Position numbers and translations under genes: made by a program. From NCBI GenBank assembly GCA_015484595.1, contig WFMM01000095.1:1-48795 (forward strand): a stretch of DNA of 48,795 bases, in the 5' to 3' direction. Position 1 is the stretch's first letter, and the number at the start of each line of letters is the position of its first letter. The DNA comes from Nitrospirota bacterium (lineage in GTDB: Bacteria > Nitrospirota > Thermodesulfovibrionia > Thermodesulfovibrionales > JdFR-85). This document shows, piece by piece, positions 1 through 48,795 of the stretch. The notes beneath the pieces were generated by a model, which was not told the DNA's origin, ran no database searches, and saw only the letters and a list, made by a program, of their open reading frames with translations.

Positions 1-1
1 A

Positions 2-265
2 AAGGGCAGTGCCTACTATGCACCGGCAGCATCTACCTTTCAGATGGTGCGTGCCATCTTGCTTGACGAAAAAAGACTTCTTCCTGCAGCAGCCTATCTA
101 AGAGGAGAGTACGGAGTTGAAGGTATATACATGGGAGTGCCTGTTGTGCTTGGTGCTGAAGGGGTAGAAAAGGTCGTGGAGCTAAGCCTGACAGACCAAG
201 AAAAACAGGCACTTCAGCGGTCTGTTGAGGCAGTCAGGGCACTGGTGGAGAAATTAAGAATATAG
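2..265 (+). CDS. mdh: Malate dehydrogenase, C-terminal part (truncated by window start)
   Basis: Interconverts malate and oxaloacetate with NAD in the cytoplasm (TCA or reductive TCA cycle). The reading frame is open from base 2 and runs to TAG; an internal ATG at 44 is not the start. The visible 87 residues open with GSAYYAPAAS, the substrate-loop/helix segment typical of the lactate-dehydrogenase-like MDH family, followed by the C-terminal GEYGVEGIYMGVPVVLG strand region that closes this fold. Family and length to the stop fit MDH better than lactate dehydrogenase, but the substrate-discriminating loop lies outside the window. A 9-nt-period repeat and then ndk follow on the same strand. Confidence 0.85.
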   Translation, partial: KGSAYYAPAASTFQMVRAILLDEKRLLPAAAYLRGEYGVEGIYMGVPVVLGAEGVEKVVELSLTDQEKQALQRSVEAVRALVEKLRI

Positions 266-271
266 TGAAAC

Positions 272-341
272 GCAATGAACGCTATTAACGCGACTAACGC
301 AATCAACGCTAATAACGCTATTAACGCAAATAACCCAATAA
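272..341 (-). repeat. 9-nt-period intergenic array (copy 1, inverted orientation)
   Basis: About eight degenerate 9-nt units of the type GCNATNAAC fill almost the whole mdh-ndk gap. Read on the minus strand this is the same GTTNATTGC-type array that occurs at 24811-24900 and 45812-45867. No ORF, promoter or hairpin is evident inside it. Confidence 0.8.
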
Positions 342-356
342 AGAGGAGGTTTATGA

Positions 357-776
357 ATGGAAAGAACGCTGTCTATTGTCAAACCTGATGGAGTGAAGAA
401 GGGAGTCATTGGAGAGGTTATCAAAAGGTATGAATCAGCAGGTCTTAAAATCGCAGCCCTAAAGATGCTCTGGATGACAAAGGAAGAGGCAAAGGGGTTT
501 TACATTGTCCATAAGGATAAGCCCTTTTACGATAGCCTCACTGACTTCATGTCCGAAGGACCCATTGTGGTAATGGTGGTTGAGGGTGAAGGTGCGATAT
601 CAAAGGTAAGGGAGATAATGGGTGCAACCAACCCGAAAGAGGCAGCACCTGGAACAATAAGGGCGGATTTTGCCTCTGACATAGAGAGAAATATCGTCCA
701 TGGCTCTGACTCCCCTCAGTCAGCCCAGTTTGAGGTAAGCTACTTCTTTTCAGAGCTTGAGATAATGAAGGCTTAA
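357..776 (+). CDS. ndk: Nucleoside diphosphate kinase
   Basis: Transfers the gamma phosphate of ATP to nucleoside diphosphates through a phosphohistidine, balancing NTP pools in the cytoplasm. The 139-residue length is exactly the family norm. The N-terminal TLSIVKPDG strand binds nucleotide, and the catalytic histidine is visible in NIVHGSDS, with GTIRADFA just before it. The start is the ATG preceded by GAGGAGG; a second ATG four bases earlier is out of frame. It lies behind mdh across a 9-nt repeat array and ahead of a GC hairpin, so it may be the last gene of the mdh operon. Confidence 0.96.
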
Positions 777-778
777 GG

Positions 779-799
779 GTAGGGGGCTGTCCCCCTTAC
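779..799. terminator. GC hairpin between convergent ndk and SPOR/TPR gene
   Basis: A GGGGG/CCCCC stem with a CTGT loop starts three bases after the ndk stop and sits between two convergent genes. There is no good T-run on either strand, so it may be a 3-prime-stabilising hairpin or a weak bidirectional terminator. Confidence 0.45.
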
Positions 800-815
800 T
801 CTGAACAGTCTCCTG

Positions 816-1616
816 TCAGGGTGTCCTCAGTATTGCCCTGAAAACCTCTGAGGCAGCCCTTCTGTCAATCTCTTTTAGTTTCTGATAGATGTTTAAGGCA
901 TCATCCTTTAACCCAAGGGCCAGGTAGGCATAGGCTGTCCCGGCAAGGGCGTCACTGTATCGGGGTCTTAACTTAAGGGCCCGTTCAAAGTCAAAGAGGG
1001 CCTCTCTGGGACGATTACTAAAAAGCAGGGCGTAACCTGCACCGTTAAAATACTCCGGTACATGATCATTAAGAGAGATGGCCTTTGAGAAGTTTTTGAA
1101 TGCCTCGTCGTAACGGGACTCCTTAAGGTTTACTGCACCAAGAAGCCCGTATAAACTGTGGATTTCTCCAAACTGCCTGAATGCCTCCTGTATCATACCA
1201 CGTGCCTTTGTGAGTTTGCCCTTTGAGATAAGCTCGTTTATCTCTGTAAGTCTCTCATTAAGAAGAGATTGCTCTGGACTAAAAAGCTCTACAATCTCAC
1301 GGGCGCCTCTGGTCTTGATGATACTGCCTTCTTTTATAACCCTCTTTACCTTCTTTAGTAAACTTCGGGCCTCTCTTATATTCCTGAACTTACCCATCCT
1401 CACAATGTAGAGCCTTCCTGACCTTTCAATCCTGAGAAACCTCAACTGCTCTTGCTCAAGTTTTTCTTTTAAAAGGTTAAACTGCTTTTTTGCATTTCTT
1501 AGGTGATGAAAGGCACCGGTCTGAATTGAAAAGAAGTCTCCACTTTTTGATGCCTCAACAGGGGATGAAAGAAGTGTCAAAAGCACCAGAAAAAGCATAG
1601 TGATGCTCTTTTTCAT
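816..1616 (-). CDS. Exported SPOR-domain plus TPR protein
   Basis: A 266-residue protein with an N-terminal signal peptide (MKKSITMLFLVLLTLLSS, cleavage likely after VEA). Residues about 27-110 form a SPOR-type repeat domain (FFSIQTGAFH and LYIVRMGKF are the two paired motifs), which binds septal denuded peptidoglycan in known family members. Residues about 115-255 contain three to four TPR units, including YDEAFKNFSKAISLN and PREALFDFERALKLRP. A periplasmic role in envelope or division assembly is inferred. The gene has no Shine-Dalgarno; a TATAAA box ends 7 nt before the ATG, as for its divergent neighbour, so the mRNA is probably leaderless. Confidence 0.75.
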   Translation of the reverse strand: MKKSITMLFLVLLTLLSSPVEASKSGDFFSIQTGAFHHLRNAKKQFNLLKEKLEQEQLRFLRIERSGRLYIVRMGKFRNIREARSLLKKVKRVIKEGSIIKTRGAREIVELFSPEQSLLNERLTEINELISKGKLTKARGMIQEAFRQFGEIHSLYGLLGAVNLKESRYDEAFKNFSKAISLNDHVPEYFNGAGYALLFSNRPREALFDFERALKLRPRYSDALAGTAYAYLALGLKDDALNIYQKLKEIDRRAASEVFRAILRTP

Positions 1617-1623
1617 GTATTTA

Positions 1624-1629
1624 TTTATA
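1624..1629 (-). promoter_or_regulatory. -10 element predicting leaderless mRNA for the SPOR/TPR gene
   Basis: TATAAA on the minus strand is separated by 7 nt from the ATG at 1616, so transcription should begin at or next to the A of the start codon. No Shine-Dalgarno is present. Confidence 0.45.
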
Positions 1630-1671
1630 ATGCTTTAAAGGTGCTTCTGTAAAGACTTAGGTGGTTTAGGT

Positions 1672-1677
1672 TAAAAT
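1672..1677 (+). promoter_or_regulatory. -10 element predicting leaderless mRNA for the solute-binding protein
   Basis: TAAAAT within TTTAGGTTAAAATAT ends 7 nt before the ATG at 1685. The same 15-mer sits immediately upstream of the heptose kinase at 37441, again in place of a Shine-Dalgarno. Confidence 0.5.
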
Positions 1678-1684
1678 ATTCATC

Positions 1685-3298
1685 ATGAAGCGGGTGGTGC
1701 TTTTAGGCTTTCTGATTTTAATCTTGACGGTCGTTGCTGCTTACACAAAACAGCATGACGATGAAAGACCTGCCTATGGAGATTCCCTCGTGGTGGGCTC
1801 CATTGGTGAGCCAAGCATACTGATACCCATGCTTGCCGGAGACAGCGCCTCCCATGAAGTGGCAGGTCTTATATTCAACGGGCTTGTTAAGTACGATACA
1901 GACCTTTCCATAATAGGAGACCTTGCAGAATCCTGGGACATATCAAAGGATGGTCTTACTATAACATTTCACCTCCGTAAAGGTGTCAGGTGGACAGACG
2001 GTGTGGAATTTACTGCAAGGGATGTGATGTTTGGCTACAGGACTATCATTGACCCCAAAACACCCACTGCCTATAAGGAGGACTTTCTTCAGGTAAAAAA
2101 GGCAGAGGTGCTTGATAAATATACCTTCAGAGTCACCTATAAAAAGCCCTTTGCTCCTGCACTGAGCAGCTGGGGAAACCTGCCCATTCTGCCTGAGCAT
2201 CTACTGAGGGGAAAGGACATCACGAAGACCAAGTTTGGCCGTAACCCTGTTGGTATGGGGCCTTTTATCTTTCAAAAGTGGGTCCCAGGGCAGAGGATCA
2301 TCTTAAAGGCTAACCCTGATTACTTTGAGGGCAGACCCTACCTGAATTACTACATCTACAGGATAATACCTGACCAGGCAACCATGTTTATGGAGCTTCA
2401 GACAGGCGGAGTGGACATGATGGGCCTTACCCCCATTCAGTACAGAAGGCAGACCAATACCGAGTATTTCAGAAAGAACTTTCAGAAGTTTCGCTATCCT
2501 GTTTTTGCATACACCTATCTTGGTTTTAACCTTAAGCATCCCTTTTTCAAAGATGTAAGGGTAAGACGGGCCATAGCCTATGCCATAGACAAACAGGAGA
2601 TTATTGATGTGGTCCTCTTCGGGCTCGGCACTGTAGCGACAGGCCCCTATGTGCCAAACACCTGGCCCTATAATCCAGATGTAAAGAGATACGAATACAA
2701 TCCTGCAAAGGCCCGTAAACTGCTTGCGGAGGCAGGCTGGCGCGACACTGACGGCGATGGATGGCTTGACAAGGATGGCAGGAGGTTTGAGTTTACCATT
2801 ATAACCAACATGGGTAACAGCCTCCGCGAAAGGACTGCCACCATTATCCAGTGGCGGCTAAAACAGATTGGCATCAAGGTAAACATAAGACTCTTGGAGT
2901 GGAGCACCTTTATAAACGAGTTTATCGACAAAAGAAGATTTGAGGCGGTCATACTTGGCTGGTCAATTGGGCTTGACCCTGACCAGTACGACATATGGCA
3001 TTCAAGCAAGACAGGTGAAAAGGAATTTAACTTTATATCCTATAAAAACCCCGAAGTAGATAGACTCCTTGAAGAAGGAAGAAGGACCTTTGATATTGAA
3101 AAGAGGAAGAGGGCCTACTACAGGATACAGGAGATCCTCGCAGAGGATGTCCCCTATGTGTTTCTCTATGTGCCTGATGCACTGCCGATTGTTCACAGGA
3201 GATTCAGGGGCATAAAACCCTCTCCAATAGGGATAACCTATAATCTGCACAGGTGGTATGTGCCACGGAGTCTGCAGCGTCACAGGATGCTACCCTGA
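1685..3298 (+). CDS. ABC transporter substrate-binding protein, family 5 (oligopeptide/dipeptide type)
   Basis: A 537-residue periplasmic binding protein of the OppA/DppA family. A hydrophobic signal segment spans residues 4-20 and has no lipobox cysteine, so it is soluble or anchored by an uncleaved signal. The mature part shows family signatures: FNGLVKYD near 60, DGLTITFHLRKGVRWTDG near 90-110, VRRAIAYAIDK near 290, and the C-terminal EILAEDVPYVFLY. Ligand could be a peptide, nickel or another solute; sequence alone does not say. No permease or ATPase gene lies nearby, so it is an orphan binding protein here. It is divergent from the SPOR gene and appears leaderless. Confidence 0.85.
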   Translation: MKRVVLLGFLILILTVVAAYTKQHDDERPAYGDSLVVGSIGEPSILIPMLAGDSASHEVAGLIFNGLVKYDTDLSIIGDLAESWDISKDGLTITFHLRKGVRWTDGVEFTARDVMFGYRTIIDPKTPTAYKEDFLQVKKAEVLDKYTFRVTYKKPFAPALSSWGNLPILPEHLLRGKDITKTKFGRNPVGMGPFIFQKWVPGQRIILKANPDYFEGRPYLNYYIYRIIPDQATMFMELQTGGVDMMGLTPIQYRRQTNTEYFRKNFQKFRYPVFAYTYLGFNLKHPFFKDVRVRRAIAYAIDKQEIIDVVLFGLGTVATGPYVPNTWPYNPDVKRYEYNPAKARKLLAEAGWRDTDGDGWLDKDGRRFEFTIITNMGNSLRERTATIIQWRLKQIGIKVNIRLLEWSTFINEFIDKRRFEAVILGWSIGLDPDQYDIWHSSKTGEKEFNFISYKNPEVDRLLEEGRRTFDIEKRKRAYYRIQEILAEDVPYVFLYVPDALPIVHRRFRGIKPSPIGITYNLHRWYVPRSLQRHRMLP

Positions 3299-3341
3299 AA
3301 AAAGGATAGACCCATCACACTGTTTTAAAGGCTACTGATGC

Positions 3342-4169
3342 TTAGAGTTCTGAAAGGATGGATGACATCTGTGAGAGGTCTTCCGTTGACTGCTCTCTGA
3401 TGTTTGATAGTTTTTCCTCTGTCAGGTCAAGCTCAAGCATTATTGCGTCGTGCTCCTCTGTCCAGTAACCATCGTCTTCAAACTTGGGAAAGAAGTTTCT
3501 TGACAGTGCCTCTGCAAAGGATACCACTGCCACCACTTTCTTATAACTGTCTGCCTTTGAAGGGGTGTGGTGATACCTCACTGCATAAATCAGGGGCTCA
3601 GGCAGGAAGGCCCTTTTTAAAAACTCAGCCCCGATGGAAGGGTGATGTATTCCGAAATAGTCTAACTCCTGAATAATCAGGTCATCCGAGTCAATAATCT
3701 GGAGATATCTGTCCCTGTCTATGGTGAGAAGCACTACCCTGCCGATGTCGTGAAGAAGCCCTGCAACGAATACCTCAGATGCCTCCACATCGGCTACATG
3801 TTCGGATATCTTTGAGCCAATAACTGCCACCTCGTTTGAGTGTTTCCAGAGGTTGTTGACCGACTTTCTGCTGTGTTTACCAAGGAGTTTAAAGATGCTG
3901 GTTCCAAGACAGAGACCCTTTACGAGGTCGTAACCAAGGAGCATGATTGCCTGTTCAATTGACCTTACATTGCCAGGGATACCGAAGTAGGGGGAGTTGG
4001 CAACCCTGAGGATCTTTTCAACAAGGGACTGATCATGTTTGATAACCCTTGCAAGGTCATTAAAGGTGGAGTTTTCGTCTTGCAGCACATCAAGTAGTTC
4101 CCTGAAAATATCAGGTAATGTTGGAAGGTCTTTAATTTTGTTTAGATTTATCTTTGTGCTTGCAGTCAC
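3342..4169 (-). CDS. HDOD domain protein, end of cheW transcript
   Basis: 275 residues, almost entirely one HDOD domain (about 8-205): LPTLPDIFRELLDVL, the long helical KILRVANSPYFG segment, and HDIGRVVLL. The VAGLLHDIGR motif is retained, but HDOD domains generally lack the full metal-phosphodiesterase set of true HD proteins, so a signalling or scaffold role is more likely than catalysis. Its ATG overlaps the cheW stop by four bases (ATGA), which implies translational coupling. The shared sigma-28 promoter at 4689-4715 places it in the late flagellar regulon, so a role in motility signalling is inferred. Its exact partner is unknown. Confidence 0.85.
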   Translation of the reverse strand: MTASTKINLNKIKDLPTLPDIFRELLDVLQDENSTFNDLARVIKHDQSLVEKILRVANSPYFGIPGNVRSIEQAIMLLGYDLVKGLCLGTSIFKLLGKHSRKSVNNLWKHSNEVAVIGSKISEHVADVEASEVFVAGLLHDIGRVVLLTIDRDRYLQIIDSDDLIIQELDYFGIHHPSIGAEFLKRAFLPEPLIYAVRYHHTPSKADSYKKVVAVVSFAEALSRNFFPKFEDDGYWTEEHDAIMLELDLTEEKLSNIREQSTEDLSQMSSILSEL

Positions 4170-4648
4170 TGATAATTCCTTTCTGTTTCAGGCCTTAGCA
4201 GTTCTTCGCAGTTTAGTATGATAACAGTTTTGTCTTTAAGGTTACCCAGGCCCTCTATAAACCTGCTGTTTTTACCGTTTTTTATGTCCGGTTTTGGCTC
4301 GATCATTTCACCTGGGATGTCAACGACCTTTGACAGACTATCCACTATTAAACCTGCTGTAGAATCACTGCTTTCAACCACGATGATAAGACCTTCTTTC
4401 CTCTGTCCGTCGTCTTCGAGAAAAAACCTCTTTTTCATGTTTATTATGGGAACTATCCTTCCTCTTAGGTTTGTAACCCCCTCAATGTATTCAGCACAGT
4501 TGGGTACAGGGGTGATGTCATAGTGTTTGATTATTTCCAACACATTTCTGATGTCAATACCGTAAAGTTCTGGGCCGATAAAGAAAGTTACAGTCTGTAC
4601 TGACTCACGGGATTGCTTTTTCTGATTATCAAATACTGTTGTTTCCAT
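4166..4648 (-). CDS. cheW: Chemotaxis coupling protein CheW
   Basis: Cytoplasmic SH3-like adaptor that joins CheA to chemoreceptors. The 160 residues match the family length. Visible signatures are ELYGIDIRNVLEII, VPNCAEYIEGVTNLRGRIVPII and the late GLIVDSLSKVVDIP segment, which form the two CheW subdomains. The ATG follows GAGG by 8 nt. It is separated from cheB by a strong terminator and has its own sigma-28 promoter, so it is transcribed independently of the cheR-cheB genes and together with the HDOD gene. Confidence 0.95.
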   Translation of the reverse strand: METTVFDNQKKQSRESVQTVTFFIGPELYGIDIRNVLEIIKHYDITPVPNCAEYIEGVTNLRGRIVPIINMKKRFFLEDDGQRKEGLIIVVESSDSTAGLIVDSLSKVVDIPGEMIEPKPDIKNGKNSRFIEGLGNLKDKTVIILNCEELLRPETERNYQ

Positions 4649-4688
4649 ACTATGATCCTCTTTTTGTTTTTAAGTGTCTTTACTTGTT

Positions 4689-4715
4689 ATATCGGTCAAA
4701 GTTCTCAAAACTTTA
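4689..4715 (-). promoter_or_regulatory. Sigma-28 (FliA) promoter for cheW-HDOD
   Basis: On the minus strand TAAAGTTT-N11-ACCGATAT matches the sigma-28 consensus (TAAAGTTT-N11-GCCGATAA) with a perfect -35 and exact spacing. It lies 41 bp upstream of the cheW ATG and directly downstream of the cheB terminator. Confidence 0.88.
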
Positions 4716-4754
4716 ATAATAAAAAGGGCTGGCCGCCGGGGGGAGCGACCAGCC
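4716..4754 (-). terminator. Rho-independent terminator of the cheR-cheB transcript
   Basis: Minus-strand stem GGCTGGTCGC / GCGGCCAGCC (10 bp, one wobble pair) with loop TCCCCCCG, followed by CTTTTTATTATT. It lies about 30 bp after the cheB stop and abuts the cheW promoter. Confidence 0.92.
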
Positions 4755-4785
4755 AAGAACGGAGGGGGAAGGGGAGATAGGAGGG

Positions 4786-5841
4786 TTAGACAGAGTTTAT
4801 AATCTCATAGGCAATCTCTGTTAAAGGAACAATCCTGTCGGCAAGCCCTGCTTCAACAATTGCCTTTGGCATGCCGTAGATCGTGCAGCTGTCTTTATCC
4901 TGTACAATTGATCTGCCGCCTCCTGCTTTGATCCTCTTAACACCCTGCAGGCCATCGTGTCCCATTCCGGTAAGTATCACTGCAAGGGTGGTTGATGGAA
5001 AGATCTTTGAAGCAGAGATTAATAGCATGTCAACCGATGGTTTATAGATTGCCTTTGCTGCCTCTTCAACCAATTTAATTTTTATGTTTTGTTTTGAGTT
5101 TCCAGTAACTATCATGTGCTTGCCACCTGGGGCTATGAGCACCTTGCCTGGTATTACAAGTTCACCGTCTTCTGCCTCTTTAACCTGAAGCACTGAGAGT
5201 TCGTTCAATCTTTCTGCAAGCACCTTTGTAAACTTTGGTGGCATGTGCTGGGCTACTACAACCGGAACCGGGAGGTTTTTAGGTAACAGGGGTATGATCT
5301 TTTGTAATGCCCTTGGGCCACCTGTGGAGGAGCCAATAACGATCAGGTCTGTAGTAACTGACTTGCCTTCTACTTCCGTGGAAGTGTATTTAGATTGCAA
5401 AGGTTCAGTCCTTTGTGGTTCTTTTACATTAGAGCCTGAGGCCTGCTTTATTTTGCTAATCAGCTCTTCTTTGATGTTAAGTATGTTGATAGAGCCTTCT
5501 GAGATGTTTTTTGGAATAAAATCCACTGCCCCCAGTTCCAGTGCCTTGAGGGTCTCCACTGCACCCTCTGTGGTATAGGCACTAATCATAACGACCGGCG
5601 TGGGCTGCTTGTCCATGATAAGTCTCAATGCTTCAAGACCATTCATCCTGGGCATCTCCACATCCAGTGTAATCACATCAGGCCTCAGCGAGATGGTTTT
5701 ATCTACTGCTTCAACTCCGTCTCTTGCTGTGCCTATCACCTGCAGGGCAGGGTCAGAGCTTATCATCCTTGAAATGGCACTCCTCATAAAGGCTGAGTCA
5801 TCCACGATGAGGACTCTTATCTTTCCGTTCATTTTAGACAT
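4786..5841 (-). CDS. cheB: Chemotaxis response regulator protein-glutamate methylesterase CheB
   Basis: Demethylates (and deamidates) chemoreceptor glutamates to reset adaptation after phosphorylation by CheA. Receiver domain at residues about 8-125 with DDSAFMRSAI and the acceptor aspartate in DVITLDVEMPRMNG. A linker follows to about 160, then the methylesterase domain with the catalytic Ser in GSSTGGP, His in AQHMPP and Asp in GMGHDG. An upstream in-frame GTG (5853) is possible, but GAGG lies 6 nt before the ATG at 5841, giving 351 residues and an 8-base overlap with cheA. It is the last gene before the terminator at 4716-4754. Confidence 0.95.
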   Translation of the reverse strand: MSKMNGKIRVLIVDDSAFMRSAISRMISSDPALQVIGTARDGVEAVDKTISLRPDVITLDVEMPRMNGLEALRLIMDKQPTPVVMISAYTTEGAVETLKALELGAVDFIPKNISEGSINILNIKEELISKIKQASGSNVKEPQRTEPLQSKYTSTEVEGKSVTTDLIVIGSSTGGPRALQKIIPLLPKNLPVPVVVAQHMPPKFTKVLAERLNELSVLQVKEAEDGELVIPGKVLIAPGGKHMIVTGNSKQNIKIKLVEEAAKAIYKPSVDMLLISASKIFPSTTLAVILTGMGHDGLQGVKRIKAGGGRSIVQDKDSCTIYGMPKAIVEAGLADRIVPLTEIAYEIINSV

Positions 5842-7612
5842 ACTGTGCCTCACCCTGTTTGATGAATTCCATGGCGGCAGGTATGTCTATTATCAATACT
5901 ACTTTTCCTTCGCCTGTAATGGTTGCACCAGCAAAGATGTTTGAGTCGTTGAGGTTGATTATGTTTCCTTCAATTGATTTGATTACCACCTCATCCTGAC
6001 CCACCAGTCTATCCACTGCTATACCGAACCTTCTGTCGTAAGACTGGACGACTACCACATAGTGACTGTCAGCTCCATTTGAATGGTTAAATCCGATAAG
6101 CTCTGACAGTCTGACAATGGGCAGTATCTCACCTCTTAACTTTATTATCTCCTGACCATCTACTGATGAGATTTCAGAGTTATCTATCCTTACGGCTTCA
6201 AGTACAGAGGTGATGGGTATCGCATATACCATATTGTTTACCTCAACCATCAGGGTCTGGATAATCGCAAGTGTTAGTGGAAGCTTAATGGTGAACTTTG
6301 TTCCTCTGCCTTGCTGAGTCAGAGTATCTATAGAACCATTGATTCTTGCAAGATTTGTTTTTACAACATCCATCCCAACCCCTCTTCCTGATACATCGGT
6401 AACTTTGTCTGCCGTTGAAAACCCAGGGTGGAATATAAATTCAGTCAGTTCCCTTTCGCTTAGGAGTTCTGCTTCTTCAGGGCTGACTATGCCTTTTTCC
6501 ACTGCCTTTTTCCTGACCTTCTCAAGGTTTATTCCCCTTCCGTCGTCAAGCACAGATATGACGATGTTGTTTCCTTCCTGTGATGCAGACAGTATTATCT
6601 TTCCTGTCGTGGGTTTATTGAGTTTCTTCCTTTCCTCAGGGGGCTCTATCCCATGGTCAATTGCATTTCTTATAAGGTGAACCAGGGGGTCAGCGATGTT
6701 TTCAATCACTGACTTGTCAACCTCTGTTTCTTCACCTCTGATGATTAGCTCAATCTCCTTTCCATGGGAACGGGCAAGGTCTCTTACCATCCTTGGAAAA
6801 CGATTAAATACCTTCTTGACAGGTTGCATCCTTGTTTTCATAACTGCAGTTTGAAGCTCTGTGGATATTAGCTGGAGAAACTCTGCAGCCTCATTGAGGT
6901 TTATAACATCTGGGTCATTAGGGTATTTATCTGCAAGAACATTTGATAGCTTTGTCAAGCGATTTTTCCCTAAAACCAGCTCTCCCACAAGATTAAATAC
7001 TGTGTCAAGTCTCTCTACATCTACCCTTATGGTTTTTTCCACCTGTGGTTTGTCTTTATGCTCCTCTGTGTCCTGCTTCAGGGGAGCCTTCAGGGCTGTG
7101 TCGATTTTCTGATTTGATGACACAACAGAGGCGACTTTCTTATCTTCCCTTTGTGCTTCTGACTCAACTTTAGATTCTGGATCTTCTTTTATTTCATCTT
7201 TTTTAATCGGTTCAGAAATAGGTGTCTGACCTTCTTCGATCTTTTTTAGCTTTGTAAGCAAGCTATCTATATCTTCAGGGGTCTTGTCGTTGTTTTTTAC
7301 CTTGTCAACCAGTATCTTTAATTTATCAACTGACTCTAAAATTACATCTGTTATCTCTGGTGAAGGTGAAAGTAAACCGTCTCTTAGTTTTTTAAGCACA
7401 TTTTCCGATGCATGTGAAAGATCAACTATCTGATTTAGACCTAAAAATCCTGCTGCACCCTTAATGGTATGAACTGCACGGAATATTTCGTTTATCAGGT
7501 CTTTGTTGGACTGGTCCTTTTCAAGCTCAACAAACTTTTCGTCCAGTGCCTCTAAGATCTCCTCTGTTTCTACAATAAAGTCCTGCAGGATTTCATCCAT
7601 CTCAGAAGACAT
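5834..7612 (-). CDS. cheA: Chemotaxis histidine kinase CheA
   Basis: Receptor-coupled kinase that phosphorylates CheY and CheB. 592 residues with the full domain order: P1/HPt with phosphorylatable His48 in VHTIKGAAGF, an acidic Lys/Glu-rich linker about 110-190 (a distinct P2 is not obvious), P3 dimerisation (RLDTVFNLVGELVLGKNRL), the P4 ATPase with N box (HLIRNAIDHGIE), G1 (DDGRGI) and G2 (GRGVGMDVV), and the C-terminal CheW-like P5. The gene follows cheY by 13 nt with a GGAGG site and overlaps cheB. A reduced P2 would mean that CheY docks weakly or elsewhere; that is inference. Confidence 0.96.
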   Translation of the reverse strand: MSSEMDEILQDFIVETEEILEALDEKFVELEKDQSNKDLINEIFRAVHTIKGAAGFLGLNQIVDLSHASENVLKKLRDGLLSPSPEITDVILESVDKLKILVDKVKNNDKTPEDIDSLLTKLKKIEEGQTPISEPIKKDEIKEDPESKVESEAQREDKKVASVVSSNQKIDTALKAPLKQDTEEHKDKPQVEKTIRVDVERLDTVFNLVGELVLGKNRLTKLSNVLADKYPNDPDVINLNEAAEFLQLISTELQTAVMKTRMQPVKKVFNRFPRMVRDLARSHGKEIELIIRGEETEVDKSVIENIADPLVHLIRNAIDHGIEPPEERKKLNKPTTGKIILSASQEGNNIVISVLDDGRGINLEKVRKKAVEKGIVSPEEAELLSERELTEFIFHPGFSTADKVTDVSGRGVGMDVVKTNLARINGSIDTLTQQGRGTKFTIKLPLTLAIIQTLMVEVNNMVYAIPITSVLEAVRIDNSEISSVDGQEIIKLRGEILPIVRLSELIGFNHSNGADSHYVVVVQSYDRRFGIAVDRLVGQDEVVIKSIEGNIINLNDSNIFAGATITGEGKVVLIIDIPAAMEFIKQGEAQYV

Positions 7613-7625
7613 GACTTTCCTCCCA

Positions 7626-8015
7626 TCAGTTTTTCAGTCTTTCGTATATCTGCTCAATCTTTTGCTTCATGGTCTCAGCTGTAAAGGGCTTGACGATGTA
7701 GTTGTTCACCCCTGCCTTTATTGCCTCTATTACCTTGGATTTTTCAGCCTCTGCAGTGACCATCAAAACAGGGGTTGACTTAAGGTTTGAATCAGCCCTT
7801 ATCTCTTTAAGCATCTCGAGCCCATCCTTAACAGGCATATTCCAGTCAGAGACCACAAAGTCGAATTTATCAGAGCGGAGCTTCTTTAATGCCTCCTCAC
7901 CGTTTTCAGCTTCTTCGATGTTGGTGAATCCGAGTTGCTGAAGCACATTTTTTACTATCTTTCGCATGGTGGCAAAATCGTCAACCACGAGTATCTTAAT
8001 TCCACTGTCAAACAT
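7626..8015 (-). CDS. cheY: Chemotaxis response regulator CheY
   Basis: Single-receiver output protein that binds the flagellar switch (FliM) when phosphorylated. In 129 residues all catalytic positions are present and even numbered as in E. coli CheY: Asp12, Asp13, acceptor Asp57 (VVSDWNMP), Thr87 and Lys109. Trp58 next to the acceptor is also typical. It is directly preceded by a second, degenerate receiver gene, which makes the contrast in catalytic residues clear. No CheZ, CheC or CheX phosphatase gene is visible in this window. Confidence 0.96.
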   Translation of the reverse strand: MFDSGIKILVVDDFATMRKIVKNVLQQLGFTNIEEAENGEEALKKLRSDKFDFVVSDWNMPVKDGLEMLKEIRADSNLKSTPVLMVTAEAEKSKVIEAIKAGVNNYIVKPFTAETMKQKIEQIYERLKN

Positions 8016-8018
8016 GGC

Positions 8019-8396
8019 TCACCTCCCTGTATTAGGAACTTTTAAGATGTTCTTTATGGTCATGTTTACCATTGTCTCGGTAAGAGGCTTTATCAGGAAT
8101 GCGTCTGCCCCTTCCTGTATTGCAACATTTTTCTCTGCTTCATCATCTATGTACGAGGTTATAATCACAGGTGTGTCGGATTGGTAATCCTTTCGGATGG
8201 TTCTTAGGAGCTCAATTCCGTTTAGATAGGGCATATCCAGTGCTGAAACCACTACATCAAAGGGACCTTCCTTTACAAACTTCTCAAGCGCCTCTATGCC
8301 ACCAGTTGCACAGACGACCTGGTGGCCTTTGCCTTTTAGGTAAAGTGATACAATCTCAGCAGTTGTCACATCTTCCTCTGTTACCAAGACCTTCAT
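8019..8396 (-). CDS. Degenerate receiver-domain protein (pseudo-CheY) in che operon
   Basis: A stand-alone receiver fold of 125 residues that aligns with the neighbouring CheY, but key residues are lost. The acidic pair is TEE (Glu7-Glu8) instead of DD, the phosphoacceptor position is Ala52 (VVVSALDMP against VVSDWNMP), and the Thr position has shifted to TSY. The lysine (Lys103, LIKP) is kept. It therefore cannot be phosphorylated at the usual site and may act as a constitutive or protein-interaction receiver. It is translationally coupled to cheR (ATGA overlap) and lies 3 nt before cheY. Role unknown. Confidence 0.88.
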   Translation of the reverse strand: MKVLVTEEDVTTAEIVSLYLKGKGHQVVCATGGIEALEKFVKEGPFDVVVSALDMPYLNGIELLRTIRKDYQSDTPVIITSYIDDEAEKNVAIQEGADAFLIKPLTETMVNMTIKNILKVPNTGR

Positions 8397-9217
8397 CCTG
8401 TAACCTTCCTGTAAACCACTGTGTGGTCAATCATCAGTGGTTTAAAAAGGGTTGTTACATTGTGCAGACTCTCGGATACGCCTACAAAGAGATAACCTGC
8501 ATCCTTCATGAGGTCATAAAGAACACTCAGGACCTTCTTCTTTGCCTCATCATCAAAATATATAAGCACATTTCTTAAAAACACTATATCCACATTTCTT
8601 ACAAAGCACATCTGTTTTTCGTCTATCAGGTTTATCTGATAGAGCTTTATCATTCTTTTAATATTATCGGAGATTTTGTAGAAATCATTAGACTCGGTAA
8701 AGTATTTTTTCAGTATATGAGATGGAACCTTTCTGATAGAATAGGAGCTGTAGATGCCCCTTCTGGCACTATTAAGGGCAGAATTGCTGATATCTGAAGC
8801 TATGATTTCAACCTTTGAAGGATTAATCTCTCTGTTTTCATTAATGAGTATTGCAATACTGTAGGGCTCTTCGCCTGTGGAGCAGGCGGCTGACCATATT
8901 CGAACCCTTTGCTGTTTTGATAAAAGCTCAGGGATGATCTTGTTTATTAACAGGTTTAATTGTTTGTCCTCTCTGAAAAAGTATGTTTCATTTGTGGTTA
9001 TAGCGTCAAAAAGATAATTCAGTTCTGACTGGTTCTTTCTGTATTTGAGCAGATATAGATAATCCTTAAAGCTGTCAAACTTGTTTTCTCTGAGCCTTTT
9101 CTGGAGGCGGTTTTCGAGTAAATACTTCTTGCTGTCCTGGATGTAGATTCCAGTTTGCTGATATACAAAGTCTCTTAACTCTAAGAAGGTATCCCTGTCA
9201 AGCTCATAGTGTACCAT
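8393..9217 (-). CDS. cheR: Chemotaxis protein methyltransferase CheR
   Basis: Methylates chemoreceptor glutamates with S-adenosylmethionine. 274 residues: an all-helical N-terminal domain (about 5-75) followed by the Rossmann methyltransferase domain with the SAM-binding motif WSAACSTGEEPYSIA, IIASDIS and the late FLRNVLIYF motif. The ATG overlaps the end of the HEAT-repeat gene by 14 nt and its stop overlaps the pseudoreceiver start, so all three are translated as a unit. Confidence 0.96.
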   Translation of the reverse strand: MVHYELDRDTFLELRDFVYQQTGIYIQDSKKYLLENRLQKRLRENKFDSFKDYLYLLKYRKNQSELNYLFDAITTNETYFFREDKQLNLLINKIIPELLSKQQRVRIWSAACSTGEEPYSIAILINENREINPSKVEIIASDISNSALNSARRGIYSSYSIRKVPSHILKKYFTESNDFYKISDNIKRMIKLYQINLIDEKQMCFVRNVDIVFLRNVLIYFDDEAKKKVLSVLYDLMKDAGYLFVGVSESLHNVTTLFKPLMIDHTVVYRKVTG

Positions 9218-11048
9218 GTTTCTTCAGAAGGTTTCTTACCCTTTCACTGATTTCCCTGTCGGGATGTTTGTGAAGCTTTAAAAGCTCCTCTTTAAACCTT
9301 TCTACATCTGAGTTAGTAAGTGTCTCTAATGCCTCAAGCACCACTGGTGGGAAGCTATCCATCAGGAGTTTTCGCTTTATCCTTTCAGTCAGTGCCCTGT
9401 TCTTTTTTAGAATCTTAAGGGCATAGTACCTGACCCACTCATCCTGGTCTTCAAGTAAAAGGGCAAGCTCCTTTTTACAGCAGCCTAACCTGTAGGCACT
9501 CATGATAGCCACCCTTCGTATCTCTGCAGAGGGGTCTTTGATGAGCTCCTTTATCCTTGAGACCACTTTATTGCTTTTAAACCTGCCAAGCCTTGTAATG
9601 GCAGTTATCTTTACATCCCAGTCTTCATCATGGGTAAGCTCGAGCACCACATTTACAGAGTCTGAGTACTGGGCAATAAAGAGTTTCGTTGACTGATCTA
9701 TCAAGGGTATCAATTTCATAAACCTTTTTCTGTCTATTACTGAAAGGGTCTTGATGGCTTCCTCAAGCACATCTGAATAGGGCTCACGAGCAAGCATGGA
9801 CTCAATGCTGTCAAAAACCTTTTTAGTCTTGACATTTCGTAGAGCAATCAATGCCTCCTTCCTTACATGACCATCCGGGTCGTTAAGGAGGCTTACGATC
9901 TCCGGAACATTTTTAGAAGGTCCTATCTTCCCCAGTGCCTTCACGGCAGCCCTCCTTATATCCCTTGATTTGTCCCTCAAAAGAGGAATAATGCTTTTTA
10001 CTGCCTCCTTTATCTGAAGTCTTTCACTTAGCTCAATTGCAAGCGAGCGGGCAACAAAGGGAATGTCAGGCTTTTGTATCACTCTACATATCTGTTTTAC
10101 AGGTGCTATCCTTTGTAGAGAACTTAATATGTAATCCCTGAACTCTGTATCATAAGGATTGCCTGGTTCCAAAGAACCGGCAATTAAGAGAAGCTCCTCG
10201 GTAAATGATTTTAACCTTGCATCAGTGATTGCCTTTATAGCCAGGCTGAGATCATTTCTATCAGGGCTTTTGAGCAATTGGGATACAATGTTTTTTAGAC
10301 CTGGTATCCTTTTTGAAAGACCCAGTTTGATGAGCGCCCTTATGGTGTAGTCCCTCTCTACAGGGCTTTCAGTCTCTTTTAAATGCTTTAGCAGACAGGT
10401 CTTTGAATCTCTGGTATCAATTTCACAAAGGGCTTCAATAGTAAGGAGCCTTACCGAAGCAGAGGGGTTTTTCAGTAGGTGAATAATACTTTTTACGGTC
10501 TGAGGGAGTTTTAATATGGAAATTGCCCTCAGGGTAAAGAGGCAAACCCACTCTGCATCGTGAAGGAGCTGGTCTATGTGTTTTAAAAGGATGTCTGCCC
10601 TTTTCAGTCTTGCAAGCACCATAACAGAGGCAGCCCTTACATTTGCTGAAGGGTCATTAAGCAGATTCTCTATGAGGTATATTGAATCCTCAGGAAAGTC
10701 CCTTACTATTTTAAGTCCAAGGAGTCTCATGTAGTGGTCCCTGTCTGTAAGAAGCAGCTTTACAGCGCTGTGGTTTTCGATGTTTTTAAGGATATGAATA
10801 GCAGGGTCTCTTAGTTCTGGCTTCTGCCTTAACAGGGGAAGTAACATAAGGGCCGTGGCTTCACCACCAATCTGTATAAGGGCGTCAATGCTTGCCTCTC
10901 TGACAGCAGGGTTTTTGTCTGAAAGAGACTGGATAAGCGGATAGACAGCCCTTATGTCTTTTGTGCCAAGCTGAAGGGCTGCCCTTTTTCGTTTTAAAGG
11001 GTCACCTGATTGTAGTTCCCTTAGTAGTGTTTTAATGCTCTTGTTCAT
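9204..11048 (-). CDS. HEAT-repeat protein, first gene of the che operon
   Basis: A 614-residue all-helical solenoid of HEAT/PBS-lyase-like repeats with no other recognisable domain and no signal peptide. Repeats recur about every 30 residues, for example VYPLIQSLSDKNPAVREAS, IIPLLRDKSRDIRRAAVKAL and IVSLLNDPDGHVRKEAL. Such solenoids usually scaffold protein complexes. It is driven by the sigma-28 promoter at 11073-11099 and overlaps cheR by 14 nt, so it is expressed stoichiometrically with the chemotaxis enzymes. I know of no assigned role in chemotaxis; a scaffold for CheR/CheY or the receptor array is speculation. Confidence 0.85.
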   Translation of the reverse strand: MNKSIKTLLRELQSGDPLKRKRAALQLGTKDIRAVYPLIQSLSDKNPAVREASIDALIQIGGEATALMLLPLLRQKPELRDPAIHILKNIENHSAVKLLLTDRDHYMRLLGLKIVRDFPEDSIYLIENLLNDPSANVRAASVMVLARLKRADILLKHIDQLLHDAEWVCLFTLRAISILKLPQTVKSIIHLLKNPSASVRLLTIEALCEIDTRDSKTCLLKHLKETESPVERDYTIRALIKLGLSKRIPGLKNIVSQLLKSPDRNDLSLAIKAITDARLKSFTEELLLIAGSLEPGNPYDTEFRDYILSSLQRIAPVKQICRVIQKPDIPFVARSLAIELSERLQIKEAVKSIIPLLRDKSRDIRRAAVKALGKIGPSKNVPEIVSLLNDPDGHVRKEALIALRNVKTKKVFDSIESMLAREPYSDVLEEAIKTLSVIDRKRFMKLIPLIDQSTKLFIAQYSDSVNVVLELTHDEDWDVKITAITRLGRFKSNKVVSRIKELIKDPSAEIRRVAIMSAYRLGCCKKELALLLEDQDEWVRYYALKILKKNRALTERIKRKLLMDSFPPVVLEALETLTNSDVERFKEELLKLHKHPDREISERVRNLLKKHGTL

Positions 11049-11072
11049 CCTGATTATTAATCCCCTGTTACT

Positions 11073-11099
11073 TAATCGGAAAAATTTTTTAAAACTTTA
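11073..11099 (-). promoter_or_regulatory. Sigma-28 (FliA) promoter for HEAT-cheR-cheY-cheA-cheB
   Basis: Minus strand TAAAGTTT-N11-TCCGATTA: perfect -35 octamer, exact 11-bp spacer, CCGAT core in the -10. It lies between fliA and the HEAT gene and should start transcription about 15-20 nt before the ATG at 11048. Confidence 0.85.
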
Positions 11100-11146
11100 A
11101 CTGAAGGTCTTAAAAGCTAAGTGAAGCCCCCTCAGTGTTTATCCTT

Positions 11147-11890
11147 CTAAGCAATCTCCTCCATTGCTACCTTTAGTCTCATGAGTGCCTGTGAGTGAAG
11201 CTGTGAGACCCTTGACTCGGAGACTCCAAGGACCTCGCCTATCTCCTTAAAGGTAAGTTCATCCCAGTAATAAAGCGACAGTATGAGCTGTTCCCTTTCA
11301 GGAAGGTTCTTTATCTTTTCTGCAAGTATGTGTTTTTTTTCCTTGTCCTCTATCTGTTTAAAGGGATTCAGGGAGTTTTCGTCTTCAAGGTGCTCATAGA
11401 TGTTGTAGTCACCGTCGTTTTTGTTGTCTATCCTCTGGCCAATCCCCTCAATGCTCAGTGTGGTTGATTTGTGGGCACTGTTTAAGAGCTTGAAAATCTC
11501 ATCCACATCAAGCCCCATCTCTTCTGCAACCTCCTCCTCAGAGGGGGGTCTTCCGAGTTTCTTCTCAAGCTCTGAATAGGTGTTTTTGAGGTCGTTAATC
11601 TTTTTCTGAAGGTGCTTTGGTATCCACTCAGCAGCCCTGAGCTCGTCAAGCATTGCCCCCTTGATGCGGTACTCTGCATAGGTCTTGAGGGTGGCCTTCT
11701 TTGATGGATTGAATTTATCAATCGCATCTAAAAGACCTATGATACCGGCGCTTATCAGGTCGTCAACAGTGAGCTGGGGAGGGAGACGCCAGGAAAGCCT
11801 GTAGGCAGTGTACTTTATGTAGGGAAGCATCTCCTCTACTATCTTTTCTTTTTCCTCTTCCGTGACTATGTAGTTTTTATACCCCAACAT
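11147..11890 (-). CDS. fliA: Flagellar sigma factor FliA (sigma-28)
   Basis: Directs RNA polymerase to late flagellar and chemotaxis genes. 247 residues, matching the family. Region 2 is visible in LISAGIIGLLDAIDKFNP and TYAEYRIKGAMLDELR, region 3 in LGRPPSEEEVAEEMGL, and region 4 in LPEREQLILSLYYWDELTFKEIGEVLGVSESRVSQ (quoted in parts; the HTH lies at the end). The frame could extend to a TTG at 11917, but the ATG at 11890 has GAGG 8 nt upstream and overlaps flhG by only 14 nt, so it is preferred. Three sites matching its known consensus are found in the window. Confidence 0.95.
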   Translation of the reverse strand: MLGYKNYIVTEEEKEKIVEEMLPYIKYTAYRLSWRLPPQLTVDDLISAGIIGLLDAIDKFNPSKKATLKTYAEYRIKGAMLDELRAAEWIPKHLQKKINDLKNTYSELEKKLGRPPSEEEVAEEMGLDVDEIFKLLNSAHKSTTLSIEGIGQRIDNKNDGDYNIYEHLEDENSLNPFKQIEDKEKKHILAEKIKNLPEREQLILSLYYWDELTFKEIGEVLGVSESRVSQLHSQALMRLKVAMEEIA

Positions 11891-12689
11891 TTCCTGATAC
11901 CTCAAAGAGATTGTCAAAGAAAAACTGAATCCCTCCCTTTGGGGATGAGCTGTTCATGTTCCTTATCCTGTCTGCAAGGGATGAAAATGCCTCTGATACC
12001 TGTGAGTGAGGGCTCTGTAACACCACAGCCTTCTGGCTCTTTACTGCCTTCTGCAAAGCCCTGTCGTAGGGTATAAACCCGATGTAATCAAGTGAGACAT
12101 TAAGGTATCGGTCTGTAACCATGTGCAGTCTCTTGAATATCTCCAGAGCCTCACTGGAGCTTCTTGCCTGGTTTATAAGTATCCTGAACTCCTTTTCCTG
12201 ATATCGGGTATTTAGAACCTTTATCAATGCATAGGCATCGGTAAGTGAGGTAGGCTCAGGGGTTACCACCACTACTGTCTCCTGCGAGGCAATGCAGAAA
12301 AAGGTTACATTTGGAGATATGCCAGCGCCCGTGTCTATGAACAGATAGTCAATGTTTTCCTGAAGTGCCTGAAACTCGTCTATCAGACGGAGCTTTTTAA
12401 ACTCATCAAGGTGGGTAAGCTCCTCCACTCCAGAGCTTGCTGGCACCACCATTATCCCCGCAGGGCCTTTAACTACTATCTCGCTCAGGGACTTCTCTCC
12501 ATTAAGCATGTGCTGTATGTTGAACCTTGGTGCCATGCCTAAAAGGACATCGATGTTACAAAGCCCCAGGTCTGCGTCAAGCACCATCACCCTTTTACCC
12601 TTTTTGCTTAAAGAGATGGCAAGGTTTGCCACGATGTTGGTCTTTCCAACTCCACCCTTTCCACTTGTTATGGCAATGGTCTTTATCAT
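11877..12689 (-). CDS. flhG: Flagellar number regulator FlhG (FleN, MinD-family ATPase)
   Basis: A 270-residue deviant-Walker ATPase of the MinD/ParA class that, with FlhF, sets number and position of flagella. The deviant P-loop SGKGGVGKTN is at residues 9-18, the Walker A-prime strand is VMVLDADLGLCNIDVLLG, and the B strand is YLFIDTGAGI. The C-terminus shows the amphipathic membrane-targeting helix region expected for MinD-like proteins less clearly. Gene order flhF-flhG-fliA is the standard one and separates it from the cell-division MinD. In polar flagellates FlhG antagonises the master sigma-54 activator. Confidence 0.93.
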   Translation of the reverse strand: MIKTIAITSGKGGVGKTNIVANLAISLSKKGKRVMVLDADLGLCNIDVLLGMAPRFNIQHMLNGEKSLSEIVVKGPAGIMVVPASSGVEELTHLDEFKKLRLIDEFQALQENIDYLFIDTGAGISPNVTFFCIASQETVVVVTPEPTSLTDAYALIKVLNTRYQEKEFRILINQARSSSEALEIFKRLHMVTDRYLNVSLDYIGFIPYDRALQKAVKSQKAVVLQSPHSQVSEAFSSLADRIRNMNSSSPKGGIQFFFDNLFEVSGNVGV

Positions 12690-12690
12690 C

Positions 12691-13695
12691 TCAACACTCC
12701 TTCGGTAGTATTAGGTTTGAGATAGTTGCTCTGTCAGGAAAGATTATGTCCTTTGGAATCCTCTGTCCATTGGTCAGATAGGCTATGGGTTTCTGATACA
12801 CCGTGGAGATGTTGTAGATGCATCCCCTCTTTGAAACCTCATCTATCTTTGTAAACCCAAGACAGTCTATGTTGAGTTTACGGTAATTATGGTAGGCATC
12901 AATCATAAAGTCCTGGTCAGAGCTTGCACTGACGATGAGGTGGGTCTCCACTGGGAGTTCAAGGCTGTGAATCTCTCTTAGCTCCTCCAGATAGTGCTCG
13001 TCCTTTGGATTGGTGCCAGCGGTGTCAACGAATATCCTGTCTTTACCGATGTGCCTGTTTACATGCTCTTTGAACTCTGAGATGTTATGGGCAACCTCAA
13101 GCGGTAGCCCAAGCACCCTTGCAAAGGAGGCAAGCTGATAGGTTGCTCCAAGCCTCAGGGTATCAAGTGTTACGATTGCAATCCTCTTACCCTTTCTTAT
13201 CTCGTTGGCTGCCAGTTTACATAGGGTGGTTGTCTTTCCAGAGCCAGTTGCTCCAACGAGCATCACTATCTTTTTTGAGTTTTTGAGATCGTAAAGGCTC
13301 AACTCTCTGTTAAGGGCATCCATAAGTGTCTCAAAGTCTGTTGCCCTTTCACATAACCTCAGGGCAAACTCCTCCTTGATTGACTGACTGATAAGTGCCC
13401 TGAGGAGCCTTCTCTTTTTCTCGGGAAGCCTTAGCTCGTAGCCGCTTTTTTTAAGCTCAAAAAGAGCATCCCTTAGCCGCTGGATCTCTTCCCTCAGGGT
13501 GTTAAGCTCCCTTTGCTCTGTTACCATTTTCTGCTCTTTAGTGTTCTTTTCTCCGTAATCCACAGCAGCCACTATCTCCACAGAGCCGTCCGCAAGCTCT
13601 TCAGAGGAAAGTATCACCGCATCGCTTCCAAGCTCCTTTTTCACCCTGAAAAGGGCCTCTGAAAACTGTTTTGCCTTGAATCTTTTAATCTTCAT
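12691..13695 (-). CDS. flhF: SRP-type GTPase FlhF
   Basis: GTPase of the SRP54/FtsY family that recruits early flagellar components to the pole. 334 residues: a basic N-terminal domain (MKIKRFKAKQFSEALFRVK), a predicted coiled coil about 65-85, and the NG domain with G1 (VGATGSGKTTTLCKLAA), DTLRLGATYQL, G3 (IFVDTAGTNP) and G4-like TKID near 290. It overlaps flhA by 11 bases and precedes flhG by one base. Confidence 0.95.
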   Translation of the reverse strand: MKIKRFKAKQFSEALFRVKKELGSDAVILSSEELADGSVEIVAAVDYGEKNTKEQKMVTEQRELNTLREEIQRLRDALFELKKSGYELRLPEKKRRLLRALISQSIKEEFALRLCERATDFETLMDALNRELSLYDLKNSKKIVMLVGATGSGKTTTLCKLAANEIRKGKRIAIVTLDTLRLGATYQLASFARVLGLPLEVAHNISEFKEHVNRHIGKDRIFVDTAGTNPKDEHYLEELREIHSLELPVETHLIVSASSDQDFMIDAYHNYRKLNIDCLGFTKIDEVSKRGCIYNISTVYQKPIAYLTNGQRIPKDIIFPDRATISNLILPKEC

Positions 13696-15724
13696 AGGTC
13701 ACCATCCCCAGTGAATATAGTTTAGCCTCAGGTGAGAGCTCAGCACTTGAGATTACAGAGAGGTTTGGCATGATCCGTTCTGCAATCCTTCTTAAGTGAT
13801 TTCTCACCTGAGGAGAACAGACTATCACGGGTTTAATGTTGTTTGCACCTGTCTTTTTCAGGGCAAACTCTATTGACCTCATAAGGTTCTGGATAAGCTC
13901 TGGTTTAAGGCCCGTTCCGTCCTGCATGGACTGGACTATCTCCTTTTCAAACCTTGGGTCAAGGGTAAAGACAGGCACGGTCCCATCAGGAAGCATGTGC
14001 TGACGGGTAATGACCCTTGAGAGTGCCTGTCTTACCACCTCGGTAAGCATCTCGGGGTCCTTTATGCTCTGGCCGTGGTCAAGCAGGGTCTCAAGGATGG
14101 TTATCATGTCCTTAATAGGAACACCCTCTTTAAGCAGGTTCTGTAACACCCTCTGCACCGTGCCAAGGGGAAGGACATTTGGAATAAGCTCCTCAACTAT
14201 CCTCGGGTAGACCTTTGAGACACTGTCAAGGATGTTTTGAACCTCTGCCCTGGTGAGCACCTCCCAGCCGTGTTTTCTTAGAAGCTCTGTAAGATGGGTC
14301 ACCACCACTGTGGAGGCATCAACCACGGTAAAGCCCCTCTGCTGGGCAGCTTCAATCTGCTGTTCGTCGATCCAGTAAGCAGGAAGCCCGAAGGCTGGCT
14401 CCTTTGTGGGGATTCCATCCAGAGGCTCCTGTTTTTCGTCTGGGGCAACGGCAAGCCACTTGCCAACAACGAGCTCTCCACGGGCAATCTCTATGCCCTT
14501 TATCAGGAACGCATACTCATGTGGTCTTAACTGCAGGTTGTCCTTTATGTGAATGGAGGGTATTACAAAACCAAGCTCCTGGGCAATCTGACGACGCATG
14601 GCCTTAATCTTTGAAAGCAGCTGACCACCTGGCTCCTCCACAAGAGATATCAGACCGTAGCCGATCTCAAGACTAAGAGGGTCTATCTCAAGGTAAGACT
14701 CGATTGGAGGCTCCTCTGGGGGCTTTTCTGTCTCTTCCTCTGTGGCTTCCTCCTGGGGGGGCCTTTTTGCCATCAGATAGGCAAGGGAGCCAGCAGTAAG
14801 GGCTATGATGAAGAATGGGATATGTGGAAGCCCTGGCACAAGGGCAAGCAGAAAGAGGATCCCCGATGCAGTGGAAAGGGCCTTTGGATTTACAAAGACC
14901 TGCCTTTTAAACTCCTCGCCAAGGTCTGCCTCACTGCCTGCACGGCTTACTATGATGCCTGCAGAGGTTGAGACCAGAAGTGCTGGTATTTGTGAGACCA
15001 GACCGTCACCGATGGTAAGTATGGTGTAGGTCTGGGCTGCCTCACCTATTGGCATCCCCTTCTGAAGGATACCAATGAGAAGGCCGCCTATGATGTTTAT
15101 CCCTGTGATTACCAGTCCTGCTATGGCATCACCCCTTACGAACTTGCTTGCACCATCCATTGCACCGTAGAAGTCTGCCTCCCGGGCAATCTCCTCTCTT
15201 CTGCGTCTTGCCTCTGCCTCGTCAATAAGCCCTGTGTTCAAGTCTGCATCAATGGCCATCTGTTTCCCTGGCATGGCATCCAGCGTAAACCTGGCTGCCA
15301 CCTCTGCTATCCTACCTGCACCCTTTGTGATAACCACAAAGTTGATAATCACAAGTATCAAAAACACTATCAGGCCAACCGCATAGTTTCCACCGACCAC
15401 GAAGTTACCAAAGGACCTGATGACCCTGCCTGCTGCCTCTGGTCCCTCGCTTCCCCTGAGCAGTATGATCCTGGTGGTTGCTATGTTTAAAGAGAGCCTG
15501 TAAAGGGTGACAATGAGAAGCAGTGAGGGAAAGACCGAAAAGTCAAGGGGTCTTCTTATGTAGACCGATGTAAGAAGCACCACCACTGAGACGGATATGG
15601 AGATTGAAAGCAGTATATCAAGCACAAAGGACGGCATGGGAAGAAGCATGATCCCCAAAACCATTAGCACGCTGATTCCAAGAAGCACATCACTACGCTG
15701 TCTTAGTAACTGAAGCCAGTTCAT
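13685..15724 (-). CDS. flhA: Flagellar type III export protein FlhA
   Basis: Core of the export gate in the inner membrane. 679 residues: about eight transmembrane helices in the first 320 residues, containing the conserved FHIPEP-type loop (the ITKGAGRIAEVAARFTLDAM and GKQMAIDADLNTGLI segments), then an acidic linker (PPQEEATEEETEKPPEEPP) and the cytoplasmic domain that forms the nonameric ring and binds chaperone-substrate complexes. Its start overlaps the flhB stop by ATGA. Confidence 0.97.
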   Translation of the reverse strand: MNWLQLLRQRSDVLLGISVLMVLGIMLLPMPSFVLDILLSISISVSVVVLLTSVYIRRPLDFSVFPSLLLIVTLYRLSLNIATTRIILLRGSEGPEAAGRVIRSFGNFVVGGNYAVGLIVFLILVIINFVVITKGAGRIAEVAARFTLDAMPGKQMAIDADLNTGLIDEAEARRRREEIAREADFYGAMDGASKFVRGDAIAGLVITGINIIGGLLIGILQKGMPIGEAAQTYTILTIGDGLVSQIPALLVSTSAGIIVSRAGSEADLGEEFKRQVFVNPKALSTASGILFLLALVPGLPHIPFFIIALTAGSLAYLMAKRPPQEEATEEETEKPPEEPPIESYLEIDPLSLEIGYGLISLVEEPGGQLLSKIKAMRRQIAQELGFVIPSIHIKDNLQLRPHEYAFLIKGIEIARGELVVGKWLAVAPDEKQEPLDGIPTKEPAFGLPAYWIDEQQIEAAQQRGFTVVDASTVVVTHLTELLRKHGWEVLTRAEVQNILDSVSKVYPRIVEELIPNVLPLGTVQRVLQNLLKEGVPIKDMITILETLLDHGQSIKDPEMLTEVVRQALSRVITRQHMLPDGTVPVFTLDPRFEKEIVQSMQDGTGLKPELIQNLMRSIEFALKKTGANNIKPVIVCSPQVRNHLRRIAERIMPNLSVISSAELSPEAKLYSLGMVTYED

Positions 15725-16758
15725 AGCCCGACACCTCTGAGTTTATAGATGTATGCAAGTATCTTTGCCACAGCACGGTACAGGCTCTCAGGTATCTCGC
15801 TACCAAGCTCAAGCTTATAAAGTGCCCTTGCAAGGGGTGGCTCCTCCACTATTGGCACATCGTGAAGCTGGGCAATCTCCTTTATCTTCTGTGCAACAAA
15901 GCCTGCTCCCTTGGCAACCACAGTTGGGGCACCAGTGCTTCCTCTTTCATACTTAAGTGCCACTGCAATGTGTGTAGGGTTTGTGATAACCACCGTGGCC
16001 TTTGGCACCTCCTGCATCATCCTCTTTCTTGCCATCTCTCTCTGGATGCTTCTGATGCGTGCCTTTATCTGCGGGTCACCCTCTGTTTCCTTGAACTCCT
16101 CCTTAATCTCTTCCTTACTCATGCGGATTGACCGCTCAAACTGCCACTTTTCGTTAACATAATCCAGAAAGGAGATAACGAAGAAGGCTACAAAGGAGAC
16201 CTTCAGCGTGTAAATGAGCATGTCTTTCATGGTAAGTGCCATCTGGTTCAGGTCAAGAAAGAACATGTTTATCACAACTGGAAGGACCTTCTTGATTATC
16301 AGATACAGGATGAGGCCACCTGCTGAGAACTTGACAAGCCCTTTAACGAACTCCATAAGGGCATTGGGTGAAAAGAGCTTCTTAAGGCCAGCCATGGGGT
16401 TTATGTTTTCAACCGAAAGCTTAAAGGGCTTATAGACGAAGCCACCCTGTATCAAGCCGCCTGCCACACCAAGGACGAGTGTAAAAAGTAGCACAGGAAC
16501 TACAGAGAGCATCCCCTTTGTAAGCAGTGCGTTAAACCTGTGTACAGGGTCTGTGTGAGCAGAAAACTGAAGACCCTGATAAAAGGTCTCCATGATTATC
16601 CTCATGCTGTAGTGTCCTAAAAGCATAAAGGACAGCACCGCTCCACCGAAGGCCAGCATCCCGCTGAATTCCCTGCTTCGTGGGATCTGTCCTTCCTCTC
16701 TTGCCTTTTGCCTCCTTCGGGGTGTCGCTTTTTCAGTTCTTTCCTGATCCTCTGCCAT
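15721..16758 (-). CDS. flhB: Flagellar export protein FlhB (substrate-specificity switch)
   Basis: 345 residues with four transmembrane helices in the first 215 residues and a cytoplasmic C-terminal domain carrying the autocleavage motif NPTH (VVITNPTHIAVALKY), where cleavage between N and P changes export from rod/hook to filament substrates. The N-terminus EDQERTEKATPRRRQKARE is the family signature. The stop codon of fliR overlaps its ATG by one base, with AGGAGG upstream. Confidence 0.97.
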   Translation of the reverse strand: MAEDQERTEKATPRRRQKAREEGQIPRSREFSGMLAFGGAVLSFMLLGHYSMRIIMETFYQGLQFSAHTDPVHRFNALLTKGMLSVVPVLLFTLVLGVAGGLIQGGFVYKPFKLSVENINPMAGLKKLFSPNALMEFVKGLVKFSAGGLILYLIIKKVLPVVINMFFLDLNQMALTMKDMLIYTLKVSFVAFFVISFLDYVNEKWQFERSIRMSKEEIKEEFKETEGDPQIKARIRSIQREMARKRMMQEVPKATVVITNPTHIAVALKYERGSTGAPTVVAKGAGFVAQKIKEIAQLHDVPIVEEPPLARALYKLELGSEIPESLYRAVAKILAYIYKLRGVGL

Positions 16759-17534
16759 TATCTTTTGCCTCCTGTTAAAAGTAACAGGTTAAGGTCTGTT
16801 TTCATGTCTGAGAAGTATCCGTTTAAAAGCACCATCACCATTGGAATGGTTAGCAGGATTACAAGAAAACCAAGTGCAAGGTAGAGTGGATAGGCCACAA
16901 AAAAGATGTTAAACTGTGGAATCAGTTTGTAAAGCACGCCAAGCAGTATGTTTGTAATAAGCACTATGGTGATGGCAGGAGCCGAAAGCTTAACTGCAAG
17001 CACGAAGACCTTTGCACCAAGCTCTATTCCTGTCTCTGCCATGCTCTTTATGTTTGCACTTCCCACGGGAACGAAGCTAAAGCTCTTCGTAAGGGCATAG
17101 ATAAAGTAGTGATGCATGTCAAGGGCAAAGAACAGAAATATGGCAAGTATGCTGTAAAATCTTGATATCTCAGTGGACTGACCAATCTCAGGATTAAAGA
17201 CATTTGCCATTGACATGCCCGTTACCGTGCTTATTGCCTGTCCTGCTGTGTCAATTGCAAAAAACAGAACCCTCACGGTAAGACCAAGGACAACGGAAAA
17301 AAGCGTCTCTCTTATAACGAGCATACCTATCTCGTCCACACCTGCCTTTACATTGACAAGGGGGGTAAGGGCAAGGGACAGGGTGAGTATCATCCCAATC
17401 CTGAACTGTGCAGGGAAGCTCTTTGAGCCAAAAAGCGGAAGCACTGCAAACACCACAGAGACCCTGAGTAGCACGAGCAGAAAGCCTATCAACTGGTCAT
17501 TCCTTATGCCTAACTGCTGAAGCATTCGCTGCAC
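16758..17534 (-). CDS. fliR: Flagellar export protein FliR
   Basis: 258-residue polytopic inner-membrane protein of the export gate, forming a complex with FliP and FliQ. About six hydrophobic helices are visible, with conserved segments FAVLPLFGSKSFPAQFRIG near 30-48 and GMSMANVFNPEIGQSTEIS near 105-123. It follows fliQ by one base and overlaps flhB. Confidence 0.95.
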   Translation of the reverse strand: MQRMLQQLGIRNDQLIGFLLVLLRVSVVFAVLPLFGSKSFPAQFRIGMILTLSLALTPLVNVKAGVDEIGMLVIRETLFSVVLGLTVRVLFFAIDTAGQAISTVTGMSMANVFNPEIGQSTEISRFYSILAIFLFFALDMHHYFIYALTKSFSFVPVGSANIKSMAETGIELGAKVFVLAVKLSAPAITIVLITNILLGVLYKLIPQFNIFFVAYPLYLALGFLVILLTIPMVMVLLNGYFSDMKTDLNLLLLTGGKR

Positions 17535-17535
17535 C

Positions 17536-17805
17536 TCACTTTATGTAAGCCGGTATGTTATTGATAATGTTTCTCGTGAAGTCAAGAAGCACATTGGTTA
17601 TCCAGGGCATAAAAAACAGAAGACACAGAAACACAGCGATTATCTTAGGCACAAAGGTTATGGTGAACTCCTGTAACTGGGTGATTGCCTGAATAAAGCT
17701 TATAAGCACACCCACAAGAAGGCTTACAAGCAAAACTGGTCCAGATGCAAGAAGCATGGTTTTAAATACCTCTGCTGATATCTGTTTTATAAGCTCTACT
17801 GTCAT
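17536..17805 (-). CDS. fliQ: Flagellar export protein FliQ
   Basis: 89-residue protein with two transmembrane helices, part of the FliPQR export gate. The frame extends 13 codons upstream to 17844, but the ATG at 17805 has AAGGAG 6 nt before it, overlaps the fliP stop as ATGA and gives exactly the family length. Conserved features are the N-terminal VELIKQISAEVF and the central SLLVGVLISFIQAITQLQE (a near-universal FliQ motif). Confidence 0.95.
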   Translation of the reverse strand: MTVELIKQISAEVFKTMLLASGPVLLVSLLVGVLISFIQAITQLQEFTITFVPKIIAVFLCLLFFMPWITNVLLDFTRNIINNIPAYIK

Positions 17806-18515
17806 TGAAAACTCCTTACCAGTGAACCTATCATAAGGTTCCATCCATCAACCAGCACGAATAGCAGCAGCTTAAAGGGCAGAGAGATAAGCACAGGTGG
17901 AAGCATCATCATACCAAGAGAAAGGAGCACGCTTGAGACCACCATGTCTATAATCAAAAAAGGCAGATATATGAGAAAGCCAATCTCAAAGGCAGTGCGA
18001 AGCTCACTTATCGCAAAGGCAGGCACCACAACCCTGAGAGGCAGTTCCTGCGGGGTCTTTACCTTTTTAAGCTTTGCCAGGTTTAAAAATAGCTTTATAT
18101 CCTTTTCCCTTGTTTGCCTTAGCATAAATGCCTTTATGCCCGGCTCAGCCTTTTTAAGTGCCTCGGTGAAGGTAATCTGATTATCCAGATAGGGGGTCAA
18201 TGCGTTTTGCTGGATGTTGTCAACCACAGGTGACATGATGTAGAGGGTGAGGAAAAGAGAAAGCCCGATAATTACAGGTGTTGGTGGTATCTGCTGCCCC
18301 CCTATTGCGTGTCTTAGAAACCCAAGAACCACAACCACCCTCGTAAAGGAGGTAAACATAATGAGTATTGCAGGCACGAAGGTAATGATGCTAAGAAAGA
18401 TAAAGAGGTTTATCAGTGGACTGTCCACTTCTTTTAAGTCAAAGCCGTAGGCAGCACCTGCAAAAATCAATGTAAAAACAACTGCTAACAGGGCTATCCC
18501 TTTTAGGCTCTTCAT
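17802..18515 (-). CDS. fliP: Flagellar export protein FliP
   Basis: 237 residues with a cleavable N-terminal signal peptide (typical for FliP) followed by four transmembrane helices and a periplasmic loop. Signatures visible: TSFTRVVVVLGFLRHAIGGQ near 55-75 and FEIGFLIYLPFLIIDMVVSS near 180-200. It overlaps fliO and fliQ by four bases each. Confidence 0.97.
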   Translation of the reverse strand: MKSLKGIALLAVVFTLIFAGAAYGFDLKEVDSPLINLFIFLSIITFVPAILIMFTSFTRVVVVLGFLRHAIGGQQIPPTPVIIGLSLFLTLYIMSPVVDNIQQNALTPYLDNQITFTEALKKAEPGIKAFMLRQTREKDIKLFLNLAKLKKVKTPQELPLRVVVPAFAISELRTAFEIGFLIYLPFLIIDMVVSSVLLSLGMMMLPPVLISLPFKLLLFVLVDGWNLMIGSLVRSFQ

Positions 18516-18838
18516 TTAATCTCACTCCTTAGGGTGTCTTTAAGGACCTTCAGGTGGTTGATATTCCTTTTCAGGCCCTGTAGCTCTGTGGCAAACTCCT
18601 CTTCAGGATAGGCCTTGATGAGTTTGAGGTCGTTTGGGGTAACACCAATCAGTATCACCTCTTTTCCTGCCTTAACAACGGCGATTGCCTTTCTGGGCCC
18701 GAGGTTAAGAAATCCCAGGGTCTTTATAAACTGACTCTGGCCTGCTCCTATCCTGCTCATAAGAACCCTTGAGCCAATAACTATAAGGGCAAGCACGAAT
18801 AAAAGAGAAAGCCCTATCTTTAGAAGCTCCATGGTCAT
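18512..18838 (-). CDS. fliO: Flagellar biosynthesis protein FliO
   Basis: 108-residue small protein with one N-terminal transmembrane helix (residues about 6-27) and a cytoplasmic beta-rich domain containing the family signature LGPRKAIAVVKAGKEVILIGV. FliO helps assemble FliP rings. Start ATG overlaps the fliN stop (ATGA); a second ATG two codons later is also possible. Confidence 0.9.
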   Translation of the reverse strand: MTMELLKIGLSLLFVLALIVIGSRVLMSRIGAGQSQFIKTLGFLNLGPRKAIAVVKAGKEVILIGVTPNDLKLIKAYPEEEFATELQGLKRNINHLKVLKDTLRSEIK

Positions 18839-19215
18839 TTCAGTTTCTTTACCCTTTCTTCAGGACTTATAATCTCCGTAAGCCTCACGCCAAGCTTTTC
18901 GTTTACCACCACAACCTCCCCCTTTGCAATCAGCTTGTTGTTTACCAGTATCTCCATTGGTTCGCCGGCAATCTTGTCAAGCTCAATGACAGAGCCGTGG
19001 CCTAACTTCAATAGATCCTGTATGAGTATCCTTGTCCTTCCAAGCTCAACCGTTATCTCAAGGGGAATGTCAAGCAGAAAGTCTATGTCCCTTGAGGTTT
19101 TTGTTTCTTCGGCATCGCCCTTTAGCTCTGAAAACTTTGCCTCCTCTGGCTCCTTTGACTCATCGCTATTGTGATGACCATCAGTGGCAACCTGTGTGTT
19201 TAATTCCTCAGCCAT
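18835..19215 (-). CDS. fliN: Flagellar motor switch protein FliN
   Basis: C-ring switch component. 126 residues: an acidic, low-complexity N-terminal stretch (about 1-40) and the SpoA/FliN domain with IPLEITVELGRTRILIQDLL and the closing VVVNEKLGVRLTEI. There is no CheC-like N-terminal domain, so this is FliN and not FliY; switch-bound CheY phosphatase activity is not supplied here. ATG at 19215 with AAAGGAG 8 nt upstream is preferred to the GTG three codons earlier. Confidence 0.95.
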   Translation of the reverse strand: MAEELNTQVATDGHHNSDESKEPEEAKFSELKGDAEETKTSRDIDFLLDIPLEITVELGRTRILIQDLLKLGHGSVIELDKIAGEPMEILVNNKLIAKGEVVVVNEKLGVRLTEIISPEERVKKLK

Positions 19216-20215
19216 TTTTTTCACTCCTTTCTGAAATATATGTATTAACTGGTCTTGTTATCTTTACAGCCTGACTTCCTCTGTGAAATCCAGGCAAACA
19301 GTAAAACTTCTCTATCCCCTCAACCTTGAGGAGGAATTCATCATTCATTGACTTTCCAAGGGTTATGACATCACCGGTCTGGAGGTTAAGTATGTCACGC
19401 ACCGTAAGCTCTGCCCTGTCTATCTCCACAGATATCTCCACAGGTGCCCTGAGCAGGTTGTTGATGAGCCTCTGCATCCACTGTTTGTCATCACTGGATG
19501 GGTTACTGCCAAGTCCACCTGAGTTTAATTGTTCCTTCAGAGGTTCGATCATTACATTGGGTAGAACGATGTGAAACTTTCCAACAAACTCACCAAACTC
19601 TATGTTAAAGGTGCTTTTTATGACCAGGTCAGAGGAGTTAAGGATGTTTACATAGTTTGGATTTGTTTCACTACCAACAAAGGATGGGTTAATCTCCTGT
19701 ACGGGCTCCCAGGCAGCCCTGTAGTCATTCAGACATATCTCAAGCAGTCTTGCAATCACCCTCTGCTCAAGGGCAGTGAATGGACGGTTTTCGGTTTTTA
19801 TCTCAGATACGCTGCTGTTACCAAAGAAGAACTCAAGGACAGCAAAGACAAGGGGTGCCTCAAAGACCACCAGGGCCTTTCCAGGAAGGGGTTTTAGTTC
19901 GATTATGTTTATGCTTGATGGCACGGGAATAAACTGCATGAACTCTCCGTACTTTACAAACTTCTGACCGTCAGGGGTTATCTTTATAATCTGATTAACA
20001 AGGTTTGAGATGGAGACCTTTTGAATCTTCGAAAACCTCTCGTTTATGCTTTCAAGCCCTGGAAGACTTGCCTGAATTATCTGTGCCTGAGATGTAAGGT
20101 CAAAGGGCTGTATGTCTTCAGAGTGGGGAGCCTCTTCAGGCTCTGTATCCACCTCTCCTTCCTTTACGCCCTGAAGAAGGGCATCCACCTCGTCCTGTGA
20201 TAGGATGTCACCCAT
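19208..20215 (-). CDS. fliM: Flagellar motor switch protein FliM
   Basis: 335-residue C-ring protein that binds phospho-CheY and relays rotation reversal. The N-terminus GDILSQDEVDALLQGV is the CheY-binding peptide region with the family EIDALL-like core. The middle CheC-like domain spans about 50-230 and the C-terminal SpoA domain about 250-325 (RAPVEISVEIDRAELTVRDIL). It overlaps fliN by eight bases. Confidence 0.97.
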   Translation of the reverse strand: MGDILSQDEVDALLQGVKEGEVDTEPEEAPHSEDIQPFDLTSQAQIIQASLPGLESINERFSKIQKVSISNLVNQIIKITPDGQKFVKYGEFMQFIPVPSSINIIELKPLPGKALVVFEAPLVFAVLEFFFGNSSVSEIKTENRPFTALEQRVIARLLEICLNDYRAAWEPVQEINPSFVGSETNPNYVNILNSSDLVIKSTFNIEFGEFVGKFHIVLPNVMIEPLKEQLNSGGLGSNPSSDDKQWMQRLINNLLRAPVEISVEIDRAELTVRDILNLQTGDVITLGKSMNDEFLLKVEGIEKFYCLPGFHRGSQAVKITRPVNTYISERSEKNG

Positions 20216-20230
20216 ACCTGTTTCTCCTTT

Positions 20231-20734
20231 TTATTGCATTACGAATTCTGTGAAATAGACATTCTTAAAGATGTCCTTTCCAACTGCCGCGTTTGCCCTC
20301 ATCAGGATCTCGTCTTTTAACTGAAACTTTCCCTCTGGTGTGGTGATGGAATCAGCGGTTTTACTGCTTATCAGAGTGATAATGGCATCCCTGATCGGAG
20401 GGGTCTTTTCCTTTGCAAGGTCTTCAAAGGACTTGTCAATCAGCTCAAGCTGCATGGTGCACTTGAGAAACCTGCCTCGCTCTGAGAGGTTTACCACAAA
20501 GGGGTCAAGGGCAAACAGCACGGGCTGTTCCTCCTTAACCTTTTGCTGCTGTTGCTGCTGGTCTGCTTCTGCTTGCTTGGGCTTTGCAAGGAACTTTGTG
20601 TAAGCAAAAAAACCACCTCCACCAACAAGCACCACTGCCACTATGATTATTATCAGGAGCTTTGACTTGCCCTTTTTGGGCTTTGCCTCCTCTGATGACT
20701 CCTCTTGCTGCTGGTCTTTTTCCTCATCTGCCAT
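20231..20734 (-). CDS. fliL: Flagellar basal-body-associated protein FliL
   Basis: First gene of the flagellar operon. 167 residues: a short charged cytoplasmic N-terminus, one transmembrane helix (LLIIIIVAVVLVGGGGFFAY), a Gln-rich linker and a periplasmic stomatin-like domain ending with FTEFVMQ, the usual FliL terminus. FliL surrounds the stator. GGAGG lies 9 nt before the ATG. No convincing sigma-28 or -24/-12 promoter was found in the 340 bp upstream. Confidence 0.93.
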   Translation of the reverse strand: MADEEKDQQQEESSEEAKPKKGKSKLLIIIIVAVVLVGGGGFFAYTKFLAKPKQAEADQQQQQQKVKEEQPVLFALDPFVVNLSERGRFLKCTMQLELIDKSFEDLAKEKTPPIRDAIITLISSKTADSITTPEGKFQLKDEILMRANAAVGKDIFKNVYFTEFVMQ

Positions 20735-20924
20735 CTTTGTTTACCTCCTTGAAGGTTTTCTGCCCCAAAGCGATGGGCTTACTTGCTCCACCTGATATTC
20801 AAAGACCATGCCTGAATTAAAAAGCTTGAAAAATCAATAAATTAGCCGTTCATTGTCAACAGGCTGACACGGTCTGGGCCAGAGACATCTGACACAGATT
20901 TGACAGTTGGCTGTAAGAGATTTC

Positions 20925-20951
20925 TAAAGATTGTAAGAATTTGTCCGATAC
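20925..20951 (+). promoter_or_regulatory. Sigma-28 (FliA) promoter for the chemoreceptor
   Basis: TAAAGATT-N11-TCCGATAC, one mismatch in the -35 octamer, exact 11-bp spacer. It lies 122 bp upstream of the chemoreceptor ATG in the fliL-MCP divergent gap (20735-21073). The rest of that gap shows no other feature I can support; a TTGACA at 20910 has only a weak -10 partner. Confidence 0.8.
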
Positions 20952-21073
20952 TGCTATAGGAGCATAATCGTACTGAATGACTTACTTAACAAAACAGGGT
21001 ATTTTTTTATGGATATTCTAAGAGCCTGATTCAGGGTTTAATTCAATGAAAATGCAGAAAAAAAGGAGGCATT

Positions 21074-22693
21074 ATGAAGGGGTTACAGATTAAGTTTGTG
21101 TCTCTATTAGCCCTTTTCGTGATCTTCTTTTTTGGGAATTATCTGACAGTAAAAAGCTCAGCAGGCTCTGCAGGGGCTTACGAGGCTACAGTGGACATTG
21201 CATTTGGCTTTTTTGTCCTTTCTTTAGCCTTAGCCATGGTTGCCTATTACTATTTCAGGAGACACATACTTAAGAGGTTTTACTATATCCTTGATAAAGC
21301 CGATAAACTGGCTCGCTATGACCTTAGCTCAGAGGTGATATGCACTGGCAGAGATGAACTTTCCTCTCTATGCTCTGCAACAGGAAGGCTCTCAGAGTCG
21401 TGGCAGAAGATATTGAGAGAGCTCTTAAGTATTTCTGCATCTCTTTCAGATAGCACGGCAAATGTATGGTCTGAGATGAATAACAACATAAAGGGTGTGA
21501 ATATTCAGAACAATCAGGCTCAGCAGATAGCCAGTGCAGCAGAGGAGATGAGTAAGACCTCCGTGGATATTGCACAGAACGCCTCAAACGCTGTAAAGAT
21601 GACCACTGCCGTCACCAGGGTAGCCAATGAATCCATGACCGACATGGACAGCACCATGGATGTTATGAACGAGCTTGCCCTTTCAAGCGGAGAGCTTGGT
21701 GAAATGATGGAGAAACTCAATAGCTCCATCACCAGGATAAGCAGTGTGGTTAGTATAATAAATGACATTGCTGACCAGACCAATCTTCTTGCACTGAATG
21801 CAGCCATTGAGGCTGCAAGGGCAGGAGAGCACGGAAAGGGCTTTGCGGTGGTTGCCGATGAGGTAAGAAAACTCGCTGAAAAGACCGTAAAGGCCACAGA
21901 CGAGATAGCTCAAACTATTAAATCCATACAGGAGGAGTCCCTTAAAACCAAAGAGCAGGTTGAGCATTCCATCAGCAAGGTGGGAAGATCAATCGAACTT
22001 ATCAACAAAACCAAGGCTGCCCTTAACAGGATAGTTGACCATGCAAGGCTTTCTGAGGATGAGGTCACAAAGATTGCTGCAGCAACTGAGCAACAGTCAG
22101 CCACTACTGAGGAGATAAGCCAGACACTTGAGGCCTCTGTAAGTGCTTCGAGAGAACTTTTTGAAAACCTGAAGTCAACCATCAGTGAGGCAAACAGGAT
22201 GTCAGAAAGGCTGATATACCTTTCTGGAGTAATCGACAGGTTTAAACTCCCCGAGGATATGCATATTGAACTTGACAGGGCAAAGGCGGCACACAAAAAC
22301 TGGGTAATCAGACTTTACAGGATGTACTACAGTGGTGAGCACATAGACCCTTCGGAGCTTACAGACCACACTGCCTGTGCCTTTGGTAAGTGGTATTACG
22401 GCTCCGGGGCTGAGGTCCTGGGTGACCTTAAGCAATTCAGAGAGATAGAGTCACCTCACAGAGAGATACACGCACTGGCAAGGGCAGCAGTTGAGGCATT
22501 TCAGCAAGGTGACAGACAGAGGTGTCTTGAGCTGATAGAGCAGGTTGACAGGACAAGTAAGACCATAGTAGAGCACATAGATGCCCTTAAAGGCATAGGA
22601 AAAGGGGAGGGGGTATCAGAGCAGTCATCCCCTGAGAGACAACGCCTTGCCGAATCCCCTTCGTTTTCATATTTTTTAGCAGATAAATTATAA
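21074..22693 (+). CDS. Methyl-accepting chemotaxis protein with C-terminal CZB zinc domain
   Basis: 539-residue chemoreceptor. Two hydrophobic segments (about 5-25 and 42-62) are separated by only about 17 periplasmic residues, so there is almost no external ligand domain. A HAMP-like linker is followed by the long signalling hairpin with the invariant tip ([19 protein letters not shown]). The last 110 residues form a CZB domain: His in AHKNWVIRL, Cys in [11 protein letters not shown] and His pair in SPHREIH are the zinc ligands. CZB receptors sense zinc availability or oxidants such as hypochlorite in the cytoplasm. It has its own sigma-28 promoter and strong AGGAGG site; the sigma-54 activator follows after 8 nt. 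Confidence 0.93.
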
Positions 22694-22694
22694 T
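22689..22694 (+). promoter_or_regulatory. -10 element predicting leaderless mRNA for the sigma-54 activator
   Basis: TATAAT ends 7 nt before the ATG at 22702, inside the tail of the chemoreceptor gene. There is no Shine-Dalgarno before that ATG. A TTTTCA at 22664 is a possible weak -35. Confidence 0.45.
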
Positions 22695-22701
22695 CTTAAT
22701 T

Positions 22702-24135
22702 ATGAGTAAAACCCACAGAGGTGGTGCTATCAGAGAGGGGCTAAGGGGGATCTCTGTCCTTGTAGTGGATGAAGATGACGAAAGGCTCGAGTCCTTTATT
22801 GATGAAATGGCACCCTATGGTGCCGAGATTTACACGACCAGTGATGTATCAAGACTTGGAGAGATAGTCAGGGAAAAGGATTTTGATTACCTCTTTTTTT
22901 CAGCCAGTAGTATCTCTGAGTTAGACATCATAAACAGCATACTAAGAGACACCCCTAAGAGGGCAAGACTGATTTTGCTTGCAGATGTAAAGCTCCTTGA
23001 AGAGCTTGACGAAGATGACCTCAGCACGCTTCATGATATATATTTAAAACCAGTAAACCCAATGCGCATAGCCCTTAACATATCTTCATCATACAGGAGT
23101 TCTGATGTGAGCACCTCTCTTACACCTGTTGAGAGTTATGTTAAGCAGCTAAAACCCTACATGATATTTCGTTCTCCCCAGATGAAACGCATCATGATGA
23201 CTCTGCCGCGGATTTCTGCCTCTGAGCAGCCTGTATTAATAACCGGTGAGACTGGAACTGGAAAGGAACTGGCTGCAAGGGCAATACACTTTCTAAGCAA
23301 AAGACGGGAGGGAAATTTCGTTGCAGTAAACTGCGGTGCTATTCCTGACACCCTTATAGAGGGTGAACTCTTCGGTCACGAAAAGGGTGCCTTTACAGGT
23401 GCCTTAAGGACACATAAGGGAAAGTTTGAGATTGCTAACAGGGGCACCCTGTTTCTTGATGAGATAGGCGATATGCCCCTTTCGCTTCAGGTAAAACTGC
23501 TCAGGGTGCTTGAGGAGGGAGAGATATACCGAATCGGTGCGGAAAGGCCTGTTAAGATTGATGTCCGGGTGATTGCTGCAACGAGAAGAGAACTGCATAA
23601 GGCGGTACAGGAAGGGCTTTTCAGGGACGACCTTTACTATAGATTGAATGTCCTGAAGGTACACCTTCCACCCTTAAGGGAAAGGACAGAGGATATCCCT
23701 TTGCTGGCAATACACTTTTTTCACAGGGCACTGTCTGAGCTTGGGCTTAGCCCTCCACACCCTGAACTTTCTAACGGCTCTATTGACATGCTCGAAAGAC
23801 TGCCCTGGAGAGGAAACATAAGGGAACTTCGTAACCTTATGACCAGGGTAGCCACCTTTTTTGCTCCCCGAAAAAGACCTGTTCTTCCTGCTGACATCCT
23901 TCACCATCTTGACGAATTCTCTATTCAATACCTTATGGAGCATCAGGACATACCCCATCATAAAGAGGGTATCTTTATTCCAATTGGCACTCCCCTTGAA
24001 AAGGCTGAAGAGATAATCATTAAAGAGACCCTTAGATTTACCAGGGGCAATAAAAGCAGGGCTGCAAGGATTCTTAACATCGGTATCAGGACGATCAGAA
24101 GAAAGCTGAATAAGTACAGTAATAGGCCACAATGA
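22702..24135 (+). CDS. Sigma-54-dependent transcriptional activator with degenerate receiver
   Basis: 477-residue bacterial enhancer-binding protein. Residues about 17-125 are a receiver-like domain that keeps VDEDDE but has Ser67 where the phosphoacceptor Asp should be (FDYLFFSASS), as in FleQ/FlrA-type regulators. The AAA+ domain (about 155-385) has Walker A GETGTGKELAA, an intact sigma-54-contact loop (KGAFTGAL), Walker B (GTLFLDEIGD) and the R-finger region. A Fis-type HTH closes the protein (NKSRAARILNIGIRTIRRKL). It follows the chemoreceptor and precedes a sigma-54 promoter for Hsp20 genes, with probable binding sites overlapping its own stop. It could regulate flagella, the Hsp20 genes or both. 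Confidence 0.92.
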   Translation: MSKTHRGGAIREGLRGISVLVVDEDDERLESFIDEMAPYGAEIYTTSDVSRLGEIVREKDFDYLFFSASSISELDIINSILRDTPKRARLILLADVKLLEELDEDDLSTLHDIYLKPVNPMRIALNISSSYRSSDVSTSLTPVESYVKQLKPYMIFRSPQMKRIMMTLPRISASEQPVLITGETGTGKELAARAIHFLSKRREGNFVAVNCGAIPDTLIEGELFGHEKGAFTGALRTHKGKFEIANRGTLFLDEIGDMPLSLQVKLLRVLEEGEIYRIGAERPVKIDVRVIAATRRELHKAVQEGLFRDDLYYRLNVLKVHLPPLRERTEDIPLLAIHFFHRALSELGLSPPHPELSNGSIDMLERLPWRGNIRELRNLMTRVATFFAPRKRPVLPADILHHLDEFSIQYLMEHQDIPHHKEGIFIPIGTPLEKAEEIIIKETLRFTRGNKSRAARILNIGIRTIRRKLNKYSNRPQ

Positions 24136-24195
24136 CCTACTGCGGTCATCCTGACCTTCCTTGAATAAATAATTAATTAGGCCAAATTGACCTAC
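24124..24195 (+). promoter_or_regulatory. Paired upstream activator sites for the Hsp20 promoter
   Basis: Two 17-bp direct repeats of type AGGCCANANTGACCTAC (24124-24140 and 24179-24195, 15 of 17 identical) start 55 bp apart, about five helical turns. The first also forms an inverted repeat ATGACC-N6-GGTCAT and overlaps the stop codon of the activator gene. They lie about 90-160 bp before the predicted transcription start, the normal place for enhancer sites. Confidence 0.6.
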
Positions 24196-24255
24196 AAAAG
24201 AGAGGGCATTCCAGACAGCTGTTCCTAACCTCTTGAAATTAAAGGAAAAATAAAA

Positions 24256-24272
24256 CTGGCACGGCTATTGCT
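24256..24272 (+). promoter_or_regulatory. Sigma-54 (-24/-12) promoter for the Hsp20 genes
   Basis: CTGGCACG-N4-TTGCT is a full match to the sigma-54 consensus (YTGGCACG-N4-TTGCW), with GG and GC dinucleotides exactly 10 bp apart. It lies 74 bp upstream of the first Hsp20 start. Confidence 0.9.
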
Positions 24273-24345
24273 ATTCTATTTAATGAAATCGTCAAAAAGA
24301 TGAGTCAATTTGATGAAATAAAAATCATTAAAGGAGGTGGTAGTT

Positions 24346-24801
24346 ATGTTAGTCAGGGACATTGAGAGGACCTTAAATCCATGGAGGATGCTCAGAGAGT
24401 TTGAAAGAGAGTTTGACAGGCTTCACAGGGAGTTTGATAACCTCTTTTCACAGTTTGGTGAGGTTGCTGAGGTTGAGTATCCAAGGGTTAACCTGCTAAG
24501 TGATGCTGATAAGGCCCTGGTGCAGGTAGAGATTCCAGGTGTAGAGCCAGATAAGATTGACATCACTGCCCACGAAGACACCCTCGTGATAAAGGGTAAG
24601 AGAGAGCCTGTGGAGCTTAAAGAAGGCCAGAGGTATCATCTAAGGGAGCGTTACGAGGGTGAGTTTTCAAGGACCGTAAAGCTTCCATTCAGGGCTCAGA
24701 TTGACGGTATCAAGGCAAGATACTCACAGGGTATCCTGACGATTGAGGTTCCCCGTGCTGAGGAGGACAAACCTAAAAAGATAGCCATTGAGAAGGCATA
24801 A
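24346..24801 (+). CDS. Small heat-shock protein Hsp20 (paralogue 1)
   Basis: ATP-independent chaperone that holds unfolding proteins. 151 residues: N-terminal arm rich in Arg/Glu/Phe (MLREFEREFDRLHREF), alpha-crystallin domain about 45-140 (VNLLSDADKALVQVEIPGV, GILTIEVPRA with the beta-9 I-x-V style motif). The frame begins at a GTG (24337) inside the AGGAGG site; the ATG at 24346 is the proper start, 8 nt after GGAGG. Transcription from a sigma-54 promoter is unusual for an Hsp20 and ties it to the activator gene just upstream. Confidence 0.95.
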   Translation: MLVRDIERTLNPWRMLREFEREFDRLHREFDNLFSQFGEVAEVEYPRVNLLSDADKALVQVEIPGVEPDKIDITAHEDTLVIKGKREPVELKEGQRYHLRERYEGEFSRTVKLPFRAQIDGIKARYSQGILTIEVPRAEEDKPKKIAIEKA

Positions 24802-24810
24802 GAGACTTGG

Positions 24811-25074
24811 TTATTGGGTTAATTGCGTTCTTTGCGTTTATCGCGTTGATTGGGTTAATCGAGTTCATTGCGTTCTTTGCGTTAATCTCGTTAGTTGCAT
24901 TAGAGAGTTTGTAGTTTGAGATTTGGAGTTTGGGATTTGTTTAGGATTTAGGATTTAGGATTTAGGATTTAGGATTTAGAAATTAGAATCTGGTTAGTGG
25001 TTATTGGGTTAGTTTTGTGTAGGTGAGGTAGTTTACTACACCCTACACGCTACCCCTTACACCCTAAAATAAAG
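24811..25074 (+). repeat. Composite intergenic repeat (9-nt array, 7-nt arrays) between Hsp20 genes
   Basis: This 286-bp gap holds, in order: a 9-nt-period array of GCGTTNATT-type units (24811-24900), a 7-nt-period RTTTGNN section, a tandem TTTAGGA array (about 24941-24979), T/G-rich sequence, and a C-rich TACACCC-type 7-nt array (25041-25072). The block 24895-24957 is identical over 63 bp to 45862-45924. No gene is visible; the next ribosome-binding site follows directly. Confidence 0.85.
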
Positions 25075-25087
25075 GAGGTGAGCAGTT

Positions 25088-25444
25088 ATGGCTGAAGTGC
25101 TAAAACATGAACTTAAGACGGTTGTGCCAGCTATAGACATCATAGAAAGGGATGACCACTATGAGATGTTAGCTGACATACCTGGTGCAAAGGAAGATAC
25201 AATTGATGTTACTGTAAATCGTGACCTTCTAACTATTACTGCTGAGGCTAATATCGCCAGTCCTGAGGGTATGACCGTGCATTACAACGAGTATGGACCG
25301 TGCAGGTATCAGAGAACCTTCAGGATACTCGATGACATTGACAGAGAAAACATAAAGGCTCATTACAAAAACGGGGTGCTGAGCCTTAACATTCCAAAGG
25401 CTGAGCAGATGAAGACCAAAAAGATTGCGATTGAGGCGAAGTAG
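25088..25444 (+). CDS. Small heat-shock protein Hsp20 (paralogue 2, short)
   Basis: 118 residues, essentially only an alpha-crystallin domain (about 14-112: IDIIERDDHYEMLADIPGA through GVLSLNIPKAEQMKTKKIAI) with almost no N-terminal arm, so it probably makes smaller oligomers or co-assembles with its neighbours. ATG with AAAGGAGGTG 8 nt upstream. It is clearly divergent from the flanking Hsp20 proteins and so is not a recent tandem duplicate. Probably co-transcribed with paralogue 1, since no separate promoter is evident in the repeat-filled gap. Confidence 0.94.
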   Translation: MAEVLKHELKTVVPAIDIIERDDHYEMLADIPGAKEDTIDVTVNRDLLTITAEANIASPEGMTVHYNEYGPCRYQRTFRILDDIDRENIKAHYKNGVLSLNIPKAEQMKTKKIAIEAK

Positions 25445-25447
25445 GGT

Positions 25448-25541
25448 GGGGACTCAAAGGGTCTCCGCCCCTTTGAAACCCCGATAAGGAATAATAATTT
25501 GACCATATAGGGGGATTTTGAGGGGGCTTAGCCCCCTCAAA
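25448..25541 (+). terminator. Two GC-rich hairpins between Hsp20 genes 2 and 3
   Basis: Hairpin one (25448-25482) pairs CAAAGGG with CCCTTTG and outer GGGG with CCCC. Hairpin two (25517-25541) pairs TTTGAGGGGGCT with AGCCCCCTCAAA. Neither is followed by a T-run, so they may attenuate or protect the mRNA instead of ending it. The rest of the 25445-25622 gap shows nothing else. Confidence 0.4.
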
Positions 25542-25622
25542 GCCCTTGTGAAGGATTTTGAAAGAGGAAGATTATTTTAAGCCTGTTAAAGTAGGTTAAA
25601 CTTAAAGAAAGGAGGTGTGATT

Positions 25623-26111
25623 ATGTCCATCAGGGATCTCATTCCTTCAAGGTTTACCAGGAAGGAGGTGCCTGTAAGGAGAGTGGAAGACCCCTTCAGG
25701 AGCTTTATCTCCGAGGTTCACGACCTGTTTGACAGGTTTTTCAGTGACCTTGCTGTTGAGCCAACCACGCTTAGGGGTGATTTTGTTCCCAGAGTGGATT
25801 TCGTTGAAGAAGACAAGGAGTACCTCCTGAAGGCAGAACTGCCAGGGCTTTCAGAAAAGGACATTGATGTAACCATGGACGAAGATAGCATCACAATAAG
25901 GGGAGAGAAAAGGGAAGAAAAAGAGGAAAGCAGAAAGGGTTACTACTATGCTGAAAGAAGCTTTGGTAGCTTCCATAGGGTAATACCTCTTCCCCATGAC
26001 ATAGACAGAGACAAAGTTAAGGCAACCTTTAAAAACGGTCTCCTTACAGTGCACCTTCCAAAATCTAAGGAGACCCTGAAGGATGTAAAAAAGATAACCA
26101 TCGAGACCTGA
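25623..26111 (+). CDS. Small heat-shock protein Hsp20 (paralogue 3)
   Basis: 162 residues: N-terminal arm about 1-50 with Phe-rich DPFRSFISEVHDLFDRFFSD, alpha-crystallin domain about 58-155 (FVEEDKEYLLKAELPGLSEKD is the first strand region; RGEKREEKEESRKGYYY and GLLTVHLPKS later). This is the common bacterial class-A-like Hsp20 architecture. The frame begins at a GTG (25617) within the ribosome-binding site; the ATG at 25623 is 7 nt after GGAGG. A strong bidirectional terminator follows. Confidence 0.95.
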   Translation: MSIRDLIPSRFTRKEVPVRRVEDPFRSFISEVHDLFDRFFSDLAVEPTTLRGDFVPRVDFVEEDKEYLLKAELPGLSEKDIDVTMDEDSITIRGEKREEKEESRKGYYYAERSFGSFHRVIPLPHDIDRDKVKATFKNGLLTVHLPKSKETLKDVKKITIET

Positions 26112-26120
26112 GGGGTGTTA

Positions 26121-26167
26121 AAACTCCCCGTCCTCTTCAAGGTTATAGAAGACGGGGAGTTTTTTTA
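26121..26167. terminator. Bidirectional rho-independent terminator
   Basis: Stem ACTCCCCGTC / GACGGGGAGT (10 bp) followed by seven T on the plus strand and by TTTT on the minus strand. It ends the Hsp20 transcript and the convergent small gene, whose stop codon overlaps the T-run. Confidence 0.93.
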
Positions 26168-26347
26168 TTCTTCAATGTGAAAGGTGGCAACCTCCTTCAT
26201 GCCAGGCAGGTACTCACCAACAGGAACGAGTTTTTTATTCTGGTTTACACAGTCAATAATTATGTTCCAGAGCTGGTTTAACTCCTCCTTTTCCCTGTCG
26301 TTTTCAGGAATCATCTTAATCAATGTTCCTTCAAGCTCAATCTTCAT
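26165..26347 (-). CDS. Small conserved-looking protein of unknown function
   Basis: 60 residues, acidic, soluble, no signal peptide (MKIELEGTLIKMIPENDREK at the start, KKLVPVGEYLPGM near the end). Support for a real gene: GGAGG 6 nt before the ATG, a good shared terminator directly after the stop, and protein-like composition with alternating hydrophobics. No domain recognised. It lies convergent to the Hsp20 genes and divergent from thrS. Confidence 0.7.
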   Translation of the reverse strand: MKIELEGTLIKMIPENDREKEELNQLWNIIIDCVNQNKKLVPVGEYLPGMKEVATFHIEE

Positions 26348-26404
26348 AAAGACCTCCGTGTTTTTTTATTTATTATACTATAACAACAAGAGGGATTTTT
26401 AAAT

Positions 26405-26434
26405 TTGCATATAGAGTATTTTTTAAGGTATAAT
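26405..26434 (+). promoter_or_regulatory. Sigma-70-type promoter for thrS-infC
   Basis: TTGCAT (26405-26410), 18-bp spacer, TATAAT (26429-26434). Transcription would start near 26441, giving a leader of about 27 nt that contains GGAGG but excludes the TTG at 26405 as a start codon. Confidence 0.65.
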
Positions 26435-26467
26435 TTTCAGTTAATCCTTGGTGCTTGGAGGCGTAAA

Positions 26468-28372
26468 ATCAGGGTCATTTATAAGGGAAAAGAAAAGGAA
26501 GTAGAAAAAGACAGGGTTCAGGATTTCCTCAAGAGTATAGGTGCAGTTGCCATCAGGGTTGATGGCAGGGCGTGTGACCTGTCAATCCTAAGTGAGCTTC
26601 AGCAGGGTGCCACTGTTGAGGCCATACTGCCTGATGAGCCTGAGGGGCTTGAGATATACCGTCACAGTACATCGCACATCATGGCACACGCTGTAAAAGA
26701 GCTGTTTCCAGATGCCAAGGTCGCCATAGGTCCAGCCATCGAAGATGGTTTTTACTATGACTTTGATGTCCCGGCGCCATTTACTCAGGAAGACCTTGAG
26801 AGGATAGAGCAGAAGATGCAAGAGATAATAAAGGCCAACACCCCATTCAGAAGAAAGACAATGAAAAGAGATGAGGCAGTGGAGTTTTTCCGTAAAAGAG
26901 GGGAGCAGTACAAGGTAGAACTCCTTGAGGAGATGGAAGATGACGAGGTCTCGCTCTACGAAGAAGGGGATTTTATAGACCTATGTAGGGGGCCCCACAT
27001 CCCTTCAACAGGCTACATAAAGGCTTTTAAGTTGCTCAACACAGCAGGTGCCTACTGGCGTGGAGACGAGCGTAACAAGATGCTTCAACGCATATACGGC
27101 ACCGCCTTTTCTGATAAAAAGAAACTGAAAGAGTATCTTGACTTCCTTGAAGAGGTTAAAAAGCGTGACCACCGAAGGCTTGGAAAGGAGCTTGACCTGT
27201 TCAGCATAAACGAAGAGATAGGCCCAGGGCTTATTCTCTGGCACCCAGAGGGCGCACTTATAAGAAAGACCATAGAGGATTTCTGGCGTGATGAACACCT
27301 GAAGGCAGATTATCAGCTCCTTTATACACCACACATTGCAAAGCTTAACCTCTGGGAGCGGAGTGGTCACTGGAACTTCTATCGTGAGAATATGTACTCA
27401 CCCATGGAGATAGAGGGGATAAACTATGAGATAAAACCCATGAACTGCCCATTCCACATTGCTGTTTATAAGAGTGCCCTTCGAAGTTACAGGGATTTCC
27501 CGATAAGATACGCTGAGCTTGGCACGGTGTACAGATACGAAAGGTCAGGGGTCCTCCATGGTCTTTTGCGCGTAAGAGGTTTTACACAGGATGACGCACA
27601 CATTTTCTGTCGTGAAGATCAGATAGAGGACGAGATTTTAAGGGTGCTCGACTTTACCCTCTTTATACTTCAGACCTTTGGATTTTCAGAGTATCAGGTT
27701 TATCTTTCAACAAGGCCTGAAAAGTATGTGGGTTCACTGGAGAACTGGGAGCGTTCAACCAATGCCCTGAAACTTGCCCTTGAACATAAGGGCCTTAACT
27801 ACGAGGTTGACCCTGGTGAGGGTGTCTTTTACGGGCCAAAGATAGACATAAAGGTAAAGGACTCACTTGGTCGTCAGTGGCAGTGTAGCACCATTCAGGT
27901 TGACTTTAACAACCCTGAGCGTTTTGATGTAACCTATCGTGGCCCGGATGGCAAGGAGCACAGACCGATAATGATACACCGTGCCCTTATGGGTTCCCTT
28001 GAGAGGTTTTTCGGCATACTGATTGAACATTATGCAGGGGCCTTTCCCCTCTGGCTTTCGCCCACTCAGGTTGGTGTTATTACCGTGGCTGAAAGGCATG
28101 TTGAGTACGCTGAAAGGGTGCTTAAGAGATTGAAGGACGAGGGGATCAGGGCAAGGGGTTATTTCGACAACGAGAAGGTTAACTACAAGATCAGACAGGC
28201 ATCTTTAAGAAAGATACCCTATTTGGTTATAATAGGTGACAGGGAAGTTCAGTCTGGAGAGCTCCCTGTAAGAAAGCGCGGGAGGGTACAGAGCGGTCCT
28301 TACAGACTTGAGGATTTTATCAAGAGGCTTAAAGAGGAGATCGCCACAAAATCACTTGAACTGAATATTTAG
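26468..28372 (+). CDS. thrS: Threonyl-tRNA synthetase, probable AUC start
   Basis: Charges tRNA-Thr in the cytoplasm. About 634 residues: N-terminal TGS domain, the editing/SAD domain with [11 protein letters not shown], class II catalytic core with zinc ligands in MNCPFH and later His residues, and C-terminal anticodon-binding domain ([20 protein letters not shown]). No ATG or GTG precedes the conserved TGS start ([11 protein letters not shown]). A TTG at 26405 lies in the -35 box, whereas GGAGG sits 6 nt before an in-frame ATC at 26468. I therefore place the start at this ATC. A rare AUC start would make thrS sensitive to IF3, whose gene follows. Confidence 0.95.
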
Positions 28373-28387
28373 TAAAAAGGGTAGGCA

Positions 28388-28432
28388 GTAGGGAATGTTG
28401 AGTGTTTAGTTTTGAGTGTTGAGTTAATTTCT
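28388..28432 (+). repeat. 7-nt-period repeat in the thrS-infC gap
   Basis: Degenerate heptads of the type TGTTGAG (TGTTGAG, TGTTTAG, TTTTGAG, TGTTGAG) fill the gap between thrS and the infC ribosome-binding site. Confidence 0.6.
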
Positions 28433-28457
28433 TAAAAAATATGTAGGAGGTGAGGTT

Positions 28458-28952
28458 ATAGCACAGGATTATCGAGTAAACGAGCGTATCAGGGCAAGAC
28501 AGGTCAGGCTGGTTGACTCTGACGGAAAGCAGGTAGGGATAGTTTCCCTGAGAGAGGCCCTTGACCTGGCTGACGAAAGAGGGCTCGACCTGGTAGAGGT
28601 TGCCCCCAATGCAAACCCACCGGTTTGCAAGATAATGGATTATGGGAAGTTTCGATATCAGCAGAGCAAGAAACATTCACACAGAAAAACGATTGATGTA
28701 AAAGAGGTAAAGGTAAGGCCAAATATTGACAAGCATGACCTTGAACTGAAGATAAGGAACATAAAGAGATTCCTCGAACAGGGTAACAAGGCAAAGGTTA
28801 CCATGTTTTTCAGGGGAAGAGAAATAGTCAGACCTGAGCTTGGAATGCAGGTCTTTGAAAGGATAATCGAAAGCCTGGAAGGTAAGTACAATATAGAGAA
28901 CAAGCCCAAACTTCAGGGTAAAAGCATGACAATGGTAATTTCGCCTAAGTAG
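28458..28952 (+). CDS. infC: Translation initiation factor IF-3 with AUA start codon
   Basis: Binds the 30S subunit, proofreads start codons and prevents subunit joining. 164 residues: N-terminal domain starting [17 protein letters not shown], the linker with [19 protein letters not shown], and the C-terminal domain ([36 protein letters not shown]). There is no ATG, GTG or TTG between an upstream in-frame stop (28425-28427) and the conserved N-terminus. AGGAGG lies 7 nt before ATA at 28458. infC in E. coli uses AUU, and IF3 represses it by rejecting the rare start; AUA here predicts the same feedback. Confidence 0.96.
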
Positions 28953-28965
28953 AAAGGAGGACAGG

Positions 28966-29163
28966 ATGCCCAAGCTCAAGACCCACAGAGGAGCAGCAAA
29001 GAGGTTTAAGATAACAGGCTCTGGCAAGGTAAAGAGATACAAGGCAAACAAGAGCCATCTCCTTACCGGCAAGCCAGCAAAGCGCACGAGAAGACTCAGA
29101 CAGGCCGGTCTTGTGGATAAGACAGAGGTGAAAAAGGTCAAGACCCTGTTGCCCTACGGGTAG
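28966..29163 (+). CDS. rpmI: 50S ribosomal protein L35
   Basis: 65 residues, highly basic, with the family motifs [21 protein letters not shown] and the Arg-rich [17 protein letters not shown]. It sits 13 nt behind infC with AAAGGAGG upstream, in the universal infC-rpmI-rplT order. Confidence 0.97.
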
Positions 29164-29174
29164 GGCAAAACTCT

Positions 29175-29207
29175 AAGCACTAAATTCTAATTTCTAAACT
29201 ACATTAA
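29175..29207 (+). repeat. 33-bp intergenic element, copy A (within heptad-rich rpmI-rplT gap)
   Basis: Begins AAGCACTAA and ends CTACATTAA. Matches the reverse complement of 48610-48642 at 30 of 33 positions. The rest of the 143-bp rpmI-rplT gap is made of related 7-nt units (CTAAATT on the left, TTTAGAA on the right), giving a loose long inverted repeat up to about 29290. Confidence 0.75.
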
Positions 29208-29306
29208 TTGAAAAGACTTATTTTAAGTTTGAATAATTAGAATTTGGAAATTGTTTAGAGATTAGGGCTTAGAATTTAGAATTTATAAACATATTGGAGG
29301 TTATGT

Positions 29307-29666
29307 ATGCCAAGGGCTAAAGGTGGATTCAAGACAAGAAGGAGAAGAAAAAAGGTACTGAAGATGGCAAAGGGCTTTTATGGTGCCCGTAGCCGTTGCT
29401 ATAAGGTAGCAAAGCAGGCAGTTGAGCATGCACTTCAGTATGCCTACCGTGACAGAAGGGCAAAGAAGCGGGATTTCAGGAGGCTCTGGATCGTTAGAAT
29501 CAATGCTGCTGCGAGACAGGCAGGTGTAAAGTACAGTGAGTTTATTTACGGTCTTAAAAAGGCTGGCATAGAGCTTGACAGGAAGGTGCTTGCTGACATT
29601 GCCTACAACGACCCCAAGACCTTTTCCGAGCTAATTGAAAAGGCAAAGGCTGCCCTTGCTGCATAG
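29307..29666 (+). CDS. rplT: 50S ribosomal protein L20
   Basis: 119 residues, basic, with [44 protein letters not shown] and the C-terminal helical domain [21 protein letters not shown]20 is an early 50S assembly protein and represses its own operon in E. coli and Bacillus. The rpmI-rplT gap here is filled by repeats and shows no obvious L20 pseudoknot. GGAGG lies 8 nt before the ATG. Confidence 0.97.
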
Positions 29667-29669
29667 TTG

Positions 29670-30710
29670 ATGGAAAAGCTCTCTGAAATCAAAGAGGCAT
29701 TTAATAGGGAAAAGGGCTCTGTTTCTGACCTGAACGACCTCAGACAGTTCAGGGCAAGGTATATTGGTAAAAGGGGAGCCATAACCGAGCTTTTAAAATC
29801 ACTTTCTGCACTTCCAAAAGAGGAGCGTCCCCGGGCAGGCAAACAGATAAACGAGCTTAAAAAATTCATCGAGGCTGAACTAAAGGCACTTGAGGCGGAT
29901 TTAAAGAGCAGGCAGGCAAGGAAGGAATTACAAAAGGACCTTTTAGACATCACTCTGCCAGGGAAGTTTGTTCCACCTGGAAGTTATCATCCCGTAAGTC
30001 AGGTTCTTCAGGAGATAATAGATATTTTCGTTACCATGGGCTTTTCAGTTGAGGAGGGGCCTGAGGTAGAGCTTGATTACTACAACTTTGAGGCATTAAA
30101 CATCCCAAAAGACCACCCTGCCAGAGACATGCAGGATACCTTTTACGTAAAGACCGAAACCCGGGATGACCTGATCGTTAGTGATGTGGTACTTCGCACC
30201 CACACCTCACCTGTTCAGATAAGGGGAATGGAGAAGCGAACACCGCCTTTGAGGTTTATTGCTCCGGGCAAGGTCTACCGCTGCGACTCTGATGTCTCCC
30301 ATACCCCGATGTTTCATCAGGTCGAGGGATTGATGGTTGGTGAGGATGTGACCTTTGCAGACCTTAAGGGTGTGCTTGAGGTCTTTGTGCATCATCTCTT
30401 TGGCCCTGACACCCCTGTCAGGTTCAGGCCAAGCTACTTCCCCTTCACTGAGCCATCAGCAGAGGTGGATATAGGCTGCATACTCTGTGGTGGTGAGGGA
30501 TGCAGGGTCTGTAAGGGCACTGGCTGGCTTGAGGTGCTTGGCTCTGGAATGGTTCATCCAAAGGTTTTTGAAGCCGTGGGGTATGATACAGAAAGATACA
30601 GGGGATTTGCCTTTGGTATGGGGGTAGAAAGGCTTGCAATGCTCAAATACGGTATTGACGACATCCGACTGTTTTTTGAAAATGACCTGAGATTCTTAAG
30701 GCAGTTCTGA
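29670..30710 (+). CDS. pheS: Phenylalanyl-tRNA synthetase alpha subunit
   Basis: 346 residues: N-terminal coiled coil (about 1-95), then the class II catalytic core with motif 2 ([22 protein letters not shown]), a four-Cys zinc knuckle ([16 protein letters not shown]), and motif 3 ([14 protein letters not shown]). The ATG at 29670 is preferred over the TTG before it; no clear Shine-Dalgarno is present, and the start lies four bases after the rplT stop, so translation is probably coupled. The usual partner pheT is not next; a histidine kinase gene is. Confidence 0.96.
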
Positions 30711-30732
30711 ACACCTCAGGAAGGCCCTTTCC

Positions 30733-32688
30733 ATGAAACCCCTCAGGGACCTGCCTTTAAGAGTAAAGTTTTTTATTGGCATCGGTCTGATAGTATTGAT
30801 ATTCTGGATACTCTTTAATGTGCTCATCTATCTTAACCTCAAGGATAACATAATTGAGCAGACCTACCAGAAGACCGACATCCTGTTTGCACACATTCAG
30901 GCCACTGTAAACTATGTAAGAAGGGTGCTGAGACCAAGGCTTTTTCATGTCCTGCCAAGGGATAAATTCATCAAGGAGGCCATGAGTGTATCCATACTGA
31001 ACAAGGGTATCATGTCAGAGTTTAGAAAGAACTTCCCGAGCTTTCAGTACAGAAGGGTCGCCATAAATCCTCTTAATCCTGAAAACAGCCCAACAGAGTT
31101 TGAGCTCCGTTTAATCAGAAACTTCAGAGAAAGAAAACTCCTTGAATACCGGGGGGTGATAAAGCGCAGAGGACTTCGATATTATGTTCATGCCCGACCT
31201 GTGGTGGTGGAAAAGGAGTGTCTAAACTGCCACGGAAGACCAGAGGATGCCCCACCTGAGATTATAAAGACCTATGGCACCAGAGGTGGGTTTAACAGAA
31301 AACTGGGTGAGATAATAGGTGTTGAGTCAATAACCATCCCTCTTGGAGATACCTTTTCACAGATACAGGGGCTTGTGTTTTCCATCTTCATAATGGGGAT
31401 ATTTGGAATGATGTTTCTGTTTCTTGCCCTTAACTATTACATAAACATTCTCGCTGTAAGTCCAATAAAGAGTATGAGCCGGTACTTCAGGTCAGTGGTT
31501 GAGGGAAAGGAACCACTTAAGGCACCACTTATTGTAAGGACAAAGGACGAGATAGGCGAGCTTGCCCATTCCTTCAAACAGATGATGGAGTATCTAAGAG
31601 ACTATCAGGAGCAGTTAAAGAATTCCGAAAGGAAGTACAGGAGGATTTTTGAGGGCTCAAAGGACACCATAATCGTGGCAGGTTGTGATGGAATAATACA
31701 GGACATAAACCCCTCAGGCCTTGAGATGCTTAAGTGTAACAACAAGGGCAAACTGCTTAACTCCGTTGCCCTCAATGACCTTTTTACCACCCACGATGAG
31801 TATGTGAGATTTATCAAAAAGATGGAATCCCAGGGTTATGTGAAGGAGTACGAGACTAAACTAAGGGCACTGGATGGCTCGGAGATAGACGCACTTATAA
31901 CCGCAAACTACAGAACCGACGAAGAGGGAAATGTATGTGGCTATGAGGCCATAATAAAGGACATCACTTCCTGGAAGAGGTTTCAGGAGCAGTTAAAAGA
32001 GGCAGACAGGCTTGCATCCATAGGTGAGATGGCTGCAGGGCTTGCGCACGAGATCAACAACCCCCTGAGCATAATAATGGGTTACACCGGGATACTGTTA
32101 AAAGACCTTGACAGGGATGACCCAAAAAGGGATGACCTTGAGATAATTTATAAAAACACCGAGGCCTGTAAAAAGATAGTTGAAGACCTGCTTAAGTTTT
32201 CAAGAAAGACTGAGACAAGACCACAGAGAACAGACCTAAACAGGATTGTTGATGAGGTGGTGGAATTTCTTTCCTACAGGCTTGAGGAAAAGCATGTGAA
32301 CATTTACAAAGAGCTCGACCAAGGAATGACAGAGATTATGGTTGACGCAGAAAAGATAAAACAGGTACTGGTTAACATGTTAGTCAATGCCTGGCAGGCC
32401 GTAAATGAGGGCGGCAGCATATGGATAAGAACCTACATGAACGGAGATATGAACAGGGCAATAATAGAGATAGAGGACAATGGTTGTGGCATAAAACCTG
32501 AGCACAAAAGCAGGGTCTTTGAGCCCTTTTTTACAACCAAAGAGCCTGGTGAGGGAACAGGGCTTGGACTTTCGGTTAGTTATGGTATAGTAAAGGAGCA
32601 CGGTGGAGAGATATTCCTTAATTCAACCCCTGGTGAGGGAACGGTGTTTGTGATAGAATTGCCCACAGAACAGGGAGGAGAGGCATGA
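30733..32688 (+). CDS. Sensor histidine kinase with periplasmic c-heme (DUF3365/Tll0287-like) domain and PAS
   Basis: 651 residues: TM1 about 13-33, a periplasmic domain about 35-210 with a CxxCH heme-c motif (Cys163, Cys166, His167 in ECLNCHGRPEDAP) typical of DUF3365/Tll0287-like sensors, TM2 about 212-235, HAMP (PIKSMSRYFRSVV), PAS about 300-415, the HisKA H box (MAAGLAHEINNPLS), and HATPase N/G boxes (NAWQAVNEGG, DNGCGI, GTGLGLSVSYG). A redox or diatomic-gas stimulus at the heme is inferred. Its stop overlaps the start of the NtrC-type regulator, its likely partner. It begins 22 nt after pheS. Confidence 0.92.
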   Translation: MKPLRDLPLRVKFFIGIGLIVLIFWILFNVLIYLNLKDNIIEQTYQKTDILFAHIQATVNYVRRVLRPRLFHVLPRDKFIKEAMSVSILNKGIMSEFRKNFPSFQYRRVAINPLNPENSPTEFELRLIRNFRERKLLEYRGVIKRRGLRYYVHARPVVVEKECLNCHGRPEDAPPEIIKTYGTRGGFNRKLGEIIGVESITIPLGDTFSQIQGLVFSIFIMGIFGMMFLFLALNYYINILAVSPIKSMSRYFRSVVEGKEPLKAPLIVRTKDEIGELAHSFKQMMEYLRDYQEQLKNSERKYRRIFEGSKDTIIVAGCDGIIQDINPSGLEMLKCNNKGKLLNSVALNDLFTTHDEYVRFIKKMESQGYVKEYETKLRALDGSEIDALITANYRTDEEGNVCGYEAIIKDITSWKRFQEQLKEADRLASIGEMAAGLAHEINNPLSIIMGYTGILLKDLDRDDPKRDDLEIIYKNTEACKKIVEDLLKFSRKTETRPQRTDLNRIVDEVVEFLSYRLEEKHVNIYKELDQGMTEIMVDAEKIKQVLVNMLVNAWQAVNEGGSIWIRTYMNGDMNRAIIEIEDNGCGIKPEHKSRVFEPFFTTKEPGEGTGLGLSVSYGIVKEHGGEIFLNSTPGEGTVFVIELPTEQGGEA

Positions 32689-34085
32689 GACAAAGGATTC
32701 TGGTGGTTGATGACCATAGGGATATGCTCAGGATGTTAAAGAGACTCCTTGAGTCTGAGCTTGAGGTGGAGGTGCTTACTTCTGAGTCTGCAACCAGTGC
32801 AGTAGAGATAATGAACAAAGAGCAAGCAGCACTTGCTATCCTTGATGTAAAGATGCCTGGCATGGATGGCATAACACTTCTTAAAGAGCTAAGAGCAATT
32901 GACAACAACCTGATAGTGATAATTCTTACCGGTTTTGGCACTGTAGAGATGGCAGTGGAGGCCCTGAAACTGGGGGCCTATGATTTTCTTACCAAACCAG
33001 TAAATAACGAAAGGCTCGTCCACACGGTAAAGAGGGCACTTGAGTACCGAAGGGTGCTTGATGAAAAGTCAGCCCTTGAGAAGAGGATCGCACAGGAGAC
33101 CCTGAAAAGGGAGATTATCGGTGAAAGCAGGGCAATAAAGGAGTTGCTTGAGAAGATTTCAGCCGTTGCAGTGACTGACGAGACCATACTGATAAGGGGT
33201 GAGACCGGAACAGGCAAGGAGCTTGCCGCAAGGACCATCCACCGTCTGAGCAACAGGGCTGAGGGGCCATTTATTACCGTGAACTGCCCTGCCATCCCTG
33301 AAAGCATACTCGAAAGTGAGCTTTTTGGTTACCGAAAAGGCGCCTTTACATCAGCCACTACTGACAGAAAGGGGCTCTTTGAAGAGGCAGACCGTGGCAC
33401 CATATTCCTTGATGAAATAGGCGACATACCTCCATCAGTTCAGACGAAGCTACTCAGGGTATTGCAGGAAAAGGAATTTAAACCCCTTGGTGATACCCGC
33501 ACCGTTAAGGTGGATGTAAGGGTTATTGCATCTACCAATCAGGACCTGGAGGCAAAGATAGAAAGGGGAGAGTTCAGGGAAGACCTTTATTACAGACTCA
33601 ATGTGATTACACTGAGGATGCCATCATTGAATGAGAGAGCAGAGGATATACCGATGCTTGCAAACCACTTCCTTAAGGAGTATGTGATAGAGTATGGAAA
33701 GGACATAAGCGGTTTTGACCCGGATGCCATGGAGTATCTTATGAGCCGAAGCTGGAAGGGCAATGTAAGGGAGTTACAAAATGTGGTTAAAAGGGCGGTA
33801 ATATTTTCAAAGGGTAATAGGATAGGAAGGGCTGACTTTGAGTCACCAGTCCTTGAGAATCCCTGCTCTGATGATGTTATAGAAAGGCTGCTTAACATAG
33901 ATTACAGGACGGCAAAGCAGAAGGTGCTTGAGCGCTTCACAAGGGAGTATGTAAGCCATGTCCTTAAAAAGACAGGTGGAAATATAACCCATGCAGCTAA
34001 GATGGCAGGCATGGAACGACAGGCCCTTCAGCAGCTAATGAAGCGTTATGGCATTGACCCATCAGAATACAGACCTTCTCCTTAA
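32685..34085 (+). CDS. NtrC-family sigma-54 response regulator, partner of the heme kinase
   Basis: 466 residues: complete receiver (VVDDHRDM; acceptor Asp in LAILDVKMPGMDG; Thr and Lys present), AAA+ domain with Walker A GETGTGKELAA and Walker B GTIFLDEIGD, and Fis-type HTH (NITHAAKMAGMERQALQQL). The sigma-54 contact loop reads GAFTSA instead of GAFTGA. ATGA overlap with the kinase implies a cognate pair. The next gene downstream has a -24/-12 promoter candidate, so the permease is the likely target. Confidence 0.94.
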   Translation: MRQRILVVDDHRDMLRMLKRLLESELEVEVLTSESATSAVEIMNKEQAALAILDVKMPGMDGITLLKELRAIDNNLIVIILTGFGTVEMAVEALKLGAYDFLTKPVNNERLVHTVKRALEYRRVLDEKSALEKRIAQETLKREIIGESRAIKELLEKISAVAVTDETILIRGETGTGKELAARTIHRLSNRAEGPFITVNCPAIPESILESELFGYRKGAFTSATTDRKGLFEEADRGTIFLDEIGDIPPSVQTKLLRVLQEKEFKPLGDTRTVKVDVRVIASTNQDLEAKIERGEFREDLYYRLNVITLRMPSLNERAEDIPMLANHFLKEYVIEYGKDISGFDPDAMEYLMSRSWKGNVRELQNVVKRAVIFSKGNRIGRADFESPVLENPCSDDVIERLLNIDYRTAKQKVLERFTREYVSHVLKKTGGNITHAAKMAGMERQALQQLMKRYGIDPSEYRPSP

Positions 34086-34108
34086 TCCTGATTTACCTGC
34101 CCTCCAGG

Positions 34109-34147
34109 TGCAAAAATAACCTTGCATATCGCAATGAATTTTTTGCA
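34109..34147 (+). promoter_or_regulatory. Inverted repeat, possible enhancer site for the NtrC-type regulator
   Basis: TGCAAAAAT (34109-34117) and ATTTTTTGCA (34138-34147) form inverted arms about 90-130 bp before the candidate sigma-54 promoter. Position and symmetry fit an enhancer-binding-protein site; it could be chance in AT-rich sequence. Confidence 0.3.
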
Positions 34148-34223
34148 TTAAAGTATGTAGTGTAAACCCAATAATAGATAAAATATCTTTAATTAATAAA
34201 GCGATAGCCTTCCTTTCCCCTTT

Positions 34224-34239
34224 GGGTATGACAATTGCA
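34224..34239 (+). promoter_or_regulatory. Candidate sigma-54 promoter for the YeiH-type permease
   Basis: GGGTATG-N4-TTGCA: GG and GC are exactly 10 bp apart and the -12 half is perfect, while the -24 half has three departures from TGGCACG. It sits 60 bp before the permease start, just after the NtrC-type gene. Confidence 0.55.
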
Positions 34240-34298
34240 TTGACACAGTTCAGGGAAGGGGCTGTTTTACAGCTCAGATCATGGGAAGGGAGGTGTCT

Positions 34299-35693
34299 AT
34301 GGCAGAGGAAAAACAGACAGTGCAGCCTCCATCCTCGAGTATGGGATGGAAGGAGCTATGGCTTAAGGAGGACTGGTGGGCAGTCTGGCTTGGACTTGGT
34401 ATCGTTATCGTGGCCTACATCTTTTTTGCAAGTGGAAGCACCATTAAACCCATTGCCATCAAGCCTGCCAAGTGGCACACCTTTGCACAGTTGTGGTCAC
34501 ATTTCATCGGACACATTGGAGCCTACATCGCTAACTTCATCATCTGGTTAGTCATCTTTTCCATAAGCACCGCCATACTGGGGTTCAAACAGTCTGAGTT
34601 CATTCCGTCCTTCATCTTTGTTTACATCTTTTCGGTCATTATCTTCATGATCGGTGCATGGGACAAGGCCCACCACTACAATCTCGAACCACCACTCGTT
34701 GCACTTGCTCTTGGTATGATTATATCCAATGTATTCAGGCTACCCAAGTGGATGGATACTGGATTCAGGGTGGAGTATTACATCAAGACAGGTATAGTGC
34801 TCCTTGGTGCAACACTTCCATTTACTCTGATAGTCTGGGCAGGTCCTATCGCCTTTGTGCAGGCTACTATAGTTGCAGTAACCACATTTCTGGTTATTTA
34901 TTTTGTGGGGACAAAGGTGTTCGGTCTTGACAAGAGGCTCAGTTCCTGCCTTGGTGCAGGCGGTGCGGTGTGCGGTGTTTCTGCAGCCATTGCCATAGGT
35001 GGTGCGGTTAAGGCAAAGAAGGAGTATCCCTCGATTGCCATTACGATGGTTATTATCTGGGCTATCATTATGATCTTCTTCCTGCCTCTGGTCTCAAGGG
35101 CCATGCATCTGCACTCAGGTATCGTGGGTGCATGGGTAGGCACATCAGAGTTTGCCGATGCAGCAGGTTTTGCAGCAGCCCAGGCCTATGGAACCATGGC
35201 ACAGAACCTGCCGAACATCCCAGGCACAGAGGATGCCGCGGTCTGGGGTTTCACCCTTATGAAGGTCATCGGAAGGGATATCTGGATTGGAATATGGGCC
35301 TTCGTGCTTGCCCTTATATCCTGTATGAAGTGGGAAGTAGAGGAGTGTGGGGTTAAGCCAAGCCCTGCTGAGATATGGTGGAGATTTCCAAAGTTTGTGC
35401 TTGGATTTTTTGTGGCATCACTTCTCATGACCGCCATCTCAAGTGGCTATACCCTTGAGACCTACAACAAGGTGGTCAAACCAATGCTTGTGGGTCCGAT
35501 TAAGACCATGAGAACCTGGTCGTTTATATTCTGCTTCTTCAGCATAGGTCTTACCACAAGGTTCAGGGAGCTTACGAAAACAGGTGCAAAACCCTTCTGG
35601 ACCTTTACGGCAGGTGTTGTGGTTAATGTGATTCTCGGTTTCATCCTCTCGGTGTATATCTTTGGTCATTACTGGTCGAGTCTTGGGAAATAG
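34299..35693 (+). CDS. YeiH-family putative sulfate exporter-type membrane protein
   Basis: 464 residues with about 11-12 transmembrane helices and the family core IKTGIVLLGATLPF, GAGGAVCGVSAAIAIGGAV and VGTSEFADAAGFAAAQAYG. It belongs to the YeiH/UPF0324 (Cons_hypoth698) group, named putative sulfate exporters; the substrate is not proven. The N-terminal about 100 residues with two extra helices are longer than in YeiH of E. coli. The frame opens at ATG 34281, but GGGAGGTG precedes the ATG at 34299, which is used here. The upstream kinase/regulator pair probably controls it. Confidence 0.85.
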   Translation: MAEEKQTVQPPSSSMGWKELWLKEDWWAVWLGLGIVIVAYIFFASGSTIKPIAIKPAKWHTFAQLWSHFIGHIGAYIANFIIWLVIFSISTAILGFKQSEFIPSFIFVYIFSVIIFMIGAWDKAHHYNLEPPLVALALGMIISNVFRLPKWMDTGFRVEYYIKTGIVLLGATLPFTLIVWAGPIAFVQATIVAVTTFLVIYFVGTKVFGLDKRLSSCLGAGGAVCGVSAAIAIGGAVKAKKEYPSIAITMVIIWAIIMIFFLPLVSRAMHLHSGIVGAWVGTSEFADAAGFAAAQAYGTMAQNLPNIPGTEDAAVWGFTLMKVIGRDIWIGIWAFVLALISCMKWEVEECGVKPSPAEIWWRFPKFVLGFFVASLLMTAISSGYTLETYNKVVKPMLVGPIKTMRTWSFIFCFFSIGLTTRFRELTKTGAKPFWTFTAGVVVNVILGFILSVYIFGHYWSSLGK

Positions 35694-35722
35694 GGTTCAG
35701 GTAACCTGGCGCTAATAACCCT

Positions 35723-35746
35723 GGGGGTGGCCCGGAGGCCACCCCC
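35723..35746 (+). terminator. Strong GC hairpin after the permease
   Basis: Perfect 10-bp stem GGGGGTGGCC / GGCCACCCCC with a 4-nt CGGA loop, 30 bp after the stop. No T-run follows, so it could be a rho-independent-like terminator of poor quality or an mRNA-stabilising hairpin. Confidence 0.6.
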
Positions 35747-35761
35747 ATTATAAAGTTGAGT

Positions 35762-35971
35762 ATGAAAGTGAAGGGTACGATGAAGAGGTGCTGCATTAAT
35801 TGTTTATATTTCAATAATGACCCTGCCTATCTTGAGGAGGTCTTTAAGGGGCTAATAGTGTTGAGCTCTGGTTATGCATCGGTAAAAAGAGACGACGGGA
35901 TATGCAGTGTCTCCGACAGATATCTTTCTGGTAATAATCTCTGTGATAAATTCCAGTGGAGAAAGGCTTAG
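35762..35971 (+). CDS. Small Cys-rich protein, probable metal binding
   Basis: 69 residues from ATG 35762 (63 from ATG 35780, MKRCCINCLYF). Five cysteines lie in a C-C-x2-C ... C ... C pattern (RCCINCLYF, DGICSVSD, NLCDKFQW), which suggests a zinc or iron-sulfur knuckle. There is no signal peptide. No family recognised with confidence. It lies behind the permease hairpin; the ribosome-binding site is weak (AAGGG before the second ATG). Could be co-transcribed with the permease. Confidence 0.6.
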   Translation: MKVKGTMKRCCINCLYFNNDPAYLEEVFKGLIVLSSGYASVKRDDGICSVSDRYLSGNNLCDKFQWRKA

Positions 35972-36054
35972 TCCTGGTTTAACTAAAAGGCTCCTTTAAA
36001 TTATTTGGGCTCCTTAAAAGTCTTGGTATGCAGAGGGAGCCAATTTAGTAAAAT

Positions 36055-36106
36055 AAAACCCTTACACGCATATCGAAGACCCCCTTTGAAAAGGCTGGAG
36101 GGTTTT
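36055..36106 (+). terminator. Possible long-loop hairpin before the CRP/FNR-type promoter
   Basis: AAAACCCT and AGGGTTTT form an 8-bp stem around a 36-nt loop in the 230-bp gap between the Cys-rich gene and the next gene. Quality is modest. The same gap also holds three GGCTCC/GGAGCC motifs without a clear fold. Confidence 0.3.
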
Positions 36107-36123
36107 CATTCCTGCCTGACTGT

Positions 36124-36139
36124 TATGATTTTTATCATA
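36124..36139 (+). promoter_or_regulatory. CRP/FNR-family operator at class II position
   Basis: TATGAT-TTTT-ATCATA is a perfect palindrome containing the TGAT-N4-ATCA core of FNR/DNR sites. A TATCCT -10 box lies at 36161-36166. The implied transcription start near 36173 puts the operator centre at -41.5, the exact class II activator spacing. The start codon is at 36202. Confidence 0.75.
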
Positions 36140-36201
36140 GAAAACACCCCTTTTTTCTGATATCCTAAAAACAACAAAAAGGTTAAACAGGAGGTTCGGT
36201 T

Positions 36202-36615
36202 ATGGACAGGTTTGTAAAGAACTTTATTATAGCAAGCATTGTGTATCTTGCACTTTCATCGGTTATAGGTGTGCTGATGGCAGTAAATACAGACTTTCAG
36301 ACACTTAAGTTCATGCATTCCCACTTTATGCTTCTTGGATGGGTCTCTATGATGATTTACGGCGTGGGGTATCACATACTTCCAAGGTTTTCAGGCAGGC
36401 TCTTAAAGAGCAAGACCATTGGTGAGCTTCAGTTCTGGCTCTCAAATATAGGGCTTATAATGCTAACGGTATTTTACACCATGAGAATATACAATCCTGA
36501 GGCAGGCATTTACACCACATTGATTGCTATCGGTGGTTTTACAGAGGTGCTGAGTATTGTCCTCTTTCTCTACAACATGCTTGCCACCATTGTGCCCAAA
36601 GAGGAACAATTTTAA
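36202..36615 (+). CDS. Small heme-copper-oxidase subunit-I-like membrane protein
   Basis: 137 residues, four transmembrane helices (about 8-28, 40-62, 77-96, 105-128). The helix 2 region MHSHFMLLGWVSMMIYGVGYHILPRF resembles the first heme-ligating helices of NorB/CcoN-type heme-copper oxidases, keeping several histidines but not the whole 12-helix fold. It may bind heme and serve as an electron carrier or NO/oxygen-interacting protein; this is inference. An FNR/DNR-type operator controls it and AGGAGG lies upstream. The facing gene is a Crp/Fnr regulator. Confidence 0.75.
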   Translation: MDRFVKNFIIASIVYLALSSVIGVLMAVNTDFQTLKFMHSHFMLLGWVSMMIYGVGYHILPRFSGRLLKSKTIGELQFWLSNIGLIMLTVFYTMRIYNPEAGIYTTLIAIGGFTEVLSIVLFLYNMLATIVPKEEQF

Positions 36616-36622
36616 GTGTTCT

Positions 36623-37297
36623 TTATTCATAGAGTTCTGACAGAGTTTCAGGGTCGGTTATTATTATCCGGCCCTTTTCTTCTTTGACGAGCCCCTTGTT
36701 TTTGAACTTTGACATGGTTCTTATGGAGGTCTCAACGGTGGTCCCAACCATGTCAGCAATGTCCTGTTTGGTAAGCCTCATGTCTATCAAGATGCCATCG
36801 CTTGTCTCTTTTCCCATCTTTGATGCAAGCTTTGCAAGCAGGGATGCTATGCGGGATTCTACACGCTCGAGGGCTATGTTTTTTAGCATCTCCTGGGAGC
36901 CCCTCATCCTTTCTCCAATGTCCATGGCAAGACGCATCATTAACTGAGGAAACCTGTCAAGCAGTTTCATAAGGGATGCCCTTGAAATCCTTACAAGCTC
37001 TGTATCTTCCATGGCTATGGCAGAAGCAGGGTAGGGAAATCCCTTCATGACAGCCACTGCTCCGAAGAACTCACCTTCAGAGATAATCTCAAGTATGAGT
37101 TCCTTGCCCTCATTGGAGTACTTGATGATCTTAACCCTGCCTGATTTTATCAGATAGAAACTGTCAGGCTGTGAACCTTCATGGAAGATGGTGCTTTTCT
37201 TTGGGTATTTTTCCACCTTGATGTACTTGCTTAGCTCTTTTAGCTCCTCGTCGTCAAGGTCACTGAATAGTTCAAATTTGCGAAGCCAGTCAGCCAT
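36623..37297 (-). CDS. Crp/Fnr-family transcriptional regulator without cysteines
   Basis: 224 residues: cyclic-nucleotide-binding-type beta barrel (about 10-120, SGRVKIIKYSNEGKELILEI and GEFFGAVAVM), dimerisation helix, and HTH with TKQDIADMVGTTVETSIRTM. The protein has no cysteine at all, so it is not an iron-sulfur FNR; a heme-dependent DNR-like or ligand-independent mode is possible. The recognition helix keeps the Glu and Arg that contact TGA half-sites, which fits the nearby TGAT-N4-ATCA operator. It is convergent with the membrane protein gene, with only 7 bp between stops. Confidence 0.92.
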   Translation of the reverse strand: MADWLRKFELFSDLDDEELKELSKYIKVEKYPKKSTIFHEGSQPDSFYLIKSGRVKIIKYSNEGKELILEIISEGEFFGAVAVMKGFPYPASAIAMEDTELVRISRASLMKLLDRFPQLMMRLAMDIGERMRGSQEMLKNIALERVESRIASLLAKLASKMGKETSDGILIDMRLTKQDIADMVGTTVETSIRTMSKFKNKGLVKEEKGRIIITDPETLSELYE

Positions 37298-37365
37298 TGA
37301 ATATACTCCTTTCCTTTATGGTAAGTTCTGATATAGGATACTAAATGAAACAAAGAACAGGCAAT

Positions 37366-37408
37366 CATCTACTCACCCCTATCCCCTACACCCTATAATC
37401 CCCCTACC
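37366..37408 (+). repeat. C-rich 7-nt-period array before the heptose kinase
   Basis: Units of type CCCCTAC/ACCCTAT repeat with 7-nt spacing. The same flavour of array occurs at 25041-25072 and around 46040-46075, each time ending shortly before a gene. Confidence 0.6.
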
Positions 37409-37428
37409 CTCTGACAAAACATTTAGGT

Positions 37429-37434
37429 TAAAAT
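37429..37434 (+). promoter_or_regulatory. -10 element predicting leaderless mRNA for the heptose kinase
   Basis: TAAAAT in TTTAGGTTAAAATAT ends 6 nt before the ATG at 37441. The 15-mer is identical to that before the gene at 1685. No Shine-Dalgarno is present. Confidence 0.5.
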
Positions 37435-37440
37435 ATAAAG

Positions 37441-38433
37441 ATGGATTTTAGCAGAATAATAAAGAGGTTTTCAAAGGTAAACATAGCTGTGGTTGGTGAC
37501 CTTATCCTTGACCATTACATCTGGGGACTGGTTGAAAGGATATCACCTGAGGCACCTGTGCCTGTTGTGGATGTAAAGAGGGAAGACTACAGCCTTGGCG
37601 GTGCAGCAAATGTAGCGTCCAATGTGGTAGCCCTTGGTGCCAGGGCAACTGTTGTCGGTGTAAGGGGCGATGACCTTCATGGTGATGTGTTAGAAGGCTT
37701 ACTTAAGGAGAGAAAGATAGACACAGAGGGCCTGTTTGTCGGGCTCAGGCCAACGACTGTAAAGACCAGGGTGATTGCCCATAACCAGCAGGTTGTGAGG
37801 TTTGACAGAGAAGACCGCCGCAGGGTAAGCAAAAAGAGGTTTAAGGAGATAAAGGAGTTTCTTGGTGATAACAAAAACAGATTTGACGCAATCATTGTCT
37901 CTGACTATAAAAAGGGGATAGTTACTGATGCCCTTATGCGATTTATTGTAAAGGAGTTCAGAGATAACGGTGGTTTTGTCTCGGTTGACCCAAAGGTGGG
38001 ACACTTCAACCTTTATAAACGGGTGTCCATAATCACTCCAAACCTGAAAGAGGCATCACAGGGAGCCTCTGTTGAGATTGAGGACGAAGGCACACTGATC
38101 AGGGCAGGTAAAAGGCTTATGAAGAAAATGGGGCTTGATTCAGTGCTGATTACCCGTGGTGAACAGGGGATGAGCCTTTTTGAAAAAGACAGGATTACCC
38201 ACATCCCAACGGTTGCAAAAAGCGTATATGATGTTACAGGAGCTGGTGATACGGTCATTGCCACTTTGACGGTTGCCCATGTTGCTGGTGCCGACCTCAG
38301 GGATGCTGCAATACTTTCAAACCATGCAGCCTCTGTGGTTGTAAGCAAACTCGGCACTGCGACGGCTACACCGTCAGAGATAAGGGAATCACTGAAGAAA
38401 AACAGCACAGAGATAAGGGAGGTAAGCAGGTAA
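37441..38433 (+). CDS. rfaE1: D-glycero-beta-D-manno-heptose-7-phosphate kinase
   Basis: PfkB/ribokinase-family enzyme making heptose 1,7-bisphosphate for the LPS inner core. 330 residues with VVGDLILDHYIWG, the SLGGAANVASNVVALG substrate/ATP region and the catalytic DVTGAGDTVIATL signature with its base aspartate. E. coli HldE is a fusion with a C-terminal adenylyltransferase (477 residues); here that domain is absent, so a separate adenylyltransferase gene must exist elsewhere. Its presence implies an LPS-bearing outer membrane. Probable leaderless start; the next gene begins one base after its stop. Confidence 0.94.
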   Translation: MDFSRIIKRFSKVNIAVVGDLILDHYIWGLVERISPEAPVPVVDVKREDYSLGGAANVASNVVALGARATVVGVRGDDLHGDVLEGLLKERKIDTEGLFVGLRPTTVKTRVIAHNQQVVRFDREDRRRVSKKRFKEIKEFLGDNKNRFDAIIVSDYKKGIVTDALMRFIVKEFRDNGGFVSVDPKVGHFNLYKRVSIITPNLKEASQGASVEIEDEGTLIRAGKRLMKKMGLDSVLITRGEQGMSLFEKDRITHIPTVAKSVYDVTGAGDTVIATLTVAHVAGADLRDAAILSNHAASVVVSKLGTATATPSEIRESLKKNSTEIREVSR

Positions 38434-38434
38434 G

Positions 38435-39505
38435 ATGGAAAAAAAACAGCCAACAGCGGTTGCACTTCTGTCAGGGGGGCTTGACAGCACCCTTGCCATA
38501 CTGGTGCTCCTTAAACAGAACATCAGGGTAAAGGCAATTACCTTTCTCACACAGTTTGGTTGTGATATAACGGACAGTTCCTCCTGCTCAAAGAACCCCT
38601 TTCCTGCTGCCAGGAAGTTTGGCTTTGAGGTTAAGCTCTGTCATCTATCAGACAAGTTCATGGAGATAGTGAAAAACCCGAAGTTTGGACATGGCAAGAA
38701 CATGAATCCCTGTATAGACTGCCGCATACTGATGCTTAAGGAAGCAAAGGTTTACATGGACCTCATTGGTGCGGACTTCCTCGTGACAGGAGAGGTTTTA
38801 GGGCAGCGTCCGATGAGCCAGAGAAGGGAGTGCTTTCCAATGATAGACAGAGAGGCCGGTGTAGAGGGCCTTGTTCTAAGGCCATTAAGTGCCAAACTGA
38901 TGCCTCCCACCATACCTGAACTGAGGGGGCTTGTTGACCGTGAGAGGCTTTACGACTTTAAGGGAAGAACCCGTAAACCACAGATGGCACTTGCCGAGGA
39001 ACTTGGGCTCGATGATTACCCCTCCCCTGCAGGGGGATGTTTGCTTACTGAGCCCACTTACTCAACGAGGCTAAGGGATTTACTGAAGCACAATCCTGAC
39101 CCTGACATCAGGGATATCCACCTTCTCAGAGTGGGCAGGCACTTCAGGCTTTCTCCGACTACCAAATTAGTGGTTGGCAGGAACCGCTCAGAAAACGAAA
39201 GGATACTCTCCATGGCCCATAAGGATGACACGCTACTCAGGGTGCCAGGCGTGGGAAGCCCTGTTTCTATGCTAACCGGAGTGGCATCCCAGACTGATAT
39301 ACTGGTTGCCGCTTCTATCACTGCAAGATACTCAGATGCAAAAAACCTTAGCACCGTCAGGGTGCTCATCTATAACATAAAAGAAGACCTCTATAATGTA
39401 GAGGTGGAACCGGCTGAAGACAGTGTTTTAGAGGGCTACAGGATTCAGTATGTTGAAAAGAAAAGGAGGAAAAGGAAAAGACAGAGAAGGGCAGTTGAGG
39501 TTTAA
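38435..39505 (+). CDS. PP-loop ATPase (tRNA thiolase-like) with C-terminal NFACT-R-like region
   Basis: 356 residues. An N-terminal PP-loop (ALLSGGLDSTLAIL) marks an adenylating enzyme of the MnmA/ThiI class. Cys pairs follow in NPCIDCRILML and GGCLLTEP, which could carry persulfide or metal. The C-terminal about 120 residues (LVVGRNRSENERIL, DTLLRVPGVGSP) resemble an NFACT-R-type RNA-binding module, and the tail is strongly basic (KKRRKRKRQRR). A tRNA sulfur-modification role is plausible, not shown. GGAGG lies inside the end of rfaE1, so the two are co-transcribed. Confidence 0.8.
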   Translation: MEKKQPTAVALLSGGLDSTLAILVLLKQNIRVKAITFLTQFGCDITDSSSCSKNPFPAARKFGFEVKLCHLSDKFMEIVKNPKFGHGKNMNPCIDCRILMLKEAKVYMDLIGADFLVTGEVLGQRPMSQRRECFPMIDREAGVEGLVLRPLSAKLMPPTIPELRGLVDRERLYDFKGRTRKPQMALAEELGLDDYPSPAGGCLLTEPTYSTRLRDLLKHNPDPDIRDIHLLRVGRHFRLSPTTKLVVGRNRSENERILSMAHKDDTLLRVPGVGSPVSMLTGVASQTDILVAASITARYSDAKNLSTVRVLIYNIKEDLYNVEVEPAEDSVLEGYRIQYVEKKRRKRKRQRRAVEV

Positions 39506-39516
39506 AAACTGAAGAG

Positions 39517-41316
39517 TCATTTTCCAAGTGCTTTTTCAAGCCTCTTTACAAACTCTTCAGGCCCTACGAATCCGATAAGTCTGAGACTTTCAATTTCTCT
39601 TCCGTCCCTTCCAAGGAAGACCACCGTTGGAACGCCCTTTATTTTGTACTTTCTTTTTATCTTCTGAACAAAGGGGCTGCTGTCGTTTGTAAGATCCACC
39701 TTTAAAAAGAGGACCCTGCCGTCATAGCTTACCACTGAAGGGTCGGAAAATGTTATGGTATCAAGCTCCTTACAGGGTATGCACCAGTCAGCAAAAAAGT
39801 CTATCACCACTGGCTTTGAGCTTGCCTGAGCATCCCTGACAAGGGTTTCTGTGTACTGTCTCCATTGTATCTCTGCTGTGTGGGTTTGTCTGCCTGAGAC
39901 AAAGACCCATGTGGCAACCACTATCATGGCTATGGCTATGATGGACTTGATGATGTGAAAACCCCTTGCATTCAGACCAGAGCGGTCAAACAGGATAAGC
40001 CATGCACCACTTACAAAAAGTGCCAGAGAGAAAAGGTGGTTGTAGGTTGACTTACTAAGGACTGGGTCAAGAAAGTAAACTGCCATTATTATCAGAATAA
40101 AGCCGAAGATCCTTCTTACCCCGAGCATCCATTCGCCAGAGCGGGGCAGTGAAGATATCTTGCTTGAGAAGGTTCCAAGTATCAGATAGGGCAGGCCAAG
40201 CCCCATGGCAAGAAAGAAAAACATGATAAATCCTGTAAAGGGGTCACCCTTTGCTGCCACATAGGTAAGAAGCCCCAATACAAAGGGCCCGATACAGGGT
40301 GCAGCCACTATTCCCATGGTAACACCCATTACAAAGGAGCCTGCTACTCCAGAGCGTGCCTCACCACCGGTAAGCCTCATAAGAAAGGACGGCACCCTTA
40401 TCTCGTAAAGCCCGAACATGCTAAGTGACAGTATTACCATTATGGCTGCTATTGCGATGCTTACTGCAGGTGATGTAAGCTGGGTTCCGAGCATGTTTCC
40501 CGAAAGAGCGGCTGCTGTGCCAAGGGCAGAATACATTACCGAGATGCCAAGGACATAAAACAGGGCATTGACAAAACCCTTTCCTCTGTGCTCCATTCCA
40601 CCAAAGTAGGAGATGGTAATGGGAATCAGCGGATAGACACAGGGTGTGAGGTTAAGGGCAAGGCCACCAAGGAATATAAGTAAAAGCGTAAGTAAGAGCC
40701 CCTTTTGGGCAATCAGGGCTGATACATCACCCCCTGAAGTAACTGAAAATCCAGTGGATCTTTTGACCGTCTTTTCTCCAGAGGGTTGAGTTTCTGAAAA
40801 GATGTCTTTGTTTAGCCGCCTTACTTCAGTGCCTGCTGAAGCAATATTTAGCGTAAAATTCAGCGTCTTTCTGGTTGGAGGGAGACAGACCTGGTCGTTA
40901 CATGCCTGATATGTGAGAACTGCCGGTATTTTGTAGGCACCAGGTTTTAAGGTTTTATCAGAAAGGGCATGAATTATTATGTTTATCCTGCCACTGAATA
41001 TTTCTACCCTGCCAACTGACTTGAGGGTCATTACCTCGTGTTCGGGGAAGGTGATGGCTGTTATCTTTATACCTTCCGGTAATTTAAAATCTAATTTTGT
41101 GGGAACGGCAAACTCGTTTGAAGGTTTATTGCTGTTAATGTGCCATCCCTTTTTGATGTTTACGCCAAGGGCAATCTGGAATTCACTTCCAGCGATAACC
41201 TTATCAGTAGCGTAATAGGGTTTTATCTCGAGGACCTCTTCAGGTGTGATTGAAAGACACAAAGACGGAAAAAAAAGAATGACGATAACGAAAAGTGAAA
41301 TTAATCTACCTCGCAC
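39517..41316 (-). CDS. dsbD: Thiol:disulfide interchange protein DsbD
   Basis: Moves reducing equivalents from cytoplasmic thioredoxin to periplasmic partners, including cytochrome c maturation. 599 residues: signal peptide, N-terminal immunoglobulin-like domain with the Cys pair in ACNDQVCLPPTRK, eight-helix CcdA-like core with Cys in LNLTPCVYPL and VAAPCIGPF, and C-terminal thioredoxin domain with ADWCIPCKELD. It starts at GTG 41316 (GGAGG 6 nt upstream) and overlaps the mog stop by 11 bases. The c-heme kinase in this window is a potential beneficiary of such a pathway. Confidence 0.94.
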   Translation of the reverse strand: MRGRLISLFVIVILFFPSLCLSITPEEVLEIKPYYATDKVIAGSEFQIALGVNIKKGWHINSNKPSNEFAVPTKLDFKLPEGIKITAITFPEHEVMTLKSVGRVEIFSGRINIIIHALSDKTLKPGAYKIPAVLTYQACNDQVCLPPTRKTLNFTLNIASAGTEVRRLNKDIFSETQPSGEKTVKRSTGFSVTSGGDVSALIAQKGLLLTLLLIFLGGLALNLTPCVYPLIPITISYFGGMEHRGKGFVNALFYVLGISVMYSALGTAAALSGNMLGTQLTSPAVSIAIAAIMVILSLSMFGLYEIRVPSFLMRLTGGEARSGVAGSFVMGVTMGIVAAPCIGPFVLGLLTYVAAKGDPFTGFIMFFFLAMGLGLPYLILGTFSSKISSLPRSGEWMLGVRRIFGFILIIMAVYFLDPVLSKSTYNHLFSLALFVSGAWLILFDRSGLNARGFHIIKSIIAIAMIVVATWVFVSGRQTHTAEIQWRQYTETLVRDAQASSKPVVIDFFADWCIPCKELDTITFSDPSVVSYDGRVLFLKVDLTNDSSPFVQKIKRKYKIKGVPTVVFLGRDGREIESLRLIGFVGPEEFVKRLEKALGK

Positions 41317-41788
41317 ACTCTTCCTCCGAGCCTTTTATCTTCTCTATAGCGTGGGGTAATACATCTATGATAACATCAAGACCTTCCTTAACAGCCTTGG
41401 GACTTCCAGGAAGATTTACGATCAGACACTCTCCCCTTACACCTGCCAGTGCCCTTGAAAGCATTGCCCTTGGGGTTTTCTTAAGCCCCTCAAACCGCAT
41501 GGCCTCTGCAATGCCAGGTATCTCCCTGTCTATGACTTCACTGGTTACATCAGGTGTGATGTCCCTCGGGGAAAGCCCTGTGCCACCGTTTGTTATTATA
41601 AGGTCAACGGTCTCTGAAAGCGTTGTCAGGAGCTCTTTTAACTGAGACCGTTCGTCAGGTATGATCTCGTATCTGACTACCCTGAAGCCTTTACTTTCCA
41701 GGATTTCCTTGACTGTCTGACCACTTAGGTCCTGCCGTTCTCCCCTTGAGCCCCTGTCACTGAGAGTAATGATAGCAGCGCTGTACAT
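41306..41788 (-). CDS. mog: Molybdopterin adenylyltransferase/MoaB-Mog family protein
   Basis: 160 residues of the MoCF-binding fold with the signature TNGGTGLSPRDITPDVT and the LPGSPKAVKEG loop. It adenylates molybdopterin before molybdenum insertion (Mog) or is the closely related MoaB; the sequence does not decide between them. Its ATG follows the MOSC-gene stop by three bases, without a Shine-Dalgarno, and dsbD overlaps its end, so MOSC-mog-dsbD form one transcript. Confidence 0.92.
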   Translation of the reverse strand: MYSAAIITLSDRGSRGERQDLSGQTVKEILESKGFRVVRYEIIPDERSQLKELLTTLSETVDLIITNGGTGLSPRDITPDVTSEVIDREIPGIAEAMRFEGLKKTPRAMLSRALAGVRGECLIVNLPGSPKAVKEGLDVIIDVLPHAIEKIKGSEEECAR

Positions 41789-41791
41789 AGG

Positions 41792-42232
41792 TCAGTTTTT
41801 TATCTCTATTGGGTCGCCCTTTTTTATTTCACCACCCTTTAAGACCTTTACAAATATGCCCTCCTTTGGCATTACACAGTCACCTGCCTGGTGATAGATG
41901 GCACACCGGCTGTGACACTTCTTTCCAATCTGACTTACCTCCACCTCAACGGTTTCTCCGATCTTAAGCCTTGTGCCCACAGGTAGGCTGAGAAGGTCAA
42001 TGCCCTCGGTGGTTATATTTTCTGCAAAGTCGCCAGGGCCTACATCGAGCCCTTTATGCTTCATCTTCTGGATGCTTTCAACTGCAAGGAGGCTTACCTG
42101 TCTGTGCCAGCTTGATGAGGCGTGGGCATCACCAGAGATGCCGAAGTTCTCCTGAATAACCACCTTTTCGACGGGTTTCTTTCTGACACCCTTTCGGTCA
42201 CTTATATTGATTGATACGACCCTTCCGTTCAT
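41792..42232 (-). CDS. MOSC-domain protein
   Basis: 146 residues, a bare MOSC domain (VVSINISDRKGVRKKPVEK at the N-terminus, then GDAHASSSWHRQVSLL). The conserved cysteine region GKKCHSRCAIYHQAGDCVMP is intact. MOSC proteins deliver or bind sulfurated molybdenum. The frame extends upstream to 42292, but that part is unrelated to the family; the ATG at 42232 starts directly at the domain. There is no Shine-Dalgarno; TATACT ends 7 nt before the ATG, predicting a leaderless mRNA. Partner of mog. Confidence 0.9.
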   Translation of the reverse strand: MNGRVVSINISDRKGVRKKPVEKVVIQENFGISGDAHASSSWHRQVSLLAVESIQKMKHKGLDVGPGDFAENITTEGIDLLSLPVGTRLKIGETVEVEVSQIGKKCHSRCAIYHQAGDCVMPKEGIFVKVLKGGEIKKGDPIEIKN

Positions 42233-42239
42233 ATAGGAT

Positions 42240-42245
42240 AGTATA
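42240..42245 (-). promoter_or_regulatory. -10 element predicting leaderless mRNA for MOSC-mog-dsbD
   Basis: TATACT on the minus strand, 7 nt before the ATG at 42232. The 42233-42340 gap also contains the divergent promoter region of the receiver-kinase gene. Confidence 0.45.
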
Positions 42246-42340
42246 ACCAAAAGTAAGGTGCTAAATCTACAGCCTGTGTTACATAAAAACAATCCGTTAT
42301 GGTATTTTATATGAAAACCTCAGACAATGGATGAAAACTC

Positions 42341-43489
42341 ATGAGTAAACAAAGGACCATACTGATCGTAGACGACGAAAAAACCAACCTCAAACTTCTT
42401 TCTGCAATGCTTGCGCCCGAGGGATACAGGATAATCACTGCCGAAAGTGGTAAAAAGGCCCTCGAACTCGTTAAAGAAGAAGACCCTGACATCATACTCC
42501 TTGACATAATGATGCCAGAGATGGATGGATACGAGGTGTGTAAAAGGTTAAAGTCAGATAAAGAGACGAGGATAATTCCCATAATCATGGTTACTGCTTT
42601 AACTGACAAAAAGGACAAGATAAAGGCAGCTGAGTCAGGCGCTGATGAGTTTATATCAAAACCAGTTGACAGAACAGAGCTTCAGGTGAGGGTAAAGTCA
42701 CTTCTCAGGATTAAACAGTATCATGAAGAACTGATTCAGAGTTTTAAGGAGCTTGAAGCTCAGAACAGAAAGCTTCGTGAGCTTGAGCACATGAAGGAAG
42801 AACTTACCAACATGGTGGTTCACGACATTAAAAACTCCCTGTTTGAGATGTCCTTTATCTTGCAGCTTTTTCTCAAGCACAAAAGGATGTTCAACGAAAA
42901 GCAGCTTAACTTTCTAAAGATAGGTATCGACAACTGTGATCACATGAAGTCCATGATACAGAACATACTCGACATCTATAAGATGCAGGAGGGGAAGCTT
43001 TCGTTGAATAAAGAATTGACCTATATTGACGATATAATAAATCAGACCACCGAGATGTTCGTTCCTTCACTGGAGCTTAACGACCTGCAGATAGGTGTTT
43101 TCGTTGACGATGAACTGCCAGTTGTGGAGATTGACAGGATTTTGATTACAAGGGTGCTTTCAAATCTGATATACAATGCAATAAAGCACACCCCAAGGGG
43201 TGGAGACATAACGGTCAGGGCCTATCCTGAAGGTGGAGATACCATCAGGGTGGATGTGGAAAACGACGGTGATACCATACCTCCTGAGTTCAGACAGAAG
43301 ATATTTGACAGGTTTGAGCAGCTTGAGATCAGGGAAAAGGGTATAATATCCGGAAGTTGTGGCCTTGGGCTTACCTTTTGCAAGATGGCAATCGAGGCAC
43401 ATGGTGGCAGGATTTGGGTAGAGGACAGAGAGGATTCTCTGGGAAGTAAGTTCAGCTTTTCCCTGCCAGTTGCAGAAGGGAAAGACTAA
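42341..43489 (+). CDS. Receiver-histidine kinase hybrid (REC-HisKA-HATPase)
   Basis: 382 residues, soluble. N-terminal receiver (VDDEKTNLKLL; acceptor Asp in IILLDIMMPEMDG; Lys in FISKPVD), a coiled-coil linker about 120-150, a HisKA-like segment with the His in NMVVHDIKNSLFEMS, and HATPase with N box (NLIYNAIKHTPRGG), the GSCGLGLTFC G2 loop and terminal FSFSLP. A receiver in front of a kinase usually tunes kinase activity from another two-component protein. No membrane segment. It may act with the kinase at 44141, but the gene arrangement gives no proof. Confidence 0.9.
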   Translation: MSKQRTILIVDDEKTNLKLLSAMLAPEGYRIITAESGKKALELVKEEDPDIILLDIMMPEMDGYEVCKRLKSDKETRIIPIIMVTALTDKKDKIKAAESGADEFISKPVDRTELQVRVKSLLRIKQYHEELIQSFKELEAQNRKLRELEHMKEELTNMVVHDIKNSLFEMSFILQLFLKHKRMFNEKQLNFLKIGIDNCDHMKSMIQNILDIYKMQEGKLSLNKELTYIDDIINQTTEMFVPSLELNDLQIGVFVDDELPVVEIDRILITRVLSNLIYNAIKHTPRGGDITVRAYPEGGDTIRVDVENDGDTIPPEFRQKIFDRFEQLEIREKGIISGSCGLGLTFCKMAIEAHGGRIWVEDREDSLGSKFSFSLPVAEGKD

Positions 43490-43587
43490 AGAATAAACAC
43501 ACGGCAGTTCTGGAGGGCCTTTTTTTAAGGATCTGCTGGTGATTAAAGGGTGTTTCTGAAAGCACAACGACATCTATCGAGAGTTTA

Positions 43588-44190
43588 ATGAAGACATTAA
43601 GGGCTATCAGAAATCTGATTTTTACACTGTTTATTGTTTTCCTGACCATTACTTCAGCCCATGCTGCAGTTGAATCTGACAGTGTGGTGTCCTCAGAGTA
43701 CCTGTTAAAGGCAGCCTTTTTGTACAAATTTATAAACTTCGTTGACTGGCCTGAGGAGTTATTTAAACAAAGTGAGTACTTCAACCTCTGCATCCTTGGC
43801 AAAAACCCCTTTGGTGATGCCATATTCGTTTTTGATGAGCGGCAGGTAAGAAACAGGACCCTGAAGATAAAACTCATCCGATCGGTATCGGAAGTCAAAG
43901 ACTGCAGGATTCTCTACATCAGTCCATCCAGAAAGAAACAGATCGACAGAATAATAAAAAAAGTTAGCACCGCCCCTGTGTTAACAGTTGCTGACCTGAA
44001 GGGGTTTGCAAAAAAGGGGGTTATTATCAACCTTATAAGGGTGTCAAACAGGATAAGGTTTGAGATAAACCTTGCCTATGCCCGAAGGGCAGGGCTTAGA
44101 ATAAGCTCAAAATTACTTAGGCTTGCTGTGAAGGTGTACGATGAAAAGAAGGTATCAGTTCGGAGAGATATTAAAGAATCTTTCAATTAG
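43588..44190 (+). CDS. YfiR/DUF4154-family periplasmic regulatory protein
   Basis: 200 residues with an N-terminal signal peptide (LIFTLFIVFLTITSAHAA). The mature part matches the YfiR-like pattern: EYLLKAAFLYKFINFVDWPEE, FNLCILGKNPFG, CRILYISPS and the late VLTVADLKGFAKKG. In Pseudomonas YfiR is a periplasmic repressor of the diguanylate cyclase YfiN. Here the downstream partner, overlapping by 50 bases, is a CHASE8 histidine kinase, so it probably controls phosphotransfer instead of c-di-GMP synthesis. GAGAG before the ATG is a weak binding site. Confidence 0.88.
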   Translation: MKTLRAIRNLIFTLFIVFLTITSAHAAVESDSVVSSEYLLKAAFLYKFINFVDWPEELFKQSEYFNLCILGKNPFGDAIFVFDERQVRNRTLKIKLIRSVSEVKDCRILYISPSRKKQIDRIIKKVSTAPVLTVADLKGFAKKGVIINLIRVSNRIRFEINLAYARRAGLRISSKLLRLAVKVYDEKKVSVRRDIKESFN

Positions 44191-45778
44191 AGACAAGATC
44201 ACCCTGATAATAATGGTAACGAGCACTGTAGTGCTTCTTACTGCCACTGTGGCCTTTGTCCTTAATGACCTTTACAAGGTCAAAAGGAACATATCAGAAA
44301 ACCTAAAAAGCATTGCAAAGATAATTGCCAACAATTGCACGGCTGCGATTGAGTTTAGAGATAGCCAGACCGCAAAGGAGATACTTAGCTCTCTGGAGAA
44401 CGAACATACCATTGCCTCTGCCACACTTTACAATAACAGGGGCATTAAATTTGCTGAATACCGAAACAGTGATCTTTTAAAAGAGGCAGACCGTGATGAG
44501 GATGAAGGGCTGCCTATTAACTGGAAGGGCCTGTGGGATGAGGTAAAGATTGAAGGTGATTACTTTGTTGCCTTTCAGAAGATATACCTTGATGGAAAGA
44601 TTATAGGTGCCTTAAAGGTCAGATACGATTTAAGTGAGATGAAAAAACGGATAGGGGGCTATCTCTTTATAGCACTTGTGGTATTTTTTGCTTCCATAAT
44701 AATTGCCTATCTGATTGCCACAAGGATTCAGGGCGTAATATCAACGCCCATAATCAGGACGACCCAGACGATTCGCAGCATAACAGAATCAGGGGATTAC
44801 TCTTTGAGGGTTAAGACAGGAATAGACAGGGTTGATGAGATAGGAGTGCTCGTCAGGAGTTTCAATGACATGGTCTCCCAGATACAGGCTCGTGACAGGG
44901 AGCTTGAAGAGCACAGAGAGCATCTTGAGGAGCTGGTTAAGCAAAGGACGAGGGAGCTTGAGTCTGCATCACAGAGGGCATTACAGATGGCAAGACAGGC
45001 AAAGGCTGCCAGCCTTGCAAAGACCACATTTCTTGCAAATATGAGTCACGAACTCAGGACCCCCCTTAATGCAATAATCGGCTTTTCAGAGGTGCTGTTA
45101 GATAAACACTACGGTGAGATAAACAGGATACAGGAGGAATACATAAACGACATCCTACACAGTGCAAGGCATCTGCTGTCACTGATTGATGACATCCTTG
45201 ACCTGTCAAAGATAGAGGTTGGGAAGATGGAACTCCACAAGGATTATGTAAACTTCAGGGAACTGATAGAACGATCCCTTATTATGATAAAGCAGAAGGC
45301 TGCAAAACACGGGATAAAGATAACCACAATAATAGAGGAGATACCAGAGGTTGTGATGCTTGATGAGAGAAAGATGAAGCAGGTGCTTTTTAATCTGTTA
45401 ACCAATGCAGCAAAGTTTACCCCTGATGGTGGAAACATAGACATCCATGTCAGAATTGTGGACTTTCAATGGATAAAGGATAATGTGCCTTCCAGATTTA
45501 AAGAGGATGTATTTAAGGTGATTAACAGACCAGAGGAGCAATACATTAAGGTCACCGTAAGAGACACGGGGGTTGGGATAGCACCTGAGGCGATAAAGAA
45601 GATATTTGAGCCCTTTCAGCAGGAAGACAGCTCCACCTCTCGCCGTTTCGGTGGAACAGGTCTCGGTCTTGCCCTGAGTGCTGAGATAATAAGACTTCAT
45701 AAAGGTGCCATATGGGTTGTGAGCGAACCTGACAGAGGCAGTGAGTTTACCTTTGTCGTGCCGGTTGAGGAGATATAA
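44141..45778 (+). CDS. CHASE8-type sensor histidine kinase, partner of YfiR-like protein
   Basis: 545 residues: TM1 about 23-45, a periplasmic CHASE8-like domain about 48-170 (NISENLKSIAKIIANNCTAAIEF, YNNRGIKFAEYR), TM2 about 172-195, HAMP (STPIIRTTQTIRSI), coiled coil 250-290, HisKA with H box (FLANMSHELRTPLNAIIGF), and HATPase (NLLTNAAKFTPDGG, DTGVGI, GGTGLGLALS). CHASE8 is the sensor half of YfiN proteins, here joined to a kinase. AAGGTG lies 4 nt before the ATG, supporting this start despite the 50-base overlap. No response regulator follows directly. Confidence 0.92.
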   Translation: MKRRYQFGEILKNLSIRDKITLIIMVTSTVVLLTATVAFVLNDLYKVKRNISENLKSIAKIIANNCTAAIEFRDSQTAKEILSSLENEHTIASATLYNNRGIKFAEYRNSDLLKEADRDEDEGLPINWKGLWDEVKIEGDYFVAFQKIYLDGKIIGALKVRYDLSEMKKRIGGYLFIALVVFFASIIIAYLIATRIQGVISTPIIRTTQTIRSITESGDYSLRVKTGIDRVDEIGVLVRSFNDMVSQIQARDRELEEHREHLEELVKQRTRELESASQRALQMARQAKAASLAKTTFLANMSHELRTPLNAIIGFSEVLLDKHYGEINRIQEEYINDILHSARHLLSLIDDILDLSKIEVGKMELHKDYVNFRELIERSLIMIKQKAAKHGIKITTIIEEIPEVVMLDERKMKQVLFNLLTNAAKFTPDGGNIDIHVRIVDFQWIKDNVPSRFKEDVFKVINRPEEQYIKVTVRDTGVGIAPEAIKKIFEPFQQEDSSTSRRFGGTGLGLALSAEIIRLHKGAIWVVSEPDRGSEFTFVVPVEEI

Positions 45779-45811
45779 AAGGGGAGGTTATGGTAGAATA
45801 TGAAAGTCAGG

Positions 45812-46078
45812 GTTTATTGCGTTAATTGCGTTATTTGCGTTCATTGAGTTTATTGCGTTAATTGCATTAGAGAGTTTGTAGTTTGAGATTTGGAGTTTGG
45901 GATTTGTTTAGGATTTAGGATTTAAAAATTAGAAATTGGTATATTGGTGTATTAGTTATTGGTTATTAAGTTGGTAGCGTTTGTTGGGAGTGATGGCGTT
46001 AAATGCGTTAGCAGGGATTGGGCGTGGGTGTTTTGTACTCCCTACCCCCTGTCTTTTTACACGCTACCCCCTATAATT
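45812..46078 (+). repeat. Composite intergenic repeat (second copy of the 24811-25074 type)
   Basis: The 350-bp gap has the same order of parts as the one at 24811-25074: GTTNATTGC 9-nt units (45812-45867), a 63-bp block identical to 24895-24957 (45862-45924), T/G-rich sequence, and C-rich TACNCCC sequence (about 46037-46075). No gene is seen. Confidence 0.85.
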
Positions 46079-46107
46079 TATAGGATTTAAAAAAGAAAGG
46101 AGGAAGG

Positions 46108-46130
46108 CAGAGGGTATCCAGATACCTCTG
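46108..46130 (+). promoter_or_regulatory. Hairpin between ribosome-binding site and start codon
   Basis: CAGAGGGTATC and GATACCTCTG pair (one bulged G) around a tiny loop. A strong AAAGGAGG lies just before it (46096-46103), too far from either possible start (GTG 46130, ATG 46145) unless the hairpin is excluded from the spacing. Confidence 0.4.
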
Positions 46131-46144
46131 TGCTGAAACAGAGT

Positions 46145-46489
46145 ATGCCAGAGTACAAGGAATTTTCAAAGGAAGAAGAAGAGCTTTATGACCGTGAGAT
46201 GAACGAACTGCTAAGACTCGTGAAGGAAGGTGCAACCATACCGGATGCCTGTAAGAGGATAAAGACAGAGAACCCGGAAATGGTGCAGATTCTGAAGGAT
46301 GACCTGCTGAAGATAATGATTGCCGAGCTTCACTACGGAAAGAACATGCCCTTCAATGAGATATCCAGTTTACTTGATGTTGGAGTGGAGGAGATAATGG
46401 AGGCAAACAGGATCATGATTGAAGATGTCATGCACACGGTTAAAGAGACTCACCTGAAGGGCTTTTCAGGAAGTGACCTGACCCATTAA
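46145..46489 (+). CDS. Acidic protein of unknown function
   Basis: 114 residues from ATG (119 from the GTG at 46130). Predicted all-helical and acidic: EEEELYDREMNELLRLVKEG, IPDACKRIKTENPEMVQIL, then MPFNEISSLLDVGVEEIMEA, which reads like a helix-turn-helix-style or ruvC-unrelated helical bundle. No signal peptide or transmembrane segment. Family not recognised. It has a strong but distant GGAGG and a clear terminator behind it, so it is probably a real, monocistronic gene. Confidence 0.7.
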   Translation: MPEYKEFSKEEEELYDREMNELLRLVKEGATIPDACKRIKTENPEMVQILKDDLLKIMIAELHYGKNMPFNEISSLLDVGVEEIMEANRIMIEDVMHTVKETHLKGFSGSDLTH

Positions 46490-46504
46490 TAATCGAAGAG
46501 TGCC

Positions 46505-46533
46505 ATTCCGTGGTCATGCCATGGGGTTTTTTT
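46505..46533 (+). terminator. Rho-independent terminator of the acidic protein gene
   Basis: Stem CCGTGG / CCATGG (extended by wobble pairs ATT/GGT) with loop TCATG, followed by seven T. It lies between convergent genes. Confidence 0.8.
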
Positions 46534-47555
46534 CATTTTGCGACGCTGTCTTTTTTTGACTCATCAATCCTTCTCAGGGTATCAAGCAGAAGCCCCTCGG
46601 CAGAGGCTCTGAAGCCAATCTTCTGAATTGCCTGGGGAACCTCCACATCTTCAAGGAGAAAGTGCCCGTTGTTTATCGAGAGGGCGCTAAACAGCGTTTC
46701 CTGGACGATCTCCTTTATGGCTGCCCTCGTGTCATCCCAGCTTACGATGCCTTTGTTTACAGCACATATCTCAACTGGAAGGTCATTGTGCTCTGCCTCT
46801 GAAATGAGCTCTGAAAGCCCTTTGTGGTTTATCCTGTTTTCCCTTGCCAGGTAGTCAACAAAGGAGAGGCTTTTTTCGTCAGTGCTGAGGATTGAGTACA
46901 GTATATCTCCCTCTTTAAAGTAGAGCTCTGCGTTCAGACCGATGGAGATGATGGTAAGTTTACCAGAGAGCTTTACCATGGAGATAAACTGGATTATGTC
47001 AGAGACTGAAACCTGTCCTAAGCGGCCTGAAAGGATAACATTTCCTGAAGATATGGTGTCTGTCTCCTTCAGCACCTCGTAGATTGCGGTTTTTATGGAG
47101 GGCCTTAGTTCTTCCCTGAAAAGTGTCCTGAGGGTATTTCTTAACTGAGCTATGTCTGTTTTTTCCTCTTTTTTTCTGTCAGTGGATTTAAAGATGAGCT
47201 CGTTTATCTTTGACAGTATCTCGGTTGGATGAAAGGGTTTGTTAAGGTAGTGGGAGATGCCGAGTCTTTGCTGAAAGGTCTTTATCACATCCTCTTTCTT
47301 TTCAGTAAGGACAACCACGGGGATATCCCGGGTTGCAGGGTCAGAAAGTAGCATTTTGCAGAAGCGGTATCCATTTACCCTTGGCATAATAAAGTCAACG
47401 AAGATAATGTCAGGTTTTATCTGTTTAAGTATCTCAAGCCCCTGGTCACCGTCTTCTGCGGTGATAACATCAAAGCCCGCCTCTTTAAGCAATGAGCCTG
47501 TCTGTCTTCTTATCTCTGGTGAGTCGTCGATTAATAATATGGTTTTTTTTGACAT
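46533..47555 (-). CDS. Receiver plus DUF4388 (PatA-like) response regulator
   Basis: 340 residues: receiver about 1-120 (LLIDDSPEIRRQ; acceptor Asp in IIFVDFIMPRVNG; Lys in LNKPFHP), a linker, then a DUF4388 domain about 180-320 (GRLGQVSVSDIIQFISMVKLSGKLTI as the start, YFKEGDILYS later). PatA-type DUF4388 proteins occur with gliding/twitching motility and development in cyanobacteria and Myxococcus; the biochemical role is not established. AAGG lies 7 nt before the ATG. Possible target of the kinases at 42341 or 44141, inferred from proximity only. Confidence 0.88.
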   Translation of the reverse strand: MSKKTILLIDDSPEIRRQTGSLLKEAGFDVITAEDGDQGLEILKQIKPDIIFVDFIMPRVNGYRFCKMLLSDPATRDIPVVVLTEKKEDVIKTFQQRLGISHYLNKPFHPTEILSKINELIFKSTDRKKEEKTDIAQLRNTLRTLFREELRPSIKTAIYEVLKETDTISSGNVILSGRLGQVSVSDIIQFISMVKLSGKLTIISIGLNAELYFKEGDILYSILSTDEKSLSFVDYLARENRINHKGLSELISEAEHNDLPVEICAVNKGIVSWDDTRAAIKEIVQETLFSALSINNGHFLLEDVEVPQAIQKIGFRASAEGLLLDTLRRIDESKKDSVAK

Positions 47556-47578
47556 CTGAAGCCTTTATACCTGTGAGT

Positions 47579-47902
47579 TCACTCCTGAAATATAAAGACC
47601 AGTTCGTCAGGTCTTGAAAGGTTCAGTTGCTCCCTTGCAAGTTTTTCCATGTAGAAGGGGTCTTCCTGTATGCGGTTAATCTCCGCTTTAAGCTGTTTGT
47701 TTTCCTCCTCAAGGAGACTTATCTCGTTGGTTAACTCAAGGTGCTTTTCTTTCAGGTTAAGGTACTTAAAGATGCCGTTGTCGTCAAATATGAGGCTCCA
47801 GAGGAGATATAGATTTACGGCAATAAGCAGAAGATATATGATTAGAGACTGTTTCCTCTTTTCCTGATAAACCTGTTTTCGAAGGAGGTTTCTTTGTAGC
47901 AT
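47579..47902 (-). CDS. DivIC/FtsB-type septum formation protein
   Basis: 107 residues: one transmembrane helix (about 17-36, IIYLLLIAVNLYLLWSLIF) and a coiled coil (LKEKHLELTNEISLLEEEN) followed by DPFYMEKLAREQLNLSRPDE, the family signature of FtsB/DivIC. It acts in the divisome with FtsL and FtsQ. The frame extends ten codons upstream, but ATG 47902 gives the family start and has TATAAT ending 6 nt before it, predicting a leaderless mRNA. The exported cyclophilin gene ends 20 bp upstream. Confidence 0.88.
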   Translation of the reverse strand: MLQRNLLRKQVYQEKRKQSLIIYLLLIAVNLYLLWSLIFDDNGIFKYLNLKEKHLELTNEISLLEEENKQLKAEINRIQEDPFYMEKLAREQLNLSRPDELVFIFQE

Positions 47903-47908
47903 AAAGTA

Positions 47909-47914
47909 ATTATA
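47909..47914 (-). promoter_or_regulatory. Extended -10 element predicting leaderless mRNA for divIC/ftsB
   Basis: TGCTATAAT on the minus strand (extended -10 TGN plus consensus TATAAT), 6 nt before the ATG at 47902. No Shine-Dalgarno. Confidence 0.55.
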
Positions 47915-47921
47915 GCATATT

Positions 47922-48521
47922 TCACTTTTCAATCACTTCCATCTTCATCTCAATCCGTTTCAGTGGTATGTCCCGCCAGTCCCTTGGCTGGGAGACGATC
48001 CTGTCGACCACATCCATCCCCTCTTCGACCTCTCCAAAGACCGTGTACTTGCCGTCAAGGTGTGGAGCAGGTGCTACGCATATGAAGAACTGAGAGCCTG
48101 CACTGTCAGGGTCTGCCCTTCTTGCCATTGACAGGGTGCCACGAAGATGGTGTTTTTTGTTAAACTCTGCCTTAAGGGTATAGCCAGGTCCACCAAGACC
48201 ATAACTTGCCCTGTTTGGCGTCTTTGTGTTGGGGTCCCCACCCTGAATAACAAATCCAGGGATTATGCGGTGAAATATGGTCCCATCGTAAAATCCTTTT
48301 TTGGCAAGGCTGATAAAGTTGTACACATGGTTTGGAGCCACTTCAGGGAAGAACCTGAGCTTTATGTCACCGAATTTCGTATGGATGATTACCTTCGTTC
48401 TCTTCATGGCCTCTATCTCCTTCTTGCTGAACTTCCTGTAACGAACCTCTGCCTTCAGTGGTGACGAAAGCAAGGCCACTAAACCCAGGCACAGAAAAAT
48501 CAGAACAAGGTATCTCTTCAA
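47922..48521 (-). CDS. Exported cyclophilin-type peptidyl-prolyl isomerase
   Basis: About 199 residues: signal peptide (KRYLVLIFLCLGLVALLSS, cleavage near KAE) and a cyclophilin domain with the family core GFYDGTIFHRIIPGFVIQGG, MARRADPDSAGSQFFI and YTVFGEV. It accelerates proline isomerisation in the periplasm. The best start is TTG 48521, with AGGAGG exactly 6 nt upstream; longer forms from 48536 (ATG) or 48557 place that binding site inside the coding region. It is 142 bp downstream of eno on the same strand, across a repeat-filled gap. Confidence 0.93.
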   Translation of the reverse strand: MKRYLVLIFLCLGLVALLSSPLKAEVRYRKFSKKEIEAMKRTKVIIHTKFGDIKLRFFPEVAPNHVYNFISLAKKGFYDGTIFHRIIPGFVIQGGDPNTKTPNRASYGLGGPGYTLKAEFNKKHHLRGTLSMARRADPDSAGSQFFICVAPAPHLDGKYTVFGEVEEGMDVVDRIVSQPRDWRDIPLKRIEMKMEVIEK

Positions 48522-48540
48522 TTTTAACCTCCTCATTTTT

Positions 48541-48607
48541 AAATTTCTAAATTCCAAGCACTAAATTCTAAACAAATTTCAAATCCCAATTTGCCAAATA
48601 ATCCATT
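48541..48607. repeat. Heptad-rich left arm of the eno-downstream repeat
   Basis: 7-nt-period CTAAATT/CAAATTT units including AAGCACTAAATTCTAAAC (48556-48573), matching in inverted orientation the element at 48610-48642. The gap 48522-48663 contains no other feature I can support. Confidence 0.6.
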
Positions 48608-48609
48608 CC

Positions 48610-48642
48610 TTAATGTAGTTTAGAATTTAGATATTAGTGCTT
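48610..48642 (-). repeat. 33-bp intergenic element, copy B (inverted)
   Basis: Its reverse complement begins AAGCACTAA and ends CTACATTAA, equal to copy A at 29175-29207 in 30 of 33 positions. Confidence 0.75.
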
Positions 48643-48663
48643 CGAATTTTTTTTCCATACTCC

Positions 48664-48795
<132 letters not shown>

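Follow-up and report, generated by a model that had tools for sequence, protein, structure and literature searches.

Do the two genes that diverge from a 68-bp gap at positions 1617-1684 begin with promoters set directly against their start codons, and do such starts form a class of their own in this genome? The window, meaning the whole 48,795-nucleotide stretch of DNA that was analysed, is contig C95 of a 2.11-Mb assembly (170 contigs, 96% complete). The nearest named relatives of its solute-binding protein (SBP) are from Nitrospirota MAGs, several of which carry the label Thermodesulfovibrionales or Thermodesulfovibrionia. A sequence-only reading had singled out six starts in the window, with an A/T hexamer 6-7 nt before the ATG and no ribosome-binding site, as a separate class of leaderless genes. 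The patterns described below suggest that a minority of genes very probably carry a sigma-70-type promoter against the start codon and produce a leaderless mRNA that would be read by recognition of its 5'-terminal AUG.

Six start-proximal hexamers in the window

All six hexamers are present, upstream of the starts at 1616, 1685, 22702, 37441, 42232 and 47902. The features are as follows.

1617-1684, no strand: divergent gap, two putative leaderless promoters placed back to back; 68 bp, 28% GC, both -10 boxes
1624-1629, minus strand: -10 TATAAA, 7 nt before ATG 1616; gene 816-1616, SPOR/TPR protein
1648-1653, no strand: shared candidate -35, TTTACA on the minus and TGTAAA on the plus strand
1672-1677, plus strand: -10 TAAAAT, 7 nt before ATG 1685; family 5 solute-binding protein (SBP_bac_5)
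22689-22694, plus strand: -10 TATAAT, 7 nt before ATG 22702; sigma-54 activator
37429-37434, plus strand: -10 TAAAAT, 6 nt before ATG 37441; PfkB kinase
42240-42245, minus strand: -10 TATACT, 7 nt before ATG 42232; MOSC protein
47909-47917, minus strand: extended -10 TGCTATAAT, 6 nt before ATG 47902; DivIC/FtsB

None of the six starts has a GGAG/GAGG-type site, and AGGAGG-type sites do precede many other genes of the window, both as the earlier reading had noted. The hexamer sits where a Shine-Dalgarno site would lie, so the motif itself partly accounts for the lack of one at these starts. Since the motif entails this absence, it was not counted as proof for the candidates. The picture is mixed for the further claim that all six are, or could be, first genes of transcripts: 1616, 1685, 37441 and 42232 face a divergent gene. 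The 22702 gene begins 8 nt after a same-strand MCP gene (21074-22693) whose stop codon overlaps the hexamer, and the 47902 gene begins 19 nt after a same-strand cyclophilin gene. The PfkB gene is ambiguous in another way: no -35 lies 15-19 bp from its TAAAAT, and an alternative pairing read from the sequence, CTGACA-N17-TATAAA, ends 1 nt before its ATG.

Position and promoter context across the genome

Hexamers were counted by their distance (gap) to the start codon in a 1.07-Mb sample, about half of the genome with the window included, in which 921 usable genes were called. Gene starts were the output of a simple ab initio caller that used a hexamer coding score and no upstream signal. Gaps 5-8 were compared with other distances, for a looser motif (TANNNT) and a tighter one (TAWHHT, ATG starts only). 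Within the window alone, the tighter motif occurs at gaps 5-8 in 5 of the 51 called genes, compared with 2-6 at other distances. This count is at chance, and the window by itself cannot show a class.

The hexamer excess that the earlier reading had expected genome-wide was found in the sample, at gaps 5-8 relative to control distances. Among divergent first genes, TANNNT stands at gap 6 in 27 of 174 and at other positions mostly in 5-9, and TAWHHT peaks sharply at the same gap (23 against a background of 4.7 per position). With ATG starts, TAWHHT at gaps 5-8 was found 46 times where 18.9 were expected (P 1e-7), and the form with TGn in front (TGNTANNNT) 23 times where 4.0 were expected (P 6e-11). 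The excess is weaker in genes with a same-strand neighbour and an upstream spacer (37 vs 17.8), and for operon-internal genes the plain motif at gaps 5-8 was not significantly raised (15 vs 10.5). The significant excess is thus limited to genes able to be first in a transcript, with 22702 and 47902 as positional exceptions. The identical pipeline gave no peak in 245 genes of E. coli K-12. In an order-level relative (G027), divergent genes carried the motif 21 times against 10.1 expected.

Elements beyond the -10 box follow the same gaps. The extended TGn -10 was present in 33 of 96 candidates, compared with 4/66, 4/50 and 10/56 at control gaps, and a -35 with at least 4 matches in 29% of candidates compared with 14-20% at controls. 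Some candidates have a near-consensus promoter right against the ATG; one is TTGACA-N17-TATAAT-TAATTT-ATG, at a gene in L155 whose product reads from its sequence as an HU-like protein.

Chance is an improbable explanation of this pattern. It would hold that A/T-rich intergenic DNA yields TANNNT freely, that the real promoters lie further upstream and that Shine-Dalgarno sites are missing for other reasons. The window count agrees with it, as does the expectation that about 55 of the 94 matching non-operon genes match by chance. The sharp position peak, the TGn enrichment and the recurrence in orthologues described below argue against it, as do the operon genes, which lack a significant peak, and the negative result in E. 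coli. At the level of single genes, the high background of AT-rich intergenic DNA means that any one match could easily be chance, and individual members such as 37441 or 1616 may be of this kind. The separate leaderless-type class is supported genome-wide, by spacing, restriction to first genes, extended -10 boxes and orthologues, and does not emerge from the window alone. The excess amounts to some 39 of 921 genes, or about 4%; in divergent first genes it reaches about 15%. The statement that the lineage uses leaderless mRNAs routinely was therefore too strong.

Orthologues, leader length and known systems

Among the usable orthologues of the six genes, a -10-like hexamer lies at gaps 5-8 in 57 of 133, compared with 14-22 of 133 at control gaps, and a Shine-Dalgarno-like site was found in just 11 of the 133. 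SBP orthologues have the hexamer at gaps 5-8 in 22 of 52 (3-11 at control gaps). TATAAT-N5 to N7-ATG occurs in several species, and TATAAT-N6-ATG in L006, L024, L036 and L050. Pooled Nitrospirota loci (NitroPool) were kept out as independent evidence; they had been fetched as SBP orthologues. MOSC orthologues have the motif at gaps 5-8 in 11 of 24 (0-5 at control gaps), with TATACT-N7-ATG kept in L285, L287 and L292. In about a dozen same-family orthologues of DivIC, TATAAT, mostly as TGNTATAAT, lies 7-11 nt before the aligned ATG, and orthologues of the sigma-54 activator in L233, L236 and L239 have TATAAT at gap 5-6. The hexamer of the SPOR/TPR gene (1616) was not repeated in its six usable orthologues. 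Support for the six is therefore unequal: 47902, 42232 and 1685 are well supported, 22702 moderately, and 37441 and 1616 weakly.

In L325, L326 and L327, order-level relatives, TATAAT upstream of divIC lies within the last codons of an apparent enolase gene. We take this gene to be enolase by eye, from its FYNL motif and Tyr-Asn codons. Promoter and enolase coding sequence may coincide at these loci.

Exact strings were also counted over 148 whole genomes, as secondary evidence only, because in AT-rich genomes the background from coding DNA is large. The source genome has a modest surplus of TATAAT-N6/7-ATG over TATAAT-N16/17-ATG (79 vs 61). The excess is clear in G031 (40 vs 12), G158 (72 vs 17) and G112 (54 vs 17), and there is none in some relatives, e.g. 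G018 (171 vs 214).

Misplaced start codons, with the true starts elsewhere and preceded by Shine-Dalgarno sites, would also produce starts of this appearance. For the SPOR/TPR gene the caller's preferred start was 1598, and relatives differ in the N-termini of their SBP and sigma-54 proteins. Such errors are nonetheless very improbable, given that five of the six genes have an in-frame stop 9-30 nt upstream, that MOSC, DivIC and PfkB orthologues mostly align from residue 1, and that Shine-Dalgarno-like sites are scarce across the orthologues.

The favoured mechanism, a promoter against the start codon, can be laid out as follows. The promoters would be of the sigma-70 type, in many cases with an extended TGn -10, and the gap from their -10 box to the start codon would be 5-8 nt, modally 6. 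In E. coli-type promoters, transcription begins (+1) about 7 nt downstream of the -10. With a modal gap of 6, the +1 is therefore expected on the A of the ATG, and transcription would start at, or a few nt from, this base. The resulting mRNA would have neither leader nor Shine-Dalgarno site and would presumably be translated by recognition of its 5'-terminal AUG, and the remaining genes would use Shine-Dalgarno sites or neither signal. The hexamers, their spacing, their dependence on gene context, their recurrence in orthologues and their enrichment in short gaps can be read directly from the DNA.

A short leader of 1-6 nt, transcribed from these same promoters, is a rather unlikely variant. 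Some orthologues keep the -10 with the ATG 9-11 nt away, as for divIC in L313, L314, L316 and L319, which speaks for it, whereas the genome-wide mode of exactly 6 would put the +1 on the A. The base before the ATG is a pyrimidine in 18 of the 24 strongest gap-6 cases and in 200 of 337 other ATG starts, which also points away from a short leader by a small difference. It was dropped as a test because the difference is too weak.

Direct binding of 70S ribosomes at the 5'-terminal AUG is the main way in which leaderless mRNAs are read, and the roles of IF2 and IF3 in their translation are context-dependent (PMC9031893). A search of the whole assembly (G000) found no SSU rRNA, despite its completeness rating of 96%, so the 16S anti-Shine-Dalgarno sequence of this genome is unreadable. 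Thermodesulfovibrionia are listed with the ACCUCCUUU anti-Shine-Dalgarno type (PMC10783764), which agrees with the use of Shine-Dalgarno sites by the remaining genes.

The feature is real and of an already known kind; the lineage is the new part. Zheng et al. (2011) described TA-led genes, in which a TANNNT/TAtaaT Pribnow box precedes the start codon by about 10-12 bp, and interpreted this signal as leaderless in 207 of the 953 bacterial genomes (PMC3160421). Nitrospirae are not among their named positive groups, although the 'Other Bacteria' row (8 of 20 genomes positive) could contain them (PMC3160421). In Deinococcus-Thermus, a different phylum, a -10 adjoining the ORF is likewise a leaderless promoter (PMC12340547). 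There it was reporter-tested and concerns about 30% of ORFs, whereas here it is predicted, with an excess of about 4%; the main text of that study makes no mention of Nitrospir-. Leaderless mRNAs also occur alongside leadered ones in Mycobacterium tuberculosis, where the starts were mapped experimentally (PMC3898074), whereas here they are predicted from sequence. Searches of open-access papers gave no report of leaderless genes in Nitrospirae, Nitrospirota or Thermodesulfovibrio, which is weak evidence of absence. The present reading would thus add to the groups with leaderless gene expression a lineage with no earlier report among the papers searched, and it would supply a rule for correcting gene starts in the poorly annotated genomes of this lineage.

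Short divergent gaps

Leaderless-type starts cluster in divergent gaps that are short (about 60-150 bp), with two promoters back to back as a possible layout. They make up 25 of the 46 starts in divergent gaps of 60-149 bp, compared with 16 of the 116 in gaps longer than that (P 4e-7). Short and longer divergent gaps do not differ in this way at control distances of 21-24 or 29-32; at 13-16 the short gaps are also higher, more weakly (10/46 vs 7/116, P 0.008). Both sides are leaderless-type in 7 of 18 divergent pairs 50-100 bp apart. The earlier proposal that the 68-bp gap holds two back-to-back leaderless promoters fits this short-gap enrichment in its layout, and the two promoters are putative. 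The pair was not scored as two-sided by the gene caller; TATAAA is outside the tighter motif.

On the minus strand of the gap, TTTACA at 1648-1653 matches TTGACA in 5 of 6 positions, with a spacer of 18 to the -10. It is the best -35 of the six, yet it belongs to the SPOR/TPR gene, which is without orthologue support. On the plus strand the same six bases, TGTAAA, match in 3 of 6 positions and lie 18 bp from the plus -10. Both -10 boxes could be served by the same bases.

Divergent gaps of 65-88 bp that have leaderless-type starts on both sides, with the layout seen at 1617-1684, occur in L150 (12389-12453), L125 (18391-18455), L202 (5362-5449) and L129 (4629-4698). Tentatively, compact bidirectional leaderless promoters, in divergent gaps of about 60-100 bp with the two promoters abutting or sharing a -35 zone, might be a standard design in Thermodesulfovibrionales; we hold this to be possible, short of an even chance. 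If true, two genes would be fired from a minimal common stretch, and both mRNAs would start at the AUG with no untranslated leaders. Short divergent gaps would also be natural test pieces for leaderless translation.

The 15-mer TTTAGGTTAAAATAT is common to 1665-1679, in this gap, and 37422-37436, at the start-proximal -10 boxes of the distant genes 1685 and 37441. It is perhaps a shared promoter element or regulator site.
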